64,000 nt of DNA from Paenibacillus hemerocallicola (GTDB lineage Bacteria; Bacillota; Bacilli; Paenibacillales; NBRC-103111), in NCBI RefSeq assembly GCF_006265175.1, contig NZ_VDCQ01000039.1, positions 16,158 through 80,157 on the forward strand, written 5' to 3'. Each line of letters opens with the position of its first letter. Position 1 is the stretch's first letter. Made by a program: the position numbers and the translations under genes. Shown here in pieces: positions 1 through 64,000 of this stretch. The notes under the pieces were generated by a model. It did not search any database. It was given only the letters and a program-made list of their open reading frames with translations, and was not told the DNA's origin.

Positions 1-13
1 ATTAAAACCTTTA

Positions 14-31
14 GTTCAACTTATATAGAAC
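14..31. promoter_or_regulatory. Inverted repeat over the -10-like region of the first GntR-SBP gene
   Basis: GTTC at 14-17 and GAAC at 28-31 flank an AT-rich TTATATA stretch that could act as the -10 of the gene starting at 65. A similar arrangement (TTCCC/GGGAA around ATTATA) lies in front of the paralogous gene near 48.5 kb. An autoregulatory operator is an inference; the arms are short. Confidence 0.3.
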
Positions 32-64
32 ATAGATTGAGACATCGGGCGGAAGGGTCATGCT

Positions 65-1465
65 ATGGAAAAGTCGGAAAGAGCGAGCCGCAAAACGTTC
101 CAGCTCAGGCTCGAAGCGATGGTGGAGGCGATTCGCGGCGATATTGCAAGCGGCTCGTTAAAGAAGGGGGACTTCCTTCCTTCGGAGAAGGTATATGCCG
201 GTTCGTATCGATTAAGCAACAACACGGTGCGCAAAGGACTCGACGAGCTGGTGGCCGAAGGGCTGATCGAGAAAGTGCCGAGAGTCGGCAACAAAGTCGT
301 CGGCCGCGAGTCTGAGCGGATGACCGTTCTGAGATTCGGCTGCCACGTATCGCTGCTTCAGGAAGCGGCGATGAAGACGCTGGTGGCCGAATTTCACAAG
401 CGGAATCCGGATATCCGCATCGAGCTGATCGCCATGTCGCCGGAATTGAATTCGTATTCTTCGGTAAAGAAGCGGATCGACGAAGCGTCGTTGGACGTCT
501 TTACGATGAACTATAACGGCTTCGACAGCTTCAGGGAAAACGAAGGATTCGGGCAGTTGGAGTCGTTCGAGTCCGATTCGCGCATTTACCCGTTCTTGAA
601 CGAGGCGTTTACGCACGACGGGCGGCTAAAGCTGATGCCTCTCGTATTCACTCCTCTCATCTTGTGCTACAACAAAGATCATTTTCGGGAAACGGGCTTG
701 ATGGAGCCGGACAGCGGCTGGCGCTGGGATACTTTGTTCGAGGCGGCGGACCGGCTGACCGTGGAGCGGGAGCGATTCGGCTTTTATTTCCATTTTCCGT
801 CCAGCAACCGCTGGCCGGTGTTGTTCATGCAAAGCGGCCTTCGTTTCGAACGCAACGGAGACGGCGGATTCGTCGCGGACGAACGGAAATTGAAAGAGGC
901 GTTGATGGCGTGCCGGACAATCTATTTGCGGAACCGGTTCCCGATGTTTTTGTCGGAGGAGGACAGCGACGCCGAGGAACTGTTCTTCAATGGGAAAGTC
1001 TCGATGATTTTGACCACCTATCTGGGACTGAACCGTCACGAACGCCGGGCGGAGTTCGAGTACGATATTGCCCCGCTGCCGTATCTGAACGAGCCGAAAA
1101 CGCTGCTCATGCCGGTCGGGCTGGCGATAAGCGCCCATGGCCGAGAGAAGGAGAGCGCACGACGGTTCGTCGATTATCTCGTCTCCCACGAGGCGCAGAT
1201 GCTCATTCGCCGGAAGACGTTGAGCATACCGAGCGAGAAGCCCGCCGCGGAGTGGACCGGAGAGGAGAGCATGTACCGTCCGTACCGGTTCCACATGTAC
1301 CGTGAAATTATTCCCAGCTTTCGGTCGTTCCGGGAATTGAACATGCCCGTGGCACGGCTCGGATCGTTGTACAAGGAAGCGAAGCTGTACTGGTCCGGAC
1401 TGGAGACGGAGGAGGAGGCCGTTCGGAGGCTGGCGCAGCTTCTGGCCGCTCCCGCCAAGCCATAG
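65..1465 (+). CDS. GntR-type DNA-binding domain fused to a solute-binding-protein domain (cytoplasmic regulator)
   Basis: A 466-residue protein. Residues about 10-80 form a GntR winged helix, with GDFLPSE and a recognition-helix region LSNNTVRKGLDEL followed by GLIEKVPRVG. Residues about 87-460 read as an ABC family-1 extracellular solute-binding fold (LCYNKDHF, DSGWRWD and the late RFVDYLVSHEAQ segment). There is no signal peptide or membrane segment, so the sugar-binding-like domain probably works in the cytoplasm as the effector sensor of a transcription factor. The ATG at 65 has GGAAGGG upstream. A full-length paralog lies on the minus strand at 47071-48450. The next gene encodes an SBP lipoprotein, a plausible target. 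DNA target and ligand are unknown. The architecture is clear; the role is inferred. Confidence 0.85.
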   Translation: MEKSERASRKTFQLRLEAMVEAIRGDIASGSLKKGDFLPSEKVYAGSYRLSNNTVRKGLDELVAEGLIEKVPRVGNKVVGRESERMTVLRFGCHVSLLQEAAMKTLVAEFHKRNPDIRIELIAMSPELNSYSSVKKRIDEASLDVFTMNYNGFDSFRENEGFGQLESFESDSRIYPFLNEAFTHDGRLKLMPLVFTPLILCYNKDHFRETGLMEPDSGWRWDTLFEAADRLTVERERFGFYFHFPSSNRWPVLFMQSGLRFERNGDGGFVADERKLKEALMACRTIYLRNRFPMFLSEEDSDAEELFFNGKVSMILTTYLGLNRHERRAEFEYDIAPLPYLNEPKTLLMPVGLAISAHGREKESARRFVDYLVSHEAQMLIRRKTLSIPSEKPAAEWTGEESMYRPYRFHMYREIIPSFRSFRELNMPVARLGSLYKEAKLYWSGLETEEEAVRRLAQLLAAPAKP

Positions 1466-1573
1466 GCAACGGCCGAATCGCCAATATGCCGACCGTTCGT
1501 TTATATGCGGATCGTTGGAAAAAGCGACATTGCGACGATAATGCAACGAAAATGCGATATACAGCCGTTCCGG

Positions 1574-1600
1574 GGCCGGTTACATTTGATGTAGCCGGCC
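1574..1600 (+). other. Strong hairpin in the 1466-1759 intergenic region
   Basis: GGCCGG-t-TACA/TGTA-g-CCGGCC with a five-base loop. No T-run follows, so it is not an obvious terminator; it could be an RNA structural element or an operator. The rest of the gap holds a 12-base direct repeat and the ribosome site of the next gene. Confidence 0.4.
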
Positions 1601-1616
1601 AAAGTCCGTTTGCGGG

Positions 1617-1719
1617 ACGATAAGGACAGCCGCACTGGAGGAGAAGCCAGGCAAAGACGTTCGAGGAAAGGAGGAAAAAGAAGTCGCGAACCGTCCCGGG
1701 TTGTTGTACGATAAGGACA
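1617..1719. repeat. 12-bp direct repeat ACGATAAGGACA (1617-1628 and 1708-1719)
   Basis: Two exact copies lie upstream of the SBP gene that starts at 1760. The 9-base core ACGATAAGG occurs again at 5783-5791, just before another SBP gene, where its AAGG is part of the ribosome site. It may be a regulator site or leader element; the meaning is uncertain. Confidence 0.35.
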
Positions 1720-1759
1720 AATGAATCCGGGCGAACGACAGCCCGAGGGGGCTTTAAGG

Positions 1760-3361
1760 ATGAGAAGAAAAAGGCTGATTGCTACCGCTGCAATCGTGGT
1801 CGGCATAAACTTGATTTTGTGCGGCTGCGAGAAGGAGTCGGACGCCGCCCTTGCCGGGTCCCCGCCCGCGCCGGACGACAGGCCTGCGCTCCGGATCGCG
1901 ACCATCGACAATTACTTCGCCGCCAATAGCTACAAGGACGATTTGCCCGTATGGCGGGAGGTCGAGAAGCGGACCGGCGTCAAAATCGTCTGGGAAGTGC
2001 TTCCCAGGGAACAGTTTGGAGACGGGATGAGGCTGAGACTGTCGAAGGACACGGATTTGCCGGACATTTTCTATATTCCGGACAACGATCCCGTGAAATT
2101 GGCGGGCAAGGGGACGATCCTCCCTCTGGACGAGCTGATCTCTGCGAATGCTCCCAACATAGCAGGCTTTTTGCGGGAGCATCCGGACATCGACAAGAAG
2201 CTCCGGTTGGCGGACGGCAAACTGTATGCGCTTGCATCCGTGGTGACCGGCGTCGCCTACACCGATCCGTACGGGCTGATGCTCCGCAAAGATTGGCTCG
2301 ATCGGCTCGGGCTTCGGGAACCGGCCACTTTGGACGAATGGTATGCCGTTTTGAAAGCGTTTAAGGAAAACGACCCGAACGGAAACGGGCTGCGGGACGA
2401 AATTCCGCTGCTGCCGGACATCGGCCTGAAAGGGTTGAAATTGTTCGGAAGCGCCGTCGGCGGACATTTTTTTTACAGCGACGGCTTTTATCCGGATGCC
2501 GGTGGCAACGTGAAGTACGAATGGCTCTCGCCGGAAGCGAAGGAGCTGGTGGAGTGGTGGCGCAAATTGTATAGCGAAGGGTTGCTGGCGTCCGATTTTT
2601 TGACGAAAACCGCGGATTCGTTTCTGTCCGAGGTGGCGGGGGGCCGCGTTGGCGCGCTTAACGGCTTCCTGAATTTGCGTCCGAAATACGAGTCGGGCAA
2701 TCGCCAAGCCGGCGATTCGCGAGCCGAGTGGGTCATGACCGTACCGCCCGGAGGCGCGGGACGCAGCGGATTTTATGAAATATACGGGCCTGTCAGCTCG
2801 TGGTTCGGCATATCCCGGAGCAGTCCGAATCCGGAGCTGGCGATTCGTTGGCTCGATTTCATCTATGCAAGCGAGGAGGGCAGCCGGCTGGTCAATTTCG
2901 GAGTCGAAGGGTTGAGCTACACGATGGCGGACGGCAGACCGCAGTTTACCGAATATGCGGCCCGCAATCCCGACGGACTGGACTTGACCCGGCTGCTGCG
3001 ATCGCTCGGGGCGATGCCGACGCTGCCGTGGATTCGCGCGGATAAAGGTCCGTTGTCGCTCCAGCCGCAGGCGATGCTCGACTCCGATCCGGTCGGGGCG
3101 GCGCAGGCCGCCAAAGTAAGGCCCTATTTGATCGGCGCAATTCAACTGGCGCTCCCCACTCCCGAGGAGAAGGATACGGAAGAGCTGTACGGCGCTCCGC
3201 TTCGCGCCTATGTCGAGACGACCTTGGCCCGCTACATTACCGGAGCGGAGGAGATCGACTGGGACCGGTTCGGCCGCACCGTCGCTTCGCTCGGACTGGA
3301 TCGCGTACTGCAGGCGAAGCAGCGGCAGTATGATCGCTATAGAGGCGCTCCGTCTCCCTAA
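1760..3361 (+). CDS. Extracellular solute-binding lipoprotein (LplA/LipO-like, orphan)
   Basis: A 533-residue family-1 ABC substrate-binding lipoprotein. It has an N-terminal basic and hydrophobic signal with a lipobox L-C-G-C, the acylated cysteine being C23. The mature part has the usual SBP features: a VEKRTGV-like first strand, LPDIFY, and FKENDPNGNGLRDE, the calcium-site-like segment of the Paenibacillus LplA/LipO group. The ATG at 1760 is chosen over one 39 bases upstream because it places the signal peptide at the N terminus and has GAGGGGG in front. It presumably binds an oligosaccharide outside the membrane. No permease genes adjoin it, so it must share a permease encoded elsewhere or act as a sensor partner. 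It converges with the AraC sensor gene at 3391-5658. Confidence 0.85.
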   Translation: MRRKRLIATAAIVVGINLILCGCEKESDAALAGSPPAPDDRPALRIATIDNYFAANSYKDDLPVWREVEKRTGVKIVWEVLPREQFGDGMRLRLSKDTDLPDIFYIPDNDPVKLAGKGTILPLDELISANAPNIAGFLREHPDIDKKLRLADGKLYALASVVTGVAYTDPYGLMLRKDWLDRLGLREPATLDEWYAVLKAFKENDPNGNGLRDEIPLLPDIGLKGLKLFGSAVGGHFFYSDGFYPDAGGNVKYEWLSPEAKELVEWWRKLYSEGLLASDFLTKTADSFLSEVAGGRVGALNGFLNLRPKYESGNRQAGDSRAEWVMTVPPGGAGRSGFYEIYGPVSSWFGISRSSPNPELAIRWLDFIYASEEGSRLVNFGVEGLSYTMADGRPQFTEYAARNPDGLDLTRLLRSLGAMPTLPWIRADKGPLSLQPQAMLDSDPVGAAQAAKVRPYLIGAIQLALPTPEEKDTEELYGAPLRAYVETTLARYITGAEEIDWDRFGRTVASLGLDRVLQAKQRQYDRYRGAPSP

Positions 3362-3390
3362 AGAGGCGATACGGCCGATGCGTGGACGAT

Positions 3391-5658
3391 TTACCCTCGG
3401 CCGTTCATATGCTGCAGCGCCGTCCGGCGGTATTCTCCCGGCGTTACTCCGCATATTTTCTTGAACATGCGGATAAACGAATTGACGTTCCGATAGCCGA
3501 TTTCCGCGGCCACTTCGCCTATGCGGATGTCCTCCCCGGAGCTGAGCAGGTCCTTGGCTTTGCTCATCCGGAGCGCGTTCAAATAGTCGGTGAAGGTCAT
3601 GCCGGTTTTGTCCCGGAAATAGGTGGACAAATAACTGCGCGACATTTGCAGCTGGTCGGCGACCGTCTCCAGCGAAAGATCTTCGCGATAATGGGTGACG
3701 ATATAGTCCAGCACGAAGTCTTTGACCGGATCCTGGCGCGCTTTTTTCTCCCGGACCAGCATGCAGACGTCCTCGATCATAAGAGTCAGCAGCCGCTCCA
3801 GCTGGCCGATCCCGGTGCACTTCCCGATATGGTCGGAGGGCGTGTGCCGTTCCATAAACGGCTTCGCATCCAATTGATAGAAGAGCAGCGATTTCTCGAT
3901 TTTCGCCACGATTTCTTGGGCGAACAAAGCGAACCGATGGGCGCTGGCGTCCTTCTCCTCGAGACGGCGCATGCATTTGCCGAGCAGCTCCAGGGCGCGG
4001 TCCCTTTCCCCGGCCTGCAGTTGGATCGAAAGCTCCCGGTCGTCCGCGGGCACGATGAGCAGATCGGGTGCCGATGCAGAGAGCTTCGTGACGATCTGCG
4101 TTTCCGCGACCAGACGCCGCTCCAGGAGCATGGCGCACGCTTCCTCATAGGCGGAGGCGAGCTCGCCCGGCCGGCACGACTGCGGATGTACGGCTATCGT
4201 CAGAAGGAAAAGCTCTTTATCCCGGCCAGCTACTTCCTTAAGACGGTCCAATGCGGTCAAGATGCCGGCGGAGGAAGCTTCGCCGCTCAATAGGGAAAGC
4301 ACTTGGTCGTGTTCCACCTGCAGCGTGGTCGATTCGGCAAAGCTTTCGCCGAGCTGCAGGGCGATCAGCTCGCGGATATAGTAGGACGCCTTCTCGCGTT
4401 CCGCGGCGGGCAGCCCGTCGAAGCGGTCCGTGAACGCGAGCCGGAACAAGATCAGCCGGAACGGTTTATCGGTATCGATCAGCTCGTTCAGGCTTTGCTG
4501 GTGCATCTTCTTCACCTTGCTCAAGTAGCCGTACGATTTGAGCAGGTCGTTCTTGTGATCGAGGTCGGTACGGATTTCCCGCTCGGAGCGCACGATGGCG
4601 TCTATTTTGTCGCTGATCCAATCCAGCTCGCGAATGTTGCTCCTCGATAATTGCGGAGAGCCGGGCTTCTGGAAGCCGGAAATCATTTTGCGGATCGGAC
4701 GGTTGAATTTGAAGCTGAGCGCGACCGATAACACGAAGCCGATAAGGAGCGCACTCCCCAGCACGGAAGCGAGCACGGCGTTTAATCGCGATACTTGGGC
4801 GGTTATATTGGAGATCGGCACGATATTGACATAAGTGAAGCCGGTGTCGGCGCCTTTTCTGTAAAACAAATAGTTGTCGTCGATCTTCGCGTGGCCTTCT
4901 CCGGATTGGAAAGATAACGCCAGCATGTCGGTGTCCCATAGAGCTCCGTTTTGGAACAAAGGCTTTCCGTTCCGGTCCAGAATAAGAAAATGGTCGTTCG
5001 GGGCGACATGGAATCGATCGAACAGCAATCCCGCGTCGAGAAACGAAAGGATCGCATACGGTCCGGCTTTAACCGCTATCGGGAACAGCGTTCCTTTGTC
5101 GGAGACGCCGTTGACGGGCACATCGGAATAAAATCGGGCCGCCGGGTAGAAGCGGAAGGCGGAGGCGTTGTTCGACAGCTCCCGTGCCCAGAAGTCCGCA
5201 TCGTAACGAGCGCTGGCGTATTGCTTGAAGAAAAGCTCCGATATGCCGCCGGTTCCGTTTTTCTCGAGAAAGTAGGGGCGGTCCGGAGCGTAGATCACGA
5301 TGTTGTTCAGAAATAATAGCGGATTGCCGGTCAAGGTCCGAATTTGCTCTATCGTCTGGGCGGCGACGGTGTAGTCGTAAGCATCCGCGCTTTTGCCCAA
5401 GGCCGTGACGGGCCGGCTCATGCCGAGCTGCATCAGATTGAACTCGATCAGGTTGAAATGCTTCTCGTAGCTGTCGACCGATTTGGCCAAGCCCAGCATA
5501 TTGTAGCTGACGATATCTTGATGGACGTTCGTTTTGAAGAAGGCAAACGAAAACAGATTGAAGGAGAGCAGCAGGACGATCAGCAGCAGGAAGGAAGAAA
5601 GCAGTCTGACAAATAAGGAATTCCACCTAATCGACAACGGAAGGCAGCGGTTCATCAT
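3391..5658 (-). CDS. Membrane-bound AraC-family sensor/regulator
   Basis: A 755-residue protein. A transmembrane helix at about residues 14-38 and a second at about 286-310 enclose a roughly 245-residue extracytoplasmic sensory region. A cytoplasmic linker follows, then a C-terminal AraC double helix-turn-helix at about 645-745 (LETVADQLQMSRSYLSTYF; IGEVAAEIGYRN; FKKICGVTPGEYRR). This is the common Paenibacillus design in which an external signal, often a sugar or an SBP complex, is passed directly to a DNA-binding domain. Start ATG at 5658 has AGGAGG eight bases upstream. It is divergent from the SBP-esterase-DUF4838 operon, which is its likely target. Confidence 0.85.
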   Translation of the reverse strand: MMNRCLPLSIRWNSLFVRLLSSFLLLIVLLLSFNLFSFAFFKTNVHQDIVSYNMLGLAKSVDSYEKHFNLIEFNLMQLGMSRPVTALGKSADAYDYTVAAQTIEQIRTLTGNPLLFLNNIVIYAPDRPYFLEKNGTGGISELFFKQYASARYDADFWARELSNNASAFRFYPAARFYSDVPVNGVSDKGTLFPIAVKAGPYAILSFLDAGLLFDRFHVAPNDHFLILDRNGKPLFQNGALWDTDMLALSFQSGEGHAKIDDNYLFYRKGADTGFTYVNIVPISNITAQVSRLNAVLASVLGSALLIGFVLSVALSFKFNRPIRKMISGFQKPGSPQLSRSNIRELDWISDKIDAIVRSEREIRTDLDHKNDLLKSYGYLSKVKKMHQQSLNELIDTDKPFRLILFRLAFTDRFDGLPAAEREKASYYIRELIALQLGESFAESTTLQVEHDQVLSLLSGEASSAGILTALDRLKEVAGRDKELFLLTIAVHPQSCRPGELASAYEEACAMLLERRLVAETQIVTKLSASAPDLLIVPADDRELSIQLQAGERDRALELLGKCMRRLEEKDASAHRFALFAQEIVAKIEKSLLFYQLDAKPFMERHTPSDHIGKCTGIGQLERLLTLMIEDVCMLVREKKARQDPVKDFVLDYIVTHYREDLSLETVADQLQMSRSYLSTYFRDKTGMTFTDYLNALRMSKAKDLLSSGEDIRIGEVAAEIGYRNVNSFIRMFKKICGVTPGEYRRTALQHMNGRG

Positions 5659-5715
5659 GATCGTTTCCTCCTAAATGGTTTCAAGCGATGCAGTAATCGA
5701 TTTCCATTCCATTTT

Positions 5716-5744
5716 ATTATAGGGTCGCGCGTTTTGCCGGTCAA
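5716..5744 (-). promoter_or_regulatory. Sigma-A promoter of the AraC sensor gene
   Basis: On the minus strand TTGACC (5744-5739) and TATAAT (5721-5716) are separated by exactly 17 bases, about 60 bases before the start codon at 5658. It is a near-consensus vegetative promoter lying in the divergent region shared with the SBP gene at 5802. Confidence 0.7.
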
Positions 5745-5801
5745 CGGCGGAATTGGGCCGGCCCGAAATTATTCGACGACAAACGATAAGGGGTGCCAGC
5801 A

Positions 5802-7139
5802 ATGAACAGCAAACTGTGGAAGACGGCGATCGGCTGTCTGGTAGGAGCAAGTCTGATGACGGCCTGTGGCGGCAATACGGGCAACGAAGGCCAAGCGAGC
5901 GGAGGCAAAGAGACGGCGAAAGCGCCTGCCGGAGAACAGGCAAGCAAAGAGCCGGTGGAGCTCGTCATCCAGGATCAGGGCGGGGCGTCCGAGGAAGTAT
6001 TCAATCAATCGTACGGCTCCTTCATCAGGAAAAAATTTCCGAACTATACGATCAAATATATTCAATCGACGAAAGGCACGACGCTGCAAGACCTCATCGT
6101 GGCCGGGCAGCATGTGGACATTATCATCGCGGGCATTAACGGCATGCCGGACCCGTTGTTCGGACTGGATATGAAGTTCGACATGACGGAGCTTGCCAAG
6201 AAGCACGGCGTCGATCTGGCCAAGTTCGATTCCACGCTGATCGACGGGATCAAGACGATGGGCGACGGGAATTTGTATTTTTTGCCGGTGACCAATTTGG
6301 TGCAAGTGATGTTTTACAACAAAGGCATCTTCGACAAGTTCGGCGTTCCGTATCCGAAGGACGGCATGACATGGGACGAAACGGGCGAGCTGAACCGGAA
6401 GATGACCCGCAGCGAAGGCGGCGTATCGTACATGGGGTATTCGGCGTCGCCGGCGCACATTCTCAACATGAATCAGTACTCGATACCGCTGTACGATCCG
6501 AAGACGAAGAAGCCTATGCTGTCGGACGAACGGTGGGGCAAGGCTTTCGAGACGTATTTCCTGAACAATGCGACTGCGGGCTACAAGGAATGGGCGACGG
6601 CGAAGAAAAAGCTGCCGTATTATACGGAGATGACAGCCTCGCAGGAGCTGGCGATGATGGTGTTCAACTCGCAGTTTCCGTTCGACGGTCCTCAGTACGT
6701 GAAGGACATCAATTGGGACCTTGTCTCGCTGCCCGTGCTCAAAGACAAGCCGAAGCTCGGATCGCAGGCGAATCCGAAAACGTTCGCGATCACGAAGACG
6801 GCGAAAAACAAAGATGCCGCGATGGAAGTGATCAAGTATATGACGTCGGCCGAAATGCAGCTGGATTTCTCCAAGCAAGGCTATATGACCGTCCTGAACG
6901 ACGACGGCATCAAGAAGGCGATCGGCTCGGAGAGCCAGCACAAAGGGAAAAACTGGAGCGCCGTCTATTACAACAACTTCGCCCCGATGGCGTACAAGAG
7001 CATTTACGACACGAAAATATTGTCGTTTCTGACGCCGAACGTGCTGAAGGTCGTAACGGGCGAAACGGATTTGAACAGCGCGATCCGCAGCGCGCAGGAG
7101 CAGGCGGAGAAATATTTGGAGAGCGAAATGAAGAAGTAA
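5802..7139 (+). CDS. Extracellular solute-binding lipoprotein (orphan group, first of three paralogs)
   Basis: A 445-residue family-1 SBP. The signal peptide ends in the lipobox L-M-T-A-C with C22 as the lipid-modified residue. It shares distinctive segments with the SBPs at 20332 and 38377: YNK.IFDKFGV.YP.DGM.WD, followed by a KMTR/KRMTR segment and GGVSYMGY. ATG at 5802 is preferred to the in-frame GTG at 5793 because AAGGGG lies eight bases upstream of it. It begins a run of three same-strand genes (SBP, hydrolase, DUF4838), probably one operon. No permease is nearby. Its ligand is probably a plant-glycan fragment, inferred only from the neighbours. Confidence 0.85.
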   Translation: MNSKLWKTAIGCLVGASLMTACGGNTGNEGQASGGKETAKAPAGEQASKEPVELVIQDQGGASEEVFNQSYGSFIRKKFPNYTIKYIQSTKGTTLQDLIVAGQHVDIIIAGINGMPDPLFGLDMKFDMTELAKKHGVDLAKFDSTLIDGIKTMGDGNLYFLPVTNLVQVMFYNKGIFDKFGVPYPKDGMTWDETGELNRKMTRSEGGVSYMGYSASPAHILNMNQYSIPLYDPKTKKPMLSDERWGKAFETYFLNNATAGYKEWATAKKKLPYYTEMTASQELAMMVFNSQFPFDGPQYVKDINWDLVSLPVLKDKPKLGSQANPKTFAITKTAKNKDAAMEVIKYMTSAEMQLDFSKQGYMTVLNDDGIKKAIGSESQHKGKNWSAVYYNNFAPMAYKSIYDTKILSFLTPNVLKVVTGETDLNSAIRSAQEQAEKYLESEMKK

Positions 7140-7240
7140 GCGAAGGGTGGCCCGGATATGAAGCGAAATATGCTCTAGACAACGACAATAGCGATAACGT
7201 CATAAGGTGAGCCGCGTTCATGCTACCGGGAGGGGATACG

Positions 7241-9184
7241 ATGAAAGCAGCCGATTTGGAACATTACAAGCTGGACATCTACGATGTGAAGGATCAACTG
7301 AAGCGGCATATTTACGACCGATCGGCGGAAGCTATCGCCGCGGGAGACCGGGCCAGGGACGAGATAACGGACGTCGGGCAGCTGGAGCGGCGCAAAAGCT
7401 TGATGAGGAGCGAGTTTATCAAATCGCTTGGCGGTCTTCCGCCGAGCGATACCCCGCTCCATCCGCAAATTACCAGCATTTTGCGGGGCGACGGCTATAC
7501 GATCGAGAAGGTGATGTTCGAGTCGCGGCCGAACCATTGGGTGACGGCGAACTTGTACATGCCCGATGGCATTTCCGCCCCGACGGCCGCGGTGCTGCAC
7601 TTGTGCGGGCACAACCCGCTGGCCAAGCATGCCGACCTGTATCAGACCGTCTCGCAGCACCTTGTCCGCGCAGGGTTGATCGTGCTTACGACGGACCCGA
7701 TCGGTCAAGGGGAGCGGCTAAGCTATTACGATCGCGACACGGCGAAAACCGATGTCGCCGCCTCCACGCGGGAGCACGAATACGCCGGCAGGCAAAGCTT
7801 GCCGCTCGGCGACAATATTGCCCGCTACTTTGTCCACGATGCGCTGCGCGCGGTCGATTATTTATGCTCCCGCCCGGAAGTCGATCCGGCGAAAATCGGC
7901 GTAACCGGCTGTTCCGGCGGAGGGACGCAGACTGGCATGATGATGCTGTGCGATCCCCGCATCGCCGCCGCCGCGCCGGCCGCCTTCATCATGAACCGGG
8001 AGTCGTACATGCATGCGGGCCAAGCGCAGGATGCGGAGCAAATATGGCCGGGGCTGACGAAGATCGGCTTCGATCACGAAGACATACTGATGGCGATGGC
8101 TCCGCGTCCTACGCTCGTATTGGCGGCCGAATACGATTTCTTCCCGATCGAAGGAACTCGCAGAACGGTAGAGAGAACGAAACGGTTCTGGGACATGTAC
8201 GGCGGAGGAGCTCGTCTGGAATATTTCGAAGACGCGTGCGTACACGGTTATTCGCCTCCGATGGCGAAAGCGGCGGCCGTCTTTTTCAGCAGGCATCTGC
8301 TGGGCAAACTGCCCGACTGCTCGTGGGAGGGCATACAGCCGATCGCGCCGGAGCTGCTATGGTGCACGGCCAGCGGACAAGTGCGGGGCGACCGGGACGA
8401 TGCGAGCGCGGTATACGAGGCGAACTGCGATCGGCTCGCCCGACTGGACGAAGCTGCATCCGAAGTGCCGGATTCGGCAAGAAAAGAGCGGGCGCTCGCT
8501 TGGCTGCGAGACCGGGTATACGACGGGCGCAAGCCGTGCCGCCTTAATCCGCGCCGGATTGCACTCGGCAAGCTGGGCGATGCTTTAACGGTTGAAAGCG
8601 TATTATGGTGGAGCCAGACGTCGCTGTTCAATCACGGTTTTATGTTCCGCTCGAGCGGAAGCGAGAGTAGCGAGTCGCCGGTCACGATCGCTCTTTGGGC
8701 GCGCGGCACTGCAAGCATCGAGCCGCATCTCGGCTGGATTCGCGAAACGTGCGGCACCGGTCGGGCCGTATTCGTCATAGACGTAACCGGCGACGGTGCG
8801 GTTGAGCCGAACAGCGTTACGACCAACGGCATGCACGATTTTTTCGGTACGCTTCATAAGTTTGCGGCCGATCTGTTTTGGCTCGACGACAGCCTGGCTG
8901 CGCTGCGAACGTTCGACGTCGTGCGAGCTCTCGATATCGTCGAATGGCTGAGCCGCGGAACGAACGGCGATATTCGGCTGTATACGGACGGGCGATTCGG
9001 CTTGTACGGACAATTGGCGGGACTATTGGATGACCGGCTGAAGCAAGTCGACGTTGTAAACGGCATCGGCAGCATCGCGGAGCTGGTACGCTCGCGCCAT
9101 TACGAAACGTTGGATAGCGAAGGCATCATGATGCCCGGCATGCTGCGATATTTCGATTTGCCGGATTTACTTCGTTGGTATTAG
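7241..9184 (+). CDS. Alpha/beta-hydrolase, acetyl-xylan-esterase-like
   Basis: A 647-residue protein without a signal peptide, so probably cytoplasmic. The first half contains an alpha/beta-hydrolase fold: an oxyanion region HLCGHNP, TTDPIGQGER, a nucleophile elbow G-C-S-G-G-G with the candidate catalytic serine at residue 225, and a later region with MAPRPTLVLAAEYD and VHGYSPPM supplying possible acid and histidine residues. The pattern resembles acetyl-xylan/cephalosporin-C deacetylase-type esterases. The C-terminal 250 residues look like a second, degenerate hydrolase-like half. ATG 7241 has GGGAGGGG upstream; an ATG at 7220 is less likely. Suggested role: deacylating an imported oligosaccharide. 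Confidence 0.75.
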   Translation: MKAADLEHYKLDIYDVKDQLKRHIYDRSAEAIAAGDRARDEITDVGQLERRKSLMRSEFIKSLGGLPPSDTPLHPQITSILRGDGYTIEKVMFESRPNHWVTANLYMPDGISAPTAAVLHLCGHNPLAKHADLYQTVSQHLVRAGLIVLTTDPIGQGERLSYYDRDTAKTDVAASTREHEYAGRQSLPLGDNIARYFVHDALRAVDYLCSRPEVDPAKIGVTGCSGGGTQTGMMMLCDPRIAAAAPAAFIMNRESYMHAGQAQDAEQIWPGLTKIGFDHEDILMAMAPRPTLVLAAEYDFFPIEGTRRTVERTKRFWDMYGGGARLEYFEDACVHGYSPPMAKAAAVFFSRHLLGKLPDCSWEGIQPIAPELLWCTASGQVRGDRDDASAVYEANCDRLARLDEAASEVPDSARKERALAWLRDRVYDGRKPCRLNPRRIALGKLGDALTVESVLWWSQTSLFNHGFMFRSSGSESSESPVTIALWARGTASIEPHLGWIRETCGTGRAVFVIDVTGDGAVEPNSVTTNGMHDFFGTLHKFAADLFWLDDSLAALRTFDVVRALDIVEWLSRGTNGDIRLYTDGRFGLYGQLAGLLDDRLKQVDVVNGIGSIAELVRSRHYETLDSEGIMMPGMLRYFDLPDLLRWY

Positions 9185-9209
9185 AAATAGAGTTCGGAGG
9201 GATGCGAAA

Positions 9210-11147
9210 TTGAGAAAAGCCGCGCGTGTCGCTATCTTAATATCGGTATTCCTCCTGTCATGCATCGGAGGCGCGATCGTATTGAAGGAACGAGAAAGCA
9301 ACGGGTATTTGGTGTATAAAGGGGAGCCCAGGGCGGTCCTCGTCCGGCAGAACGGCGCGATCGGCAAAGAAGCTACGGACGAGCTGCGCGCCCGGATTCG
9401 CAAATCGACGGGAGCCGATCTGCCCATAGTCGACGCGGAGCGGCTGGAAAGCCTTCATTTGCCCGAATCGCATGTGCTTATCCTGATCGGACCCGGTCCG
9501 ATGACGGAGGCGCTGGGCATTCGGGGAAGCGACCTGGAGAAGGAGGCTTACCGTGTCGCCGCGATCGGCAACCGGCTCGTACTGACGGGAGCGAGCAACG
9601 ACGCCATTTTGTACGCGGTCAGCTACTTTCTCGACGAATACGTCGGTGTCCGCTATTTGTGGCCGGGCGAGCTCGGTACGTATGTTCCCAAGCGGGACAC
9701 GATCGCGCTGCCCGTCGTCGACGCGACCCGACGGCCCGAGGCGGAGCAGCGGCGATTGAGGGCAACCGATACGAGGCCCGAGGTGGAGCGCTGGATGGGC
9801 GTCCATATGATGGGGAGCCGCAGCCGGTTTGCCTTCGGACACGCGTTCACGGGCTGGTACGACAAATACGGCAAGGAGCACCCGGACTATTTCGCCCAGC
9901 CGCCGGCCGGTCAGCAGCAGGTTCGATCCGACCGGGTCAAGCTGGACTTGAGCAACGAAGCGGTAGACGAGGCGATCATACGCGAATGGCAAGCGGCGGG
10001 TGCGCCGGACAATTGGAACGTCTCCCCCAATGACGGGAGCGGCTTCTGCGTCAGCGCCGGCTGTCTCGCGATGGATGAGCCGGCCGGGCAATCGATTGAC
10101 GCGATCTGGGGAGCCGAGGGGAACTTGACCGCGCGTTACGTCAAGTTCTGGAACCGATTGCTGGCGAAGATGCGCGCCGTAAACCCGGAGGTGACCCTCT
10201 CGACCTATGCGTACAGCTCCTACAAGGAGCCCCCTCCTTCCCATCTCAAGCTGAAGGCGGGCATGGTGATCGGTTTCGTCCACACCTTCCAGGCATACGA
10301 GCAATGGCAAGGCTGGTACGATACCGGGGCGAAGCTGTTTCTGCGGCCGAACTGGTGGCATTCGGGGGCGATCGCTCCGAACTTGATGCTGCATGCGACC
10401 GGCGATTATTTCAAGTTTGCCCAGCGGAACGGCATGATCGGATTCGACTTCGACAGCATTATGGGATACTGGGGGACGCAAGGACTCAATTATTACTTGA
10501 TAGCTCGCCTCTCCGTGCGTCCGGAGCTTTCCGTGGACGACGTCATAGCCGAATACGCCTCCGCGTTCGGCAAAGCGGGACCGGTCATCCGGGACTATAT
10601 CCGGTATTGGGAAAGCTTCTCCGAGGAAACGGCCTACAACGTATCCGCGGGCAACGGTGTATCGATCGACCCGAACGGCCGGTTCGAAACAACAGTCAGG
10701 CAATACGGCCTCCCCGGCTCGCCATTGAACAGCGGATGGTACACGCTTCCGTATTTGTATACGGATCAAGTGCTGAACGAGGCTTATGCCATTCTCGACC
10801 GGGCGGACCGGGCTGCGGCGAACGGGGAAGACGACGCGAGGGAGCGCATCGCCTTTTTGCGCGATGGGTTGCGCCATCTGGAGCTGACCCGCGAGGTTGT
10901 CCGGTATGGCTACGAGAAGTCGCGTCCGGCCGGAGCGACGGCGGAGCAATTTCAAAGCATGAGCGAAGAGCTCGACCGATACCGGAAACAGATTTCCGAG
11001 AGGCATGTCATTTGGTACGACGCGTTGAAGGCATCCGAGAAGCAGAGAAGTATTCCGACCGAACGGAGCCGTACGACAGGCTGGGACAAAGGCGTGCCGG
11101 GAGGTCCGAGCGGCGCGGAGCTGGACGAGGCTTTCCGGGGCTTGTGA
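9210..11147 (+). CDS. DUF4838-type glycoside-hydrolase-like protein, putative lipoprotein
   Basis: A 645-residue protein starting at a TTG codon with GGAGG nine bases upstream. The N terminus is a signal sequence ending FLLSC, where C18 could be lipidated, so it is probably exported. The N-terminal region (LILIGPGPMTEALG, RLVLTGASNDAILYAVSYFLDEYVGVRYLWPGE) resembles the domain preceding the catalytic barrel in alpha-glucuronidases and in DUF4838 proteins. A TIM-barrel-like middle follows (FAFGHAFTGWYDKYGKEHPDYF). It is the third gene of the SBP-esterase run, consistent with uronic-acid or xylan side-chain processing, but substrate and activity are unproven. Confidence 0.7.
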   Translation: MRKAARVAILISVFLLSCIGGAIVLKERESNGYLVYKGEPRAVLVRQNGAIGKEATDELRARIRKSTGADLPIVDAERLESLHLPESHVLILIGPGPMTEALGIRGSDLEKEAYRVAAIGNRLVLTGASNDAILYAVSYFLDEYVGVRYLWPGELGTYVPKRDTIALPVVDATRRPEAEQRRLRATDTRPEVERWMGVHMMGSRSRFAFGHAFTGWYDKYGKEHPDYFAQPPAGQQQVRSDRVKLDLSNEAVDEAIIREWQAAGAPDNWNVSPNDGSGFCVSAGCLAMDEPAGQSIDAIWGAEGNLTARYVKFWNRLLAKMRAVNPEVTLSTYAYSSYKEPPPSHLKLKAGMVIGFVHTFQAYEQWQGWYDTGAKLFLRPNWWHSGAIAPNLMLHATGDYFKFAQRNGMIGFDFDSIMGYWGTQGLNYYLIARLSVRPELSVDDVIAEYASAFGKAGPVIRDYIRYWESFSEETAYNVSAGNGVSIDPNGRFETTVRQYGLPGSPLNSGWYTLPYLYTDQVLNEAYAILDRADRAAANGEDDARERIAFLRDGLRHLELTREVVRYGYEKSRPAGATAEQFQSMSEELDRYRKQISERHVIWYDALKASEKQRSIPTERSRTTGWDKGVPGGPSGAELDEAFRGL

Positions 11148-11212
11148 GCGTGATGTGACAATTGGAAGCCGATCATACCGCAATGACAAAAAAGCTTCGA
11201 TTCCGAAGCCTG

Positions 11213-11427
11213 GGCTGTTGAGAAAGTCAAAAAATGAGAACGGTACCGTCTGTAAGGGGTTGGGGAAATGTAGGTAAAGCGGAGCGTCTGACTTTAAAAT
11301 CGGGTTGTAACCGCTAATTATCATCCAAAATAACTCGATTTTAACGGAAGTGTAGTGCATTCCCCTACCCTTACCCCTACCCCCTTGCCTTCCTCGCTTC
11401 CTCTTTTTGTATACTTTCTCAACAACC
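11213..11427. repeat. R1 element copy 1 (MITE-like, about 215 bp)
   Basis: Terminal inverted repeats GGCTGTTGAGAAAGT (11213-11227) and ACTTTCTCAACAACC (11413-11427) match at 14 of 15 positions. The interior is non-coding and shares long blocks with copies near 32.1 and 53.8 kb, notably TTGTAACCGCTA, AACTCGATTTTAACGGA and GTGCATTCCCCTAC. Internal GGGGTTGGGG opposite CCCCTACCC suggests the whole element could fold as one long hairpin. Confidence 0.7.
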
Positions 11428-11430
11428 TGA

Positions 11431-11454
11431 GCCGCGATTTACGCGGCTTTTTTT
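11431..11454 (+). terminator. Rho-independent terminator
   Basis: GCCGCG-attta-CGCGGC followed by TTTTTTT. It lies just beyond R1 copy 1 and is the likely end of the SBP-esterase-DUF4838 transcript. Confidence 0.7.
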
Positions 11455-11520
11455 CTACGACAATATAATCCACTTACAACCTGGAGGCGTTTTGATGGAC
11501 ATGACATGACATGATATTGT

Positions 11521-11790
11521 CCGTGAATAGAGGAACTACATTCCGTTAGGGTCCCGAATTTCGTGACTCGCTTGAAGATAACGGAACAGGCTTCCTCTAT
11601 ATCGAGCTTTCGGGGTGAAAAGATTCGTGAAGAGCGGAATAGCGGAACGGTTTTCCTTTATTTTGCAATCAACACGAGGGCTTTGGTCAATAGCACACGC
11701 CGGTTCCGCTATTTGTTGGACTTCGCACCGCTCAGCTCCCAGCGCGCTGTGTTTCGCTGCATGACGTCGGTCTGTCTACCGCATGCGGCG
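11521..11790 (-). repeat. R2 element copy 1 (inverted orientation)
   Basis: It contains the reverse complement of blocks seen in the copies at 26.9, 46.7 and 60.4 kb, for example CGCTTGAAGATAACGGAAC, GAATAGCGGAACGGTTTTCC and AATAGAGGAACTACATTCCG. It has no coding capacity and is dominated by short inverted motifs of the TAACGGAA / TTCCGCTAT type. Boundaries are approximate. The remaining bases to about 12100 show nothing recognisable beyond a small GC-rich palindrome. Confidence 0.6.
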
Positions 11791-12105
11791 CGCTCCCGCA
11801 AGTCGCCGCCCGCAGAGGCAGCGAGCTTTCACCGAAAATGCTCTATACCCCTTATCCACACCTGAACGCGAGTGCCGACGTAGTTTTTTTGCAATATATA
11901 GAACTTGCAAGGTTCGGGCTCCCCGCAAAACACCCGGATAAGCATCGGAGCAAAAGCCCCGCTTTGTGGGGTTGTTTTGCGTTCCGCCGACCCCGCCCTT
12001 TTGCTCATTTTCTACCGCTTTAGCATTTTCTACATGCGGGAAATCCGTTGTGCAGCAACGTTTTACGGGGATCGGGGTGGAAAAGGAAGAGAAATGCAAC
12101 CGAAG

Positions 12106-12147
12106 TGAAAACGCTTTATTTACGAAGGGGGAACGGCTTTCTATACT
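12106..12147 (+). promoter_or_regulatory. Promoter with cre-like operator for the SBP-permease operon
   Basis: TTTACG (12119-12124) and TATACT (12142-12147) are 17 bases apart. TGAAAACGCTTTAT at 12106-12119 resembles a CcpA cre or LacI-family operator and touches the -35, a position where binding would repress. Transcription would start about 45 bases before the ATG at 12201. Confidence 0.5.
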
Positions 12148-12200
12148 AGGGTCTGAGCACGGAACTGACATGGCAAACGATATACAAGGAGGAAAAAGAA

Positions 12201-13817
12201 ATGGGTCAAAGGAAGGTCAAATCGATATTGTTATCGCTTACCGTGTTGTCGGTAGTCGCAGCCGGATGCGGCGGAGGGTCGGGCGACGGCAAAAGCGGCA
12301 GCGCGGGAACGAACGGCACCCCGGAAGGAACGAAGGCGCCGGCGGCAGCCAACTATGGAGATACGGGAGGGCTCAAGCTGCCGCTCGTAGACAAGCCGAC
12401 GACGCTTACGTGGATGCTGGTCAGCGACAACCCGAACCTGGGCGATTCGATGGTCGTGAAGGAAATCGAGAAACGGACCGGGATCAAGCTGGAGATCCAG
12501 GCGTACTCGTCGCAGACGTATAAAGATAAAATGAAGGTCGTCGTGGCCTCGGGCAAGCTTCCGGACATTTTCCACGGCTTGTCGATCCCGGAAATCAACA
12601 AAATGGGTGCACAAGGCGCGTTGACTCCGATCAATTCTTATTTGAACGAGCTTCCGAACTTCAAGAAGCTGTATGTCGACAATGCGGAAAACAACTGGGT
12701 GATGAAATCGTGGTCGGATGACAAAAACAATTTGTATTCGTGGCCGATCTACGGCTTGAACCGCGACGTCAATCACGGCTTCCTGTACCGGAAAGACATC
12801 TTCGACAAGCACGGCATCAAGGAATGGACGAATACGGACGAATTCTACGCGGCGCTCAAAAAGCTGAAGGAAGCTTACCCGCAGTCGTATCCGTACGCCT
12901 CCAAGACGAAGGAAAACATTTTCAAGGATTGGGCTTACGGATGGGGTATCGGCGGAGCGGACTACCCGGCTTACTACGACGAGAAGGCAAAAACCTGGAA
13001 GCAGGTCTACACGTCGGCCGAATACAAAGCCCAGCTCGATTTCATGAAAAAGCTGTACGAAGAAGGTTTGCTGGACCCCGAATTCATTACCGATACGGAC
13101 GCCTCCTGGACGGCGAAAATGACGACGAACAACAAATCGTTCGTTACGTTCGATTGGATCGGCCGACTCGATTCGTTCGCCAGCCAAGTGAAGTCGCAGA
13201 CGCCGGACTACAATCTGCGTTACGCCAACCCGGTCGGGCCTACCGGCAACATCCGTACGCTTCCGAAAATTTCCAACTTCGGCACCGTCGTGCCTAACGG
13301 CAAAAACAAGGAAATCGCCCTCAAGCTGCTCGATTACTTGACCAGCCCGTCCGGCTCCTCGCTCGTTACGATGGGCATCGAAGGGGAAACGTACAAGTTG
13401 GAGAACGGCAAGCCGGTTTACCCCGAGCTGAAGGACGTGGCGACCGTGGATATCAAGGCGCTGGAAACGAAATACGGCATGTGGCTGGAAGGCATGTATC
13501 TCCGTCCCGACAAGCGTAGCGTATACTTCAGCTATACGGAGAAAGAAAAGGAAGCCCAAGACAAAATCAACGGCGCGAAAAAATATGAGCCGGCCGATCC
13601 GATTTTGAAATTTACGGACGACGAGACGAAGACGATCGCCGATCTGAGAACCGCGCTCGATAAAGCCGCGAACGAATTTGCCACGAAATATGTGATGAAA
13701 AAAGAATTCGGTCAGGCGCAATGGACCGAATGGGTGCAAAACGCAGAGAAGCTGGGCGCGAGCAAATTTATCGACGCTTATAACGCGGCGCAAAAACGGT
13801 TCGACCAGCAAAAGTAA
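12201..13817 (+). CDS. Extracellular solute-binding lipoprotein of a polysaccharide-type ABC importer (LplA-like)
   Basis: A 538-residue family-1 SBP. The signal peptide has the lipobox V-A-A-G-C with C23 acylated, then a Gly/Ser/Lys-rich linker. The mature part has VVKEIEKRTGIKLEIQ, ASGKLPDIFHG and FLYRKDIFDKHGI, typical of the Lpl/YtcQ group that captures oligosaccharides for LplB/YtcP permeases. AGGAGG lies just before the ATG. The two permease genes follow after about 100 bases containing a stable hairpin. Unlike the other SBPs in the window, this one has its own permeases. The ATPase is not encoded here; such systems usually use a shared MsmK/MsmX-type ATPase, as known for the family. 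Confidence 0.9.
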   Translation: MGQRKVKSILLSLTVLSVVAAGCGGGSGDGKSGSAGTNGTPEGTKAPAAANYGDTGGLKLPLVDKPTTLTWMLVSDNPNLGDSMVVKEIEKRTGIKLEIQAYSSQTYKDKMKVVVASGKLPDIFHGLSIPEINKMGAQGALTPINSYLNELPNFKKLYVDNAENNWVMKSWSDDKNNLYSWPIYGLNRDVNHGFLYRKDIFDKHGIKEWTNTDEFYAALKKLKEAYPQSYPYASKTKENIFKDWAYGWGIGGADYPAYYDEKAKTWKQVYTSAEYKAQLDFMKKLYEEGLLDPEFITDTDASWTAKMTTNNKSFVTFDWIGRLDSFASQVKSQTPDYNLRYANPVGPTGNIRTLPKISNFGTVVPNGKNKEIALKLLDYLTSPSGSSLVTMGIEGETYKLENGKPVYPELKDVATVDIKALETKYGMWLEGMYLRPDKRSVYFSYTEKEKEAQDKINGAKKYEPADPILKFTDDETKTIADLRTALDKAANEFATKYVMKKEFGQAQWTEWVQNAEKLGASKFIDAYNAAQKRFDQQK

Positions 13818-13845
13818 AAGATAGCCATATCGTTTCGGTACTCGG

Positions 13846-13870
13846 CACCCGGGCGGAAAACTCCCGGGTG
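13846..13870 (+). other. Intercistronic hairpin between SBP and permease genes
   Basis: CACCCGGG and CCCGGGTG flank a nine-base loop with no T-run. Such hairpins commonly protect the upstream SBP message or partly terminate, giving more SBP than permease. That role is inferred. Confidence 0.5.
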
Positions 13871-13917
13871 TCCCGCATCGAAACCGAAGTGCGCTTTATT
13901 GAGATAGGAGGTAGCCC

Positions 13918-14883
13918 ATGCATACGTCGCAACCCGAGCTTACCGAAGGGCGAAAGCAGCGCGTTCCCGGCTCCCGTCTCGTTTCGACCTTGCGTCATAT
14001 GAAGCGGGACAGGCAGCTGTTGATCCTGTTTCTACCCTGTATCATTTTCTTCGTATTATTCCGTTACGGTCCCATTTACGGCCTCGTCATCGCGTTCAAG
14101 GACTACAACGTGTATCAGGGAATTCTGGGCAGCGAATGGGTCGGCTTCGAGCATTTCCGCCGTTTCTTCGAGAGCCCGGACTTTTGGCTCCTTTTTAAGA
14201 ATACGTTTCTGCTAGGCTTGTTTACGCTAATGTGGGCGTTTCCGTTTCCGATTATTTTCGCCGTCATGCTTAACGAGGTACGGGGAATCCAATTCAAGAA
14301 AACGGTGCAAACGTTCAGCTATTTGCCGTCCTTCCTGTCGGTCGTCATCGTCAGCAGCATGATTATCGATTTTTTGTCGCCGACGCATGGGCTCGTCAAC
14401 GAGTTGCTCAAAGCGGTCGGGCTGGAATCGAAATATTTTCTTGCCGCGCCCGAATGGTTCCGGACGATCTATGTTTCTACGGAAGTATGGCAGCATATGG
14501 GCTTCGAGGCGATCATTTATTTGGCCGCCATCGCGAGCATCGATCCCACCCTGTATGAAGCGGCCAAGGTGGACGGGGCCAGCCGGTTCCAGATGATGCG
14601 GTATATTACGATACCGAGCATCATGCCGACGATTCTGATCATGTTCATCATCAAGTCCGGCTCCATGTTCCGCATCGGTTACGAGAAGGTGCTCCTGCTC
14701 TACAACCCGATGACGTACGAGGTCGCCGACGTATTCTCCACCTATGTGTACCGGAAAGGCTTGCTCGAGACGAATTACAGCTATGCGGCCGCTGTCGGTC
14801 TGTTCGAATCGCTCATCGCTCTCGTCATGCTGCTCATCACGAACGTCATCAGCAAAAAAGCGGGAGGGAAAGGGCTATGGTAA
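13918..14883 (+). CDS. ABC transporter permease, LplB family
   Basis: A 321-residue integral membrane protein with about six helices. After an N-terminal cytoplasmic stretch comes the family signature FLPCIIFFVLFRYGPIYGLVIAFKDYN (split here across the first helix). The EAA-type cytoplasmic loop (YEAAKVDGASRFQMMRYITIP) contacts the ATPase. AGGAGGT precedes the ATG. It overlaps the next permease by 7 bases, indicating translational coupling. With its partner it forms the channel for the sugar delivered by the SBP at 12201. Confidence 0.93.
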   Translation: MHTSQPELTEGRKQRVPGSRLVSTLRHMKRDRQLLILFLPCIIFFVLFRYGPIYGLVIAFKDYNVYQGILGSEWVGFEHFRRFFESPDFWLLFKNTFLLGLFTLMWAFPFPIIFAVMLNEVRGIQFKKTVQTFSYLPSFLSVVIVSSMIIDFLSPTHGLVNELLKAVGLESKYFLAAPEWFRTIYVSTEVWQHMGFEAIIYLAAIASIDPTLYEAAKVDGASRFQMMRYITIPSIMPTILIMFIIKSGSMFRIGYEKVLLLYNPMTYEVADVFSTYVYRKGLLETNYSYAAAVGLFESLIALVMLLITNVISKKAGGKGLW

Positions 14884-15752
14884 AAGGCGGCGCATTACGT
14901 CAACGGTTTACTCTCTTCGATGCGGTGCTGGCCGTCATCTTATCATTGGTCGCGATCGCGACCGTTTATCCGGTCCTGTACATCGTGGCGGTTTCGTTCA
15001 GCGATACGGCCTACATCGTGCAGAACAAAGTGTTTTTGTGGCCGAAAGGATTCAATCTGGAGGCATATAAGCAAATATTGGAAAATCCGAGAATTCCGAG
15101 AGCTTACTGGAATACGATCCTATATACCGGCTTGGGGACGTTCATCAACCTGCTGATGACGGCGATTGCGGCGTATCCGTTGTCGAGACCGGGGTTTTTC
15201 GGCCGGAAGTTTTTTATGATCGCGATCGTCCTGACGATGTTTCTGAACGGGGGAATTATTCCCGCCTATTTGATTGTACAGAAGCTTCATATGATCGATA
15301 CGATTTGGGCGATCGTGCTGCCGAATGCGATCTGGACGGTCGAGCTGCTTATTCTGAAAAGCTTCTACGAGTCCATGTCCGGCTCCCTTCGCGAATCGGC
15401 GCTGATCGACGGCGCATCCGAATACCGGATTTTGTTCCAAATCGTCATTCCGCTGTCGAAGCCGGCTCTTGCCTCCATCGGCTTGTTCTACTTCATGGGC
15501 CATTGGAACAGCTTCTTCATTCCGATGATTTATTTGAACGACGCGAAGCTGTATCCGCTGCAGGTCGTACTTCGCGATATGCTGTTTTTCGATTCGGCGA
15601 AGGAGACGAGTCTGATCGACAAGTCGACGATAACGCCGCAATCGATGAAAAACGCCACAATATTCGTTTCGATGATTCCGGTGCTGTTGATTTATCCGTT
15701 TGCCCAGAAATATTTTGCCAAAGGAATTATGCTTGGCTCCGAGAAGGGATAG
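14877..15752 (+). CDS. ABC transporter permease, YtcP family
   Basis: A 291-residue carbohydrate permease with about six membrane helices and the inner-membrane EAA loop (ESALIDGASEYRILFQIVIPLSKPAL). The C terminus FAQKYFAKGIMLGSEKG is diagnostic of the MalG/YtcP-type subunit in Lpl systems. The ATG overlaps the end of the upstream permease gene. It completes the SBP-permease-permease set; an AraC sensor gene follows about 220 bases downstream, probably regulating the operon. Confidence 0.93.
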   Translation: MVKGGALRQRFTLFDAVLAVILSLVAIATVYPVLYIVAVSFSDTAYIVQNKVFLWPKGFNLEAYKQILENPRIPRAYWNTILYTGLGTFINLLMTAIAAYPLSRPGFFGRKFFMIAIVLTMFLNGGIIPAYLIVQKLHMIDTIWAIVLPNAIWTVELLILKSFYESMSGSLRESALIDGASEYRILFQIVIPLSKPALASIGLFYFMGHWNSFFIPMIYLNDAKLYPLQVVLRDMLFFDSAKETSLIDKSTITPQSMKNATIFVSMIPVLLIYPFAQKYFAKGIMLGSEKG

Positions 15753-15918
15753 TGTCCGCTTTTGTCGAATTATAGGGTTCGACATCATTTCTGAACGATT
15801 CAGAATGTTAAAGTTCGCTAAAGCAACACAGCTTCTAGGCAATACTTCGTTAAAGCGATCGACGACAGTCTGAACCAAGAAAAACTACCGCTGAACCGCG
15901 GTCGCTCATCCTCGTAAT

Positions 15919-15937
15919 ACGTCGATAGACGTTTTTC
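15919..15937 (+). terminator. Weak terminator after the permease operon
   Basis: ACGTC-gata-GACGT followed by TTTT. The stem is only five base pairs, so termination would be partial. It sits between the permease gene and the AraC sensor gene. Confidence 0.35.
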
Positions 15938-15972
15938 TTATTGATCTCACGGTCTCGGGTGGGGGTGGGGCG

Positions 15973-18255
15973 ATGGTGCCCAAGATGAGGATGATTGCCA
16001 ACAAAGGGCTGCTGCAAATCTTTTTTGCGCTCCTTTTGGTGGCAATCATTATGTTTGTATCCAACTATATGGTTTATCGCAATTCGATTTCGGGCATTTA
16101 CAACCAGGTCAGCGAAAACAACAAGCTTGTCGTGAAAAACATGATCCGCACCTTCGACGACAGCTTCAAAAATATTAACGATATTATTTACACGATCCAG
16201 CTGCTCTCCTACAACGCGTGGAAAACGGGCGACGGAAACGTAGACATGTCCGATGCGTACATGACCTACTCGAATCTCCGGTCGCTCGCGTCTTCCAGCG
16301 AGTATATCGAGGAAGTGATCGTGTTTCATAACGGCTCGGACCTCGCCATTACGACTTCCGGTACGATCCAGCTGCCGGAGCTGCTGCGCAAAAAATACGT
16401 CAATCCTTCTTATAATTCCGAGTTTTGGAAAACGCTTGCCAAAACCAAACATCCGCTGAAGGTGTTTCCGGCCGAGGCCTACACCGACGATTCGCCGGTC
16501 GGTGTGTCGCGGAAGCTTATTCCGATTATCGGCAGCAACCAAATCTCCGAATTGAACGTGCTCGTTTTTTTGAACTATGATAAAATGCTGCGCCACGTCA
16601 ACCAGGAGTCCATGATGAAGGGAACGTCGCTGATCGTCATGGACCAGAACCGGAACATGATCCTGAATACGGAGGACAAATGGAATCTGGTCGACATGCT
16701 GTACGATCTCAATCTCGGGACGAATCAGGAAGAGACGCTGAAAAACAAAGATTTCGAATACAACGTCTTCAAGTCGGACTATAACGGGTTTATGTATATT
16801 AACAAAACGCCGTACCAATTCGCCGATATGGAGTCGGTGTCCGGCGTCAACCGCCAGATCATGATGATCGCCATCGCCTGCGCCGTCCTTCTGTCCGCGC
16901 TGTTGAGCCTGTATTTGTACAGACCGGTGCGAACCCTCGTCAAGCTGATCGGCATTCGCGACGCCAAGGGGGCCGACTATCGGCAAATCCGGTCGGGCAT
17001 CGCGAGAATGCAGGAAGAGAACGAGTCGTTCAAAACGCAGGTCGACGTGTTCCGCGCGGAAATGCGCAAAGCTGTGTTCCAGAACTCCCTTCTCGGCATC
17101 TCCTCGCCGAAGGAGACGGAGCAGCGGATGCAGCGTTATTTTCCGGAGTTTGCGCAAAGCGGTTATTTCGTCTTGGCCGAATTTCGTTTGCGGGAGAAAA
17201 ACGAAGACGAGAAAGGCTCATCCGTATGGCTTGAAGAAATGGCCGTTTCGATTCATGGCGGTTTGCAGGGTACGGGGGAAACCGTGTCCGTATTTCCGAC
17301 CGGGTACGGCAAATGCTATGTCCATATCGGCATTAGACGGGCCGCCGATCGCGAGCCGATCGTCAAGCAACTGCGCGCCTTCGTCAGGCAGGTCAAGGAA
17401 GAGGCGTGGAGCGGCCTGTCGTCGACGGTAGCGGTGAGCAGGGCATTTGCGGCCGAACCGGCCAATTGCCATAAAGCTTATCGGGATTTGACCGATTGCT
17501 TCGAGTACCGGAACATCGATTCGGACGATGCCGTCATCGACTTTCAGACGATTCGGTATACGTGGAAGGTGTACGCTCCTCTGGACGATATCGAGAAGGC
17601 GTCCCGTTTCCTCGTTATCGGCAACGTCGAGGAGTGCGTCAGCATCGTCCGGGATATTTTCGCCAAAAACGAAGAGCGGCACATTCACCGGTACCAGCTC
17701 GTATCCGTGGCCAAGACGATGCTCTATGACATGCTGAAGCATTTGGACGCAAGCGACGTGGAGCCGAAGCATATTGTCGCGCTGGAAGCGTCGTTCCATG
17801 TGGAAACGGAAGCGGCTACCGGATCGGACGATATCCGCGATGCGTTGATCCGTTCCATCCGCGCGATCGGCGAAACGGGCGGCAAAGCGGGTCAGAAGAG
17901 CAAGCTGGACCCGTCGTCGATAGCCCGTTATATCGCAACCCATTACTACAAAGACCTTCATTTGGATCATATGGCGGAGAAGCTTGAGACGTCCCCGAAA
18001 TATTTTTCCAACTATTTCAAGAAAACGTTCGGCATCAATTTTATCGAATATTTGAACAAAGTTCGGCTGGCGAAGGCGAGCGAGCTGCTGAAGACGACGG
18101 AGCAAACGGTTGCCGAGATCGGCGAGAAGACCGGTTACCAAAATTCGTCCACGTTCACGAGCACCTTCAAAAAATATTACGGCATTTCGCCGAGCGATTA
18201 CCGAAAAAACAGTCCTCCCGAAGCGCCGCCTTCGGAGGGCGGAATAAATAAATAA
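15973..18255 (+). CDS. Membrane-bound AraC-family sensor/regulator
   Basis: A 760-residue protein. A first helix at about residues 10-31 and a second at about 294-317 enclose an extracellular, dCache-like sensory region. A cytoplasmic region with a coiled-coil-like stretch follows, and the C-terminal AraC helix-turn-helix pair lies at about 655-750 (LDHMAEKLETSPKYFSNYF; VAEIGEKTGYQN; FKKYYGISPSDYRK). It directly follows the SBP-permease operon on the same strand, the usual place for the sugar-responsive activator of such importers. The ATG at 15973 has a G-rich ribosome site (GGGTGGGG). It shares its architecture with the protein at 3391-5658. Confidence 0.88.
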   Translation: MVPKMRMIANKGLLQIFFALLLVAIIMFVSNYMVYRNSISGIYNQVSENNKLVVKNMIRTFDDSFKNINDIIYTIQLLSYNAWKTGDGNVDMSDAYMTYSNLRSLASSSEYIEEVIVFHNGSDLAITTSGTIQLPELLRKKYVNPSYNSEFWKTLAKTKHPLKVFPAEAYTDDSPVGVSRKLIPIIGSNQISELNVLVFLNYDKMLRHVNQESMMKGTSLIVMDQNRNMILNTEDKWNLVDMLYDLNLGTNQEETLKNKDFEYNVFKSDYNGFMYINKTPYQFADMESVSGVNRQIMMIAIACAVLLSALLSLYLYRPVRTLVKLIGIRDAKGADYRQIRSGIARMQEENESFKTQVDVFRAEMRKAVFQNSLLGISSPKETEQRMQRYFPEFAQSGYFVLAEFRLREKNEDEKGSSVWLEEMAVSIHGGLQGTGETVSVFPTGYGKCYVHIGIRRAADREPIVKQLRAFVRQVKEEAWSGLSSTVAVSRAFAAEPANCHKAYRDLTDCFEYRNIDSDDAVIDFQTIRYTWKVYAPLDDIEKASRFLVIGNVEECVSIVRDIFAKNEERHIHRYQLVSVAKTMLYDMLKHLDASDVEPKHIVALEASFHVETEAATGSDDIRDALIRSIRAIGETGGKAGQKSKLDPSSIARYIATHYYKDLHLDHMAEKLETSPKYFSNYFKKTFGINFIEYLNKVRLAKASELLKTTEQTVAEIGEKTGYQNSSTFTSTFKKYYGISPSDYRKNSPPEAPPSEGGINK

Positions 18256-18269
18256 AGACGAGAAAGAGC

Positions 18270-18529
18270 CCCTGCCTGTTTCAGCTATTGGATTTGTCCA
18301 ATACGATCGGCGCCGTATTTTTGTGGGAGCAAAAAGCGGATTTGGAGCATTTGCTTCAGAGGTTCCGGAAGAACAAGGGATTGAACAAGGAATCGAACGA
18401 GGTCTCGAGCAGGGACTTGTCCGGACGGCACAAAACTTGATCAACGAGGGCATGACCAACGCCTTCATTGTAAAGGTAACGGGATTGTCGGAAACGACGA
18501 TCGAGCGGTTGAGGAACAATTTGCATTAA
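18270..18529 (+). pseudogene. Remnant of a PD-(D/E)XK nuclease-family transposase / Rpn-like protein
   Basis: Two reading frames carry the C-terminal part of one family. The frame starting near 18270 reads LLDLSNTIGAVFLWEQKADLE. The following frame, from about 18365 to 18529, reads EQGIEQGIERGLEQGL and then LINEGMTNAFIVKVTGLSE. The EQGIE/ERGLE repeat and the final 'KVTGLS' segment are typical of Rpn/PD-(D/E)XK transposase C termini. The N-terminal catalytic part is missing and a frameshift separates the two pieces, so this is a decayed mobile-gene fragment. Confidence 0.7.
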
Positions 18530-18540
18530 AACTAGAAAAT

Positions 18541-18586
18541 TACAAAACGCACTTGGCCCATGCACGGGGCGGGTGCGTTTTTTGCG
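18541..18586 (+). terminator. Terminator after the transposase remnant
   Basis: AAAACGCAC and GTGCGTTTTTT form a stem around a GC-rich interior. It probably ends the remnant's former transcript. Confidence 0.55.
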
Positions 18587-18758
18587 CAGCAGATGAGAAA
18601 AGTGTGTCTCGACAAAAAGAAGGCTAGAGATAGCGGCTATTGTCAGTTCTTATTGACGTTTGAATTCTTTCACGCACGCAGATAGGTGACGGCAGCAGCT
18701 CTTATTATACGACATTCTGCGCTCTTGTGAGGAAACAGTACCAATAACAGCCTCAAAT

Positions 18759-18804
18759 CGCTCTTATTTTGCCGAAATCGCTAATATGGCCCTTTATAAG
18801 AGCG
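18759..18804. repeat. Inverted repeat CGCTCTTAT / ATAAGAGCG
   Basis: Nine-base perfect arms are separated by 28 bases, within a non-coding stretch (18590-19013) that also contains further 'gctcttat/gctcttgt' words. It may belong to a third intergenic repeat family. Apart from this and the ribosome site at about 19000 nothing else was recognised in the gap. Confidence 0.45.
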
Positions 18805-19013
18805 ACAAACCACCCCTATTGTGCATATCGCTATCCGTCGGCACCTTCTCTCTGTCAACAAGCCAACATCGATCCTGCGCCGGATCGTTTTTCACAGCCC
18901 CATCAATTTTTGCATCTTCAACATGCCATTTATTCGCTAGAGCCGATCGTTTCTGCGCCTTACAATGGAATCGCGAGGTGTTGTTCGTTGGCAAAAAGAA
19001 AGGGGAGAGAACG

Positions 19014-20294
19014 ATGCAGATGATTCAGGAGCCGGGACGCGCGCTGCCCGTAAGCGAACAGTGGGATGTTATGGTGTGCGGAGGCGGACCGGCCGGCGTA
19101 GCCGCGGCGATTGCTGCGGCAAGAGGCGGAGCCAAGACGTGCTTGGTGGAAGTTCACGGATGTTTGGGCGGAATATGGACGGCGGGTTCGCTCAGTTATA
19201 TTTTGGATGGACGAGGCAAGGATGGTGTGCTGACGGAATTGTTGTCACGGCTTGATCGGTTGAACGCGCGGGAAGGCTATGTATGCGACGTCGAGTCGAC
19301 AAAGCTTGTTCTGGAGCAAATGTGTGCGGAGGCAGGGGTGCGTATCCGGCTGCATACCCGCGTCGTGGCGGCGCTTTCGGACGAGAACAAGCGACTCACC
19401 CACGTCATTACGGAGTCCAAGTCGGGGCGCGAAGCGTGGGCGGCGGGCGTATTCGTGGATGCGACGGGGGATGGCGATTTGGCAGCCCGAGCGGGCTGCT
19501 CGTTCGCGATCGGAGAAGAGGGCACGGGAGCGACTCAGCCGATGAGCCTGATCGCTCTTGTGGCGGGATTGGACCCGGAGACATGCGGACATTTGACGAA
19601 AATCGAGAAACAGTCGCGCCTCAATTTGTTGGCGGAAATACGCAGAGGCGGGTTGGAGCCTTCCTATGACTCCCCGGGGTTGTGGCATATACGCAACGAC
19701 TTGTACATCCTGATGGCGAACCACGAGTACAGGGCTTCCGCCTTAAGCGCGCTGGATATTACGCAGGCTACCGTAAACGCGCGGCAAGAGCTGCATCGGA
19801 TCATCGATGCGCTTCGTTCGCTCGGAGGCATATGGAGCCATCTGCGGCTCGTCTCGACGGGAGCCCAGATCGGGGTGAGGGAAGGCCGGCGTATCCAAGG
19901 CAGGTACGAGGTGACGGTCGACGACGTACTGATGGGGAAAAAGCATGAGGACGCCGTCTGCCGGGTCCGCTTCGGCATCGACGTGCATTTGCCGGACCCG
20001 CAGCGGCAGGATGCTTTTCGCGAGCATCGCGCCCGGTATGCGGGTAAAGCGCAGGCATACGATATCCCGCTGCGCGCCTTGATCGCCCGGGACGTGGACG
20101 GCCTGCTTATGGCCGGGCGCTGCATCAGCGGCGATTTTCTGGCGCATGCCAGCTATCGCGTGACCGGCAATGCCGTCGCCCTGGGCCAGGCCGCCGGAAC
20201 ACTTGCAGCCGCGTCTGCCCTGCAAGACACCTTGCCCCAAGACGTTCCGTGGGAAGAGGTGAAGCCTATGCTCGATATGTATTCCCAGGTTTGA
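19014..20294 (+). CDS. FAD-dependent oxidoreductase
   Basis: A 426-residue flavoprotein. The N terminus carries the dinucleotide-binding motif G-G-G-P-A-G-V-A-A-A-I-A-A-A near residues 22-35, and a second FAD-contact segment reads FVDATGDGDLAARAGC. The C-terminal part ends with GRCISGDFLAHASYRVTGNAVALGQAAG, typical of the 'FAD-dependent oxidoreductase' group common in Paenibacillus sugar loci. No signal peptide is seen. The ATG at 19014 is chosen because AGGGGAGAG precedes it and the FAD motif then falls at the N terminus; the open frame extends further upstream without support. The following SBP gene, 37 bases on, is probably co-transcribed. The substrate is unknown. Confidence 0.85.
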   Translation: MQMIQEPGRALPVSEQWDVMVCGGGPAGVAAAIAAARGGAKTCLVEVHGCLGGIWTAGSLSYILDGRGKDGVLTELLSRLDRLNAREGYVCDVESTKLVLEQMCAEAGVRIRLHTRVVAALSDENKRLTHVITESKSGREAWAAGVFVDATGDGDLAARAGCSFAIGEEGTGATQPMSLIALVAGLDPETCGHLTKIEKQSRLNLLAEIRRGGLEPSYDSPGLWHIRNDLYILMANHEYRASALSALDITQATVNARQELHRIIDALRSLGGIWSHLRLVSTGAQIGVREGRRIQGRYEVTVDDVLMGKKHEDAVCRVRFGIDVHLPDPQRQDAFREHRARYAGKAQAYDIPLRALIARDVDGLLMAGRCISGDFLAHASYRVTGNAVALGQAAGTLAAASALQDTLPQDVPWEEVKPMLDMYSQV

Positions 20295-20331
20295 ACGCAA
20301 TGTTTATTCTATTTGAAGGGGGAGCGAATAG

Positions 20332-21648
20332 ATGACAAGTAAATACATGATCAGGTTATTTCTCGCGACGGCGGCCCTTGCGGTCGTCGCTGCCGCCTGC
20401 AGCGGCAATGAAAAGGCCGGAATGGCCGGGGATAGCGGGGCCAAGCCGCCCGAGCCGGTGGAGCTCGTATTTTACTCGTGCGGCAATACGAGCGAAGCTT
20501 CGTTCAATATGCTGTACGGGGACGCGATCCGGCAAAAATATCCCCATTTCAAGCTGACTTACATTTCCGGCTTGAGCGCGTCGAAGGCGAATGAGCTTAT
20601 TCCGAAAATGCTCGCCTCGAATACGGTCGATATCAATTTTGATTCGATCGGCAATATCCCGGCCTGCCTGCTGAAGTTCGAGCTGCAGAAAGATATGGGC
20701 GACCTGGTCGCGAAGACGAAGATGGATCTGAACCGGTTCGAGCCCACGGCGATCCAGGGCATACGGGAATTGGCGCAAGGCGGCGGCTTGTATGGGATTC
20801 CCGTCTTTAATAATACGCGGGTGCTTTATTACAACAAGGATTTGTTCGACAAGTTCGGAGTGCCTTACCCGACGGACAATATGTCATGGGACGAAGCGAT
20901 CGCGCTCGGCAAGCGGATGACCCGGACGGACGGAGGCGTATCCTATTTGGGACTCGCCGCGAGCGAGGTTCACCAGATCAGATTGAATGCGCTTTCCATA
21001 CCGATTGTCAATCCGTCGACCGGCAAGCCGACGATCAATACCGACGAGCGGTGGCGGACGGTTTTGACGAAAGGTTTTTATGAGCCGAACGACGATCAGA
21101 CCGCCCGGCAAGTTATCGCCAAGGCTTTTACGGGAACGGGGCAATTTACGAAGGACAAAATCGTGGCGATGATGCCCGGGCTCGCCAATCAGGCTGCCGA
21201 TCAGGCCGACCAGTTCGCCGAGGTAAACTGGGATATGGTGACCGAGCCGTACTACAAGGAGAGGCCCGGTTATTCCAGCCAAGTGTACCCGACCTACTTC
21301 AGCGTCACCTCGCAGAGCAAGCATAGGGACGAGGCGATGCAGGCCATCTCCGTGCTCGCGTCGGAGGAGCACCAGCTGTTCCTGTCCCGGATGGGGCAAA
21401 TCCCGGTGCTCGAAAACGAAACGATCAAAAAGGCGCTCGGACAGGAATCGAAATTCAAGGATAAAAACTGGAAAGCCGTATTTCTCCACAAGCCGGCCCC
21501 GATTCCGTACAAGAGCAAGCATGACATCGATCTGGAAGTCATCTATCGCAAGCAAATACTAGCCTATTCCCAAGGCAAGGTCGATCTGAACACCTTGCTG
21601 CGCAGTGCGGAAGAGGAAGCGGTCAAATATTTGGAAGCGAACAAGTAG
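20332..21648 (+). CDS. Extracellular solute-binding lipoprotein (orphan group, second paralog)
   Basis: A 438-residue family-1 SBP with signal peptide and lipobox V-A-A-A-C (C23). It shares with the SBP at 5802 the segments LYYNKDLFDKFGVPYP, MSWDEA, RMTRTDGGVSYLGL and a C-terminal ILSFLT/ILAYSQ-like region. A strong ribosome site (AAGGGGGAG) lies seven bases before the ATG. It sits 37 bases after the FAD oxidoreductase gene and ends eight bases before the converging AraC gene, with no terminator visible between them. No permease adjoins. Confidence 0.87.
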   Translation: MTSKYMIRLFLATAALAVVAAACSGNEKAGMAGDSGAKPPEPVELVFYSCGNTSEASFNMLYGDAIRQKYPHFKLTYISGLSASKANELIPKMLASNTVDINFDSIGNIPACLLKFELQKDMGDLVAKTKMDLNRFEPTAIQGIRELAQGGGLYGIPVFNNTRVLYYNKDLFDKFGVPYPTDNMSWDEAIALGKRMTRTDGGVSYLGLAASEVHQIRLNALSIPIVNPSTGKPTINTDERWRTVLTKGFYEPNDDQTARQVIAKAFTGTGQFTKDKIVAMMPGLANQAADQADQFAEVNWDMVTEPYYKERPGYSSQVYPTYFSVTSQSKHRDEAMQAISVLASEEHQLFLSRMGQIPVLENETIKKALGQESKFKDKNWKAVFLHKPAPIPYKSKHDIDLEVIYRKQILAYSQGKVDLNTLLRSAEEEAVKYLEANK

Positions 21649-21656
21649 CCTTTTGT

Positions 21657-22646
21657 CTAGGTTAAGGCGAATTGCGAAAGAGATAGCGCTTTATCATCCG
21701 AATCGCCGTTATCGTCCGGGAGAGCCGCAAGCTCGCCCGGGCGGGCGGGGTTCGGATTTTTCCGTTTGTCGGCAGCTCTATATTCCGTAGGCGTACAGCC
21801 CGCGATCGCGCGGAAGGACCGGCTGAATTGGGACGATGAATGGAAGCCGAGCACAAGGGCTATTTCGGTTACGGACAGCTCCGGACTTATGCGAAGCAGC
21901 TTTTTGCTCGCCAATACGCGCTGAAGCAGCACGTATTGATAGAAGGTCATGCCTTTCTCGCGCTTAAACGAGCGGATCAGCTGCTCGGGGCTGATCGAGA
22001 ACAGCTTAGCCACGGTAGGCAAGGACAAATCCTCATGCAGATGGGTCGCGATATAGTCGCAGCATCGGATTACGTAATGGGGAAGCTCCCGCTCATTCCG
22101 CGATTCGCGGTCATGGCGTTCCACCCAGCGATTGAGCAGCACGGAGATGCCGAGCAGATGGGAGAGGGCCATCGTCTCCCAGCCGCTTGCGCGCCGGTTC
22201 AGTTCCTCGCACATTTGACCGGATAACGATTTGATTTGCAGGAAAAGTCCCGATTCGGGCCGAAGCCGGTACAGTCCCGGATCCGCTGCCCAGGCGAAAT
22301 CGAGCGCATTCGACTCCCCCAGCTGCAGCCGGTTGCGAAGCGTCCTGTCATCGAAGCAGATGACGGTTCGTCTGTAGGGCACGGAGAGATCCGGGTAAAT
22401 TTGATGGGGCACATGTCCGGGAATAACGAACAAGCAGTCCGGAGATTGAACGAACGTCCGGTCGCCGATTACGACGATGGCTCTGCCATGGTGACAAATA
22501 TCGATTTCGAAGCCGGGCTGTACGTGAAGCTTCCGGTGCGCATTCAGATTGTCCTGGCGCGAGTACACCGGCAAATCGTGCAAAAATCGGGCGACCTCGC
22601 GATTCCACAGCGGCGAATCGTTCAGCAGCGACGCATCTATTTTCAT
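21657..22646 (-). CDS. AraC-family regulator with N-terminal cupin-like sensor
   Basis: A 329-residue soluble regulator. The N-terminal half has a cupin/AraC-binding-like segment (HVQPGFEIDICHHGRA, VIPGHVPHQIYPD). The C-terminal part has two helix-turn-helices (LPTVAKLFSISPEQLIRSF; VTEIALVLGFHSSSQFSRSF) and the family end CTPTEYR. ATG at 22646 is preferred because GGAAGGAG is correctly spaced before it; the alternative ATG at 22667 lacks a ribosome site. It converges on the SBP/FAD-oxidoreductase operon, which it probably controls. Confidence 0.85.
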   Translation of the reverse strand: MKIDASLLNDSPLWNREVARFLHDLPVYSRQDNLNAHRKLHVQPGFEIDICHHGRAIVVIGDRTFVQSPDCLFVIPGHVPHQIYPDLSVPYRRTVICFDDRTLRNRLQLGESNALDFAWAADPGLYRLRPESGLFLQIKSLSGQMCEELNRRASGWETMALSHLLGISVLLNRWVERHDRESRNERELPHYVIRCCDYIATHLHEDLSLPTVAKLFSISPEQLIRSFKREKGMTFYQYVLLQRVLASKKLLRISPELSVTEIALVLGFHSSSQFSRSFRAIAGCTPTEYRAADKRKNPNPARPGELAALPDDNGDSDDKALSLSQFALT

Positions 22647-22978
22647 CAAAGGGAAGCTCCTTCCCATGAACGGATGTGAAACGCTTACATGCTACTATTA
22701 TAACGGAAACTCGCTTCGGGTACATATTCCCGTTCAAGGTTGGAGCGTATTTTTTGCGATGATTGAACAGGAGGGCTTGTTGGCGCATGTTCGAAAACAG
22801 TCGATTGAAGCAATTGTGATTCCTTTCTTTGTATATATGAAAACCACATTTTCTTGCGATAAATAGTTTTCGATCTGTTTCATCGGATCGAAGGCGGTAG
22901 TCAATGCTTATAAACATTGATATTTATGGCTTTTTCGATTCATTTATTATAAAGTGTGTAAAAATGGAAATAAACCAG

Positions 22979-23007
22979 TTGACATAAATTAAAGCGCTTT
23001 CTACAAT
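22979..23007 (+). promoter_or_regulatory. Near-consensus sigma-A promoter with a cre-like operator in the spacer
   Basis: TTGACA (22979-22984) and TACAAT (23002-23007) are separated by exactly 17 bases. The spacer and the start of the -10 are occupied by TTAAAGCGCTTTCT (22989-23002), which matches the CcpA cre palindrome TGAAAGCGCTTTCA at 12 of 14 positions. A repressor bound there would block RNA polymerase. The promoter drives the secreted propeller/FIMAH gene at 23241 with a leader of about 220 bases. The preceding 22668-22978 region shows only AT-rich sequence. Confidence 0.7.
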
Positions 23008-23240
23008 GTAGATGTACATCAATTGGGAACCAGTCGGTGCGGCGACACTATTTCATATGGACGAGGGGGTGAAATGAAGCGGTAATATCAGACGACGTTG
23101 GGCGAAGCGATACCGACACGGCCCATCGAATCAAGAGAAGCTTTGGCTGCAAGCCCGCAACATGCGCAGCGGAGCAAGATCCGGTCAGTCAGCGAGAGAC
23201 GGCATCCTTACTTAATTCCACTAAGGAAAGGCGTGTTTCC

Positions 23241-26027
23241 ATGTCCCCTACGACCAGTGTCCAAAAAATGTTGATCTGCTGCCTCGGCATGCTGATCTGC
23301 CTCGCTGCGGTTTTCGGCCCGTACCGAATCGGATCGGCCAATCCCGCAACGATCCCGGTAACGAATGCAGGCTTCGAACAGCCTGTCGTTGGAGGATCGA
23401 TTCCAGGCTGGAAGCAAACGTACGGAGTCGGCGTATCGACCGTTACGTATGGAGTTACCAACGCGGCGAAAGCAAGCGGAGCCTACAGCATCCGGCTGGA
23501 TGACGCTTCTGCGACTGCGTCGCTCGGCGTAGACAGCGACAAGTTCCCCATCGTGGCGGGGACCGCCTACTCCGCCTCGGCGATGTTCCAGGTAGAGCGC
23601 GGAACGTTGTCGATTTATTTGCAATTTTTCAATGAAGCCGGCGTACGCGTGGCGAATACTTCGGCCAGCGTCGATCCATCACCCGGATTCGTGAAGGGAA
23701 GCGTATCCGGAATCGCTCCGGCCGATGCGGTTACCGCATCTGTCCTGCTCTACTCAGCGTCGACGGTGCAAGGAGCCGGTTATATCGATGATGTCGAGGT
23801 GGAGGTGATCGAGATCGGTACTTTCGAAAACTTGGGACAGCCTATTACGAACTTCATTAACCAGGACGCCGCATTCGGCCGCGAGTCGGGCAAGGATGTT
23901 GCTTACACGGTAGTGAAGGGGGCCAATGACAGCACCGTATTCGCCGTAATCGACCTGAGTACGGCGAAAGTCGTCAAGACGATCCCGATGCCCGGCGTGA
24001 CGGGGGCATGGGGCGTCAAAGCTGCCAGCGACGGAAAAATATATGCGGGCACCCACTACGACGGCCATTTATATCAATATACGCCCGGCGACAGCAGCTT
24101 GGTCGATTTGGGCCAATTGGGCGCCGAGACGCATATATGGGCGCTAGTAGCCGGAGCGGACGGAAAAATATACGCGGGCACTTACCCGAATGCCCATGTG
24201 TTCGAATACGATCCGGCGACGAGCCAGGTACGCGACCTCGGCCGGGTGCATCCGACCGAGAAATACGTCCATGCCCTCGCTTACGATTCGGACCGCAACG
24301 TACTGTATGCGGGCGTCGGCGGGTCGACGGCGGGCATCGTCAAGCTCGACTTGACGAACGGCGGCAGCCGGGAAATTTTGCAGCAGCTGCTCCCGCAAGC
24401 TTATGCGAATTACGATTTCGCCTTCAATATGGGCTATGCGCTGGGCAAGCTGTTCGTCAGACTGAACAAGCCGGATCATCTGCTCATCGTGGACGCGGCG
24501 ACGGAAACCGTCGAATACTATAACCCGAACGGTCTCGGCATGGGGTCGAGAGTACTCGCGACAATGCCGGGAGACGACCATAAGATTTATTTCGGCGGCG
24601 CCATCTTGCGCTCGTACGATATAGCGACCCGAACGTTCGCCGTGGAATTTCCGGATTCTCAGACGAGGGCGTTCAATTTCTTCGACGGCCAGTTCGTCCA
24701 ATTGAACGATCCCGCGTGGCCGGGCTATACGTTTATCGGCTTCAGCGAAAAAGGGCAAATTATGAAATTCAACAAGCAGACGGGAATGCTGGCTACTTCC
24801 AAGGTGGATAATTTCGGTTCGCCGATTCTAATTCAAAGCCTGCATACCGGCTACGACGGCAACGTGTACATCGGCGGATATTTGGGCGCTACCGGCTTCA
24901 CTTCGTACCGGCCGTCGGACGGCACGTTTACGGAAGTGCAGCAGTTCGGCCAGGTCGAGTCTGTAGAAAGTGTAAACGGCAAGCTGTATATCGGCACCTA
25001 CGGCAACGCGAGAGTATACGAGTACGATCCGGCAGCGCCTTGGACGTCCACCAATCCGCGGCGGGTGGCCGAGCTTGTGAGCCACGGTCAGGACCGTCCG
25101 TTCGCGATGGTCGGCGTAAATTCGCTTTCCAAGCTTTACGTCGGTTCGGTACCCGATTACGGTTCGCTTAGCGGGGCGTTGACGGTATATGATGTACCGA
25201 CGCGGCAGACGCAAGTGCACAAGGACATCGTGCACAATCAGGGCGTCGTCTCTTTGACCTACAAGGATGGTCTCGTATACGGCGGAACTACGATATACGG
25301 GGGCTTGGGCACTAGCGGGCCGTCGGAGACGGAAGGCAAGCTGTTCGTATTCGATACGGCGACGAACGCCAAAGTATTCGAAATCGTCCCGGTTCCCGGG
25401 CGCAAAGTAGTAAGCGGCCTGCTGGCCGGACCGGACGGCATGATCTGGGGCGTGGCGGAGGATACGATATTCAAATTCGATCCGCAAACCCGGCAAATCG
25501 TCTACAAATCCGCGAAGCTCGGTCGTTACGGGACCGGAACGGTATGGGTCGACGCTTTTCTGGAGCTCGGGAAGGATGGCAATGTATACGGGACGAACCG
25601 GCAAAAAACGTTGTTCATGATCAAGCCGGATACGATGGATTTCATCAAAATCAAAAGCGGGGCGGGCAACTATTTGTCTCAGGACGCCTTCGGCAACCTT
25701 TATATGGCTAACGATGCCGATCTGTGGAAGTATACGCTGCCTGCCGACGATCAGGAGGCGAGCCTGGATTCGATGCAAGCGTCGATCGCTTCTTATGAAG
25801 CTTCGGGCGAAATCAACGCGACGTTCGCCGGAGAGCTCCGGTACAGGCTGAACATTATCGGTATATTGTCGGGCCAAGGAGCGGCGCAGCAGGCGGTGGC
25901 GTATCTTCAAGATTTTATAGCCCATATCGGGGATCAAGCCGTGTTGCAGCAAGGACTGTTGTCGCAATCGGCGTCCGATGCGCTGAGCTCGGAAGCTGCC
26001 GACCTGATCGGGCAATGGACGTCTTGA
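23241..26027 (+). CDS. Large secreted protein: carbohydrate-binding-like module, beta-propeller, FIMAH domain
   Basis: A 928-residue exported protein. The signal peptide covers about residues 1-34, with cleavage near GSA-NPA. Residues about 38-190 form a CBM4/9-like jelly roll (VTNAGFEQPVVGGSIPGW...GAYSIRLDD). Residues about 195-835 are a propeller with repeated blades such as GKIYAGTHYDGHLYQYTPG, GKIYAGTYPNAHVFEYDPA and GKLYIGTYGNARVYEYDPA. Residues about 845-925 form a helical FIMAH-type domain. The protein probably stays outside the cell and binds polysaccharide; no catalytic site can be assigned. It is monocistronic behind a strong promoter with a cre-like site, suggesting catabolite control. 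Confidence 0.8.
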   Translation: MSPTTSVQKMLICCLGMLICLAAVFGPYRIGSANPATIPVTNAGFEQPVVGGSIPGWKQTYGVGVSTVTYGVTNAAKASGAYSIRLDDASATASLGVDSDKFPIVAGTAYSASAMFQVERGTLSIYLQFFNEAGVRVANTSASVDPSPGFVKGSVSGIAPADAVTASVLLYSASTVQGAGYIDDVEVEVIEIGTFENLGQPITNFINQDAAFGRESGKDVAYTVVKGANDSTVFAVIDLSTAKVVKTIPMPGVTGAWGVKAASDGKIYAGTHYDGHLYQYTPGDSSLVDLGQLGAETHIWALVAGADGKIYAGTYPNAHVFEYDPATSQVRDLGRVHPTEKYVHALAYDSDRNVLYAGVGGSTAGIVKLDLTNGGSREILQQLLPQAYANYDFAFNMGYALGKLFVRLNKPDHLLIVDAATETVEYYNPNGLGMGSRVLATMPGDDHKIYFGGAILRSYDIATRTFAVEFPDSQTRAFNFFDGQFVQLNDPAWPGYTFIGFSEKGQIMKFNKQTGMLATSKVDNFGSPILIQSLHTGYDGNVYIGGYLGATGFTSYRPSDGTFTEVQQFGQVESVESVNGKLYIGTYGNARVYEYDPAAPWTSTNPRRVAELVSHGQDRPFAMVGVNSLSKLYVGSVPDYGSLSGALTVYDVPTRQTQVHKDIVHNQGVVSLTYKDGLVYGGTTIYGGLGTSGPSETEGKLFVFDTATNAKVFEIVPVPGRKVVSGLLAGPDGMIWGVAEDTIFKFDPQTRQIVYKSAKLGRYGTGTVWVDAFLELGKDGNVYGTNRQKTLFMIKPDTMDFIKIKSGAGNYLSQDAFGNLYMANDADLWKYTLPADDQEASLDSMQASIASYEASGEINATFAGELRYRLNIIGILSGQGAAQQAVAYLQDFIAHIGDQAVLQQGLLSQSASDALSSEAADLIGQWTS

Positions 26028-26111
26028 TTCGCATGTCGGAATTTCTCCCGCGAGATGTATAATCGTAATGGCGATGGTAAAATGAGGGAAAGTGAACTAG
26101 GGGGGAGACGC

Positions 26112-26840
26112 ATGCTCGAACAAATCGACCACAAGAAGAGCATGTTGGATCGGAAAAGACCTTTGCCGGTTCATACCCTCCGAAGCATTCGCGAGCATCT
26201 CATCGTCAGTTGGCCATACCACTCCAATGCAATTGAGGGAAACACGCTGACCTTATCCGAGACGAAGGTTGCTCTTGAAGGAATCACGGTCGGCGGCAAG
26301 ACCATACAGGAGCATTTGGAGGCAATCAACCATAAGGAAGCGATTCTGTACGTGGAGGAAATCGTCCAGAGGCGCGAGCCGCTATCGGAGTGGCAGATCA
26401 AAAATATTCATCGTCTTATTCTGAAAGGGATTCATGATGAATATTCCGGAATCTATCGCAGAGAAAACGTCCTGATCAGCGGAGCCAGGCACATCCCGCC
26501 GGACGCTCTGCAGATTCCTTTATTGATGGAACAATTCGTAAGCCGGATAGAGAAGGAGTCGGCCGATCTGCACCCCGTCGCAGGTGCCTCAATCATTCAT
26601 AGCGATTTCGTAAAGATTCACCCGTTTATTGAGGGAAACGGCAGAACGGCCCGGTTAATGCTTAACTTCGAACTGATGAAAAACGGGTATCCTCCGATCG
26701 TCATCGAGAAGGAGCAGAGAGCGGAGTATTATTCGGCATTGGATGAGGCTCACACGACAGGAGATCTTACCTCCTTCACGGAGCTCGTCCGAGATACGCT
26801 GGACCGGACGCTTGACCGATATTTAAAGCTTATAGGGTGA
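26112..26840 (+). CDS. Fic-domain protein (probable AMP-transferase)
   Basis: A 242-residue protein. The Fic active-site loop H-P-F-I-E-G-N-G-R-T-A-R begins at H170 and matches HxFx(D/E)GNGRxxR, the motif needed to transfer AMP from ATP onto hydroxyl side chains. An N-terminal S-N-A-I-E-G (residues 38-43) matches the (S/T)xxxE(G/N) inhibitory helix, so the enzyme is predicted to be self-inhibited, without a separate antitoxin; none is seen next to it. The ATG at 26112 is supported by a strong AGGGGGGAG site. The target is unknown. Confidence 0.88.
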   Translation: MLEQIDHKKSMLDRKRPLPVHTLRSIREHLIVSWPYHSNAIEGNTLTLSETKVALEGITVGGKTIQEHLEAINHKEAILYVEEIVQRREPLSEWQIKNIHRLILKGIHDEYSGIYRRENVLISGARHIPPDALQIPLLMEQFVSRIEKESADLHPVAGASIIHSDFVKIHPFIEGNGRTARLMLNFELMKNGYPPIVIEKEQRAEYYSALDEAHTTGDLTSFTELVRDTLDRTLDRYLKLIG

Positions 26841-26846
26841 TAAATT

Positions 26847-26894
26847 CTGCTTGATTTCCCGGGTGCGCTTCCTCGGGAGATCAGGCAGTTTTTT
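26847..26894 (+). terminator. Terminator of the Fic gene
   Basis: CTGC-TTGAT-TTCCCG and CGGGA-GATCA-GGCAG form a long stem followed by TTTTTT. R2 copy 2 starts immediately after it. Confidence 0.75.
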
Positions 26895-27300
26895 CTAAGA
26901 CTGCATCATTCGCATACAGTCTTCATGCAAAAAACTTTCTGCACCGCTCGAAGCTGCCAATGCGCGGCGTTTCGCTGCATGCGGCACGGCGGTCGGTCGA
27001 CCAGATGCGTACAAAACATGCATGTACCGCATGATCGGTGAAAGGCTGGCTGCCCTCGCCGACGCTTGCGGGACTCGAATCCGACATAGCGGATCTGGAG
27101 TACGCTATTGCCTCGAGTTCCCCTCTTGTTTGCAAAATAAAGGAAAACCGTTCCGCTATTCCGCTGTTCGCTCCCCATGTTCTCCCTGAAAGATCGAAAT
27201 AACGTAAGCCTGTTCCGTTATCTTCGAGCATGCAGCGGAAATTGGGGTAATAGCGGAATATAGTTCCTCTATGTACGGCAGCACGTTGCTCCTGCTTCAT
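26895..27300 (+). repeat. R2 element copy 2
   Basis: It shares with copies 3 and 4 the order: GCAT-ATTCGC, CATGTACCGCATG, GCTGGCTGCC..GCCGACGC, ATAGCGGA..GGAGTA, GGAAAACCGTTCCGCTATT, AACGTA..CTGTTCCGTTATCTTC, and TAGCGGAATATAGTTCCTCTAT. It begins next to a terminator T-run, as copies 3 and 4 do. This copy contains an extra inserted segment near 26950-27010. No coding frame was recognised. Confidence 0.65.
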
Positions 27301-27396
27301 CAAGAGGCCTCCAGGCCAGGATGTATGAGGAATACGCTGTCGTACTTTTTTGAGTTCCTTTTGACACAGGCGGACCGGGGTACTTAAAAATCATAA

Positions 27397-27422
27397 GGAC
27401 GAGTATAATGGACGAGTATAAG
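27397..27422. repeat. Tandem 13-bp repeat GGACGAGTATAA(T/G)
   Basis: Two adjacent copies, 27397-27409 and 27410-27422, differ in only the last base and lie just before the lytS-like start. TTGACA at 27361 suggests a promoter just upstream. The repeat could be a regulator site or a slippage product. Confidence 0.4.
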
Positions 27423-27460
27423 GAGTGACGAGTTTTTTTCAAAAAGAAGGTGAGAACAAC

Positions 27461-29251
27461 ATGGTCGGCTTGCTGCCTCTCATGCTGGAACGGGTCGGCA
27501 TTTTGCTCATCGTGGCGATTTTGCTGTCCCGGCTGAAGTCGTTCCGGAATATCGTCTACCACGAGCATGGCTATAAGGAAAAAACAAGATTGATTCTTAT
27601 ATTCGGGGCGTTCGGCGTCATCAGCAATTATACAGGCGTCGAGATCCGCGGCGGCAGCTGGATATCGCCACAAGCTTGGCAGACTTGGATCGGCACGGAC
27701 GGGGCTATCGCCAATACGCGCATTATGGGCGTCGTTATCGGCGGATTGCTCGGCGGCCCTCTTGTGGGGACGGGCGTCGGGATCATCGCCGGCTTTCACC
27801 GGTTTACGCTCGGAGGTTTTACGGCTCTATCATGCGGCTTGTCCAGCGTGCTGGCCGGCATCGTAACCGGCTATATCGGCAAGCGGATCCGGATATGGGA
27901 GAAAAGGGCGCTCTGGCAAGCCGTCGCGATCGGCATTTTCATGGAATGCGCGCAGATGGGCATCATTTTGCTCGCCGCCCGTCCGTTCGAGGCGGCTCTG
28001 GCGCTCGTGGAAGTGATCGCGCTGCCGATGATCGCGGTCAACGGTTTCGGCACGCTGCTGTTTATGCTGATCATTCAATCGATTCTTCGCGAAGAATCGC
28101 GAACACGGGCGCTTCAAACGCAGCAGGCGTTCTCGATTGCGGATGAGACGCTGCCCTTCTTCCGGCAAGGGCTGAATCCGGAATCGTGCCGGGAAGCGGC
28201 CGAGGTCATCTTGAAATGGACGAACGCCGACGCGATCTCGATCACGGATCGGCATAGGGTGATGGCCCATATCGGTGAAGGTGCGGACCATCATATTCCG
28301 CTCCAGAGCATATCGACGCTGCTCACCCGGCAAGTGCTGGAGTCCGGCAAGACCGGGGAAGCCGCATCGCGCGGGCAAATCCAATGCAGCAGGCCGGACT
28401 GCGTGCTGCAGGCGGCGATCGTGCTGCCGCTCAAAGTGAAAGAGGAGACGGTCGGCACGCTCAAGCTGTATTTCAAGCGGCCGAGCAAGCTGGACCGGGC
28501 CGAAAGGCAGCTCGCCGAAGGCCTCGGCAAGCTGTTCTCCACGCAGCTCGAGCTCGCCGAGGCGGAGAAGCAGCGCAAGCTGCTGAAGGATGCCGAAATC
28601 AAGGCGCTGCAGGCTCAGGTGCATCCGCATTTTCTGTTTAACGCCTTCAATACGATATCCTCCTTATGCCGGACCGATCCGGAGAAGGCGCGGACGCTGC
28701 TTATTCAGCTTAGCGTGTTTTTTCGCAGCAATTTGCAGGGAGCCCGGCAAATCGTCATCCCGCTGTACAAAGAGCTGGAGCACGTCAAGGCGTATCTCGC
28801 CATCGAGAAGGCGCGCTTTCCGGATAAATATACGCTCGATATGGATATCGATCCGGCACTGGAGCCGATCGGAGTGCCGCCCTTTACTTTGCAGCCGCTC
28901 GTCGAGAATGCGCTGAAATACGCTTTTCCCGCCCGGTCGCACGCCGGACGGGCGCAAATCGTACTCCGCGCTTACCGCGAGGGGGACCGTCTCGTCCTTG
29001 TCGCCGAGGACAACGGCAGAGGAATACCCGCCGAGCTTCTTGCCGCGCTCGGCAGCAGGACGGTCGAGTCGCTGGAAGGCACCGGAACCGCGCTGTACAA
29101 TATCCGCAAAAGAATAGACGAGATATACGGAGCCAAAGGAGAGTTTCGCATCGAAAGCCGTCCCGGGACGGGTACGACCGTAACGATTCGGCTGCCGATC
29201 CATCATTCGCAATGGGAGGATTCACATGCTGAAAGCTTTAATCGTGGATGA
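27461..29251 (+). CDS. LytS/BtsS-type sensor histidine kinase
   Basis: A 596-residue membrane kinase. An N-terminal set of five or six helices makes up the 5TM-5TMR_LYT sensor, with the characteristic VGGLLGGPLVGTGVGIIAG-like segment (split here). A GAF-like region follows, then the histidine-kinase core with the phosphorylated histidine in HPHFLFNAFN and an ATP-binding GTGTALYNIRKRI motif. ATG 27461 has AAGGTGA in front. It overlaps the response-regulator gene by 26 bases. The cognate pair next to a CstA transporter parallels E. coli BtsSR-BtsT and the pyruvate role of Bacillus LytST, so external pyruvate is a plausible signal (inference). Confidence 0.9.
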   Translation: MVGLLPLMLERVGILLIVAILLSRLKSFRNIVYHEHGYKEKTRLILIFGAFGVISNYTGVEIRGGSWISPQAWQTWIGTDGAIANTRIMGVVIGGLLGGPLVGTGVGIIAGFHRFTLGGFTALSCGLSSVLAGIVTGYIGKRIRIWEKRALWQAVAIGIFMECAQMGIILLAARPFEAALALVEVIALPMIAVNGFGTLLFMLIIQSILREESRTRALQTQQAFSIADETLPFFRQGLNPESCREAAEVILKWTNADAISITDRHRVMAHIGEGADHHIPLQSISTLLTRQVLESGKTGEAASRGQIQCSRPDCVLQAAIVLPLKVKEETVGTLKLYFKRPSKLDRAERQLAEGLGKLFSTQLELAEAEKQRKLLKDAEIKALQAQVHPHFLFNAFNTISSLCRTDPEKARTLLIQLSVFFRSNLQGARQIVIPLYKELEHVKAYLAIEKARFPDKYTLDMDIDPALEPIGVPPFTLQPLVENALKYAFPARSHAGRAQIVLRAYREGDRLVLVAEDNGRGIPAELLAALGSRTVESLEGTGTALYNIRKRIDEIYGAKGEFRIESRPGTGTTVTIRLPIHHSQWEDSHAESFNRG

Positions 29252-29978
29252 CGAGCCGATCTCGCGGGACGAGCTTGCGTATTTGCTTCGCCGTACGGGG
29301 CAGGTCGACGTCGTCGGCGAAGCGGACCGGCTGGAGCGAGCCGTCGAATTGATTCGCGAGCTGCAGCCGGACGTCGTCTTCCTGGATATCCAGCTCGCGG
29401 ACGAAAGCGGGATGGATATCGCCAGACTGCTGGCGGAAGAGGGCGGGGAGTTGCGTCCGGAAATCGTATTCGCCACCGCGTACGACGAGTATGCCCTGCA
29501 GGCGTTCGAGCTGAATGCGAGCGATTACGTGCTGAAGCCGTTCGAGGAAATACGGATCAGGCGGACGGTCGAGAAAATCGCCAGAAATATCGAGCGGCGG
29601 GAAAGCCGGACCGTCCCGGAGCCGTCTCGTGCTGCGAAGCAGCCGGATAGGGTGGAACGACTGCCGATATCGGTAGACGACCGTATTATGCTTATACCGG
29701 TCGAGCGGATTTTGTACGTCGGCTTCGAGGAAGGCAAGACGGTTATCGCGACAGACGACCGCGTGTACAAGGTCGGCGATCCGCTGACGACACTGGAGCG
29801 CAAGCTGCAGAACAGCTCGTTTCTGCGCGTGCACCGCGCTTATGTAGTCAATCTGGCCTGCGTCGTGGAGATCCAGCCGTGGTTTCATTCCACATGCAAT
29901 CTCATTATGCGGGGCGGCGCTTCCATACCGGTAAGCCGCACCTATCTGAAAGATTTGAAGCAGCAGCTCGGCTTTTGA
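29226..29978 (+). CDS. LytTR-family response regulator
   Basis: A 250-residue regulator. The receiver domain (residues 1-120) has acidic residues VDDEP and the phosphorylated aspartate in VVFLDIQLAD. A C-terminal LytTR DNA-binding domain lies at about 150-250 (DRIMLIPVERILYVGFEEGKTV; SFLRVHRAYVVNL). It is translated from within the end of the kinase gene. The CstA-type transporter gene starting at 30127 is the likely regulon member; its promoter has a good -10 but no clear -35, as expected for an activator-dependent promoter. Confidence 0.92.
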   Translation: MLKALIVDDEPISRDELAYLLRRTGQVDVVGEADRLERAVELIRELQPDVVFLDIQLADESGMDIARLLAEEGGELRPEIVFATAYDEYALQAFELNASDYVLKPFEEIRIRRTVEKIARNIERRESRTVPEPSRAAKQPDRVERLPISVDDRIMLIPVERILYVGFEEGKTVIATDDRVYKVGDPLTTLERKLQNSSFLRVHRAYVVNLACVVEIQPWFHSTCNLIMRGGASIPVSRTYLKDLKQQLGF

Positions 29979-30000
29979 GCGGTGCGAGTCGCCCCGCATT

Positions 30001-30023
30001 CGGTGCGTTTCAGCACCGCTTTT
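30001..30023 (+). terminator. Terminator between the regulator and transporter genes
   Basis: CGGTGC-gtttca-GCACCG followed by CTTTT. It separates the two-component operon from the CstA-family gene. Confidence 0.65.
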
Positions 30024-30087
30024 GTGCAAGTTAAGCCCTTTCCCGTGCATTGTGGCGTGAAAACCGCCATCCGTCGTTTACAAAATC

Positions 30088-30093
30088 TATAAT
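30088..30093 (+). promoter_or_regulatory. -10 box of the CstA-family gene, no clear -35
   Basis: A perfect TATAAT lies about 35 bases before the ATG at 30127, but the bases 17-18 upstream (around CGCCAT) do not resemble TTGACA. This suits positive control, here probably by the adjacent LytTR regulator. No LytTR direct repeat could be assigned with confidence. Confidence 0.4.
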
Positions 30094-30126
30094 CGGATTT
30101 ACATAAGCGAAAAGGGGTGCACGACA

Positions 30127-31920
30127 ATGAATGCGATTTCAATCGTAATCGGCTCCATCTGTATTCTCATGATCGCCTACCGGTTGTACGGTACGTTTAT
30201 GGCTGCCAAGGTGTTGAAGCTGAACGATGCCAACCAGACGCCGGCCCATGCGATAAATGACGGCAAAGATTATGTGCCTACCAATAAATGGGTGACGTTC
30301 GGCCATCATTTCGCGGCGATTGCCGCGGCGGGTCCGCTCGTCGGACCGATATTGGCCGCCCAGTTCGGTTACTTGCCAGGTCTGCTCTGGCTCCTGATCG
30401 GAGCGGTCATCGGCGGCGCGGTTCACGATATGGTCGTGCTGTTCGCCTCGATGCGCAAGGAGGGCAAATCGCTCTCCGAGGTGGCGAAGGAAGAGCTCGG
30501 CCCGGTGGCCGGCTTTTGTACCGGACTCGCCATGCTGTTCATCATTACGATTACGATGGCCGGGCTATCCATGGTCGTCCTGCACGCGCTGGAGAACAAT
30601 CCGTGGGGCACGTTCGCCGTCGGCATTACGATCCCGATCGCCATGGGCGTAGGGCTGCTGTACCGGAAAACCGGCAATTTGAAGCTCGCTTCGACGCTCG
30701 GCTTCATTCTCCTCATGATCGGCGTGTTTGCGGGTCCTTCCATTCAAGGCACGGCACTCGGGGAGCTGCTTACGCTCGACACGCGCACGCTCGGCTTCAT
30801 CCTGCCGATTTACGCGTTTTTCGCCGCAGCGCTGCCGGTGTGGCTCCTGCTTGCGCCACGCGATTATTTGAGCAGCTTTATGAAAATCGGTGTCTTCATC
30901 GCGCTCATTATCGGCGTTTTCATTATTAATCCGGCGATCCAATTCCCGGCGTTCACGCAATTCGTAGGCGGCGGAGGGCCGATCATGGCCGGTCCGGTAT
31001 GGCCGTTCATTTCGATCACGATTGCTTGCGGAGCGATTTCCGGCTTTCATGCCTTCGTAGGCTCGGGAACGACGCCGAAAATGATCAACCGCTGGAGCGA
31101 CATTAAAGCGGTCGGCTTCGGTGCGATGCTGGTCGAATGCGTCGTGGGCATTATGGCGCTGATTGCCGCCACGGCTTTGCAGCCGGCCGATTACTTCGCG
31201 ATCAACTCGTCGCCGAAAGTGTTCGAGACGCTGGGGATGAATGTGGTCCATCTGCCCGAATTGGCCGAGAAAATCGGACTTGACCTCGAAGGAAGAACGG
31301 GCGGGGCCGTAACGCTGGCGGTGGGGATGACTTACATTTTCACGAAAATTCCGTGGTTCAGTCATTTGTCCTCCTATTTCTTCCAGTTCGTGATCATGTT
31401 CGAGGCGGTTTTCATCTTGACGGCTATCGACGCCGGCACGCGCGTTTCGCGATATTTGATCCAGGATTTCTTCGGGGAGCTGTACAAGCCGCTGAAGCGG
31501 GCGGATTGGATGCCGGGCACGATATTTGCCAGCGCGCTGGCCTGCTTCCTGTGGGGGTATTTGCTTCTGTCCGGCGATATCGGCTCGATCTGGGCGTTGT
31601 TTGGCGTATCGAATCAGCTGATGGCTTCCATCGGGCTGATCGTGGGCGCGACCGTCATTCTGAAAATCGCCGATAGGCGGTGGTACGTGCTCACTTGTCT
31701 GATTCCGCTTGCCTACTTGTTCGTAACGGTCATGTATGCGGGCTATTGGATGATCGCGAACGTATACCTGAATCCGGTCAATGCGGGCTATAGCGTGCTG
31801 AATGCCGTCTTGTCCGTTATTATGCTGGTGCTCGGCGTCGTCATTCTGATAGCCGCTCTCAAGAAGTGGATCGAATTATGGAATGCCCCGACGATCCGAT
31901 TGCGTACGAAGGCGGCTTGA
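30127..31920 (+). CDS. cstA: CstA-family transporter (carbon starvation / pyruvate uptake type)
   Basis: A 597-residue integral membrane protein with about 16 helices. Family segments include YRLYGTFMAAKVLKL at the N terminus, FGHHFAAIAAAGPLVGP, GAVIGGAVHDMVVLF and FHAFVGSGTTPKMI, all conserved in CstA/BtsT peptide or pyruvate transporters. AAGGGG precedes the ATG at a short distance. It lies just after a LytS/LytT pair, matching the BtsSR-BtsT layout, which favours pyruvate uptake as the function over peptide uptake. A hairpin after the stop probably ends the transcript. Confidence 0.9.
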   Translation: MNAISIVIGSICILMIAYRLYGTFMAAKVLKLNDANQTPAHAINDGKDYVPTNKWVTFGHHFAAIAAAGPLVGPILAAQFGYLPGLLWLLIGAVIGGAVHDMVVLFASMRKEGKSLSEVAKEELGPVAGFCTGLAMLFIITITMAGLSMVVLHALENNPWGTFAVGITIPIAMGVGLLYRKTGNLKLASTLGFILLMIGVFAGPSIQGTALGELLTLDTRTLGFILPIYAFFAAALPVWLLLAPRDYLSSFMKIGVFIALIIGVFIINPAIQFPAFTQFVGGGGPIMAGPVWPFISITIACGAISGFHAFVGSGTTPKMINRWSDIKAVGFGAMLVECVVGIMALIAATALQPADYFAINSSPKVFETLGMNVVHLPELAEKIGLDLEGRTGGAVTLAVGMTYIFTKIPWFSHLSSYFFQFVIMFEAVFILTAIDAGTRVSRYLIQDFFGELYKPLKRADWMPGTIFASALACFLWGYLLLSGDIGSIWALFGVSNQLMASIGLIVGATVILKIADRRWYVLTCLIPLAYLFVTVMYAGYWMIANVYLNPVNAGYSVLNAVLSVIMLVLGVVILIAALKKWIELWNAPTIRLRTKAA

Positions 31921-31939
31921 CGACAGGCATTTCAAGCCG

Positions 31940-32000
31940 AAAGAACCGTATTCATGACCGGTGCTTGTAGTAGGACGCCGGAACGTGAATGCGGTTCTTT
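31940..32000 (+). terminator. Terminator-like hairpin after the CstA-family gene
   Basis: AAAGAACCG-TATTCAT pairs with GTGAATG-CGGTTCTTT across about 28 loop bases. The T-rich arm and following bases make a modest terminator. Confidence 0.5.
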
Positions 32001-32097
32001 ATTGTGTGGACGGTCTGATAGACGTGACGGTACGGACAACGATATGGAAATCACCGGTTAGATCGAGGATAAATCGGCCTCGAAATGGAAAACATCT

Positions 32098-32296
32098 GGT
32101 TGTTGAGAAAGCCCAAAAGAGAACAGTACCGTCTGAAAGGGGTTGGGGAAATGTAAGTAAAGGGGTGTGGCTGACTTTATAATCGGATTATAACCGCCAA
32201 TATTCATCCAAATAACTCGATTTTAACGGAAGTGGAGTGCATTCCCCTACCCCTTGCCTTCTTTGCTTCCTCTTTTTGTATACTTTCCCGACAATC
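32098..32296. repeat. R1 element copy 2 (MITE-like, about 199 bp)
   Basis: Ends GGTTGTTGAGAAAG (32098) and CTTTCCCGACAATC (to 32296) are imperfect inverted repeats. Interior blocks GTACCGTCTG, GGGGTTGGGGAAATGTA, TATAACCGC, AACTCGATTTTAACGGAAGTG, GAGTGCATTCCCCTACC and CCTCTTTTTGTATACTTTC match copy 1. It is non-coding and fills most of the 408-base gap between the CstA and AraC genes. Confidence 0.7.
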
Positions 32297-32328
32297 TGAA
32301 AACATGCAGTTAAATTCTTCTTTCCGGG

Positions 32329-33216
32329 CTAATCCGGTAGGCGCTCGCCCGTGCCGGCTTGCCGCTTCCGGTAGTCCGTAGCGCTCATGCCGGTCGTTTC
32401 TTTGAACACCCGGGTAAACGAGCGCAAGGAGGAGAAACCGACGTCGTAAGCGATTTCCGCGACGGACATGTCGGTGGCGGTCAGCAGGCTGGAGGCGCGT
32501 CGGATGCGCAGCTGGTGCAAATATTCGAGAAAGTTTTTGCCGAGCAGCCGCTTGAATGCATTGCGCACGACGAAGACGCTGACCCCGAACTTGCCGGCCA
32601 CTTCTTCGAGCGATATCATTTCCTCCATAAAGTGCGTGTTGACGTATTTCACGTAGTCCCACTCCTCCGGGTGCAGGTCGGCGGTTTGGCCGAGCGATGC
32701 GAACCCCGGGTGGTGGCGGAAAAACAAATAAATCGTTTCCAGCAGCTTGATCCGCATAAAGCCCTGCTTCCCGATCGTATCGGCGCCAAACTCCGCGTTC
32801 AAGGCGTACATGACCGACTTGATCGTTTCGAACGGCTCGGCCGGCATGTCGTAAAAGGGCGTCATTTCGTCGGACAGCTTGACGAGCCAAGGACCGACCT
32901 CGGCGAATTCGGGCTGGAACATCAGGTTCATATCGAACATGCAGCAAAATTTGTACAACGGCTGCCCCGCATCAAGCTTCAACGCATGCAGGTGGTACGG
33001 CGGCAGCAGGCAAATGCTGCCCGGCTTCAGCCGATGCTCCACGCCGTTGACGATCTCCGTTCCTTGCCCGCCCGTCACGAGCGAAATTTCCGCGAACTCG
33101 TGATGATGGTTCGGGTACCCGTGGCCTACGGGATAATGGGTAATAAACAGCGGAAGCTCGCCTTTTTTGAACTTGTTCAACCGAAGGCTGTCCTGAAATA
33201 CAGGGAAAGTTGTCAT
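32329..33216 (-). CDS. AraC-family regulator with N-terminal cupin domain
   Basis: A 295-residue regulator. The cupin-like sensor has a metal-site-like H-x-H-H cluster (YPNHHHEFAEISLVTGG) and LKPGSICLLPPYHLHAL. Two C-terminal helix-turn-helices follow (LEEVAGKFGVSVFVVRNAF; VAEIAYDVGFSSLRSFTRVF) with the family end MSATDYRK. ATG at 33216 has GAGGG upstream; an in-frame ATG at 33255 is also possible. It is divergent from the aminotransferase gene at 33356, its probable target. Confidence 0.85.
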   Translation of the reverse strand: MTTFPVFQDSLRLNKFKKGELPLFITHYPVGHGYPNHHHEFAEISLVTGGQGTEIVNGVEHRLKPGSICLLPPYHLHALKLDAGQPLYKFCCMFDMNLMFQPEFAEVGPWLVKLSDEMTPFYDMPAEPFETIKSVMYALNAEFGADTIGKQGFMRIKLLETIYLFFRHHPGFASLGQTADLHPEEWDYVKYVNTHFMEEMISLEEVAGKFGVSVFVVRNAFKRLLGKNFLEYLHQLRIRRASSLLTATDMSVAEIAYDVGFSSLRSFTRVFKETTGMSATDYRKRQAGTGERLPD

Positions 33217-33297
33217 ACGCGTCGTCCCTCGCCACGATCGTTCGAATGATCCCATTGTAACAATTTTTGTCCTATTTTCCTATACAAAATGGCGCGT

Positions 33298-33322
33298 AGC
33301 CGGATAGCGCGGCTCATATAAT
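33298..33322 (+). promoter_or_regulatory. -10 box and adjacent palindrome of the DegT-type aminotransferase gene
   Basis: AGCCG-gatagcg-CGGCT (33298-33314) lies directly upstream of TATAAT (33317-33322), in place of a recognisable -35. It is a candidate binding site for the divergently encoded AraC protein or another activator. Confidence 0.4.
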
Positions 33323-33355
33323 GGAGGCAAGACAAGGGTAAAGGGGATATATGCG

Positions 33356-34603
33356 ATGAGCCAAGAGACGTTAGCGATTCACGGCGGGCCGAAGACGAAG
33401 ACGACTCCGTTCGGTACGGGCAAACGATTCGGATTCGACGAAGCGAAGGAGCTCCTGGAAGCTCTCGAGCAAAATACGCTGTTTTATCATTTCGGCAAAA
33501 AAGTGAAAAAATTTCTGAGCGATTTCAACGAGCTTTACGGCGTGAAATACAGCGTGGCGACTACGTCCGGTACGGCTTCGATCCACGTGGCGCTCGGCGC
33601 GGCCGGCGTCACGGTAGGGGACGAGGTCATCACGAGCCCGATCACCGACCAAGGGACCTTGATCGGCATCCTGTATCAAAATGCGATTCCGGTATTCGCC
33701 GATCTCGACCCGAATACGTACAACATGGACCCGAAATCGATCGAAGCGCGCATAACGCCGCGCACGAAGGCGATTCTCGTCGTTCATCTGGCGGGCAATC
33801 CGGCGGACATGGACGCCATTATGGAAATCGCGCGCAAGCATAACGTGAAAGTAATCGAAGATTGCGCTCAGAGCTATTTGACCAAATACAAAGGCCGGCT
33901 TGCCGGCACGATCGGCGATTACGGCTGTTTCAGCACGAACGATTTCAAGCATATTTCGACCGGTGACGGCGGCATTGTTACGGTCAACTCCGGCGACGAG
34001 CAGGATTACTTGACGACGCACGCTTTTGCCGACAAAAACTTCAAGCGGTTCGGCGATACGGTGCAGAAGGAGCTTCACTACGTGGCTCCGAACTACCGGA
34101 TGACCGAGCTGCAGGGCGCAGTCGGCATCGCGCAGCTGAAGAAGCTGCCGTGGATTTGCGAGCAGCGCCACAAGTTCGGCGATCGGATCAGCGAAGGCAT
34201 CGCCGGTCTCCCGGGCATCGAGCCGCATAAGGTGGAGGCAGGCAATTACGGTACGTACTGGTTCTACATGCTGCGCGTCGACGAATCGAAGCTGACTTGC
34301 TCGCGCAAGGAATTCAGCGCGGCGCTGGCTGCGGAAGGCATCCCGAATTCGGCCGGCTATATCGCCTCCGTCATGTATATGCAGCCGCTGTTCCAGAAGC
34401 GGCAAGCTTACCTCGGCAGCCATTTTCCGTTCGACATTACGGGTATTACGTACGAGGAAGGACTGTGCCCGAATGCGGAGGCGATTCTCGAGACGGCCAT
34501 CCGCTTCGGAGTAAGCGAGTTCTACACCGAACAGGACGTGGAAGACATCGTTACGGCGATCCGCAAGGTGGCCAATCATTTCGCCAAGGTGCCTGCGCTG
34601 TAA
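33356..34603 (+). CDS. DegT/DnrJ/EryC1/StrS-family PLP aminotransferase
   Basis: A 415-residue fold-type-I PLP enzyme. Conserved parts are the TSGTASIHVAL phosphate-binding loop, EDCAQSYLTKYKG with the cofactor-stacking aspartate, and STNDFKHISTGDGG, where K198 should form the Schiff base. These enzymes normally aminate keto-sugars or keto-inositols. No partner dehydrogenase or sugar-nucleotide genes are adjacent. It is flanked by a divergent AraC gene and a convergent IclR gene, so it looks like a catabolic or signalling singleton. The substrate is unknown. Confidence 0.9.
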   Translation: MSQETLAIHGGPKTKTTPFGTGKRFGFDEAKELLEALEQNTLFYHFGKKVKKFLSDFNELYGVKYSVATTSGTASIHVALGAAGVTVGDEVITSPITDQGTLIGILYQNAIPVFADLDPNTYNMDPKSIEARITPRTKAILVVHLAGNPADMDAIMEIARKHNVKVIEDCAQSYLTKYKGRLAGTIGDYGCFSTNDFKHISTGDGGIVTVNSGDEQDYLTTHAFADKNFKRFGDTVQKELHYVAPNYRMTELQGAVGIAQLKKLPWICEQRHKFGDRISEGIAGLPGIEPHKVEAGNYGTYWFYMLRVDESKLTCSRKEFSAALAAEGIPNSAGYIASVMYMQPLFQKRQAYLGSHFPFDITGITYEEGLCPNAEAILETAIRFGVSEFYTEQDVEDIVTAIRKVANHFAKVPAL

Positions 34604-34614
34604 ACGAAACGAAG

Positions 34615-34652
34615 CAAGCCCGCAGAGCCGGTTCACCGGTTGTGCGGGCTTG
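34615..34652 (+). terminator. Terminator after the aminotransferase gene
   Basis: CAAGCCCGCA and TGTGCGGGCTTG form a long stem around an inner ACCGG motif. The following T-run is weak. It may serve both converging genes. Confidence 0.55.
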
Positions 34653-34719
34653 TTCTGCCTTTCGTTCGTTTCGCCGGACGTATCTCGGTTTCGTTTCCCG
34701 GTCTCATGCTGCCGGTGCG

Positions 34720-35493
34720 TCAATTCCCCTTGGAGTATCCGAGACGCGTAGAAATGTTCAGGGCGGTCTGCTTGACCTTCTCTCCGACGATCGGAATATC
34801 GTGAATGGGCAGGTCGGCGCGGAGAGCGGTGACGCTGACCGATGCGACCGGCATGTTCTCGTGGTCGAGTATGGGCACGCCGATACAACGGATGCCGGAC
34901 TCGCCTTCCTCGTCCTCGACGGCATACCCGAGGCTGCGTATTTTTGCCAACTCGGCTTTCAGCTCGTGCGGATTCGTGATCGTATTCTCGGTCTTCTCGG
35001 GCAATCCCTTCAGCTGGATAATCGCATCCAGCTCCTCGGCCGGAATATGCGCTGCCAGCGCTTTGCCTACGCCCGAGGCGTGGAGCGGAAGCCTTTGTCC
35101 GATATAGGTGGAAAATTTTACGAAGCCGCGCTTCTCCACCTTCTCTACGTACATCGCCTCGCCGTTGTCCAGAACGGCCAAATGAACCGTGAATCCGGTT
35201 TCAAGAAGCAGCTTTTCCATGTAAGGCTTGGCTACTTCGCGTATTTCGATTTTGTTTAAAATTCCTAAACCGATGTTTATGAATTTGTTGCCAAGCTTGT
35301 ATTTGCCGTCCTCCGTTTTCGACAAGTACTGGTGCTTGTCCAATGTATTGAGAATAAAGAACACGCTCGTTTTCGGAATGTCCACCAGCTTGCACAGTTC
35401 GCTTACGCCGAGCGGGCTGTCGTGCTCGGACAGCGTCTCGATTATTGCAATCGCTTTCTCGAGCGCGGGGACGTTATATTTATTTGAAGACAC
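34720..35493 (-). CDS. IclR-family transcriptional regulator
   Basis: A 257-residue protein. An N-terminal winged helix (residues about 10-70: SVSELCKLVDIPKTSVFFILNTL-like) is followed by the IclR effector domain with VHLAVLDNGEAMYVEKVEKRG and the late EDEEGESGIRCIGVPILD segment. It starts at a GTG at 35493 with GAGGTG upstream. It usually acts as a repressor of catabolic genes that dissociates on binding a small organic acid or sugar acid. The gene converges with the aminotransferase gene; whether it regulates it is unknown. An AT-rich palindrome and a TATACT -10 lie upstream. Confidence 0.9.
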   Translation of the reverse strand: MSSNKYNVPALEKAIAIIETLSEHDSPLGVSELCKLVDIPKTSVFFILNTLDKHQYLSKTEDGKYKLGNKFINIGLGILNKIEIREVAKPYMEKLLLETGFTVHLAVLDNGEAMYVEKVEKRGFVKFSTYIGQRLPLHASGVGKALAAHIPAEELDAIIQLKGLPEKTENTITNPHELKAELAKIRSLGYAVEDEEGESGIRCIGVPILDHENMPVASVSVTALRADLPIHDIPIVGEKVKQTALNISTRLGYSKGN

Positions 35494-35525
35494 GAATGAA
35501 GCACCTCATTTGGAAAACGTGGTTA

Positions 35526-35555
35526 TTTTTATTAATTAAAATCAAAAACAGTATA
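35526..35555 (-). promoter_or_regulatory. Promoter/operator region of the IclR gene
   Basis: TATACT on the minus strand (35555-35550) and a near-perfect palindrome TTTTTATTAATTAAAAT (35526-35542) just downstream of it, within the leader. This placement suits autorepression; the -35 is weak. The remaining bases to 35700 show no gene. Confidence 0.4.
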
Positions 35556-35710
35556 CCATCATTTGCCGCGTTTTTATATAGATAATGAGACTTTCATTCG
35601 GCTGAAGACGGCGTGGGAAAGCCGTCTGCCGGTTTCGCCGGTATCATAAACATCGTTTATGGGAAACGGCCGACTGCAGCCGCACGCTATGCCTCCGCTC
35701 CATGTAATAA

Positions 35711-35766
35711 AAAAACACCTTTCACCGGAGAAGAACGCTACTATCGTTCATCCGAAGAAAGGTGTT
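35711..35766 (-). terminator. Terminator of the aminopeptidase gene
   Basis: On the minus strand AACACCTTTC and GAAAGGTGTT pair, with an inner GAACG/CGTTC stem, and the hairpin is followed by a run of seven T. Confidence 0.8.
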
Positions 35767-35798
35767 ATTCGTTTGCTCGGATCGAGCGCTGCGATCCT

Positions 35799-37031
35799 TT
35801 AGAACGCCCAGTTGCCTTTAAGAAACACGGGCTCTCTCGCGCCGTCACCGGTTACGCCGTATATGTCCAGCTCCCCCGAGCCGATCATGAAGTCCGTATG
35901 GGCCATGCTGACGTTGAGGCCATTCTGCGTCAATTGCTCCGGCGACATATCGACGCCGCCTTCGATGCAGGCCGTATAAGCGCTGCCCACAGCCAGATGG
36001 CAGGAGGCGTTTTCGTCGAAGAGCGTTTTGTAAAACAAAATGTTGGAGTCCGAAATCGGCGAACGGTGCGGAACGAGCGCCACTTCACCGAGATACCGCG
36101 CTCCTTCGTCCGTTTCGAGCAAGCCCTTCAGCGTTTCCTCGCCTTGGGCGGCGGTTACGCTCACGACGCGGCCGTTCTCGAAGGTGAACGAGAAATCGTC
36201 AATGACGATGCCGCTGTAGCTCAAAGGCTTCGTGCTGGATACGGTGCCGTTCACGCCGGTTCTGAGCGGGGCCGTATACACTTCCTCCGTCGGCAAATTC
36301 GGGACGAACCATGTCCCTTGCTCGTTTTGCTTGCTTCCGCCGAGCCATATATGCCGTTTCGGCAGTTCGATCGTAAGGTCAGTTCCCGGACCGATATAAT
36401 GCAGCATGCCGTATTGCTTGTCGTTCAAATAGGCGGCTCTCCGCTTCAACTGGCGGATGTGCTCCTCCCAGGTGCCGAGCGGATCGGGCCGATCGGCGCG
36501 AACCATCCGGAATATGGCGTCCCACAGCTTGGCGACCTGCTCTTCCTCGAGAAGTCCGGGAAACACTTTGGCGGCCCATGCCTTCGACGGCGTCGTCGCC
36601 AAATTCCAGCTGATTTTGAACGCTCGCGACAAGGCGCTGTAAGGGGCCATAGCCGTGCGGGTCGCTTTGTTCGCGTTTTTTATTTTTTGTTGCGATACGC
36701 CCTTCAGCAAGTCGGGGTCGGCAGATGTAATGGTGACGAAGGCGGCACCGTTATGCGCCAGCTCGATTTTCTCCGCGGCGGACCATTTCGGCTCCTCCAG
36801 AAACGATTCCTCCGACGCGAGATCGTACGAGATGCGGGAAACCTCATCGTCGCTCCAGCGGACTTTGACCGAATAAGCCCCGGCCTCGTAAGCTTTCTTC
36901 ACGATGAGGCGGGCTAGCTCCGCAGCGTCGATCGACGCCTGCAGCATAAGCGTCTGGCCTTTTTGCACGTTTGCCCCGACCTTCACGATCAGCTCCGCGT
37001 AATTTTCCAGCTTTTGTTCAAAACTCAACAT
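35799..37031 (-). CDS. ampS: M29-family aminopeptidase
   Basis: A 410-residue metallo-aminopeptidase of the thermophilic-aminopeptidase (AmpS/PepS) family. Recognisable family stretches are LENYAELIVKVGANVQKGQTL at the start, GTDLTIELP, NLPTEEVYTAP with metal-site glutamate, and the C-terminal AHTDFMIGSGELDI containing catalytic histidine and aspartate residues. It is cytoplasmic and releases N-terminal residues from peptides. AGGAGG precedes the ATG. It has its own terminator and is divergent from the AraC gene at 37347; the 37032-37346 gap holds only divergent promoters (a TATACT at 37292) and no gene. Confidence 0.92.
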   Translation of the reverse strand: MLSFEQKLENYAELIVKVGANVQKGQTLMLQASIDAAELARLIVKKAYEAGAYSVKVRWSDDEVSRISYDLASEESFLEEPKWSAAEKIELAHNGAAFVTITSADPDLLKGVSQQKIKNANKATRTAMAPYSALSRAFKISWNLATTPSKAWAAKVFPGLLEEEQVAKLWDAIFRMVRADRPDPLGTWEEHIRQLKRRAAYLNDKQYGMLHYIGPGTDLTIELPKRHIWLGGSKQNEQGTWFVPNLPTEEVYTAPLRTGVNGTVSSTKPLSYSGIVIDDFSFTFENGRVVSVTAAQGEETLKGLLETDEGARYLGEVALVPHRSPISDSNILFYKTLFDENASCHLAVGSAYTACIEGGVDMSPEQLTQNGLNVSMAHTDFMIGSGELDIYGVTGDGAREPVFLKGNWAF

Positions 37032-37346
37032 CTTCTATTCCTCCTGGTTCGTTTCATCGTGTTGTTCCGCCGTGTTGCGGCAAAGAGAGGAGAGTATCCG
37101 AGGCGCGGCTTCATATAGAGACATGAAGACGGAAGCCTCAGAGAGAGATTATACAGGTCGGTTTTTCGAGTGTAAATACGGCGAGACGATTTGGGATCTC
37201 CGCCTATTGTACCGCCCGGTTAAACTTTCGTATACGCGTTATAGCATCGTCGGCAGAGATGAAACTTCATCCTTGCGCTAGGGTTCTATAGTATACTGGA
37301 TGCAGCACGGGGCGGGCGGGCCAAGCTTGGAGGGGGGAAGATCGAC

Positions 37347-38213
37347 ATGGACATTTATGTTCGGCTGCGGACGGGAACGTATACGATTCAGCCGGTCGCC
37401 GGCCGTTACGTCGAGAACCGGACCGGATTCATCAACCGGATGCACAGCCATCCGGTATACCATCTGATGTATATTGCCGGCGGAGAAGGAACATTCGATG
37501 TAAATCATTCGGTTACCCGCGCAGCTACGGGCATGCTGTACATGATCAGCCCGAACGAGCCCCATCGCTTTGAAGCGAGCCAGGACCGGCCTATGAGCAA
37601 TTATGCGGCCACGTTCGTGCTGCGCGACGAGGACGGGAAGCCGGCGGACATTCCGTTCTTCGATTTGATCGAGGAATATGCCGGAACGCCCTTGCCGGCA
37701 TCGGTGCGCCGCTCTCCCTGCAGTATTCCGACTTACCTTCAGCACGAGGTGGCGGAAGGGTTCCGGCAAGCGATCGAGCAGGGGGAGTCGCCTTCCCGCG
37801 ACGTCGACACAAAGCTGCGCATCATCGGGTTGATTTTTCGCCTGGCCGATGTCATGAGCCGGATCGGAAGGGCTCAGTCCGGAAGGTCCCAAAGGAGCGC
37901 CGTGGCGAAACTGCTGCAATTCATCGAAACGAATTTGCACCGGCCGTTGACGCTGGAGGAGCTGGCCGATCATATCCACGTTACCCCGAACTATTTGTGC
38001 AGGATGTTCAAGCGGGAGACGGGCGCATCTCCCCGGCAATACGTACAAAGGCTGCGGATGGAAAAAGCGATGGAGCGGCTCGTCTATACCGAGGAGACCG
38101 TGTACGCGATCGCGGAGCAGCTGGGCTATGAGAACGCCTCCTATTTTTCCCGCGTTTTCCGCGCGGAGCAAGGCGTGCCGCCCTCCGTATTCCGGGCGCT
38201 GGAAAAAGGATAA
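37347..38213 (+). CDS. AraC-family regulator with cupin-like sensor
   Basis: A 288-residue regulator. The N-terminal sensor has MHSHPVYHLMYIAGGEG and MISPNEPHRFEA, cupin-like. The C-terminal helix-turn-helix pair (LEELADHIHVTPNYLCRMF; VYAIAEQLGYENASYFSRVF) occupies about residues 190-280. GGAGGGGGG is just upstream of the ATG. It lies 163 bases before the SBP-DUF2264-sulfatase operon on the same strand and is the likely regulator of it. Confidence 0.87.
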   Translation: MDIYVRLRTGTYTIQPVAGRYVENRTGFINRMHSHPVYHLMYIAGGEGTFDVNHSVTRAATGMLYMISPNEPHRFEASQDRPMSNYAATFVLRDEDGKPADIPFFDLIEEYAGTPLPASVRRSPCSIPTYLQHEVAEGFRQAIEQGESPSRDVDTKLRIIGLIFRLADVMSRIGRAQSGRSQRSAVAKLLQFIETNLHRPLTLEELADHIHVTPNYLCRMFKRETGASPRQYVQRLRMEKAMERLVYTEETVYAIAEQLGYENASYFSRVFRAEQGVPPSVFRALEKG

Positions 38214-38376
38214 TTTTTTACGGTATTCGGACAGTTTTATCGCTTTATCGGCGGCTTGAAACTTTGCTATAGTAACAGTGCGGGCGCGCGCCGCGCAACA
38301 ACTTCATGATCTGACCTTTCTCGGCCTTACCGGACAACCAGCAGGCTAGAAGCTGTGAGCAGAAGGCGGGGTTCAA

Positions 38377-39729
38377 ATGGAAATGATTCATAAAGGTAAG
38401 CGGTTTCGCGCCGGCGGGGCGGGAGCGCTGTCGAAAGCTTCCTTGCTGGGGGCCGGTTTTGCGCTGCTGCTATTGACGGGCTGCGCCGGCAACGATCGCG
38501 ATCCGGGCCAGGATGCGAAAGACGGTCCGGGCATTCCGGCTCAGCCGGTAACTTTATCGTTTTATCAATATTCCGCGAAAATGACCGACGAAGAGTTTCA
38601 ACAATTGGTTGCGGCGCCCGTAAAACGGAAATATCCCCATATTACGCTCGAGCTGGTGCGGGAAGGCAAAGGCGCCTCTCCCCAGGAGCTGGTCACGGCG
38701 GGAAGCTTGCCGGATCTGATTTATACCGGCTCTGCAGGGGCCGTCACGATGCTCGATTTGAATGCCGTGCAGGATTTGAACGGGCTGATCAAGAAAAACG
38801 GTCTCGATACGGGCAAGTTCGATCCTACCGCCATGAGCTTCATTCAGGGGTATTCGCAGACGGGGCAGATGTTCGCGCTACCATATTCCCTTAACTTCTC
38901 CGCTTTGTTCTACAACAAAGACATTTTCGACAAATTCGGCGTTTCTTACCCTTCGGACGGCATGTCATGGGACGATGCGATCGGCTTGACGAAGAAGCTG
39001 ACCCGGACGGGAGACGGCATCGTTTACAAGGGTCTCGATCTCGACGGCGGCTTTCAACGGCTGGGCGAGCAGCTGGCGCTGTCCGTCATCGAGCCGAAGA
39101 GCTTGCGGGCGGCACTCCGGACGGACGGCTGGAAGACGGCGCTCGACACGTTCAAGCGGATCAAAGAAATACCGGGCAATTCCGATGACAAAGCGGCCGT
39201 CCCGGCCTTCGAGCAGGAGCGGAATTTGGCCATGCTCGCGGGACTCGGGGCAAGGCTCGGAGAGCTCGAGGAGTTGCATGGCAAGGGCAATCCGTTGAAC
39301 TGGGACATGGCCGCGATGCCCGCCTTCCGGGAAAAGCCCGACAACGCGTTCGGGATCAGCTTGTTCCTGCTCATGATCTCGTCGTCGAGCAAGCATAAGG
39401 ATGAGGCGTTTCAGGTCGTCAAGCTGCTGCTGGAGGAGGACGTGCAGATCGCCCTCAATAAGCGGGGACGGCAGACCAGCTTGAAGGACCCGAAATACCG
39501 GCAATATTTCGCCGACGACCTGAAGGCTGCGGTCGGCAAAAATGTGGCCGCCATTTTCAAACGGAATCCGGCGCTGCTGCCCCCTTTGACCAAATTCGAC
39601 AATATTGCCAAAAACGAAATTGCCAAGGCGGCCTCCAAGACGGCCCAAGGCATAAGCGACGCCAATACGGCAATGCGCGAAGCCGAGGAGCAGGCGAACC
39701 GGCTGATCGAGGCGGAGAAAAACAAATAA
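38377..39729 (+). CDS. Extracellular solute-binding lipoprotein (orphan group, third paralog)
   Basis: A 450-residue family-1 SBP with a long N-terminal basic region, signal helix and lipobox L-L-T-G-C (C36). The segment LFYNKDIFDKFGVSYPSDGMSWDDAIGLTKKLTR matches the SBPs at 5802 and 20332 (given here as a family stretch, not contiguous beyond 20 residues: YNKDIFDKFGV, SWDDA, KKLTR). It begins an operon with a DUF2264 gene starting about 30 bases after its stop and a sulfatase gene. No permease adjoins. Context points to a sulfated glycan ligand, by inference. Confidence 0.87.
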   Translation: MEMIHKGKRFRAGGAGALSKASLLGAGFALLLLTGCAGNDRDPGQDAKDGPGIPAQPVTLSFYQYSAKMTDEEFQQLVAAPVKRKYPHITLELVREGKGASPQELVTAGSLPDLIYTGSAGAVTMLDLNAVQDLNGLIKKNGLDTGKFDPTAMSFIQGYSQTGQMFALPYSLNFSALFYNKDIFDKFGVSYPSDGMSWDDAIGLTKKLTRTGDGIVYKGLDLDGGFQRLGEQLALSVIEPKSLRAALRTDGWKTALDTFKRIKEIPGNSDDKAAVPAFEQERNLAMLAGLGARLGELEELHGKGNPLNWDMAAMPAFREKPDNAFGISLFLLMISSSSKHKDEAFQVVKLLLEEDVQIALNKRGRQTSLKDPKYRQYFADDLKAAVGKNVAAIFKRNPALLPPLTKFDNIAKNEIAKAASKTAQGISDANTAMREAEEQANRLIEAEKNK

Positions 39730-39758
39730 GGTTGTTTGTCCCGGAAGGAGCGATGTCA

Positions 39759-40907
39759 GTGAAGCCGTACGCGAACGATAGGGAATATTGGGTAGCGACT
39801 TTGATGCGCATAGCGGATCCCGTTTTGAACGCTTTGTCCGAACGCCGGTTGAAGGAAAAGATGCCGGTAGAGGGCAAGTCGGGCGACCGGGCGCATTATA
39901 CGCATCTGGAGGCGCTGGGGCGCTTGCTGGCGGGAGCCGCTCCGTGGCTCGAGACCGGCCCGGCGGAAGGGGAGGAGGGGCGGCTGCGCGAGCGCGCCGC
40001 ACGGCTGGCCCGGGAAGCGGTCGATGCCGGGACCGATCCTTCGTCGCCCGACTATATGAACTTCGGCGAAGGCTTCCAGCCCATTGTGGACGCGGCGTTT
40101 TTCGCGCAGGCGATTTTGCGTGCTCCGACGGAGCTGTGGACGAAGCTGGACGATCGCGTACGGACGAATGTGATCGCCGCATTGAAGGCAACCCGCACGC
40201 GCAAGCCGTTTGCCAGCAACTGGCTGTTGTTCGCGGCCATCATCGAGACGGCATTGTACCGGATGGGGGAGTCCGACTGGGATCCGATGCGCGTCGACTA
40301 CGCGCTGAAGCAGCATGAGGCTTGGTATGTGGGGGACGGAACGTACGGAGACGGCCCGGAATACCATGCCGACTATTACAACAGCTTCGTCATTCAACCG
40401 ATGCTGGTTGACGTGATCGGGTCGGTCGGCGATCGGTACGCCGATTGGAACGGGATGGCCGAGAAGATCCGCGGCCGTGCACGGCGTTTGGCCGTCATTC
40501 AGGAACGGTCGATTTCCCCGGAAGGGACGTTCCCGCCAATCGGACGGTCGCTCGCCTACCGGTTCGGCGCATTCCATGCGCTGGCCCAGACGTCTTTGTG
40601 CCGCGAGCTTCCCGCACCGCTGACGCCGGCGCAAGTGAGGTGCGCGCTTACGGCGGTCATCCGCAGAATGGTCGAAGCGCCCGGAACGTTTGACGCTGAC
40701 GGTTGGCTGACAATCGGCTTTTGCGGTCATCAGCCGGAGATCGGCGAGACGTATATATCGACGGGAAGCCTGTACTTGTGCTCGGTCGCCTTTTTGCCGC
40801 TCGGGCTGCCGGCGGAAGATCCGTTCTGGCAGGGCGAAGCGGAATGGACGTCGCGGCGTGCATGGTCGGGCGGCCCTCTCGCGATCGATCATGCGTGGAA
40901 AGGATGA
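39759..40907 (+). CDS. DUF2264 protein (putative glycan-processing enzyme)
   Basis: A 382-residue protein of the DUF2264 family, which has an (alpha/alpha)-barrel shape and is found with polysaccharide-degradation genes. Recognisable stretches are THLEALGRLLAGAAPWLE, FGEGFQPIVDAAFFAQAI, NWLLFAAIIETALYRMG and YGDGPEYHADYYNSFVIQPM. No signal peptide, so cytoplasmic. The start could be ATG 39753 or GTG 39759; the latter has AAGGAG eight bases upstream. Its TGA overlaps an ATG (ATGA) that may start the sulfatase gene, indicating coupling. The catalytic role is not established. Confidence 0.75.
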   Translation: MKPYANDREYWVATLMRIADPVLNALSERRLKEKMPVEGKSGDRAHYTHLEALGRLLAGAAPWLETGPAEGEEGRLRERAARLAREAVDAGTDPSSPDYMNFGEGFQPIVDAAFFAQAILRAPTELWTKLDDRVRTNVIAALKATRTRKPFASNWLLFAAIIETALYRMGESDWDPMRVDYALKQHEAWYVGDGTYGDGPEYHADYYNSFVIQPMLVDVIGSVGDRYADWNGMAEKIRGRARRLAVIQERSISPEGTFPPIGRSLAYRFGAFHALAQTSLCRELPAPLTPAQVRCALTAVIRRMVEAPGTFDADGWLTIGFCGHQPEIGETYISTGSLYLCSVAFLPLGLPAEDPFWQGEAEWTSRRAWSGGPLAIDHAWKG

Positions 40908-40915
40908 GGGAGAGG

Positions 40916-42247
40916 ATGCGCCCGGACAAGCCGAACATTTTGTTTCTGATGAGCGACGAGCATAGAGCCGACGTGACCGGGTTCGAAGGTAATCCGGTCA
41001 TCCGCACGCCGAATCTGGACCGTCTGGCGGCGACCGGCACCGTCTTCCGCAACGCCTACACGCCTTCTCCGATTTGCATCCCGGCCAGGCAAAGCATGAT
41101 GGCCGGCCAGTTTCCGCGCACGACCGGCTGCGAGTCGTACGGACAAGATCTGCGACCGGGACATATGACCTTCTCCCGCAGGCTCGCCCAATACGGCTAC
41201 CAGACGGTGGTCAGCGGCAAGCTGCATCATATGGGGACCGATCAAATGCAAGGCTGGACGAAGCGTCTGTATGGCGATATGGAAGTATCGCCGGCGTTTC
41301 TGGAGAGCAAGGAGCAGTCGGAATTCGACAAATATGCGCGGCCATCCCCGAAATGGAGCCAAGCCAAGGAAGTGATGCGCTCCGGGATCGGCAAAGGGCC
41401 GAGCGTCGCGCACGACCGGCTGACGGTGGAAGCCGCGCTCCAATTTATCGATGATTATTTCAACAGCACGTATTACGACCGCGAGAAAATCGAGCCGCTG
41501 CTGCTGAAAGTGAGCCTGCTGCAGCCGCACTATCCGTACTTGACCAGCGAGGAGAAGTTCACCTATTACTTGAACAGGGTGAAGACGTACTCGGGGGAGA
41601 GTCCGTTCGATCATCCGTTCCTTAGCCGGATGGAGGTTCGGCCGGGCACCGACGCATCGGAGCGCGAGCTTCGTCGGGCGACCGCCGCGTATTACGGCAT
41701 GGTCGAGACAATCGACGAGCACTACGGCACGATCCTGAGGGCGCTTACGCATGCGGGGCAAAATCTGGACGACTGGATCATCGTGTATACGGCCGATCAC
41801 GGCGAAATGCTCGGCCAGCACGGCATTTGGGAGAAACAGAAATTTTTCGAGGCCAGCGCAAGAGTGCCTTTGATCATACGCTACCCGGGAATGTTTCCGG
41901 AGGGGAAGATCGTCGGACAGAACGTCGGCTTGTGCGACCTGTTCGCGACGCTGTGCGAGCTCGCCGGAGTTCCCGTGCCAGGTGGCCTGGACAGCCGCAG
42001 CCTCGTTCCGCTGCTCGCGGGAGACGATGCGGCGTGGGACAACGAGGCGGTATCCCAGTTCCGCGGGCGCAATTTGATGATCAAGCGCGATCATCTGAAA
42101 TATCACTATTACGGCCCCGATATGCCAGAAGTGCTGTTCGACCTGCAAAGAAACCCGGAGGAAACGGTCAATTTCATCGGGGAGCCGGAGTACCGCGAAC
42201 GAATAGACCGGTTCCGCCGGCGGGCCGGGGAGCTCGGGTTCGGCTAG
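40916..42247 (+). CDS. Sulfatase (formylglycine-dependent type)
   Basis: A 443-residue arylsulfatase-family protein. The N terminus NILFLMSDEHRAD supplies metal-binding aspartates; C54-I-P-A-R is the C-x-P-x-R site whose cysteine must be oxidised to formylglycine; TADHGEMLGQHG supplies further metal ligands. No signal peptide, so it acts on an imported substrate. The ATG at 40916 has GAGGG at good spacing; an ATG at 40904 overlapping the DUF2264 stop is an alternative. No maturase (FGE or anSME) lies in the window. Together with the SBP and DUF2264 it suggests desulfation of an imported glycan, or a choline-sulfatase-like role. Confidence 0.85.
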   Translation: MRPDKPNILFLMSDEHRADVTGFEGNPVIRTPNLDRLAATGTVFRNAYTPSPICIPARQSMMAGQFPRTTGCESYGQDLRPGHMTFSRRLAQYGYQTVVSGKLHHMGTDQMQGWTKRLYGDMEVSPAFLESKEQSEFDKYARPSPKWSQAKEVMRSGIGKGPSVAHDRLTVEAALQFIDDYFNSTYYDREKIEPLLLKVSLLQPHYPYLTSEEKFTYYLNRVKTYSGESPFDHPFLSRMEVRPGTDASERELRRATAAYYGMVETIDEHYGTILRALTHAGQNLDDWIIVYTADHGEMLGQHGIWEKQKFFEASARVPLIIRYPGMFPEGKIVGQNVGLCDLFATLCELAGVPVPGGLDSRSLVPLLAGDDAAWDNEAVSQFRGRNLMIKRDHLKYHYYGPDMPEVLFDLQRNPEETVNFIGEPEYRERIDRFRRRAGELGFG

Positions 42248-42590
42248 CCGTTTCGGTCGGGACTCCGCGAGTACTGAACCGGTTTTCACTTTTCACTATT
42301 GCTGAGCTTACTTTCGCAAAGAGTAGAATTCGGTTCATTAATCCGCCGGAGCGGCCAACCACCACGTCCAGCGGACCGGCCCATCGTGCAGCACGTCTTG
42401 ACCGGGAAGCGCGGACAGGCGACCGATGCCGATTAACCTAACGCGGACCCATAAACGTTCCCTCTCCCAATCCCGATCCCACACTATCGCTACTCGCTCG
42501 ACCGGCAACGGCGAAGCCGGTGGCGATTCCTTTTTTACTTATCGTCGCCTTGAAATCCCGGCCGCTTATGCGGATCCGGTGTTTTCCCGT
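42248..42590. other. Intergenic region between convergent sulfatase and putB genes
   Basis: About 340 bases without a credible gene. A possible weak terminator ACCGGC-aacggcgaa-GCCGGT (about 42499-42520), followed ten bases later by TTTTTT, lies in it. Nothing else was recognised. Confidence 0.4.
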
Positions 42591-43517
42591 TCAGGACCCG
42601 AACATATTTTTGAGTACCAGCCACAGGTTGGCCGGTTTCTCCGCCAGCCGGCGCGTATAGTACGGGTACCACATGGAGCCGTACGGAACGTAGCAGCGGA
42701 CGCGGTAGCCTTCCCGGGCCAGCCGCTCCTGCTCGTTCATGCGCAGTCCGTACAGCATCTGGAATTCGAAAGCTTTCTTCGGGATGTTGCGTTCCTCGGC
42801 ATATGCCTTCGTGTAGGCGATAATGCGATCGTCATGCGAGCCGATCGCCGTATACAGGCCGCTGTCCAGCGTCATGGCGATCAATTTCTTGAAATTGTCG
42901 GATACGTCCGACGTTTTCCGGTATGCGATGGAGACCGGCTCCTTGTAAGCGCCTTTGACGAGCCGCAGCCGGACGCGTCCCCGGATCAGTTCGGCGACGT
43001 CCTGTCCGCTCCGGTACAAGTACGCCTGGATTACGGTTCCCGTGTTCGTCATTCCTTCGGCATGAAGCCGGCGAACGATATCGATCGTCGCCTGGGTGTA
43101 GGGCGAATCCTCCATGTCCAGACGTACGAAATTGCCGTTTTCCTGGGCTTTCGCCGCCACCGCGCGAATATTATCGTAACAAGCCCGACGGTTTAAGGCC
43201 AGGCCCATTTGGGTCGGCTTCAACGAAACGTTGGAATGGACCTTGCTCCGGGCAATGGCCTCGATTAGCCGGATATATTCGTCCCTGTACCCTTTCGCCT
43301 CGCCCAAATGTTTGATTCCTTCCCCCAGGTGATCGAGCGTCGCCATAATTCCTTTCCGGTTGAGCGCCTCCACCTCGGCCAAGGCGCCTTGCAGCGTGTC
43401 GCTGGAGATGAACCGGCTGGCCAGTCTTTTGCCGTACTTGATCGACAATGTGCGGACGATTTTGTTGCCTGCGACGGTCAATAACGTTTTCCGGTATAAT
43501 TCCGTGCCGATGCTCAT
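42591..43517 (-). CDS. putB: Proline dehydrogenase
   Basis: A 308-residue FAD enzyme that oxidises proline to pyrroline-5-carboxylate. A TIM barrel with family stretches [40 protein letters not shown] and the C-terminal [20 protein letters not shown], which carries substrate-binding tyrosine and arginine residues. AAAGGAG precedes the ATG. The length matches the monofunctional Bacillus-type PutB/FadM. It is divergent from the gamma-semialdehyde dehydrogenase gene, the next enzyme in the pathway. Confidence 0.95.
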
Positions 43518-43657
43518 GGGTCGAACTCCTTTCGAATGTCATGAGAGAGCGACTGAAGCTCATACATTTTAGGAAGAAGCGCGAAACATGCCGACGTTCG
43601 CCCGCATGCTTGCCGATCCAACGGCGAGATGCGGGTCATGATAAGGGGGAGCAGCCG

Positions 43658-45205
<1,548 letters not shown>

Positions 45206-45285
45206 GATAACTTCTGGAATTTAGCTCCCGCTTATCCGTTATAATGAGGCTATGGGAAAATAATGCGCAGGAAGGGGGAGAGCGG

Positions 45286-46590
45286 ATGCACGGCTATCGG
45301 CTGGTGCAGGAGCAAAGACAGAAGCTCGCGATGACCGCCGAGCTGAAACAATCGATTCATATGCTGGCGTTGTCGGGCGACGAGCTGTCGCAATATTTGC
45401 GGGAGCAGGCGGCAGACAATCCGGTTCTGGATATCGAGGAGCGTCGGGACGGCTTCGTATGTGGGGAGAGAGTCGTATCGTCGGGCAGGCATGGGAATGG
45501 TTTCCCCGATGCGGCGGAAGCGGAAGAAACGCTGGAAAGAAAGCTGTTGGCCCAATTGCGCCTGCAGCCGCTCCCCCCGGCCTTATATAGAGCGGCTGCG
45601 TACATGGCCGGCAATTTGACCGATGCCGGTTATTTGGGCGTCGGCTTGGACGAAGTGAGCTCCGCCTGCGGAGTTGATCCGACGGTCGCGGAAGCCGCGC
45701 TCGGGCACTTGCAAGCGCTCGATCCCGCAGGCGTCGGTGCGCGGGATTTGCGGGAATGCTTGCTTATCCAGATGTCGCGGGATACCGCTTGCGACCGCTA
45801 TGCCCGGGAAGTCGCCGACCGCTATTTGTCCGAGCTGGCCCATGGAAGGCTGGAGCAAATAGCGGCAGCACTCGGGATTACGCGAGCCCGGTTGACGGAG
45901 ACGTGCGCTTATATCAGAACCCTCGAGCCGAGGCCTTGTTTCTCGCTAAGCGCCGCGGAGCCGGCTTATATCGTACCCGATGCGGCGATCGAAGGGGATG
46001 CGGACGACTTTGCGGTCAGAATGAACGAGGGGAGCGTCCCCAAGCTTTCGTTGAACGAGGAATATTGCCGCTTGACGAAGGGGAATGAAAGTTCGGAGCT
46101 GGGCTTGTTTTTGAGCGATCGGGTGAAATCCGCGAGGTGGGTCTTACGCAGTCTGCGGATGCGGGAGCAGACGCTTGCCAGAGTCATACGTACGATAATA
46201 GAGGAGCAGCCGCTTTTTCTGAAGGAGGGGGTTAAAGGCCTGAAGCCGATGAGCATGGCGGACGTGTCGGAGAAGCTGGGGGTGCACGAATCGACAGTGA
46301 GCCGGGCCGTACACGAAAAATATGTGCTTACCCCGAACGGCGTTTTTCCGCTGAAGTTTTTTTTCTCCGCCGGATTGGCGACTTCCGACGGCGGCCTCAT
46401 CTCCGCAAGGACGGTGAAGCTGAGAATCGGGCAGCTGATCGAAGCGGAGAACAAAAGCAGACCATTGTCCGATCGACAAATCGCAGCGGCGCTGGCCGAG
46501 GAACGGATTAGGGTCTCGCGCAGAACGGTGGCCAAGTACCGCGACGAATTGAAAATTATGCCATCGTCCAGCCGGAAAATTATCGGATAA
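45286..46590 (+). CDS. sigL: RNA polymerase sigma-54 factor
   Basis: A 434-residue sigma factor. Region I has the QEQRQKLAMTAELKQSIHML glutamine-rich activator-response segment; a core-binding part follows; the C terminus bears the RpoN box S-R-R-T-V-A-K-Y-R-D, which reads the -24 element. The HTH ADVSEKLGVHESTVSRAV contacts the -12 region. ATG 45286 is chosen for its GGGGGAG site and its place at the start of region I. A TATAAT lies at 45240 without a clear -35. It adjoins the proline genes, some of which are sigma-54-dependent in Bacillus; that link is not shown here. Confidence 0.95.
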   Translation: MHGYRLVQEQRQKLAMTAELKQSIHMLALSGDELSQYLREQAADNPVLDIEERRDGFVCGERVVSSGRHGNGFPDAAEAEETLERKLLAQLRLQPLPPALYRAAAYMAGNLTDAGYLGVGLDEVSSACGVDPTVAEAALGHLQALDPAGVGARDLRECLLIQMSRDTACDRYAREVADRYLSELAHGRLEQIAAALGITRARLTETCAYIRTLEPRPCFSLSAAEPAYIVPDAAIEGDADDFAVRMNEGSVPKLSLNEEYCRLTKGNESSELGLFLSDRVKSARWVLRSLRMREQTLARVIRTIIEEQPLFLKEGVKGLKPMSMADVSEKLGVHESTVSRAVHEKYVLTPNGVFPLKFFFSAGLATSDGGLISARTVKLRIGQLIEAENKSRPLSDRQIAAALAEERIRVSRRTVAKYRDELKIMPSSSRKIIG

Positions 46591-46613
46591 AACGAACGGA
46601 AGGGCTGCTCCTC

Positions 46614-46655
46614 AGGTTTAAGCTCCGGACCTGAGAGGGATGTCCTTTTTTTTCT
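46614..46655 (+). terminator. Terminator of the sigma-54 gene
   Basis: CTCAGGT..-GCTCCGG-ACCTGAG forms the stem, followed after a few bases by TTTTTTTT. R2 copy 3 begins right after. Confidence 0.65.
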
Positions 46656-46965
46656 GCGACAGCATAATTCGCGTACCCAAGGTGCATGTTTCGCTTGATC
46701 GGCGAAGGCTGGCCGCCTATGCCGGGCGCTTGCGAGACGCGAATGGGGAAAATAGCGGAACTCGCGTACGTTATGGTACCCGAATATTTGTATCGACAAC
46801 AAAATAACGGAAAACCGTTCCTCTATTTCGCCGTTCACAACCATCTTCACTCCGAAAGCTGGAAATAACGGAAGTTTGTTCCGTTGTATTCGGGAGAGTA
46901 ACGGAAATCGGGAAATTAACGGAAAAGCGTTCCGCTATACGAGGCAAAGTGTTGCACCGCTACGT
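46656..46965 (+). repeat. R2 element copy 3
   Basis: Same orientation and order as copies 2 and 4: GCATAATTCGCGTAC next to the terminator T-run, GGCTGGCCGCC..GCTTGCG, AATAGCGGAACT, AATAACGGAAAACCGTTCC.CTATTTCGC, CCGAAAGCTGGAAATAACGGAAG, TTCCGTTGTATTC, and AACGGAAAAGCGTTCCGCTAT at its end. Non-coding. It fills most of the gap to the GntR-SBP gene. Confidence 0.65.
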
Positions 46966-47070
46966 CAATAAGTTTCCGAGAAGATTGTTCGCGGATCAGG
47001 AAGTCGTGCCTTTGCGGCTTACTCCGTGCAACCGGCTTCATCCCCGTATTGTCCTCGTCCGGCCGTTCTT

Positions 47071-48450
47071 TCATACGTGATCCTCGATCCGTCGGCACAC
47101 GGTCTCCATATCCTCCAGACCGGCCCAGTACAGCTTAAGCTCCTCGGCCATCCGGTCCAGCTCGATGTAGGTTATGTTCATGTCCGAGTACTCGCGGAAC
47201 GTGGAAGCGATATCGCGGTACAGAAAAAAACGCGAAGGCCGGTTCAACCCGTCTTCCTCTTCCCGCTCCGCCGCCCGCGTCAATGCCGGAACCGACATCG
47301 TCGTCCGGCGCAGCAGAAGCTGAGCCTCGTCGCTCAGGCAAAAATCGACGAACGTATGGGCGGCATCCTTTCGCTTGCCGTACTTGTTGACGCCGAGACC
47401 GATCGGAAGAAGCAGCGTCGCGGCTTGCCCGGAACGGGGGAGCGGAGAGATGTCGTAGTCCAGGTCCGTATTCCGTAGCGAATTCAGGCTGAAATAGCTC
47501 GTTACGATCATGGATACCTTTTGCTGCAAAAACAGCCGTTCGGCGTCGGCGTCCGTTTCCGACAAATAGGCGGATACCGCTTTGGATTCGGCGAGAAGCG
47601 CCGCTCCTATTGTCGCTGCTTCTTCGAACCGGCTCCGGTCGAAGGAAAGGCGACCGTCCGATCCACGCTCGAACCGGAGCCGGTTTTGCAGCAGAAAGAG
47701 CGGCCAGCGGTTGAGCGACAAATAATGCATATAGAAGCCGAGATGCCCCCGATTGTTGCCGGAAAGCCGCTTGGATGCCCGGGCGACGTCGTCCCATGTC
47801 CAGCCGCTGTCCGGCTCGGCCAAGCCGGCTTGCCGGAAATGCGATTTATTGTAGCAAAGCACAAGCGGCGAGAATACGAAAGGCTGGGCATACAAGGCAT
47901 CGTCGTCGGTGAAGGAATCGAACAGGAACGGGTAAGCTCCTTCCGCTCGCTTCAACGGCTCCAGATAATCCGCAACCGGCCCGATTTCCCCGATCCGCTC
48001 GAACAGCTGGTTGTTGACGGTCAGGACGTCCACAGGCTCGGCTTTCATAAAATCGACCCATTCGATCGGCAGACGGATATGGGGAAGCGGCACCGGTTGG
48101 ACGGCTATTGTCGGATGGGCGCGGTGGAAAAGGTCCAGCAGCGCGGTCATGTTGACCTGCTCGATCATCGATGTATAATAGCCGAGCCGGATCGTCGACG
48201 GAGAACCCGATTCCGCTCGAACGACGCGCGTTCCGACGCGCGGCACTTTCTCGATCAACCCTTGCTCGACTAGCTTGTCCAGTCCTTTGCGTACCGAGTT
48301 TTTGCTCAGGCGGAATTGTTCGATCAGCAGAAATTCGGACGGCAAAAAATCGCCCGGTCCATACCGGCCCGTGACAATGTCGTTTCGCAGCGTCGCAATC
48401 ATGTCTTCAAGTCGGATCCGGAATGTAGTACGCTTCGGTTTCTCGGTCAT
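47071..48450 (-). CDS. GntR-type DNA-binding domain fused to a solute-binding-protein domain (second paralog)
   Basis: A 459-residue cytoplasmic protein built like the one at 65-1465. A GntR winged helix (GDFLPSEFLLIEQF, LSKNSVRKGLDKLVEQGL) is followed by an SBP-like domain with LCYNKSHFRQAGL, DSGWTWDD, LNRWPLFLLQNRLRFERG and FVDFCLSDEAQLLLRR, each aligning with the first paralog. No signal peptide. ATG 48450 has GGAGG eight bases upstream. It is divergent from an MDR oxidoreductase gene at 48614, its probable target. Ligand-controlled repression or activation is inferred from the domains. Confidence 0.85.
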   Translation of the reverse strand: MTEKPKRTTFRIRLEDMIATLRNDIVTGRYGPGDFLPSEFLLIEQFRLSKNSVRKGLDKLVEQGLIEKVPRVGTRVVRAESGSPSTIRLGYYTSMIEQVNMTALLDLFHRAHPTIAVQPVPLPHIRLPIEWVDFMKAEPVDVLTVNNQLFERIGEIGPVADYLEPLKRAEGAYPFLFDSFTDDDALYAQPFVFSPLVLCYNKSHFRQAGLAEPDSGWTWDDVARASKRLSGNNRGHLGFYMHYLSLNRWPLFLLQNRLRFERGSDGRLSFDRSRFEEAATIGAALLAESKAVSAYLSETDADAERLFLQQKVSMIVTSYFSLNSLRNTDLDYDISPLPRSGQAATLLLPIGLGVNKYGKRKDAAHTFVDFCLSDEAQLLLRRTTMSVPALTRAAEREEEDGLNRPSRFFLYRDIASTFREYSDMNITYIELDRMAEELKLYWAGLEDMETVCRRIEDHV

Positions 48451-48507
48451 GGATCTGAACCTCCGATTAGTGCGTTCGGCCAATGATGCGCGGTTGATGG
48501 GGATCGG

Positions 48508-48525
48508 TTCCCATTATAACGGGAA
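48508..48525. promoter_or_regulatory. Palindrome over the -10 of the second GntR-SBP gene
   Basis: TTCCC-attataac-GGGAA. On the minus strand the centre gives TATAAT as a -10 for the GntR-SBP gene, so a bound dimer would cover the promoter. It parallels the smaller palindrome at 14-31. Confidence 0.4.
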
Positions 48526-48542
48526 TGCCGGCAAAAGAGAAG

Positions 48543-48571
48543 TTGACGCTCTTCGGATCCGGGCCTATAAT
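48543..48571 (+). promoter_or_regulatory. Sigma-A promoter of the MDR oxidoreductase gene
   Basis: TTGACG (48543-48548) and TATAAT (48566-48571) with exactly 17 bases between, 43 bases before the ATG. Confidence 0.7.
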
Positions 48572-48613
48572 TCAAATTATATATACAAGATATGAACCAG
48601 AGGAGCGGGCAAC

Positions 48614-49645
48614 ATGAAAGTAGTAACATCTAGCAGAGGCAACGTCCAAACGCAACATATTCCGGAACCCGAATGTTCCGACAACTACGTTATCGTAGAA
48701 AACGTATACTCGGCTATTAGCCCCGGCACGGAGATGCTGATGATCGACCGGAGCAAACAGATCGATCAAGCCGTCGTACTCGGCTACAGCTCGGCGGGAA
48801 TTGTCCGTGAGGCAGGCGCCGGCGTGGACAAGCTGAGCGTCGGCCAGCGCGTAGCCTGCTACGGCGCGCCGTTCGTCCGCCATGCCGAGAAGATCGCCGT
48901 TCCGAAGCATTTGGCGGTGCCGCTGCCCGAGCATGTCGATTTTCGCGAAGCGGCGTTTGTCGCGCATGGGGCCATAGCTATCCATGCATTGAGGCAATCC
49001 GATTTGCGATTCGGGGAAACGGCGGTCGTCGTAGGGCTTGGCATTCTCGGACAGCTGCTGTGCCAGATTGCGAGCGCTGCCGGATTTCGCGTCATCGGCT
49101 TTGACCTGCTGCCGGAACGGTGTGACCAGTTGCGTGCAAGCGGAGCGGGCTGGGCGTGCTCCGGCGCGGATGAGCTCGCCGAAGCGATCAAGGAGCGTTC
49201 GGAGGGCGCCGGCGCCGACGCCGTGTTCATTTGCGCGGGCGGCAAGGCCGGCGGCCTGATCGATCAGGCGCTCGCTTGGCTGCGGGATCGCGGCAAAGTC
49301 GTAATCGTAGGCGATGTGAAGACCGAATTCGACCGCAACCGTTTGTTCGGCAAAGAAGCGCAGGTGCTCATCTCCCGAGCGGGAGGACCGGGACGTTACG
49401 ATCCCGTCTACGAGGGCGGCGGCATCGATTATCCGATCGGCTATGTCCGTTGGACGGAAGGGCGCAATATGTCCGAATATGTGAGGCTGCTTGCCGAGGG
49501 AAAAGTTCGGATCGGTTCGATGATTACGAGCAGCGTGCCGATCGATGAGGCGGCTTCCGCTTACGAGCGGTTCATGTCCGACCCGAGGGGGCAGCTTGGC
49601 GTTTTGCTTTCCTATGAACGCATCCCCGCGGAGCTGGGGGTATAA
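48614..49645 (+). CDS. MDR-superfamily oxidoreductase lacking catalytic-zinc ligands
   Basis: A 343-residue medium-chain dehydrogenase/reductase. The Rossmann motif is VVVGLGILGQLLCQIA, followed by GFDLLPERCDQL, which suggests NAD(P) binding. The N-terminal AISPGTEM and GYSSAGIVREAG replace the usual Cys and Gly-His-Glu zinc ligands, as in BchC-like and bi-domain oxidoreductase-type relatives. It is cytoplasmic and followed by its own terminator. It is divergent from the GntR-SBP regulator, which probably controls it. The substrate is unknown; a polyol or sugar derivative would suit the context. Confidence 0.85.
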   Translation: MKVVTSSRGNVQTQHIPEPECSDNYVIVENVYSAISPGTEMLMIDRSKQIDQAVVLGYSSAGIVREAGAGVDKLSVGQRVACYGAPFVRHAEKIAVPKHLAVPLPEHVDFREAAFVAHGAIAIHALRQSDLRFGETAVVVGLGILGQLLCQIASAAGFRVIGFDLLPERCDQLRASGAGWACSGADELAEAIKERSEGAGADAVFICAGGKAGGLIDQALAWLRDRGKVVIVGDVKTEFDRNRLFGKEAQVLISRAGGPGRYDPVYEGGGIDYPIGYVRWTEGRNMSEYVRLLAEGKVRIGSMITSSVPIDEAASAYERFMSDPRGQLGVLLSYERIPAELGV

Positions 49646-49660
49646 TCGAAGCAACGGCGT

Positions 49661-49694
49661 AAAAGCGATGCATCCGCAAGGAGGCATCGCTTTT
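49661..49694 (+). terminator. Terminator of the MDR oxidoreductase gene
   Basis: AAAAGCGATGC and GCATCGCTTTT form an 11-base stem with a 12-base loop. Confidence 0.75.
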
Positions 49695-49816
49695 GTTGAA
49701 CTTTAAAAAAGCTTAACATCGCTAAAATGTCGAAGCGTACTCATGCAGCGTCTATGTTCGGAAACCTAATCGCTGTACTTGCGGGGATTTCGATACACCT
49801 TTAACCATTAACCGTA

Positions 49817-50347
49817 TTAACGGATCGGGTACGAGTACTGCAGCGGCTCGTCGAAGGTGATATAATCCAGATTGACCATCAGAAGCAAAAAGCGCATGCC
49901 GGTTTTCGGATCGCTGATAATAATGTGGTCGCGCCCGGCGGCTTCCAGTATGCCCCTGAATATTTTCGCGTTCCACTCGCTGTTGTTCTCATACGTCATG
50001 TACAGAGTAGCCATCTTGCCCAGGTTCAGGCGAAGTATGTTTTCGATGTAAGATTCCTCGGTCGGCAGCATGCCGGGCAGCGTAGTCGGTCCGCCGCCGG
50101 CTCCCGGCATCGGATAGCCGGACGGGGGAAAGCCGGTCATCGGATAGCCGGGCGCGCCCGCTCCCGCTACGGATTGCTGCGGCGTCATTGGATAATAATA
50201 GTATTGCGAAGATTGAGGGGGTTGGGCCGCTTGAGCCGCATGCAACGTTTGGGGCGCTTGCGCGGCTTGCATCGCTTGCGGCGCCTGCATCGATTGCATC
50301 GATTGCGGCGCAGCCGAGCCCGGTTTGTAAGGATTCATGTTCATCAT
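49817..50347 (-). CDS. gerQ: Spore coat protein GerQ
   Basis: A 176-residue protein. The C-terminal 90 residues match GerQ: LPTEESYIENILRLNLGKMAT, NNSEWNAKIFRGILEAAGRDHI and TGMRFLLLMVNLDYITFDE. In Bacillus, GerQ localises the cortex hydrolase CwlJ to the coat and is cross-linked by transglutaminase. The N-terminal half is a low-complexity Q/A/M/P-rich stretch with repeated MQ-AQ-PQ units and a PG-Y-P tail, longer than is usual. ATG 50347 has GAAGGAGG upstream. It supports a spore-former. It is divergent from ctaB. Confidence 0.92.
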   Translation of the reverse strand: MMNMNPYKPGSAAPQSMQSMQAPQAMQAAQAPQTLHAAQAAQPPQSSQYYYYPMTPQQSVAGAGAPGYPMTGFPPSGYPMPGAGGGPTTLPGMLPTEESYIENILRLNLGKMATLYMTYENNSEWNAKIFRGILEAAGRDHIIISDPKTGMRFLLLMVNLDYITFDEPLQYSYPIR

Positions 50348-50483
50348 ATAAGGATGAGCCTCCTTCAAAATGGATTGCCCGTTTCGCCTGGGCAATAGGC
50401 ATTTACCTACAATACAGTGTATTGGGCGTATGTCGGAAACGTGACACCATTATCGACAAAATTATGAAATCGGATCCCGTTTG

Positions 50484-50512
50484 TTGTCAAAAGCGGTTAG
50501 GGTTGCTATGAT
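50484..50512 (+). promoter_or_regulatory. Sigma-A promoter of ctaB
   Basis: TTGTCA (50484-50489) and TATGAT (50507-50512) with a 17-base spacer, about 60 bases before the ATG at 50574. Confidence 0.65.
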
Positions 50513-50573
50513 ATGTTGTGAACAACGCGACTTCGCGCGTTGGAAGGAAGCGTTCAGGAGGTTTGCCACAATT

Positions 50574-51515
50574 ATGGACAAACAGCTCAGCATGGATGCG
50601 GCTGCCGTCGCCGACGCGACGGACGCGCAAGCCGTCGTGCGAAAAGCGACTTGGAAAGATTTCATCCACTTGGCCAAGCCGGGTATTTTGTTCTCCAACA
50701 TCATTACCGCCTTCGGCGGTTATTGGGTTGCGTGGGGAAATTCGGGCGAGACGTTCGATCTGACATTGATGATTTTCGCCATGCTCGGAACGCTGCTCGT
50801 TATGGCTTCCGGATGCGTGTTAAACAATTATTTGGACCGCGATCTGGACACGAAAATGACCCGGACGCGCAAGCGCGCGCTGCCTACGGGCGTCGTCGAT
50901 CCGCGAGTGGTATTCTGGTACGGGATCGCACTCGGCGCGGCGGGGCTAAGCGTGCTCTGCCTGCTGGTCAATCCGCTGAGCGCACTGCTCGGCGTCGTAG
51001 GGCTTCTCGTATACGTCTTCATTTACACCGCATGGCTGAAGCGGACCTCGCCGCTCAGCACGACGATCGGGGCCATTTCCGGCTCGATGCCTCCCGTTAT
51101 CGGCTACTGCGCCGTTACGGGACAATTGGACATGGGCGCGTGGATTTTGTTCGGCATTTTATTTTTTTGGCAGCCGCCGCATTTTTGGGCGCTCGGCATG
51201 CGCCGCAAGGAAGAATACCGGGCGGCCGGCTTTCCGCTGCTTCCGGTCGTACACGGCAATGAAGTGACCAAAATGCACATGATCCGCTTTCTCGTCATGC
51301 TCGTACCGGTCTCGCTGTTGCTGTACGCTTATGGCTACGTAGGCGAAATATATCTCGTCGCGGCGATCGCGCTCGGTCTGGCTTGGACGTTTATCGGCCT
51401 TGCCGGGTTCAAGACGACGGATGATGATAATTGGGCGAAGAAAATGTTCGTGTTCTCGATCAACTACTTGCCTATTTTGTTTATCGTGATGATTATCGAT
51501 ACGATTCGCGTCTAA
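50574..51515 (+). CDS. ctaB: Protoheme IX farnesyltransferase
   Basis: A 313-residue membrane prenyltransferase with about eight or nine helices. The key polyprenyl-binding motif is NNYLDRDLDTKMTRTRKRAL, and the second aspartate-rich loop and HFWALGMRRKEEYRAAG match CtaB/CyoE. It adds a farnesyl group to protoheme to make heme O for cytochrome oxidase. ATG 50574 has AGGAGGT 11 bases upstream, a little far but the only credible start. A strong terminator follows, and the SCO assembly gene lies just downstream, both serving cytochrome-oxidase assembly. Confidence 0.95.
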   Translation: MDKQLSMDAAAVADATDAQAVVRKATWKDFIHLAKPGILFSNIITAFGGYWVAWGNSGETFDLTLMIFAMLGTLLVMASGCVLNNYLDRDLDTKMTRTRKRALPTGVVDPRVVFWYGIALGAAGLSVLCLLVNPLSALLGVVGLLVYVFIYTAWLKRTSPLSTTIGAISGSMPPVIGYCAVTGQLDMGAWILFGILFFWQPPHFWALGMRRKEEYRAAGFPLLPVVHGNEVTKMHMIRFLVMLVPVSLLLYAYGYVGEIYLVAAIALGLAWTFIGLAGFKTTDDDNWAKKMFVFSINYLPILFIVMIIDTIRV

Positions 51516-51536
51516 TTTCAGTCGCATGCGGAAAGG

Positions 51537-51566
51537 AACAAGCTTTCATGGGCTTGTTCTTTTTTC
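51537..51566 (+). terminator. Terminator of ctaB
   Basis: GAACAAGC-tttcatgg-GCTTGTTC followed by TTTTTT. Confidence 0.85.
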
Positions 51567-51676
51567 TGAACGTCGCAGGGATGCGGCTGCGCACCGCCAT
51601 TATCGCGGTTTTTGTATAAGTTATGTCAGTTAAATGATTTAATATTTTTAGTTGCAAGGAACAGGGGGAACGGTTC

Positions 51677-52291
51677 GTGAGCGTTTTTTGGCAAAAGCAT
51701 TGGTTCAAAGTATTGATCGCAGTCGTGATCGTAGCTGCGGCGGCCGGATGGTACATCAAATCGCAGGGGGGCGGGGAGAAGCTTCCGGTGATCAAGAAGG
51801 CGGCCGACTTCAAGCTGGAGCATACGGACGGCAAGCAAACGGGGTTAAGCGACGATAATGGCAAGGTGCGGCTCGTTTACTTTTTCTGGTCGACCTGTCC
51901 GGACGTGTGCCAGCCGACGACGTTCGAGCTGTCGAAGGTGCAGCAGGAGCTGCAGAAGAGCAATTTGCTCGGCACCGACGCCGTCATCTATTCGATCAGC
52001 TTCGATCCGGACCGCGATACGGCCGAGCAGCTGAAGAAGTATTCGGCCCGCTTCGAGGCCGATCCGCAAGGCTGGAAATTTTTGCGCGGGGAATCGAAAA
52101 CGGTTGTCGATTTGGCCAAACAATACGGCGTAAGCGTCCTGAAGGACAATAACGGCAACTTCGCGCATACGAATTCCGTCGCCTTGATCGACAGAGCCGG
52201 CAATCTGCGGAAATATTTTGTCGCTACCGACGGCAATTTGAGCTACAGGCTCGTGGCGGAAGCCGTCAAAAACTTGGCCAAGGAACAATAA
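51677..52291 (+). CDS. SCO1/SenC-family copper chaperone
   Basis: A 204-residue membrane-anchored thioredoxin-fold protein. An N-terminal helix (residues 10-26) anchors it outside the cell; the metal site is C74-P-D-V-C78 with H164 in the segment FAHTNSVALID. It delivers copper to the CuA centre of cytochrome c oxidase. It starts at GTG 51677 with AGGGGG upstream. The position after ctaB fits a shared role in oxidase assembly. Confidence 0.93.
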   Translation: MSVFWQKHWFKVLIAVVIVAAAAGWYIKSQGGGEKLPVIKKAADFKLEHTDGKQTGLSDDNGKVRLVYFFWSTCPDVCQPTTFELSKVQQELQKSNLLGTDAVIYSISFDPDRDTAEQLKKYSARFEADPQGWKFLRGESKTVVDLAKQYGVSVLKDNNGNFAHTNSVALIDRAGNLRKYFVATDGNLSYRLVAEAVKNLAKEQ

Positions 52292-52338
52292 GGAACGGTT
52301 GCGCAATACCAACTACGTGAAAATGAGGTAGCGCCGAC

Positions 52339-53262
52339 GTGTCATACTTCGTCCACATTCTTCTGAACAATGTCGTGCCGCTTAGTCTGCTGATCGGGCT
52401 CGGCATCGTGCTGCAGCGGGCGTTTCAGCTGGATATCAAGACGCTGTCCAAGCTGAACTTTTATTTGTTCTCACCGGCGATCATGTTCCAGATGCTGTAC
52501 CAGACGGAGCTTTCCCTGAAAGTCATGTCCCAGGTGCTGCTGTTTTTCGTCGTATTTTTCTTCGCCTTGATCGGCGTCGTCGAAATCGTCATGCGGGTGC
52601 GAGGGTATAAGGGCGGCATGCGGAGCGCGATGCGCAACAGCGTCATTTTCTACAATAGCGCGAACTATGCGATCCCGCTCAATCAGCTCGTGTTCGTCGG
52701 CGATCCGTTCACGCTGTCGATCCAGATCATCATTATGATGATGCAAAGCCTTATTCCGAACACGTATGGCGTATACTCCGTCAATGCGCACAGGCAGAAG
52801 CTGAAGGACACGATGAAGACGATATTGTCGATGCCGATCATTTACGTTATCCCTATCGCACTGTTTATGCGCGGCTTCCATATTCCCGTCCCGCACCCGA
52901 TCTACATATCGATCGATTATATTGCAAAGGGTTTTATCGCTACGGCGCTGACGACGCTGGGCGTCCAGCTGGGCAGCATGAAGTGGGAGCTGAAGCTGCG
53001 CGACGTCGCCATATCGAACATTTTGCGCTTATGCGTAGGACCGCTGCTCGGATTCCTGATCGTGCTGGCGTTCGGATTCCAAGGCGACATGGCGAAGGCG
53101 CTCATTTTGTCCTGCGCGGTTCCGACTTCGCTCAGCAGCGTCCTGCTCGCCGTAGAATTCGACAACGAGCCCGAGTTTTCTTCGCAAGCCGTATTCTCTT
53201 CGACCGTGTTCAGCATTTTTACGGTTACGTTCGTCATTTATTTGATCCAGTTCGTCGGATAA
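52339..53262 (+). CDS. AEC-family (auxin efflux carrier-like) transporter
   Basis: A 307-residue membrane protein with about ten helices in two halves separated by a hydrophilic loop near residue 155. Conserved parts are the NFYLFSPAIMFQML-like first half, NSANYAIPLNQLVF, and SAVPTSLSSVLLAVEF-like second half. Such carriers move small organic acids such as malate or malonate; the substrate is unknown. GTG start with GAGGT nine bases upstream. It ends at a bidirectional terminator shared with the Toprim gene. Confidence 0.87.
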   Translation: MSYFVHILLNNVVPLSLLIGLGIVLQRAFQLDIKTLSKLNFYLFSPAIMFQMLYQTELSLKVMSQVLLFFVVFFFALIGVVEIVMRVRGYKGGMRSAMRNSVIFYNSANYAIPLNQLVFVGDPFTLSIQIIIMMMQSLIPNTYGVYSVNAHRQKLKDTMKTILSMPIIYVIPIALFMRGFHIPVPHPIYISIDYIAKGFIATALTTLGVQLGSMKWELKLRDVAISNILRLCVGPLLGFLIVLAFGFQGDMAKALILSCAVPTSLSSVLLAVEFDNEPEFSSQAVFSSTVFSIFTVTFVIYLIQFVG

Positions 53263-53267
53263 CGCAC

Positions 53268-53315
53268 AAAAAAGAACCCGTTCGTCCGCTACTTCGGACG
53301 ACAGGGTTCTTTTTT
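53268..53315. terminator. Bidirectional terminator between the AEC and Toprim genes
   Basis: AAAAAAGAACCCGTTCGTCC and the complementary GGACGACAGGGTTCTTTTTT form a long stem with A and T runs on both sides, serving converging transcripts. Confidence 0.85.
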
Positions 53316-53332
53316 GGCTGCGTGCAGCCGGG

Positions 53333-53683
53333 CTACAGCGCGGGTCCGGGCTCCGGATACCGGATATATTCATCCAATCCGGCCTTCTCCAGCTGCTGGA
53401 CGATGTATTCGTCCGGCGTTCCTTCCACCCCCGCATAGCCTCTGCGCGTATAAATTTGCTCCGCATCCGGAAAGGCGTCGCGCAGCACGCCGCGAATCCG
53501 TTTGCCGGAAGGGTCGTTGTCGGTGAACAAATAAACGTCCCGGTCCCCGATCTTTTTCTTGAGCTGCTCGAGCTTCTCCGAATTCAGCGTGCCGTACGTG
53601 CACAAAATCAATATTTCGTCTGCGAGCAGTCTGCGCAGGCGGCTTCTGTCGTTTTTTCCTTCTACAATGATCGCGATCGACAT
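53333..53683 (-). CDS. Small Toprim-domain protein
   Basis: A 116-residue protein that is little more than a Toprim domain: IIVEGKNDRSRL carries the catalytic glutamate, and LFTDNDPSGKRIR carries the paired aspartates that bind magnesium. Such domains occur in DnaG primase, topoisomerases and RNase M5. This stand-alone form is short, like the RNase M5-related group, and could be a nuclease. GGAGGT precedes the ATG. It is monocistronic with the shared terminator. Confidence 0.88.
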   Translation of the reverse strand: MSIAIIVEGKNDRSRLRRLLADEILILCTYGTLNSEKLEQLKKKIGDRDVYLFTDNDPSGKRIRGVLRDAFPDAEQIYTRRGYAGVEGTPDEYIVQQLEKAGLDEYIRYPEPGPAL

Positions 53684-53799
53684 GTCGGCACCTCCGGTTC
53701 GACGTTCCGCTGCAGTTTGTCGTTTTCACCAGTATAGCCAATCGCCGATCCGACAAACAAGTCGGATTTCCCGGGAAATGTCGAAGTACTACCTGATAG

Positions 53800-53832
53800 A
53801 AAAAGAGAGCCGCTGCACGAGGCAACGGCTCT
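53800..53832 (-). terminator. Terminator reading on the minus strand
   Basis: On the minus strand AGAGCCGTTGC..GCAGCGGCTCT is followed by CTTTTT. It lies downstream of the YjcZ-like gene, beyond R1 copy 3, and probably terminates its transcript. Confidence 0.65.
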
Positions 53833-53834
53833 AA

Positions 53835-54031
53835 CCTTGTTGGAAAGTCAAAAAGAGAGCTTGAAACCCCGAAAGGGGCAGGGGAGATGTGCGGAAAGCG
53901 AAGCGATTGACTTTTTAAATGAGTTGTAACCGCTAGAATCCAATTAGGCAACTCGATTTTATCGGATGTGGGGCGCATTCCCTACTTCATGCCTTCGGGC
54001 GCATCCTCTCTTTGCAGACTTTCTTCGGCAA
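53835..54031. repeat. R1 element copy 3 (MITE-like, about 197 bp)
   Basis: Ends CCTTGTTGGAAAGTC and GACTTTCTTCGGCAA are imperfect inverted repeats. Shared interior blocks are GAGTTGTAACCGCTAGA, ACTCGATTTTATCGGA and GCGCATTCCCTAC. It is more diverged than copies 1 and 2. It occupies the gap between the Toprim and YjcZ-like genes. Confidence 0.65.
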
Positions 54032-54075
54032 TTTCGGAGTCACTGGGAGATCTTCTTCATGCCGGCTGCGCATTA

Positions 54076-54177
54076 TTACCAGCAGGAGCGCAGGATGATG
54101 ACCAACAAAATGTAGAGCACGAGAATAATGCCCACGGAAGTGAAAACTCCGCCGATTCCGGGTTCGCAATGAGACAT
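54076..54177 (-). CDS. YjcZ-like sporulation mini-protein
   Basis: A 33-residue peptide, MSHCEPGIGG followed by a single hydrophobic helix ILVLYILLVIIL and RSCW. The shape (short Gly-rich head, one membrane helix, ending in a few polar residues) is that of YjcZ/SscA-type sporulation proteins of Bacillales. GAAGGAG lies just before the ATG and two stop codons follow, which supports a real gene. Probably made in the forespore or mother cell; the function is unknown. Confidence 0.65.
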   Translation of the reverse strand: MSHCEPGIGGVFTSVGIILVLYILLVIILRSCW

Positions 54178-54288
54178 ATCATTCACTCCTTCTTGGTAGA
54201 CGATTTGTCGCTTTGACAATAACATCGTATTACCAAGCAGGGCGAATCGACTGTGCATCCGCCCGGAGCGGGCAAAATGGGCAAGCGT

Positions 54289-55476
54289 CTATTCGGCGAC
54301 GGGCGGAGCGTCCGGCTTCCGGAATTTCCCCGGAGCGAGCAGCGTCAGCGCAAGCATCATGATGAGAAAGGCGATGAAGTAAGGGGAAACGGCATGCCGC
54401 AATTGACCGGCGACGACCGGCCCGATAAACGCGCCCATCGAGGACGAAATCGCCAGAAAAGAAAATACCCGGCCGTAACGGTTTGCGCTGGACACGCTGG
54501 CGAGCAATGTCGCCATGGCGGGGAAAACGACGCCCTTGGCCATACCGATCAGAAAGAGGGAGAACGAGAGCGGCGCGGGCCAATCGACCGCAAGTCCGAA
54601 AAACGCCAAGGCAAGCGCAAATGCGCCGAACATCGTGCGAATAAATGGCGAATATTTGTGCAGAAACAGCATGCTGAGCGTACAAAGCGCACCGAGGCTT
54701 ACCATCGAGAACAGCAGCCCGGACGTGAGCAGCGACTGCTGGGACGCCTTCATTAGAGGCAGCTCGAAAAACAAAATGCCCTGCGAGCAGGCAAGCCCCA
54801 ATGGAACCCCGTAGAATAGCCATGGAATACCGCCGCCTGCTTGCATGCCCCGACCGGAAGAAGGAAGCGTTATGCCATGATGCGAGTGCGAATGCTGCAA
54901 TCCCGAATCCGTCTGAGCGGCGTTCGGCGCTTTCGTTTCCCGGACGAAGAAATAGGAGCCCGCCCCTATGGCGATCAATGCCCAGCCCAGCACGGCAAAG
55001 GCGGTCGTAAAGCCTACCTTCGCGACGAGCAGGGCGCCTGCCGCCGGAGATATGACGGATGCGAGCGTATGGACGAGCCCGTTGCCGGCCATCAGCTTGC
55101 CCTGCTGGGTGCGGGTGCTGCCCAATTTGGCGAGCATGGCCAGACAAGCCGGGGAGAGAAAAGCCAGAACGAAGCCGCTGATCGATCGGATCAGCAGCAG
55201 ATGCCACGGGTCGTCGACCTTGGACTGGTAGAGGAGCAGCACCCCGGCCAGCATTAAGCTTAATGTGATGAACAGTTTACTGCCATAACGATCGACCCAA
55301 TAGCCGGCGAGCAGGTTGCCGGGAAGGTGGGTCAACGAATACATGCCCATCATCCAGCCGATAAAGGTCGGGGCGGCCCCGAGCGAGATGGCGAACGGAG
55401 TGAGAATCGGGTATTGGGCGTGCAAATCGAAAAACGCGACGAACATGAACAAATAGAGCCATATGGCCGTTTTCAT
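54289..55476 (-). CDS. Major facilitator superfamily transporter
   Basis: A 395-residue protein with about 12 membrane helices. The loop between helices 2 and 3 reads GYWVDRYGSKLFITL, the MFS signature. A central loop (residues about 185-210) is rich in histidine and glycine. GAAAGGGGGC precedes the ATG. It resembles drug/metabolite exporters of the MFS_1 group; the substrate is not predictable. The 55477-55724 gap upstream shows no gene. Confidence 0.87.
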   Translation of the reverse strand: MKTAIWLYLFMFVAFFDLHAQYPILTPFAISLGAAPTFIGWMMGMYSLTHLPGNLLAGYWVDRYGSKLFITLSLMLAGVLLLYQSKVDDPWHLLLIRSISGFVLAFLSPACLAMLAKLGSTRTQQGKLMAGNGLVHTLASVISPAAGALLVAKVGFTTAFAVLGWALIAIGAGSYFFVRETKAPNAAQTDSGLQHSHSHHGITLPSSGRGMQAGGGIPWLFYGVPLGLACSQGILFFELPLMKASQQSLLTSGLLFSMVSLGALCTLSMLFLHKYSPFIRTMFGAFALALAFFGLAVDWPAPLSFSLFLIGMAKGVVFPAMATLLASVSSANRYGRVFSFLAISSSMGAFIGPVVAGQLRHAVSPYFIAFLIMMLALTLLAPGKFRKPDAPPVAE

Positions 55477-55724
55477 CGGAAGCCCCCTTTCGCATGCCTC
55501 ACCAATACTTGTACGTGGCTGTCCGGGACGTTATGCATCCATGGACAAAATGTCACAATGGTTCGCCGACGCGGATTCATTTTCCGATATGGCGCGGGAG
55601 AGCGGGAAACCGCTTGAAGCTACGGTACGACGACGAAGGAGGCAGTTTTCGCGGAGCCGGATTGTATGATAAGCTAGAAGTTAGTTTCCGACCAATCGAA
55701 CGCTTTTGAAAGGATGAACGTTTC

Positions 55725-56156
55725 ATGGATCAGCTAATCGCTTTTTTGCAAGACCGTTGGCTAGTCGTCATCATAGCCATCATCGCGCTCTTCGTCGTAA
55801 TCAAAATCGTCAAGACGGTGCTGAAATGGATTATCGTGCTTGCGATTGTCGCAGGACTGATCTATTACGGCTCGACCTACACCGACCAGCTGAAGGACAT
55901 CGGGGAGAACGTGGCGGCAACCGCGAAGGAAGCGGTCAGCGATCTGAAAGAGAAGGCCGTTCAAGGATTGGCGGGAAAAGACGCCAAATACAAAGACAAC
56001 GGGGACGGCACTTATACGGTAACATCGGGCGGTATCCGGCTGGACGGCAAGGCCGGATCGGACAAAGTGAAAATTACGATTGCCGGCGTATCGGCGGAGT
56101 TTTCGTTGGATGAAACCTTGAAGAAAGCGATCGAAACGGCGAAAACGAACGGTTAA
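55725..56156 (+). CDS. Conserved small membrane protein of unknown function
   Basis: A 143-residue protein. A hydrophobic hairpin at residues about 12-48 (two helices) anchors it, then an amphipathic helix (about 50-82: QLKDIGENVAATAKEAVSDL) and a small beta-rich domain (DGTYTVTSGGIRLDGKAGSDKVKITIAGVSAEF). AAAGG precedes the ATG. The next gene, 45 bases later, encodes a membrane transglutaminase-like protein, and the two are probably co-transcribed. I recognise no family. Confidence 0.7.
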   Translation: MDQLIAFLQDRWLVVIIAIIALFVVIKIVKTVLKWIIVLAIVAGLIYYGSTYTDQLKDIGENVAATAKEAVSDLKEKAVQGLAGKDAKYKDNGDGTYTVTSGGIRLDGKAGSDKVKITIAGVSAEFSLDETLKKAIETAKTNG

Positions 56157-56201
56157 TCCGTTCCGTTTCCGTCGATGCTGGAACGGAGGGAGGAATGCCG
56201 C

Positions 56202-57350
56202 ATGGATTCCGCATGGCTCGCGCAATCGTTTTCCGTCAACCTCGTTTCGGTCATTCTCGTATGCATCGTACTTGCATCCGTGCTTCAGGGCGCGGTAAGG
56301 GGAGCTTCCGGGTCCGCTCAGCGGTTTATGCTGTTTGCGGCAGAGGGCGTCGCTACGGTCGTCAGCGTAATTGTGGCGTGGAAGCTGTCCGACGTGCTGT
56401 CGCCCGCGCTGCAGTCGTGGCTTGTCTCCAAGCAAATCGGCATTCCGAATGAGGAAATCGGAATATTCCGTCAAATGTATTACACGTTCGTGACGGGGGT
56501 AAGGGATTTTCCGCTGCTCCGGATCGGAATCGTGTTCGTTCTCGTATATCTCGCATGCAAAACCGTGCTGGTGCGGATTTGGATGTTCGTCGCGTTCTCG
56601 ACGGGGCTGCTGGGCAAAACTTCCGGCGAAGGCGGCCGTTCATGGATGAGCAGCGGCGTCGGGGGAGCGATCGGCGCTCTGATCGGCTGCGGAAGGGCGC
56701 TGCTGCTTATCGCTTGCCTATTCGTCTACACGGCGCTGTACCCGCAATCGTCATTTACGAAGTATGTGCAGGCATCGGATTTGTACATGCAGGGGGCGAC
56801 ACAGGTAATCGCTCCGGTCGGAGGCGAGCTGCTCGTGGATCGCCTGCCCGTATTCGCCAAGGCCGTCGGACAGGAATTCAACCAAATCCTGCAGCGTAAA
56901 TACGAGGTGATCGACGCCCGCATCCCGAACGACATCGCGGAAGCGGCGAAGCAGGTTACGGCAGGCAAGGAAGGCGACGAGGCGAAGGCGAGGGCTTTGT
57001 ACCAGTGGGTCGGAACCCGCGTGCAGTACGATTGGGACAAGGTCGAGCAGTATGAGCAGAAGCGGATATGGAAGGAGCAGAGCCCGGAGGACACGTTCTC
57101 GACGCGTATGGGCGTCTGCATCGACTACTCGCGTCTGTATGCCGTTATGGCCAGGTCCGTCGGCTTGGACGTGAAGGTGGTGACGGGGCTCGGCTATGAC
57201 GGTCAGGGGGGGTACGGGCCGCACGCGTGGAACGAAGTGTATTTGGCAGAGGAGAGCAAGTGGGTTCCGCTCGATTCGACCTGGATGTCGAGCGGCGGCA
57301 ACTGGTTCAATCCGCCGGGCTTCGACAAGACGCATATTCGCCAAGCGTAA
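56202..57350 (+). CDS. Membrane protein with a C-terminal transglutaminase-like domain
   Basis: A 382-residue protein. The N-terminal 200 residues hold about four to five helices in a CvpA-like arrangement. The C-terminal transglutaminase core has the catalytic triad C306 (MGVCIDYSRL), H341 (YGPHAWNEV) and D358 (PLDSTW). Such domains act as cysteine proteases or cross-linking enzymes at the cell surface. ATG 56202 has GGAGGGAGG upstream. It follows the small membrane protein gene. Since GerQ is a transglutaminase substrate in Bacillus, a role in coat cross-linking is a possibility, but the membrane location argues against it. Confidence 0.85.
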   Translation: MDSAWLAQSFSVNLVSVILVCIVLASVLQGAVRGASGSAQRFMLFAAEGVATVVSVIVAWKLSDVLSPALQSWLVSKQIGIPNEEIGIFRQMYYTFVTGVRDFPLLRIGIVFVLVYLACKTVLVRIWMFVAFSTGLLGKTSGEGGRSWMSSGVGGAIGALIGCGRALLLIACLFVYTALYPQSSFTKYVQASDLYMQGATQVIAPVGGELLVDRLPVFAKAVGQEFNQILQRKYEVIDARIPNDIAEAAKQVTAGKEGDEAKARALYQWVGTRVQYDWDKVEQYEQKRIWKEQSPEDTFSTRMGVCIDYSRLYAVMARSVGLDVKVVTGLGYDGQGGYGPHAWNEVYLAEESKWVPLDSTWMSSGGNWFNPPGFDKTHIRQA

Positions 57351-57529
57351 CGATTGGCAGGGGGAGACGTTGTCCGGGCGTTGCGCCTTGGAAGCGTCTT
57401 TTTCGACATTGTGGATAAATGGTGCGGGGTTATTTCGAGCGGGACAAAGCGTTTTGGCATACGGGGACGAAAATATGGTACACTGGAATAGTTATCATCA
57501 TACGGAAATCAACAAGCAAGGAGTATGGC

Positions 57530-58234
57530 ATGAACATATCGCTTCACGGCTTCAAAGCCGTTTTATTCGACGCGGGCGATACGCTGCTTACGATTCCGGG
57601 CGCCCGCGCCATTTTGCAGCGCTACTTGTCCGAACGCGAGCTTCATCGGGAGCAAGAGCCGATCGGCGTATTGTTTGACGAAGCATTCCGCAAATTTTAC
57701 TATGAGAAGCCCTCCAGCGGCACGGAGCTGTGTTCGCCCGAGTCGGACCGGTTGTTCTGGGCGGGTATTTACGCCTTCGTGCTGAACGGGTTGGGCATAC
57801 GCGAGCAGCGCGCGGAAGAAACGATCCATGAATGGAGCCATGAGCTGTACGACCTGTTCACCTCGCCCGAGCAGTATGAGCTGTTCGAGGACGTAATCGA
57901 ATCGCTGGAGCGATTGAAGCGCTCCGGACTCCGGCTCGGCATCGTTTCCAACTTTGCCCCTACGTTAAAAGCGATTTTGCGGCACAAAGGCATTTTGCAT
58001 TATTTCGATCCGGTCATCGTCTCGACCGAGGTCGGCCTCGAGAAGCCGAACCCGGCCATATTTCGACTGGCGCTCGAGCAAGCCGGCTTGCATGCCGAAG
58101 AAACGCTGTACGTAGGCGATCACGACAAAAACGACATCTGGGCCCCGAACCAAATCGGCATCCGCGCCGTCAAAATTAAAAGATACGCCCATATGACCGG
58201 GGACGGCATCGTTTCGCTGCGCGAACTCGGGTAA
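57530..58234 (+). CDS. HAD-superfamily hydrolase
   Basis: A 234-residue enzyme. Motif I is F-D-A-G-D-T-L, in which the nucleophilic aspartate is present but the usual second aspartate is replaced by glycine, as in haloacid-dehalogenase-like members. Motif II is GIVSNF, motif III lies near KPNPAIF, and motif IV is VGDHDKND. It is a phosphatase or dehalogenase of unknown substrate. ATG 57530 has AAGGAG upstream and starts at the fold; the open frame extends further without support. The PBP gene follows 17 bases later. Confidence 0.88.
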   Translation: MNISLHGFKAVLFDAGDTLLTIPGARAILQRYLSERELHREQEPIGVLFDEAFRKFYYEKPSSGTELCSPESDRLFWAGIYAFVLNGLGIREQRAEETIHEWSHELYDLFTSPEQYELFEDVIESLERLKRSGLRLGIVSNFAPTLKAILRHKGILHYFDPVIVSTEVGLEKPNPAIFRLALEQAGLHAEETLYVGDHDKNDIWAPNQIGIRAVKIKRYAHMTGDGIVSLRELG

Positions 58235-58251
58235 GGAGTGAGCATTCCGCC

Positions 58252-60282
58252 GTGAACATGGAAGACCCCGACAAAAAAGAGCTAGTCCGCCGCCGGCATT
58301 TTTCGTTCCGGCTCAACTTTTTCTTCTTCTGCACCTTTTTGCTGTTCTCCGTTCTGATCGTTCGTCTGGCGCTGCTCCAGTTCGTCGACGGCAAACGGTA
58401 TTCCGAGGAAGAGTCGAACAGCACGATCCGCTCCCATTCCATTCCTCCGATCCGGGGCAACATCTATGACCGGAAAAGCTATCCGATCGCGACTTCCACT
58501 TCGACGCAATCGCTTTACTATACGGTCGACGCGAGCAACAAAAACAAAGATCTGGTCATCGAGCTCGCGACCAAGCTGGAGCAGGCGTTCAAGGCGAACG
58601 GCGATCCGAAGAAACCGCAGCCTGCCGCCGACGAGATTTTGAAGCTGATGGACGTCGGATACGATATGAACAAGAACAAGACGAAGGAGCCGAGCTACTA
58701 CTCCGTCCCGCGCAAAATCAAGGGAGACTTGACCCAGCAGGAAATCGCCTATTTCTCCTGGTACCGGGACGAATTCAAAGGGGTCGACATCCAGGAGGAG
58801 AGCATCCGGGAGTACAACAACAATCGGATCGCGGTCCAGCTGACCGGCTACTTGAAGCAGTTTTCCGGCGCCCGCAATACGACGAACGGGCTGAAGTTTT
58901 ATCAGGAAAAAGCGAAGTCGACCGATCCGACGGAAAAATATCTCGACAACGAGTACGTCGGCTTCGACGGGATCGAGTACATGTACCAGGAAGAGCTGCG
59001 CGGCAAAAACGGGGTGAAGAGCTACCCGGTCAACGCCGAAGGAAAAATCGTCGGCAAAGTTTCGCTCACCGTGCCGGAAAAAGGCCACAATCTGTATTTG
59101 ACTATCGACAAGGACGTCCAGGTCACCGCCCAGGAAGCGATCATAGACCACCTTAAATATATCAAAAGCCCGGGAAGGGACCGTTACACCTACGCCCCCA
59201 ATGCTACAACCGGCTATGCCGTCGCGATGGAGGTCGATACGGGGAACGTCGTCGCCATGGCCAGCATGCCCGACTACGATCCGGCAACGTGGTACGGAGG
59301 GCTTACCGACGAAGAGTGGAACGATATTATGCTGTATTACCGCAATGGGGCGATCAGCGACGTGCCTTCAGACTGGAAGGATGCGAAGGAGCGGGCGAAG
59401 CATCCGTCGTCGCTCGTTTACTTGGGTTCCACGATCAAGCCGTTGACCGTTCTGATCGGACTTCAGGAGAAGCTGATCACGATAAACGAGACGTATTACG
59501 ATTCCGGCTTTACGACATTCGGGAAAGACAAGACGAGGATCAGCAACTCCGACGGGAGGGCGTGGGGGCCGCTTAACGCGGTGTCGGCGATCGCCCGTTC
59601 CTCCAACACGTACATGACGGATATGATCGGCTTGCGGCTGTACGGACGCCAAAACGGTCTGGATATTTGGGATAGCTACATGAAGCAATTCGGGCTCGGA
59701 GAACTGACAGGGAGCGGCTTGCTGGGCGAAAGCAAAGGCGTCATCGACTATTTTCACGAAGCGCAGAAGGCGAGCTCCCAATCCGCCCTGGCCCGTGCTT
59801 CGTGGGGACAATTGGGCCGGTATACGCCTCTGCAGTTGGCACAGTTCACGGCTATGCTTGGCAACAGAGGCAAACGGTTGAAGCCGCAGTTCGTCGGCAA
59901 GATCGAAACGAACGACGGCCAGCTTGTCAAAGAGACCGAACGCGAAGTGCTTAACGAAGTCAATTTTCCGAAAGAGTATTGGGATGCGGTTCAGAAGGGC
60001 ATGGAGCAAGTCAACAAATCCGGATTCGAAGGTTTTCCTTATACGGTAGCAACCAAAACCGGAACATCGACCCAGAGCGTCGCCGGCAAGGACGTCGACA
60101 ACGCCGTGTTCATTGCTTACGCACCCGCCGACAAGCCGAAGCTGGCCGTTGCGGTCGTCGTGCCGGAGGGGGGCTTCGGCTCTTACGGCGCCGCGCCGAT
60201 CGCAAGACACATTTTCGACGCTTACGACCGTTCGATCGGCTTGACCGGAACGCCGAATCCGAATGCGGGAGCGAACCCGTAG
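58252..60282 (+). CDS. Class B penicillin-binding protein (transpeptidase), first of a tandem pair
   Basis: A 676-residue PBP. A membrane anchor at about residues 20-42 is followed by the PBP dimerisation domain (PPIRGNIYDRKSYPIATS) and a transpeptidase domain with S393-T-I-K, S450-S-N and K602-T-G-T. It cross-links peptidoglycan outside the membrane. It starts at GTG 58252, with AAGGAG upstream; GTG-AAC-ATG parallels the GTG-AAT-ATG of the downstream paralog. Which wall process (elongation, division or spore cortex) it serves cannot be told. Confidence 0.92.
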   Translation: MNMEDPDKKELVRRRHFSFRLNFFFFCTFLLFSVLIVRLALLQFVDGKRYSEEESNSTIRSHSIPPIRGNIYDRKSYPIATSTSTQSLYYTVDASNKNKDLVIELATKLEQAFKANGDPKKPQPAADEILKLMDVGYDMNKNKTKEPSYYSVPRKIKGDLTQQEIAYFSWYRDEFKGVDIQEESIREYNNNRIAVQLTGYLKQFSGARNTTNGLKFYQEKAKSTDPTEKYLDNEYVGFDGIEYMYQEELRGKNGVKSYPVNAEGKIVGKVSLTVPEKGHNLYLTIDKDVQVTAQEAIIDHLKYIKSPGRDRYTYAPNATTGYAVAMEVDTGNVVAMASMPDYDPATWYGGLTDEEWNDIMLYYRNGAISDVPSDWKDAKERAKHPSSLVYLGSTIKPLTVLIGLQEKLITINETYYDSGFTTFGKDKTRISNSDGRAWGPLNAVSAIARSSNTYMTDMIGLRLYGRQNGLDIWDSYMKQFGLGELTGSGLLGESKGVIDYFHEAQKASSQSALARASWGQLGRYTPLQLAQFTAMLGNRGKRLKPQFVGKIETNDGQLVKETEREVLNEVNFPKEYWDAVQKGMEQVNKSGFEGFPYTVATKTGTSTQSVAGKDVDNAVFIAYAPADKPKLAVAVVVPEGGFGSYGAAPIARHIFDAYDRSIGLTGTPNPNAGANP

Positions 60283-60354
60283 TTCGATTCCATTACTGCC
60301 ATTCATCGGCTCTTCCGAGCCTTGCGGCGATCATGCCGCAGGTGCGGGAGAGCT
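60283..60354. other. End of the first PBP gene and terminator-like hairpin
   Basis: GCGGCGATCATGCCGC followed after a few bases by a T-run at about 60353-60360. It probably ends the first PBP transcript and abuts R2 copy 4. Confidence 0.4.
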
Positions 60355-60690
60355 TTTTTTCTTCGACAGCAAGATTCGCGTACAGAAGTGCATGTACCGC
60401 ATGCTCGGAAAGGCCGGCTGCCTTTGCCGACGCCTTGCGGGATCGCGAATCCAACAAATAGCGGAACTGGAGTATGCTATTGACCCAAGCAATCGTGTTG
60501 ATTGCAAAATAACGGAAGACCGTTCCGCTATTTCGCTGTTCGTGATCATTTTCACCCCGAAAGATTGAGATAACGTATGTCAGTTCCGTTATCTTCAAGC
60601 GTATAACGGACTTCGGGAACATAGCGGAATATAGTTCCTCTATTGACGGCAACACGTGGCATCCGCTTCATCCAAGGGTCTCCAGGTCGT
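60355..60690 (+). repeat. R2 element copy 4, between the two PBP genes
   Basis: The best-preserved copy: GCAAGATTCGCGTACAG, CATGTACCGCATG, GCCGGCTGCC..CCGACGCC, AATAGCGGAACTGGAGTA, GCAAAATAACGGAAGACCG, CCGAAAGATTGAGATAACG, TCCGTTATCTTCAAGCGTA and TAGCGGAATATAGTTCCTC. Several of these words are mutually inverted, so a branched RNA fold is possible. Non-coding. Confidence 0.7.
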
Positions 60691-60794
60691 ATGCGGGTTA
60701 TGCGGTCATAGCTTTTTTTCCAAATCATGTAACCCCGATGGCTTGTCATCCGTCTAATCTATTGAGAATTCAGGCAAGGAGAGACGATTGTCAA

Positions 60795-62828
60795 GTGAAT
60801 ATGGGGGACTCCGCCAAAAAACGGCTGGCAAGCCGCAACCATTTCCTTTTAAGGACCAACTTCGTTTTATTCGGCACCTTTCTGCTGTTCGCCGCCCTGA
60901 TCGTCAAGCTGGCGCTGCTGCAGATGGTGCAAGGGGAGCAGTACGCCGAGGAGAAATCGCGGTATACGAATACGCCGCATGCGATTCCGCCGATACGCGG
61001 CAATATATACGACCGGAACCATTACCCGATCGCGACTTCGTCCTCGACGCAGTCGTTGTATTATACCGTGGAGCCGGGCGCAAGCAATCAGGACGAGGTC
61101 ATCGCGCTCGCCAGACAGCTCGCCGAAGCTTTTGCCGCATACGGCGATCCCAAAATCGAACAGCCTACGCCCGAGCAAATTATTGCGCTTATGGATGTCG
61201 GATACGATCTGGATAAAAAGAATACGAAAGCTCCGAGCTATTACTCGATTCCGCGCGAAATCAAAAGCGACCTGACGCAGGAGGAGATCGTGTATTTCTC
61301 CTGGCACCGGGACGATTTCAAAGGAGTCGAGATCCAGGAGGAAAGCATCCGGCAATATAACGAGAAACGGATCGCCGTCCAGCTCGTCGGCTACTTGAAA
61401 AAGTTTTCGGCCGCCCGCAATCCGACGAACGGCTTGAAGGTGTATCGGGACAAGGTCGGCTCGACCGATCCGACCGAGCGATATTTGGACAACGAATACG
61501 TCGGCTTCGACGGAATCGAGCTGATGTACCAGGAGGAGCTGCGCGGCAAAAACGGCGTGAAGAGCTATCCGGTCAATGCGGCGGGAAAAATTATCGGCCC
61601 GGTCACGTTGACGAAGCCGGATAAGGGACACAACTTGATATTGACCATCGACAAGGACGTCCAGCTCGCTACGCAGGAAGCGATTCGCACGCATTTGGAA
61701 TATATCCGCAGTCCGGCCCGGGATTCTTGGACGTATGCCCCCAATGCGATAACCGGCTACGCCGTAGCGATGGAGGTGGATACGGGCAAGGTCGTGGCGA
61801 TGGCCAGTTATCCGGATTACGACCCGAACAATTGGTATGGCGGCATGAAGCCCGATTACTACAAAAATAACCAGTACTTTGTCCGCAACGGAGCGATCAG
61901 CGAAGTTCGACCTCCGTATGCCGAACAGAAGGAATTAAACAAGCATCCGACCTCTCTCGTTTATTTGGGCTCGACGATCAAGCCGCTCACCGTGCTGATC
62001 GGTCTGAACGAAGGGCTGCTCACGGCAAACGAGGTGTATAACGATACCGGAACATTTTTCTATGGTAAAGACAACCGGGAACGTCTGTCCAATTCGGACG
62101 GTAAATCGAACGGGCCGATTACCGCTTATCAGGCGATCCAATATTCCTCGAATACGTTCATGTCGGCGCTGATCGGCAATCGGCTGTACTTCCGGCCGGG
62201 AACGGACGGGGTCGGCATCTGGGACGGCTACATGGAGAAATTCGGGCTCGGCGTCCTTACCGGCAGCGGGCTGCCCGGCGAGACGGCGGGACTGAAAGAT
62301 TATCTCGACACGGCCAAAAAATACAGTCCGCAAGCTGCGCTGGTCCGTGCCTCATGGGGACAGCTCGGCAAATATACGCCGCTGCAGCTCGTCCAATTCA
62401 CGGCCATGCTCGGCAACCGGGGGAAGCGGATGCAGCCGCAATTCGTCGACAAAATTACGACCCAGGACGATCAGGTCGTCCAACAGTTCGAGCCTGTCGT
62501 CCTGAACGAGGAATCGTATCCGAACGCTTATTGGGACGTCGTGCAAAAAGGAATGGAGCTCGTCTCTGCCGAGAAATTCAAAGATTTCCCTTACCGGGTA
62601 GCAATCAAGACCGGCACCTCGACGCAATCCGTTGCAGGAAAAGATATCGACAATGCGGTGTTCATCGCGTATGCGCCCGCCGACAAACCGAAGCTGGCCG
62701 TCGCCGTAGTCGTGCCCGAGGGCCGGTTCGGGGCGCGGGGCGCGGCTCCGATTGCGCGTCAAATGTTCGATGCCTACGACAGCGCAATCGGCTTGACCGG
62801 TACGCCGAATCCGAATCCGGAACCGTAA
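60795..62828 (+). CDS. Class B penicillin-binding protein (transpeptidase), tandem paralog
   Basis: A 677-residue PBP aligned over its whole length with the one upstream, including NEYVGFDGIE and MYQEELRGKNGVKSYPVNA. The catalytic motifs are S393-T-I-K, S451-S-N and K605-T-G-T, all intact. Start GTG 60795 has AAGGAG 12 bases upstream; the reading frame is open further back without support. The two genes look like an old tandem duplication now separated by R2 copy 4. A strong terminator follows. Confidence 0.92.
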   Translation: MNMGDSAKKRLASRNHFLLRTNFVLFGTFLLFAALIVKLALLQMVQGEQYAEEKSRYTNTPHAIPPIRGNIYDRNHYPIATSSSTQSLYYTVEPGASNQDEVIALARQLAEAFAAYGDPKIEQPTPEQIIALMDVGYDLDKKNTKAPSYYSIPREIKSDLTQEEIVYFSWHRDDFKGVEIQEESIRQYNEKRIAVQLVGYLKKFSAARNPTNGLKVYRDKVGSTDPTERYLDNEYVGFDGIELMYQEELRGKNGVKSYPVNAAGKIIGPVTLTKPDKGHNLILTIDKDVQLATQEAIRTHLEYIRSPARDSWTYAPNAITGYAVAMEVDTGKVVAMASYPDYDPNNWYGGMKPDYYKNNQYFVRNGAISEVRPPYAEQKELNKHPTSLVYLGSTIKPLTVLIGLNEGLLTANEVYNDTGTFFYGKDNRERLSNSDGKSNGPITAYQAIQYSSNTFMSALIGNRLYFRPGTDGVGIWDGYMEKFGLGVLTGSGLPGETAGLKDYLDTAKKYSPQAALVRASWGQLGKYTPLQLVQFTAMLGNRGKRMQPQFVDKITTQDDQVVQQFEPVVLNEESYPNAYWDVVQKGMELVSAEKFKDFPYRVAIKTGTSTQSVAGKDIDNAVFIAYAPADKPKLAVAVVVPEGRFGARGAAPIARQMFDAYDSAIGLTGTPNPNPEP

Positions 62829-62858
62829 TCGAAAAAGCATATAGAGGACAATACATTA

Positions 62859-62890
62859 CAAAACGCTTGCGCTGACAAGCGTTTTTTTTC
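62859..62890 (+). terminator. Terminator of the second PBP gene
   Basis: AAAACGCTTG-cgctga-CAAGCGTTTT followed by further T residues. Confidence 0.85.
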
Positions 62891-62900
62891 AAAATAAATG

Positions 62901-62930
62901 TTGCATCAAGGAAACTTATTTGTATATAAT
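62901..62930 (+). promoter_or_regulatory. Sigma-A promoter of the metal-binding lipoprotein gene
   Basis: TTGCAT (62901-62906) and TATAAT (62925-62930) with 18 bases between. The leader of about 150 bases to the start codon shows no obvious Zur or MntR box. Confidence 0.6.
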
Positions 62931-63079
62931 AAAAAAAGAAGGTTAGAGACAACAAAACAGGTCGTACACAACTTTTGGAGACAAGGGCAACATTGCGAAC
63001 ACATCAGAAAAACGGCCATGAATGGGTTATTCGAGAACGGGACTTTCATCATGAACGAGAAGCGGGAGGTTGGCGGAAA

Positions 63080-64000
63080 GTGATCGGGAAAATAATGCGA
63101 AGCAAGGCTGTACGGCGGTTTTTATATGGGATGCTGCTAGTAATAGCCGCTAGTGCGATGGCGGGGTGCGCCAATTCCAAATCGGCTTTCACCGGGGCGG
63201 AAGGCAAGATCAAAGTGACGGCGACGATCGGCATGATTACGGACATCGTCAGGAACGTCGGGGGCGACAAGGTCGAAGCGATCGGACTGATGAAGTCCGG
63301 CGTGGACCCGCATCTGTACAAGGCGACGAAGGGCGATATCGACAAGCTGACCGAGGCCGACATCGTATTCTACAACGGCCTTCATCTGGAAGGGAAAATG
63401 GCCAGCATTTTGGAGAAGCAAAGCGAGAAGAAGGCGACGGTTGCGGTATCGCGCAATATCGACAAGTCGGTGCTGCGGGGTATGGATGACGGCTCCACCG
63501 AGTACGATCCGCATATTTGGTTCGACGTGCGCAACTGGATGGCCGCGACGGAGACCGTGCGCGACGAGCTGATCAAGCAGGACGCCGCCAATGCGAACGC
63601 GTACCGCAGCAATGCCGAGACGTATTTGAAAAAGCTGCGTGAGCTGCACGAGGAGACGAAGACGAAAATCGCGCAAATTCCCGAGAAAAGCCGCGTGCTC
63701 GTCACGGCACATGACGCTTTCGGCTATTTCGGAGCGGCATACGGCATCAAGGTGACAGGATTGCAAGGGATCAGCACGGCATCGGAAGCAGGGCTGAAGG
63801 ACGTGTCGAAGCTGCGCGATTTCCTCGTGGACAATAAGATCAAAGCCGTATTCGTCGAGTCGAGCGTGCCGAAGAAGACGATCCAGGCGGTCGTGGACGG
63901 AGCCAAGGAGAAAGGCCACGAAGTGAAAATCGGCGGGGAGCTGTTCTCCGACGCGATGGGCGAAGAGGGAACCGTCGAAGGAACATATATCGGTATGGTG
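63080..64000 (+). CDS. Metal ABC transporter substrate-binding lipoprotein, partial (runs off the window)
   Basis: The first 307 residues of a TroA/ZnuA/MntA-family (cluster A-I) lipoprotein. Lipobox M-A-G-C with C30; metal ligands expected from VDPHLYK, YDPHIWFD and TAHDAFGYFGAAYG, with a later acidic residue in FVESSVP. It should bind Mn2+ or Zn2+ outside the cell for import. The start could be GTG 63080 (GGAGG ten bases before) or ATG 63095. The reading frame stays open at the last base of the window, so permease and ATPase genes probably follow outside. Confidence 0.9.
   Translation, partial: MIGKIMRSKAVRRFLYGMLLVIAASAMAGCANSKSAFTGAEGKIKVTATIGMITDIVRNVGGDKVEAIGLMKSGVDPHLYKATKGDIDKLTEADIVFYNGLHLEGKMASILEKQSEKKATVAVSRNIDKSVLRGMDDGSTEYDPHIWFDVRNWMAATETVRDELIKQDAANANAYRSNAETYLKKLRELHEETKTKIAQIPEKSRVLVTAHDAFGYFGAAYGIKVTGLQGISTASEAGLKDVSKLRDFLVDNKIKAVFVESSVPKKTIQAVVDGAKEKGHEVKIGGELFSDAMGEEGTVEGTYIGMV

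Follow-up and report, generated by a model that had tools for sequence, protein, structure and literature searches.

Predicted cytoplasmic regulators joining a GntR winged helix to a solute-binding-protein domain are multiplied in Paenibacillus and associated with a putative direct-repeat operator

We describe here a group of GntR-type proteins in which the winged helix is joined to an ABC carbohydrate solute-binding protein (SBP) domain, starting from two members, regulators 1 and 2, encoded in a window of 64,000 nucleotides (the whole stretch of DNA analysed) of Paenibacillus hemerocallicola. With a probability of about 0.7, these GntR-SBP proteins would be cytoplasmic one-component repressors, released by a sugar, which act on promoters of ABC transporters, of their own genes and of dehydrogenases via a direct-repeat site. 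With somewhat less confidence, we propose that they constitute an undescribed GntR subfamily of single origin, in which a captured ABC carbohydrate SBP would serve as cytoplasmic sensor and most central members would share the direct-repeat operator. In one Paenibacillus lineage, it would have expanded to some 17-50 copies per genome, giving the cell an internal array of sugar sensors next to its external SBPs.

Domain architecture and fold

Regulator 1 (65..1465, + strand, 466 aa) begins with a GntR winged helix (residues 19-78, 119..298, + strand; Pfam PF00392, 42.1 bits) followed by an SBP domain (residues 86-466, 320..1462, + strand). Regulator 2 (47071..48450, - strand, 459 aa) is built similarly (Pfam GntR 50.6 bits, SBP_bac_1 73.2 bits), with its SBP domain at about residues 84-459. 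In both, a winged helix precedes an SBP_bac_1/SBP_bac_8 domain with all scores above the Pfam cut-offs, that of PF00392 being 27, which places the two proteins in the GntR superfamily. Their Pfam matches down to E 1 include no FCD, UTRA, aminotransferase or LacI-type domain, SBP models being found instead, and the 25 NCBIfam matches listed for each regulator are all partial and below their own cut-offs. In the predicted structure of regulator 1, the winged helix consists of helices 9-29, 41-47 and 52-64 and strands 68-71 and 75-78, and the C-terminal domain adopts the complete two-lobe fold of carbohydrate ABC SBPs. The best structure matches of this model include many sugar-bound SBPs, judged by entry titles, and the closest solved relative of the C-terminal part by sequence is Lmo0181 (5f7v, E 1.5e-15). 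A preliminary description of this DNA had proposed a GntR-SBP fusion and suggested structure prediction as a check. The fusion is confirmed by the Pfam domains of both ORFs, and the C-terminal region of the regulator 1 model is indeed SBP-like.

The same description had placed these proteins in the cytoplasm, which is borne out: hydropathy and inspection by eye revealed neither leader, lipobox nor hydrophobic stretch in regulators 1 and 2, the largest 19-residue hydropathy mean being 0.79 and 1.12, respectively. Unlike them, all four neighbouring SBPs examined start with lipoprotein-like leaders; by these two inspections, the regulators thus lack the signal peptide or lipobox of an exported ABC SBP. 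It could be argued that they are ordinary exported SBPs whose start codon was called too far upstream, and one public record goes in this direction, since the Mesobacillus GntR-SBP regulator WP_121614118.1 (L217:3196-4614, NZ_CP033045.1) is annotated 'extracellular solute-binding protein', a name under which other members may be hidden. However, the winged helix is in frame and conserved across 60 aligned sequences, in which I27, E41, R56 and G75 are among the invariant residues, the window pair displays no leader or lipobox, and no hydrophobic segment was found in 41 fusions of the same genome. This explanation is refuted by the sequence and we give it practically no credit.

Distribution and origin

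The P. hemerocallicola genome (9.65 Mb, 167 contigs) contains 41 fusions passing an automatic two-domain criterion and a further full-length one with a mis-called start (L056), 42 in total, plus fragments, some of them at contig ends. Regulators 1 and 2 share 42% identity across 456 aligned positions and, with some forty copies in this genome, the earlier argument that the fusion did not arise by chance holds.

A search of how widespread the fusion is had also been suggested. Five genomes of the source genus contain 46, 17, 32, 51 and 37 matches at E <= 1e-20, fragments included, and at least 66 of 104 genomes of the family, in 16 of 22 genera, have a match at E <= 1e-40. In a class sample of 299 genomes, at least 14 besides P. 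hemerocallicola carry an unbroken full-length match and three more (G189, G325, G158) a partial or two-piece one. Among the matches listed for a phylum sample (299), all those outside the class started at model position 69 or later, by which point the winged helix has almost ended. Both domains were found by Pfam in all eight divergent members checked. Besides many Paenibacillus, the 79 loci retained come from carriers such as Cohnella laeviribosi, Paenactinomyces guangxiensis, a Hydrogenibacillus metagenome-assembled genome (MAG) and Candidatus Carbobacillus, and another fusion is carried by a Mesobacillus foraminis plasmid. Two further carriers are MAG contigs bearing the labels Clostridiales and Epulonipiscium, which could be genuine outliers or the result of mis-binning.

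In a tree of 61 regulators (41 from P. hemerocallicola and 20 of the 77 others, every fourth being taken) and 54 rows labelled SBP (53 without L056), all of the latter from this same genome, the regulator SBP domains lie on one side of one branch, L056 being counted as a fusion; the search was a quick one without mixture model and the program warned of joined long branches among the SBPs. Within the regulators, the winged helix and the SBP part co-diverge (Mantel r 0.68). The single-branch tree and this co-divergence fit a scenario of one old fusion followed by duplication. Fusion genes also occur in tandem, as L040:5697-7097 with L040:7258-8676, and likewise in L089.

Gene context

On the same strand upstream of regulator 1, before the window, lie genes for an SBP lipoprotein, a secreted FIMAH/propeller-like protein and a D-2-hydroxyacid dehydrogenase, and another SBP gene (1760-3361, + strand) begins 294 bp after it. 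This gene order is kept in Paenibacillus mesophilus (L078) around a relative 87% identical to regulator 1. Regulator 2 is divergent from its predicted target, the gene of a zinc-binding dehydrogenase (48614..49645, + strand; Pfam ADH_zinc_N, 70.9 bits). Using a profile built in this analysis, similar dehydrogenases were found elsewhere adjoining fusions or behind the site described below; with it, a zinc-type dehydrogenase lies within three genes of a minority of fusions, 4/41 in P. hemerocallicola and 6/77 in other genomes (hereafter foreign fusions).

For neighbour counts, genes were called by a simple codon-usage script trained on P. hemerocallicola, and SBPs, permeases and dehydrogenases were labelled by profiles iterated in this analysis rather than by Pfam; the random control comprised 102 genes from 20 mechanically chosen 15-kb regions and these are not fully independent. 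Within three genes, an SBP gene accompanies 25 of the 41 fusions of this genome versus 18 of 102 random genes (Fisher p 8e-7), and a hydroxyacid dehydrogenase 10/41 versus 4/102. The figures are 1/41 versus 6/102 for permeases, and AraC neighbours occur for 16/41 versus 31/102. Among 72 foreign loci (the caller missed the fusion in seven of 79, which were left out), SBPs are found within three genes in 41, permeases in 16 and hydroxyacid dehydrogenases in 15. The plain order regulator-SBP-permease-permease occurs in nine of these 72, directly followed in L096, L105 and L124 by a gene related to the dehydrogenase of the window; L124 and L121, from P. elgii or P. tyrfis, are operons with a complete transporter. 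The Mesobacillus locus reads SBP, permease, permease, regulator, zinc-binding alcohol dehydrogenase and Gfo/Idh, with an N-acetylmannosamine-6-phosphate epimerase and a ROK protein further along the locus.

The P. hemerocallicola genome encodes at least 150 proteins above the SBP_bac_1 cut-off, fusions included. The region had been seen as packed with orphan SBPs, and these are present, but they are not special to it: 16 of 20 control SBPs of the genome likewise have no permease within three genes, making orphan SBPs a genome-wide habit. The idea that fusion-linked SBPs are especially orphan was also dropped, 24/25 of them versus 16/20 controls being without permease (Fisher p 0.16, not significant).

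Does a regulator sense what the neighbouring SBP carries? Over 24 pairs, the SBP domain of the regulator and the adjacent SBP display no co-divergence (Mantel r -0.21, p 0.97), which leaves this idea without sequence support; co-evolution of the two as a cassette was dropped. Similarly, the cognate SBP is no closer than others to its regulator (ranks 1 to 22, one without match). Since the SBP part does not track the neighbouring sequence, regulator and adjacent SBP may bind different compounds, for example an oligosaccharide outside and a catabolite inside. The same lack of co-divergence would agree with an SBP domain that binds no sugar and acts as a module for dimerisation or protein contact, reporting for instance on a transporter permease, as would the maintenance of the fusion at many loci devoid of permease (40/41 in this genome, within three genes). 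However, the whole two-lobe fold is kept and sugar-bound SBPs are, from their titles, frequent among its best structural matches, so that we hold a contact module to be improbable.

Several other proteins of these loci deserve mention. Secreted-looking proteins of about 910-930 aa with a C-terminal FIMAH domain and propeller-like repeats are encoded at L069:12087-14816, which belongs to the regulator 1 cluster, and at 23241-26027 of the window; they are perhaps active on polysaccharides. The window also encodes a sulfatase with an SGSH-like C-terminus (40916-42247) and a DUF4838 protein with weak NAGLU similarity (9282-11147), from which the region may target sulfated or amino-sugar glycans.

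A conserved direct repeat

Comparison of orthologous intergenic regions revealed a conserved word, WACYAGATATGAACYAGA, between the -10 box and the SBP start codon, with a second copy upstream of the regulator. It consists of a direct pair of half-sites, (W)ACYAGAT and ACYAGA, 11 bp apart; in a Paenactinomyces locus, two overlapping matches 11 bp apart add a third half-site in register. With its direct half-sites, the footprint consensus ACYAGATATGAACYAGA of this putative operator differs from the GT...AC-type palindrome NyGTMTAKACNy given for HutC/FadR operators in the accessible part of PMC4494728, where direct repeats are reported for FarR, NagQ and NanR.

A matrix was built from 11 sites of seven loci, none of them from the window. 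It detects in the window a predicted operator, TACAAGATATGAACCAGAG (48584..48602, + strand), at 19.8 bits, the next window site scoring 10.1; none of 20 shuffles of the 64-kb window reaches 19.8 bits, and the consensus matches the window only once at up to three mismatches (in fact with none) against 0.07 expected. This site lies between the -10 box and the dehydrogenase start: it follows promoter-like boxes read in the sequence (48543..48571, + strand: TTGACG at 48543-48548, a 17-bp spacer and TATAAT at 48566-48571) and overlaps the ribosome-binding region of the dehydrogenase gene (48614). The regulator 1 locus contains no site of the WACYAGATATGAACYAGA type. In the orthologs L071, L076, L083 and L029, RTACATAATATAT-like letters directly follow the -10 box (at most one mismatch); they are absent from six of the ten loci searched, the window's own included, with one five-mismatch match elsewhere.

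A held-out set was assembled from the class sample, with 18 fusion regions of 10-11.5 kb (17 genomes) and 16 control regions (15 of those genomes); none of its contigs was a matrix source and three were already among the carrier loci. At 15 bits or more, 11/18 fusion regions versus 0/16 control regions contain a site (Fisher p 1.1e-4; Mann-Whitney on best scores, p 0.009). In 12 of the fusion regions the regulator shares at least 35% identity with regulator 1, and all of these reach 14.3 or more, the highest control being 14.2; the six with a regulator less than 34% identical reach at most 11.4 bits, and thus the site is not universal in the family. Divergent regulators comprise L063, L064, L065, L066 and L067 and the held-out L220, L228, L230, L232, L235 and L236, of which the held-out ones are devoid of the common site; they may form a second subgroup with another site. 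Some held-out sites lie several kb from the regulator, for example before the first operon gene (L222, L223), and the Mesobacillus site (23.6 bits) is 19 bp before the SBP gene.

When the 77 foreign fusions were scored with their own locus left out of the matrix, 39 reached 12 bits and 26 reached 15 bits, versus 4/40 and 1/40 of the control loci, although eight of the 77 (L116, L121, L124, L125, L130, L131, L132, L137) look like near-orthologs and inflate the foreign count. Across 103 genomes of the family, the pattern occurs at 15 sites versus six for the reversed pattern, and comparing positions places nine of the 15 within 138 bp of a fusion gene. Seven of these nine are near-identical, 95-119 bp beyond the regulator end, and probably orthologs; as the pattern was moreover drawn from such loci, these sites represent few independent events. 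Behind 67 sites (counted after merging identical protein starts, but with orthologs and the 11 source sites kept), we found 20 SBP genes, 10 regulator genes, six zinc dehydrogenases, one hydroxyacid dehydrogenase, 16 other genes and 14 cases without ORF; another gene kind or no ORF thus stands behind 30/67.

Within P. hemerocallicola, no significant enrichment appears: 6/41 fusion loci versus 4/40 controls at 12 bits or more and 5/41 versus 1/40 at 15 bits or more, these being the same controls as above. Of the five, regulator 2 and L046 have their site in front of a zinc dehydrogenase and L052 in front of the next gene, whereas no ORF stands behind those of L036 and L067. A first scan of this genome, with a matrix including the window site, was also weak: at 11 bits or more it gave eight sites in 93 kb of intergenic sequence at fusion loci (three after shuffling), two in 45 kb around control SBPs and two in 61 kb of random regions. 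To judge from these sequences, most members of the expanded set must rely on a different site, or else have diverged.

Two palindromes, at 14-31 and 48508-48525, had initially been put forward as the regulator sites. They are indeed inverted repeats near both regulator genes, but the first is largely the end of an inserted element, since it overlaps its right terminal inverted repeat (9..27, + strand). This 19-bp end has 28 genome copies at one mismatch or less (reversed pattern, 0), 16 of which form eight inverted pairs spanning 197-270 bp. The MITE-like element of about 200 bp (C101:15988-16184, L069), with a 10-N assembly gap inside, sits between promoter-like boxes (TTGAAG at C101:15960, TATGCT at 15983) and the regulator 1 start codon, whereas the relative L078 has matching boxes without it; it may alter regulator 1 expression in this strain. 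The second palindrome contains TATAAT on the - strand and differs from the word recurring in orthologous footprints; it may belong to regulator 2's own promoter. We consider it very improbable that either is an operator. Palindromic operators were also sought by dyad counts over 99 upstream regions: TTATATAA occurs 11 times against 0.8 expected, and falls at -10 boxes. GCCG-N4-CGGC occurs nine times against 0.4 and, in the P. hemerocallicola regions alone, TATT-N3-AATA five times against 0.8. Overall, the preliminary description is supported as to a cytoplasmic SBP-type regulator, and neither its palindromes nor a special status of the local orphan SBPs could be retained.

Proposed mode of action

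From what the sequences establish (the architecture, the single clade, the conserved site, its position and its neighbours) and from the two-lobe fold of the regulator 1 model, we infer that these proteins dimerise and bind the site, and likewise their ligand, the sign of their regulation and the allosteric step. Repression would be the simplest mechanism: a dimer would occupy the two direct half-sites just downstream of the -10 box and cover the point where transcription begins in an ABC sugar-transporter operon, in the regulator gene or in a sugar-oxidising dehydrogenase gene. An imported sugar or early catabolite would then close the two SBP lobes, and this closure would re-space the winged helices so that the operator is released. 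Fold and gene context make a sugar the likely ligand, and the Mesobacillus neighbours suggest an amino sugar.

Alternatively, the closed sugar-bound form could be the one holding DNA, the sugar then switching repression on or recruiting polymerase; GntR regulators of both signs are known. However, in the intergenic regions read, the sites are downstream of the -10 box, a position that suits blocking and not activation. We regard such an activator or co-repressor as unlikely, though a little less so than the contact module, and favour the sugar-released repressor.

Relation to known regulators

AraR is a sugar-released repressor whose two-lobe sugar-sensing domain, of binding-protein ancestry, is a LacI/GalR-type effector (PBP type I). 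Like GntR-SBP, AraR of Bacillus subtilis joins a GntR winged helix to a sugar-sensing domain, and its mosaic structure is described in the accessible part of PMC12842492. Unlike AraR, GntR-SBP proteins carry as effector an SBP_bac_1 domain of about 380 residues (ABC carbohydrate SBP, PBP type II): Pfam matches down to E 1 give SBP_bac_1/8 in place of the LacI/GalR-type effector that defines the AraR subfamily. SgrR and Btr are likewise natural fusions, in which an ABC-type solute-binding domain working in the cytoplasm is attached to a DNA-binding domain; their DNA-binding families are SgrR_N and AraC and their SBP families SBP_bac_5 and FeuA-like. GntR-SBP proteins differ from them in both parts, and none of these four families appears among the Pfam matches of the regulators down to E 1. 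LacI/GalR and LysR regulators also associate a binding-protein-like effector with a helix-turn-helix, but their effector domains have long diverged, whereas that of GntR-SBP is still recognised by Pfam ABC-SBP models. The pairing of LysR with PBP II is recorded in the accessible part of PMC5882156, where 76 GntR companion domains are counted and whose main text contains neither of the words SBP and solute.

In the accessible parts of PMC4494728 (2015) and PMC12842492 (2026), GntR regulators are divided into the FadR, HutC, MocR, YtrA, AraR and PlmA subfamilies, and the GntR-SBP effector domain is of none of these types. We thus consider them as GntR regulators with an effector domain outside those lists, AraR-like in their working without being members of the AraR subfamily. 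Among the literature matches listed, which mostly lie outside subscription journals, no GntR-SBP regulator class was found, and the single paper among them that mentions GntR together with SBP_bac_1 deals with another subject. Together with its place outside the six subfamilies as given there, this agrees with the initial view of a little-described sensor class. The closest design is synthetic: in biosensors presented in the accessible part of PMC6079105, an ABC-transporter binding protein was fused to a repressor DNA-binding domain, and GntR-SBP would be the same design, made and multiplied by evolution.

If true, this would add a further branch to the well-studied GntR superfamily, one easily missed since annotation can name its members as extracellular SBPs, as the Mesobacillus record does. 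The combination of binding protein and DNA-binding domain that synthetic biologists build by hand would then have a natural counterpart, whose dozens of variants could be drawn on for sugar sensors. Through the predicted operator the claim can be tested directly, and it would also give a handle on the glycans served by the many orphan binding proteins of these genomes.
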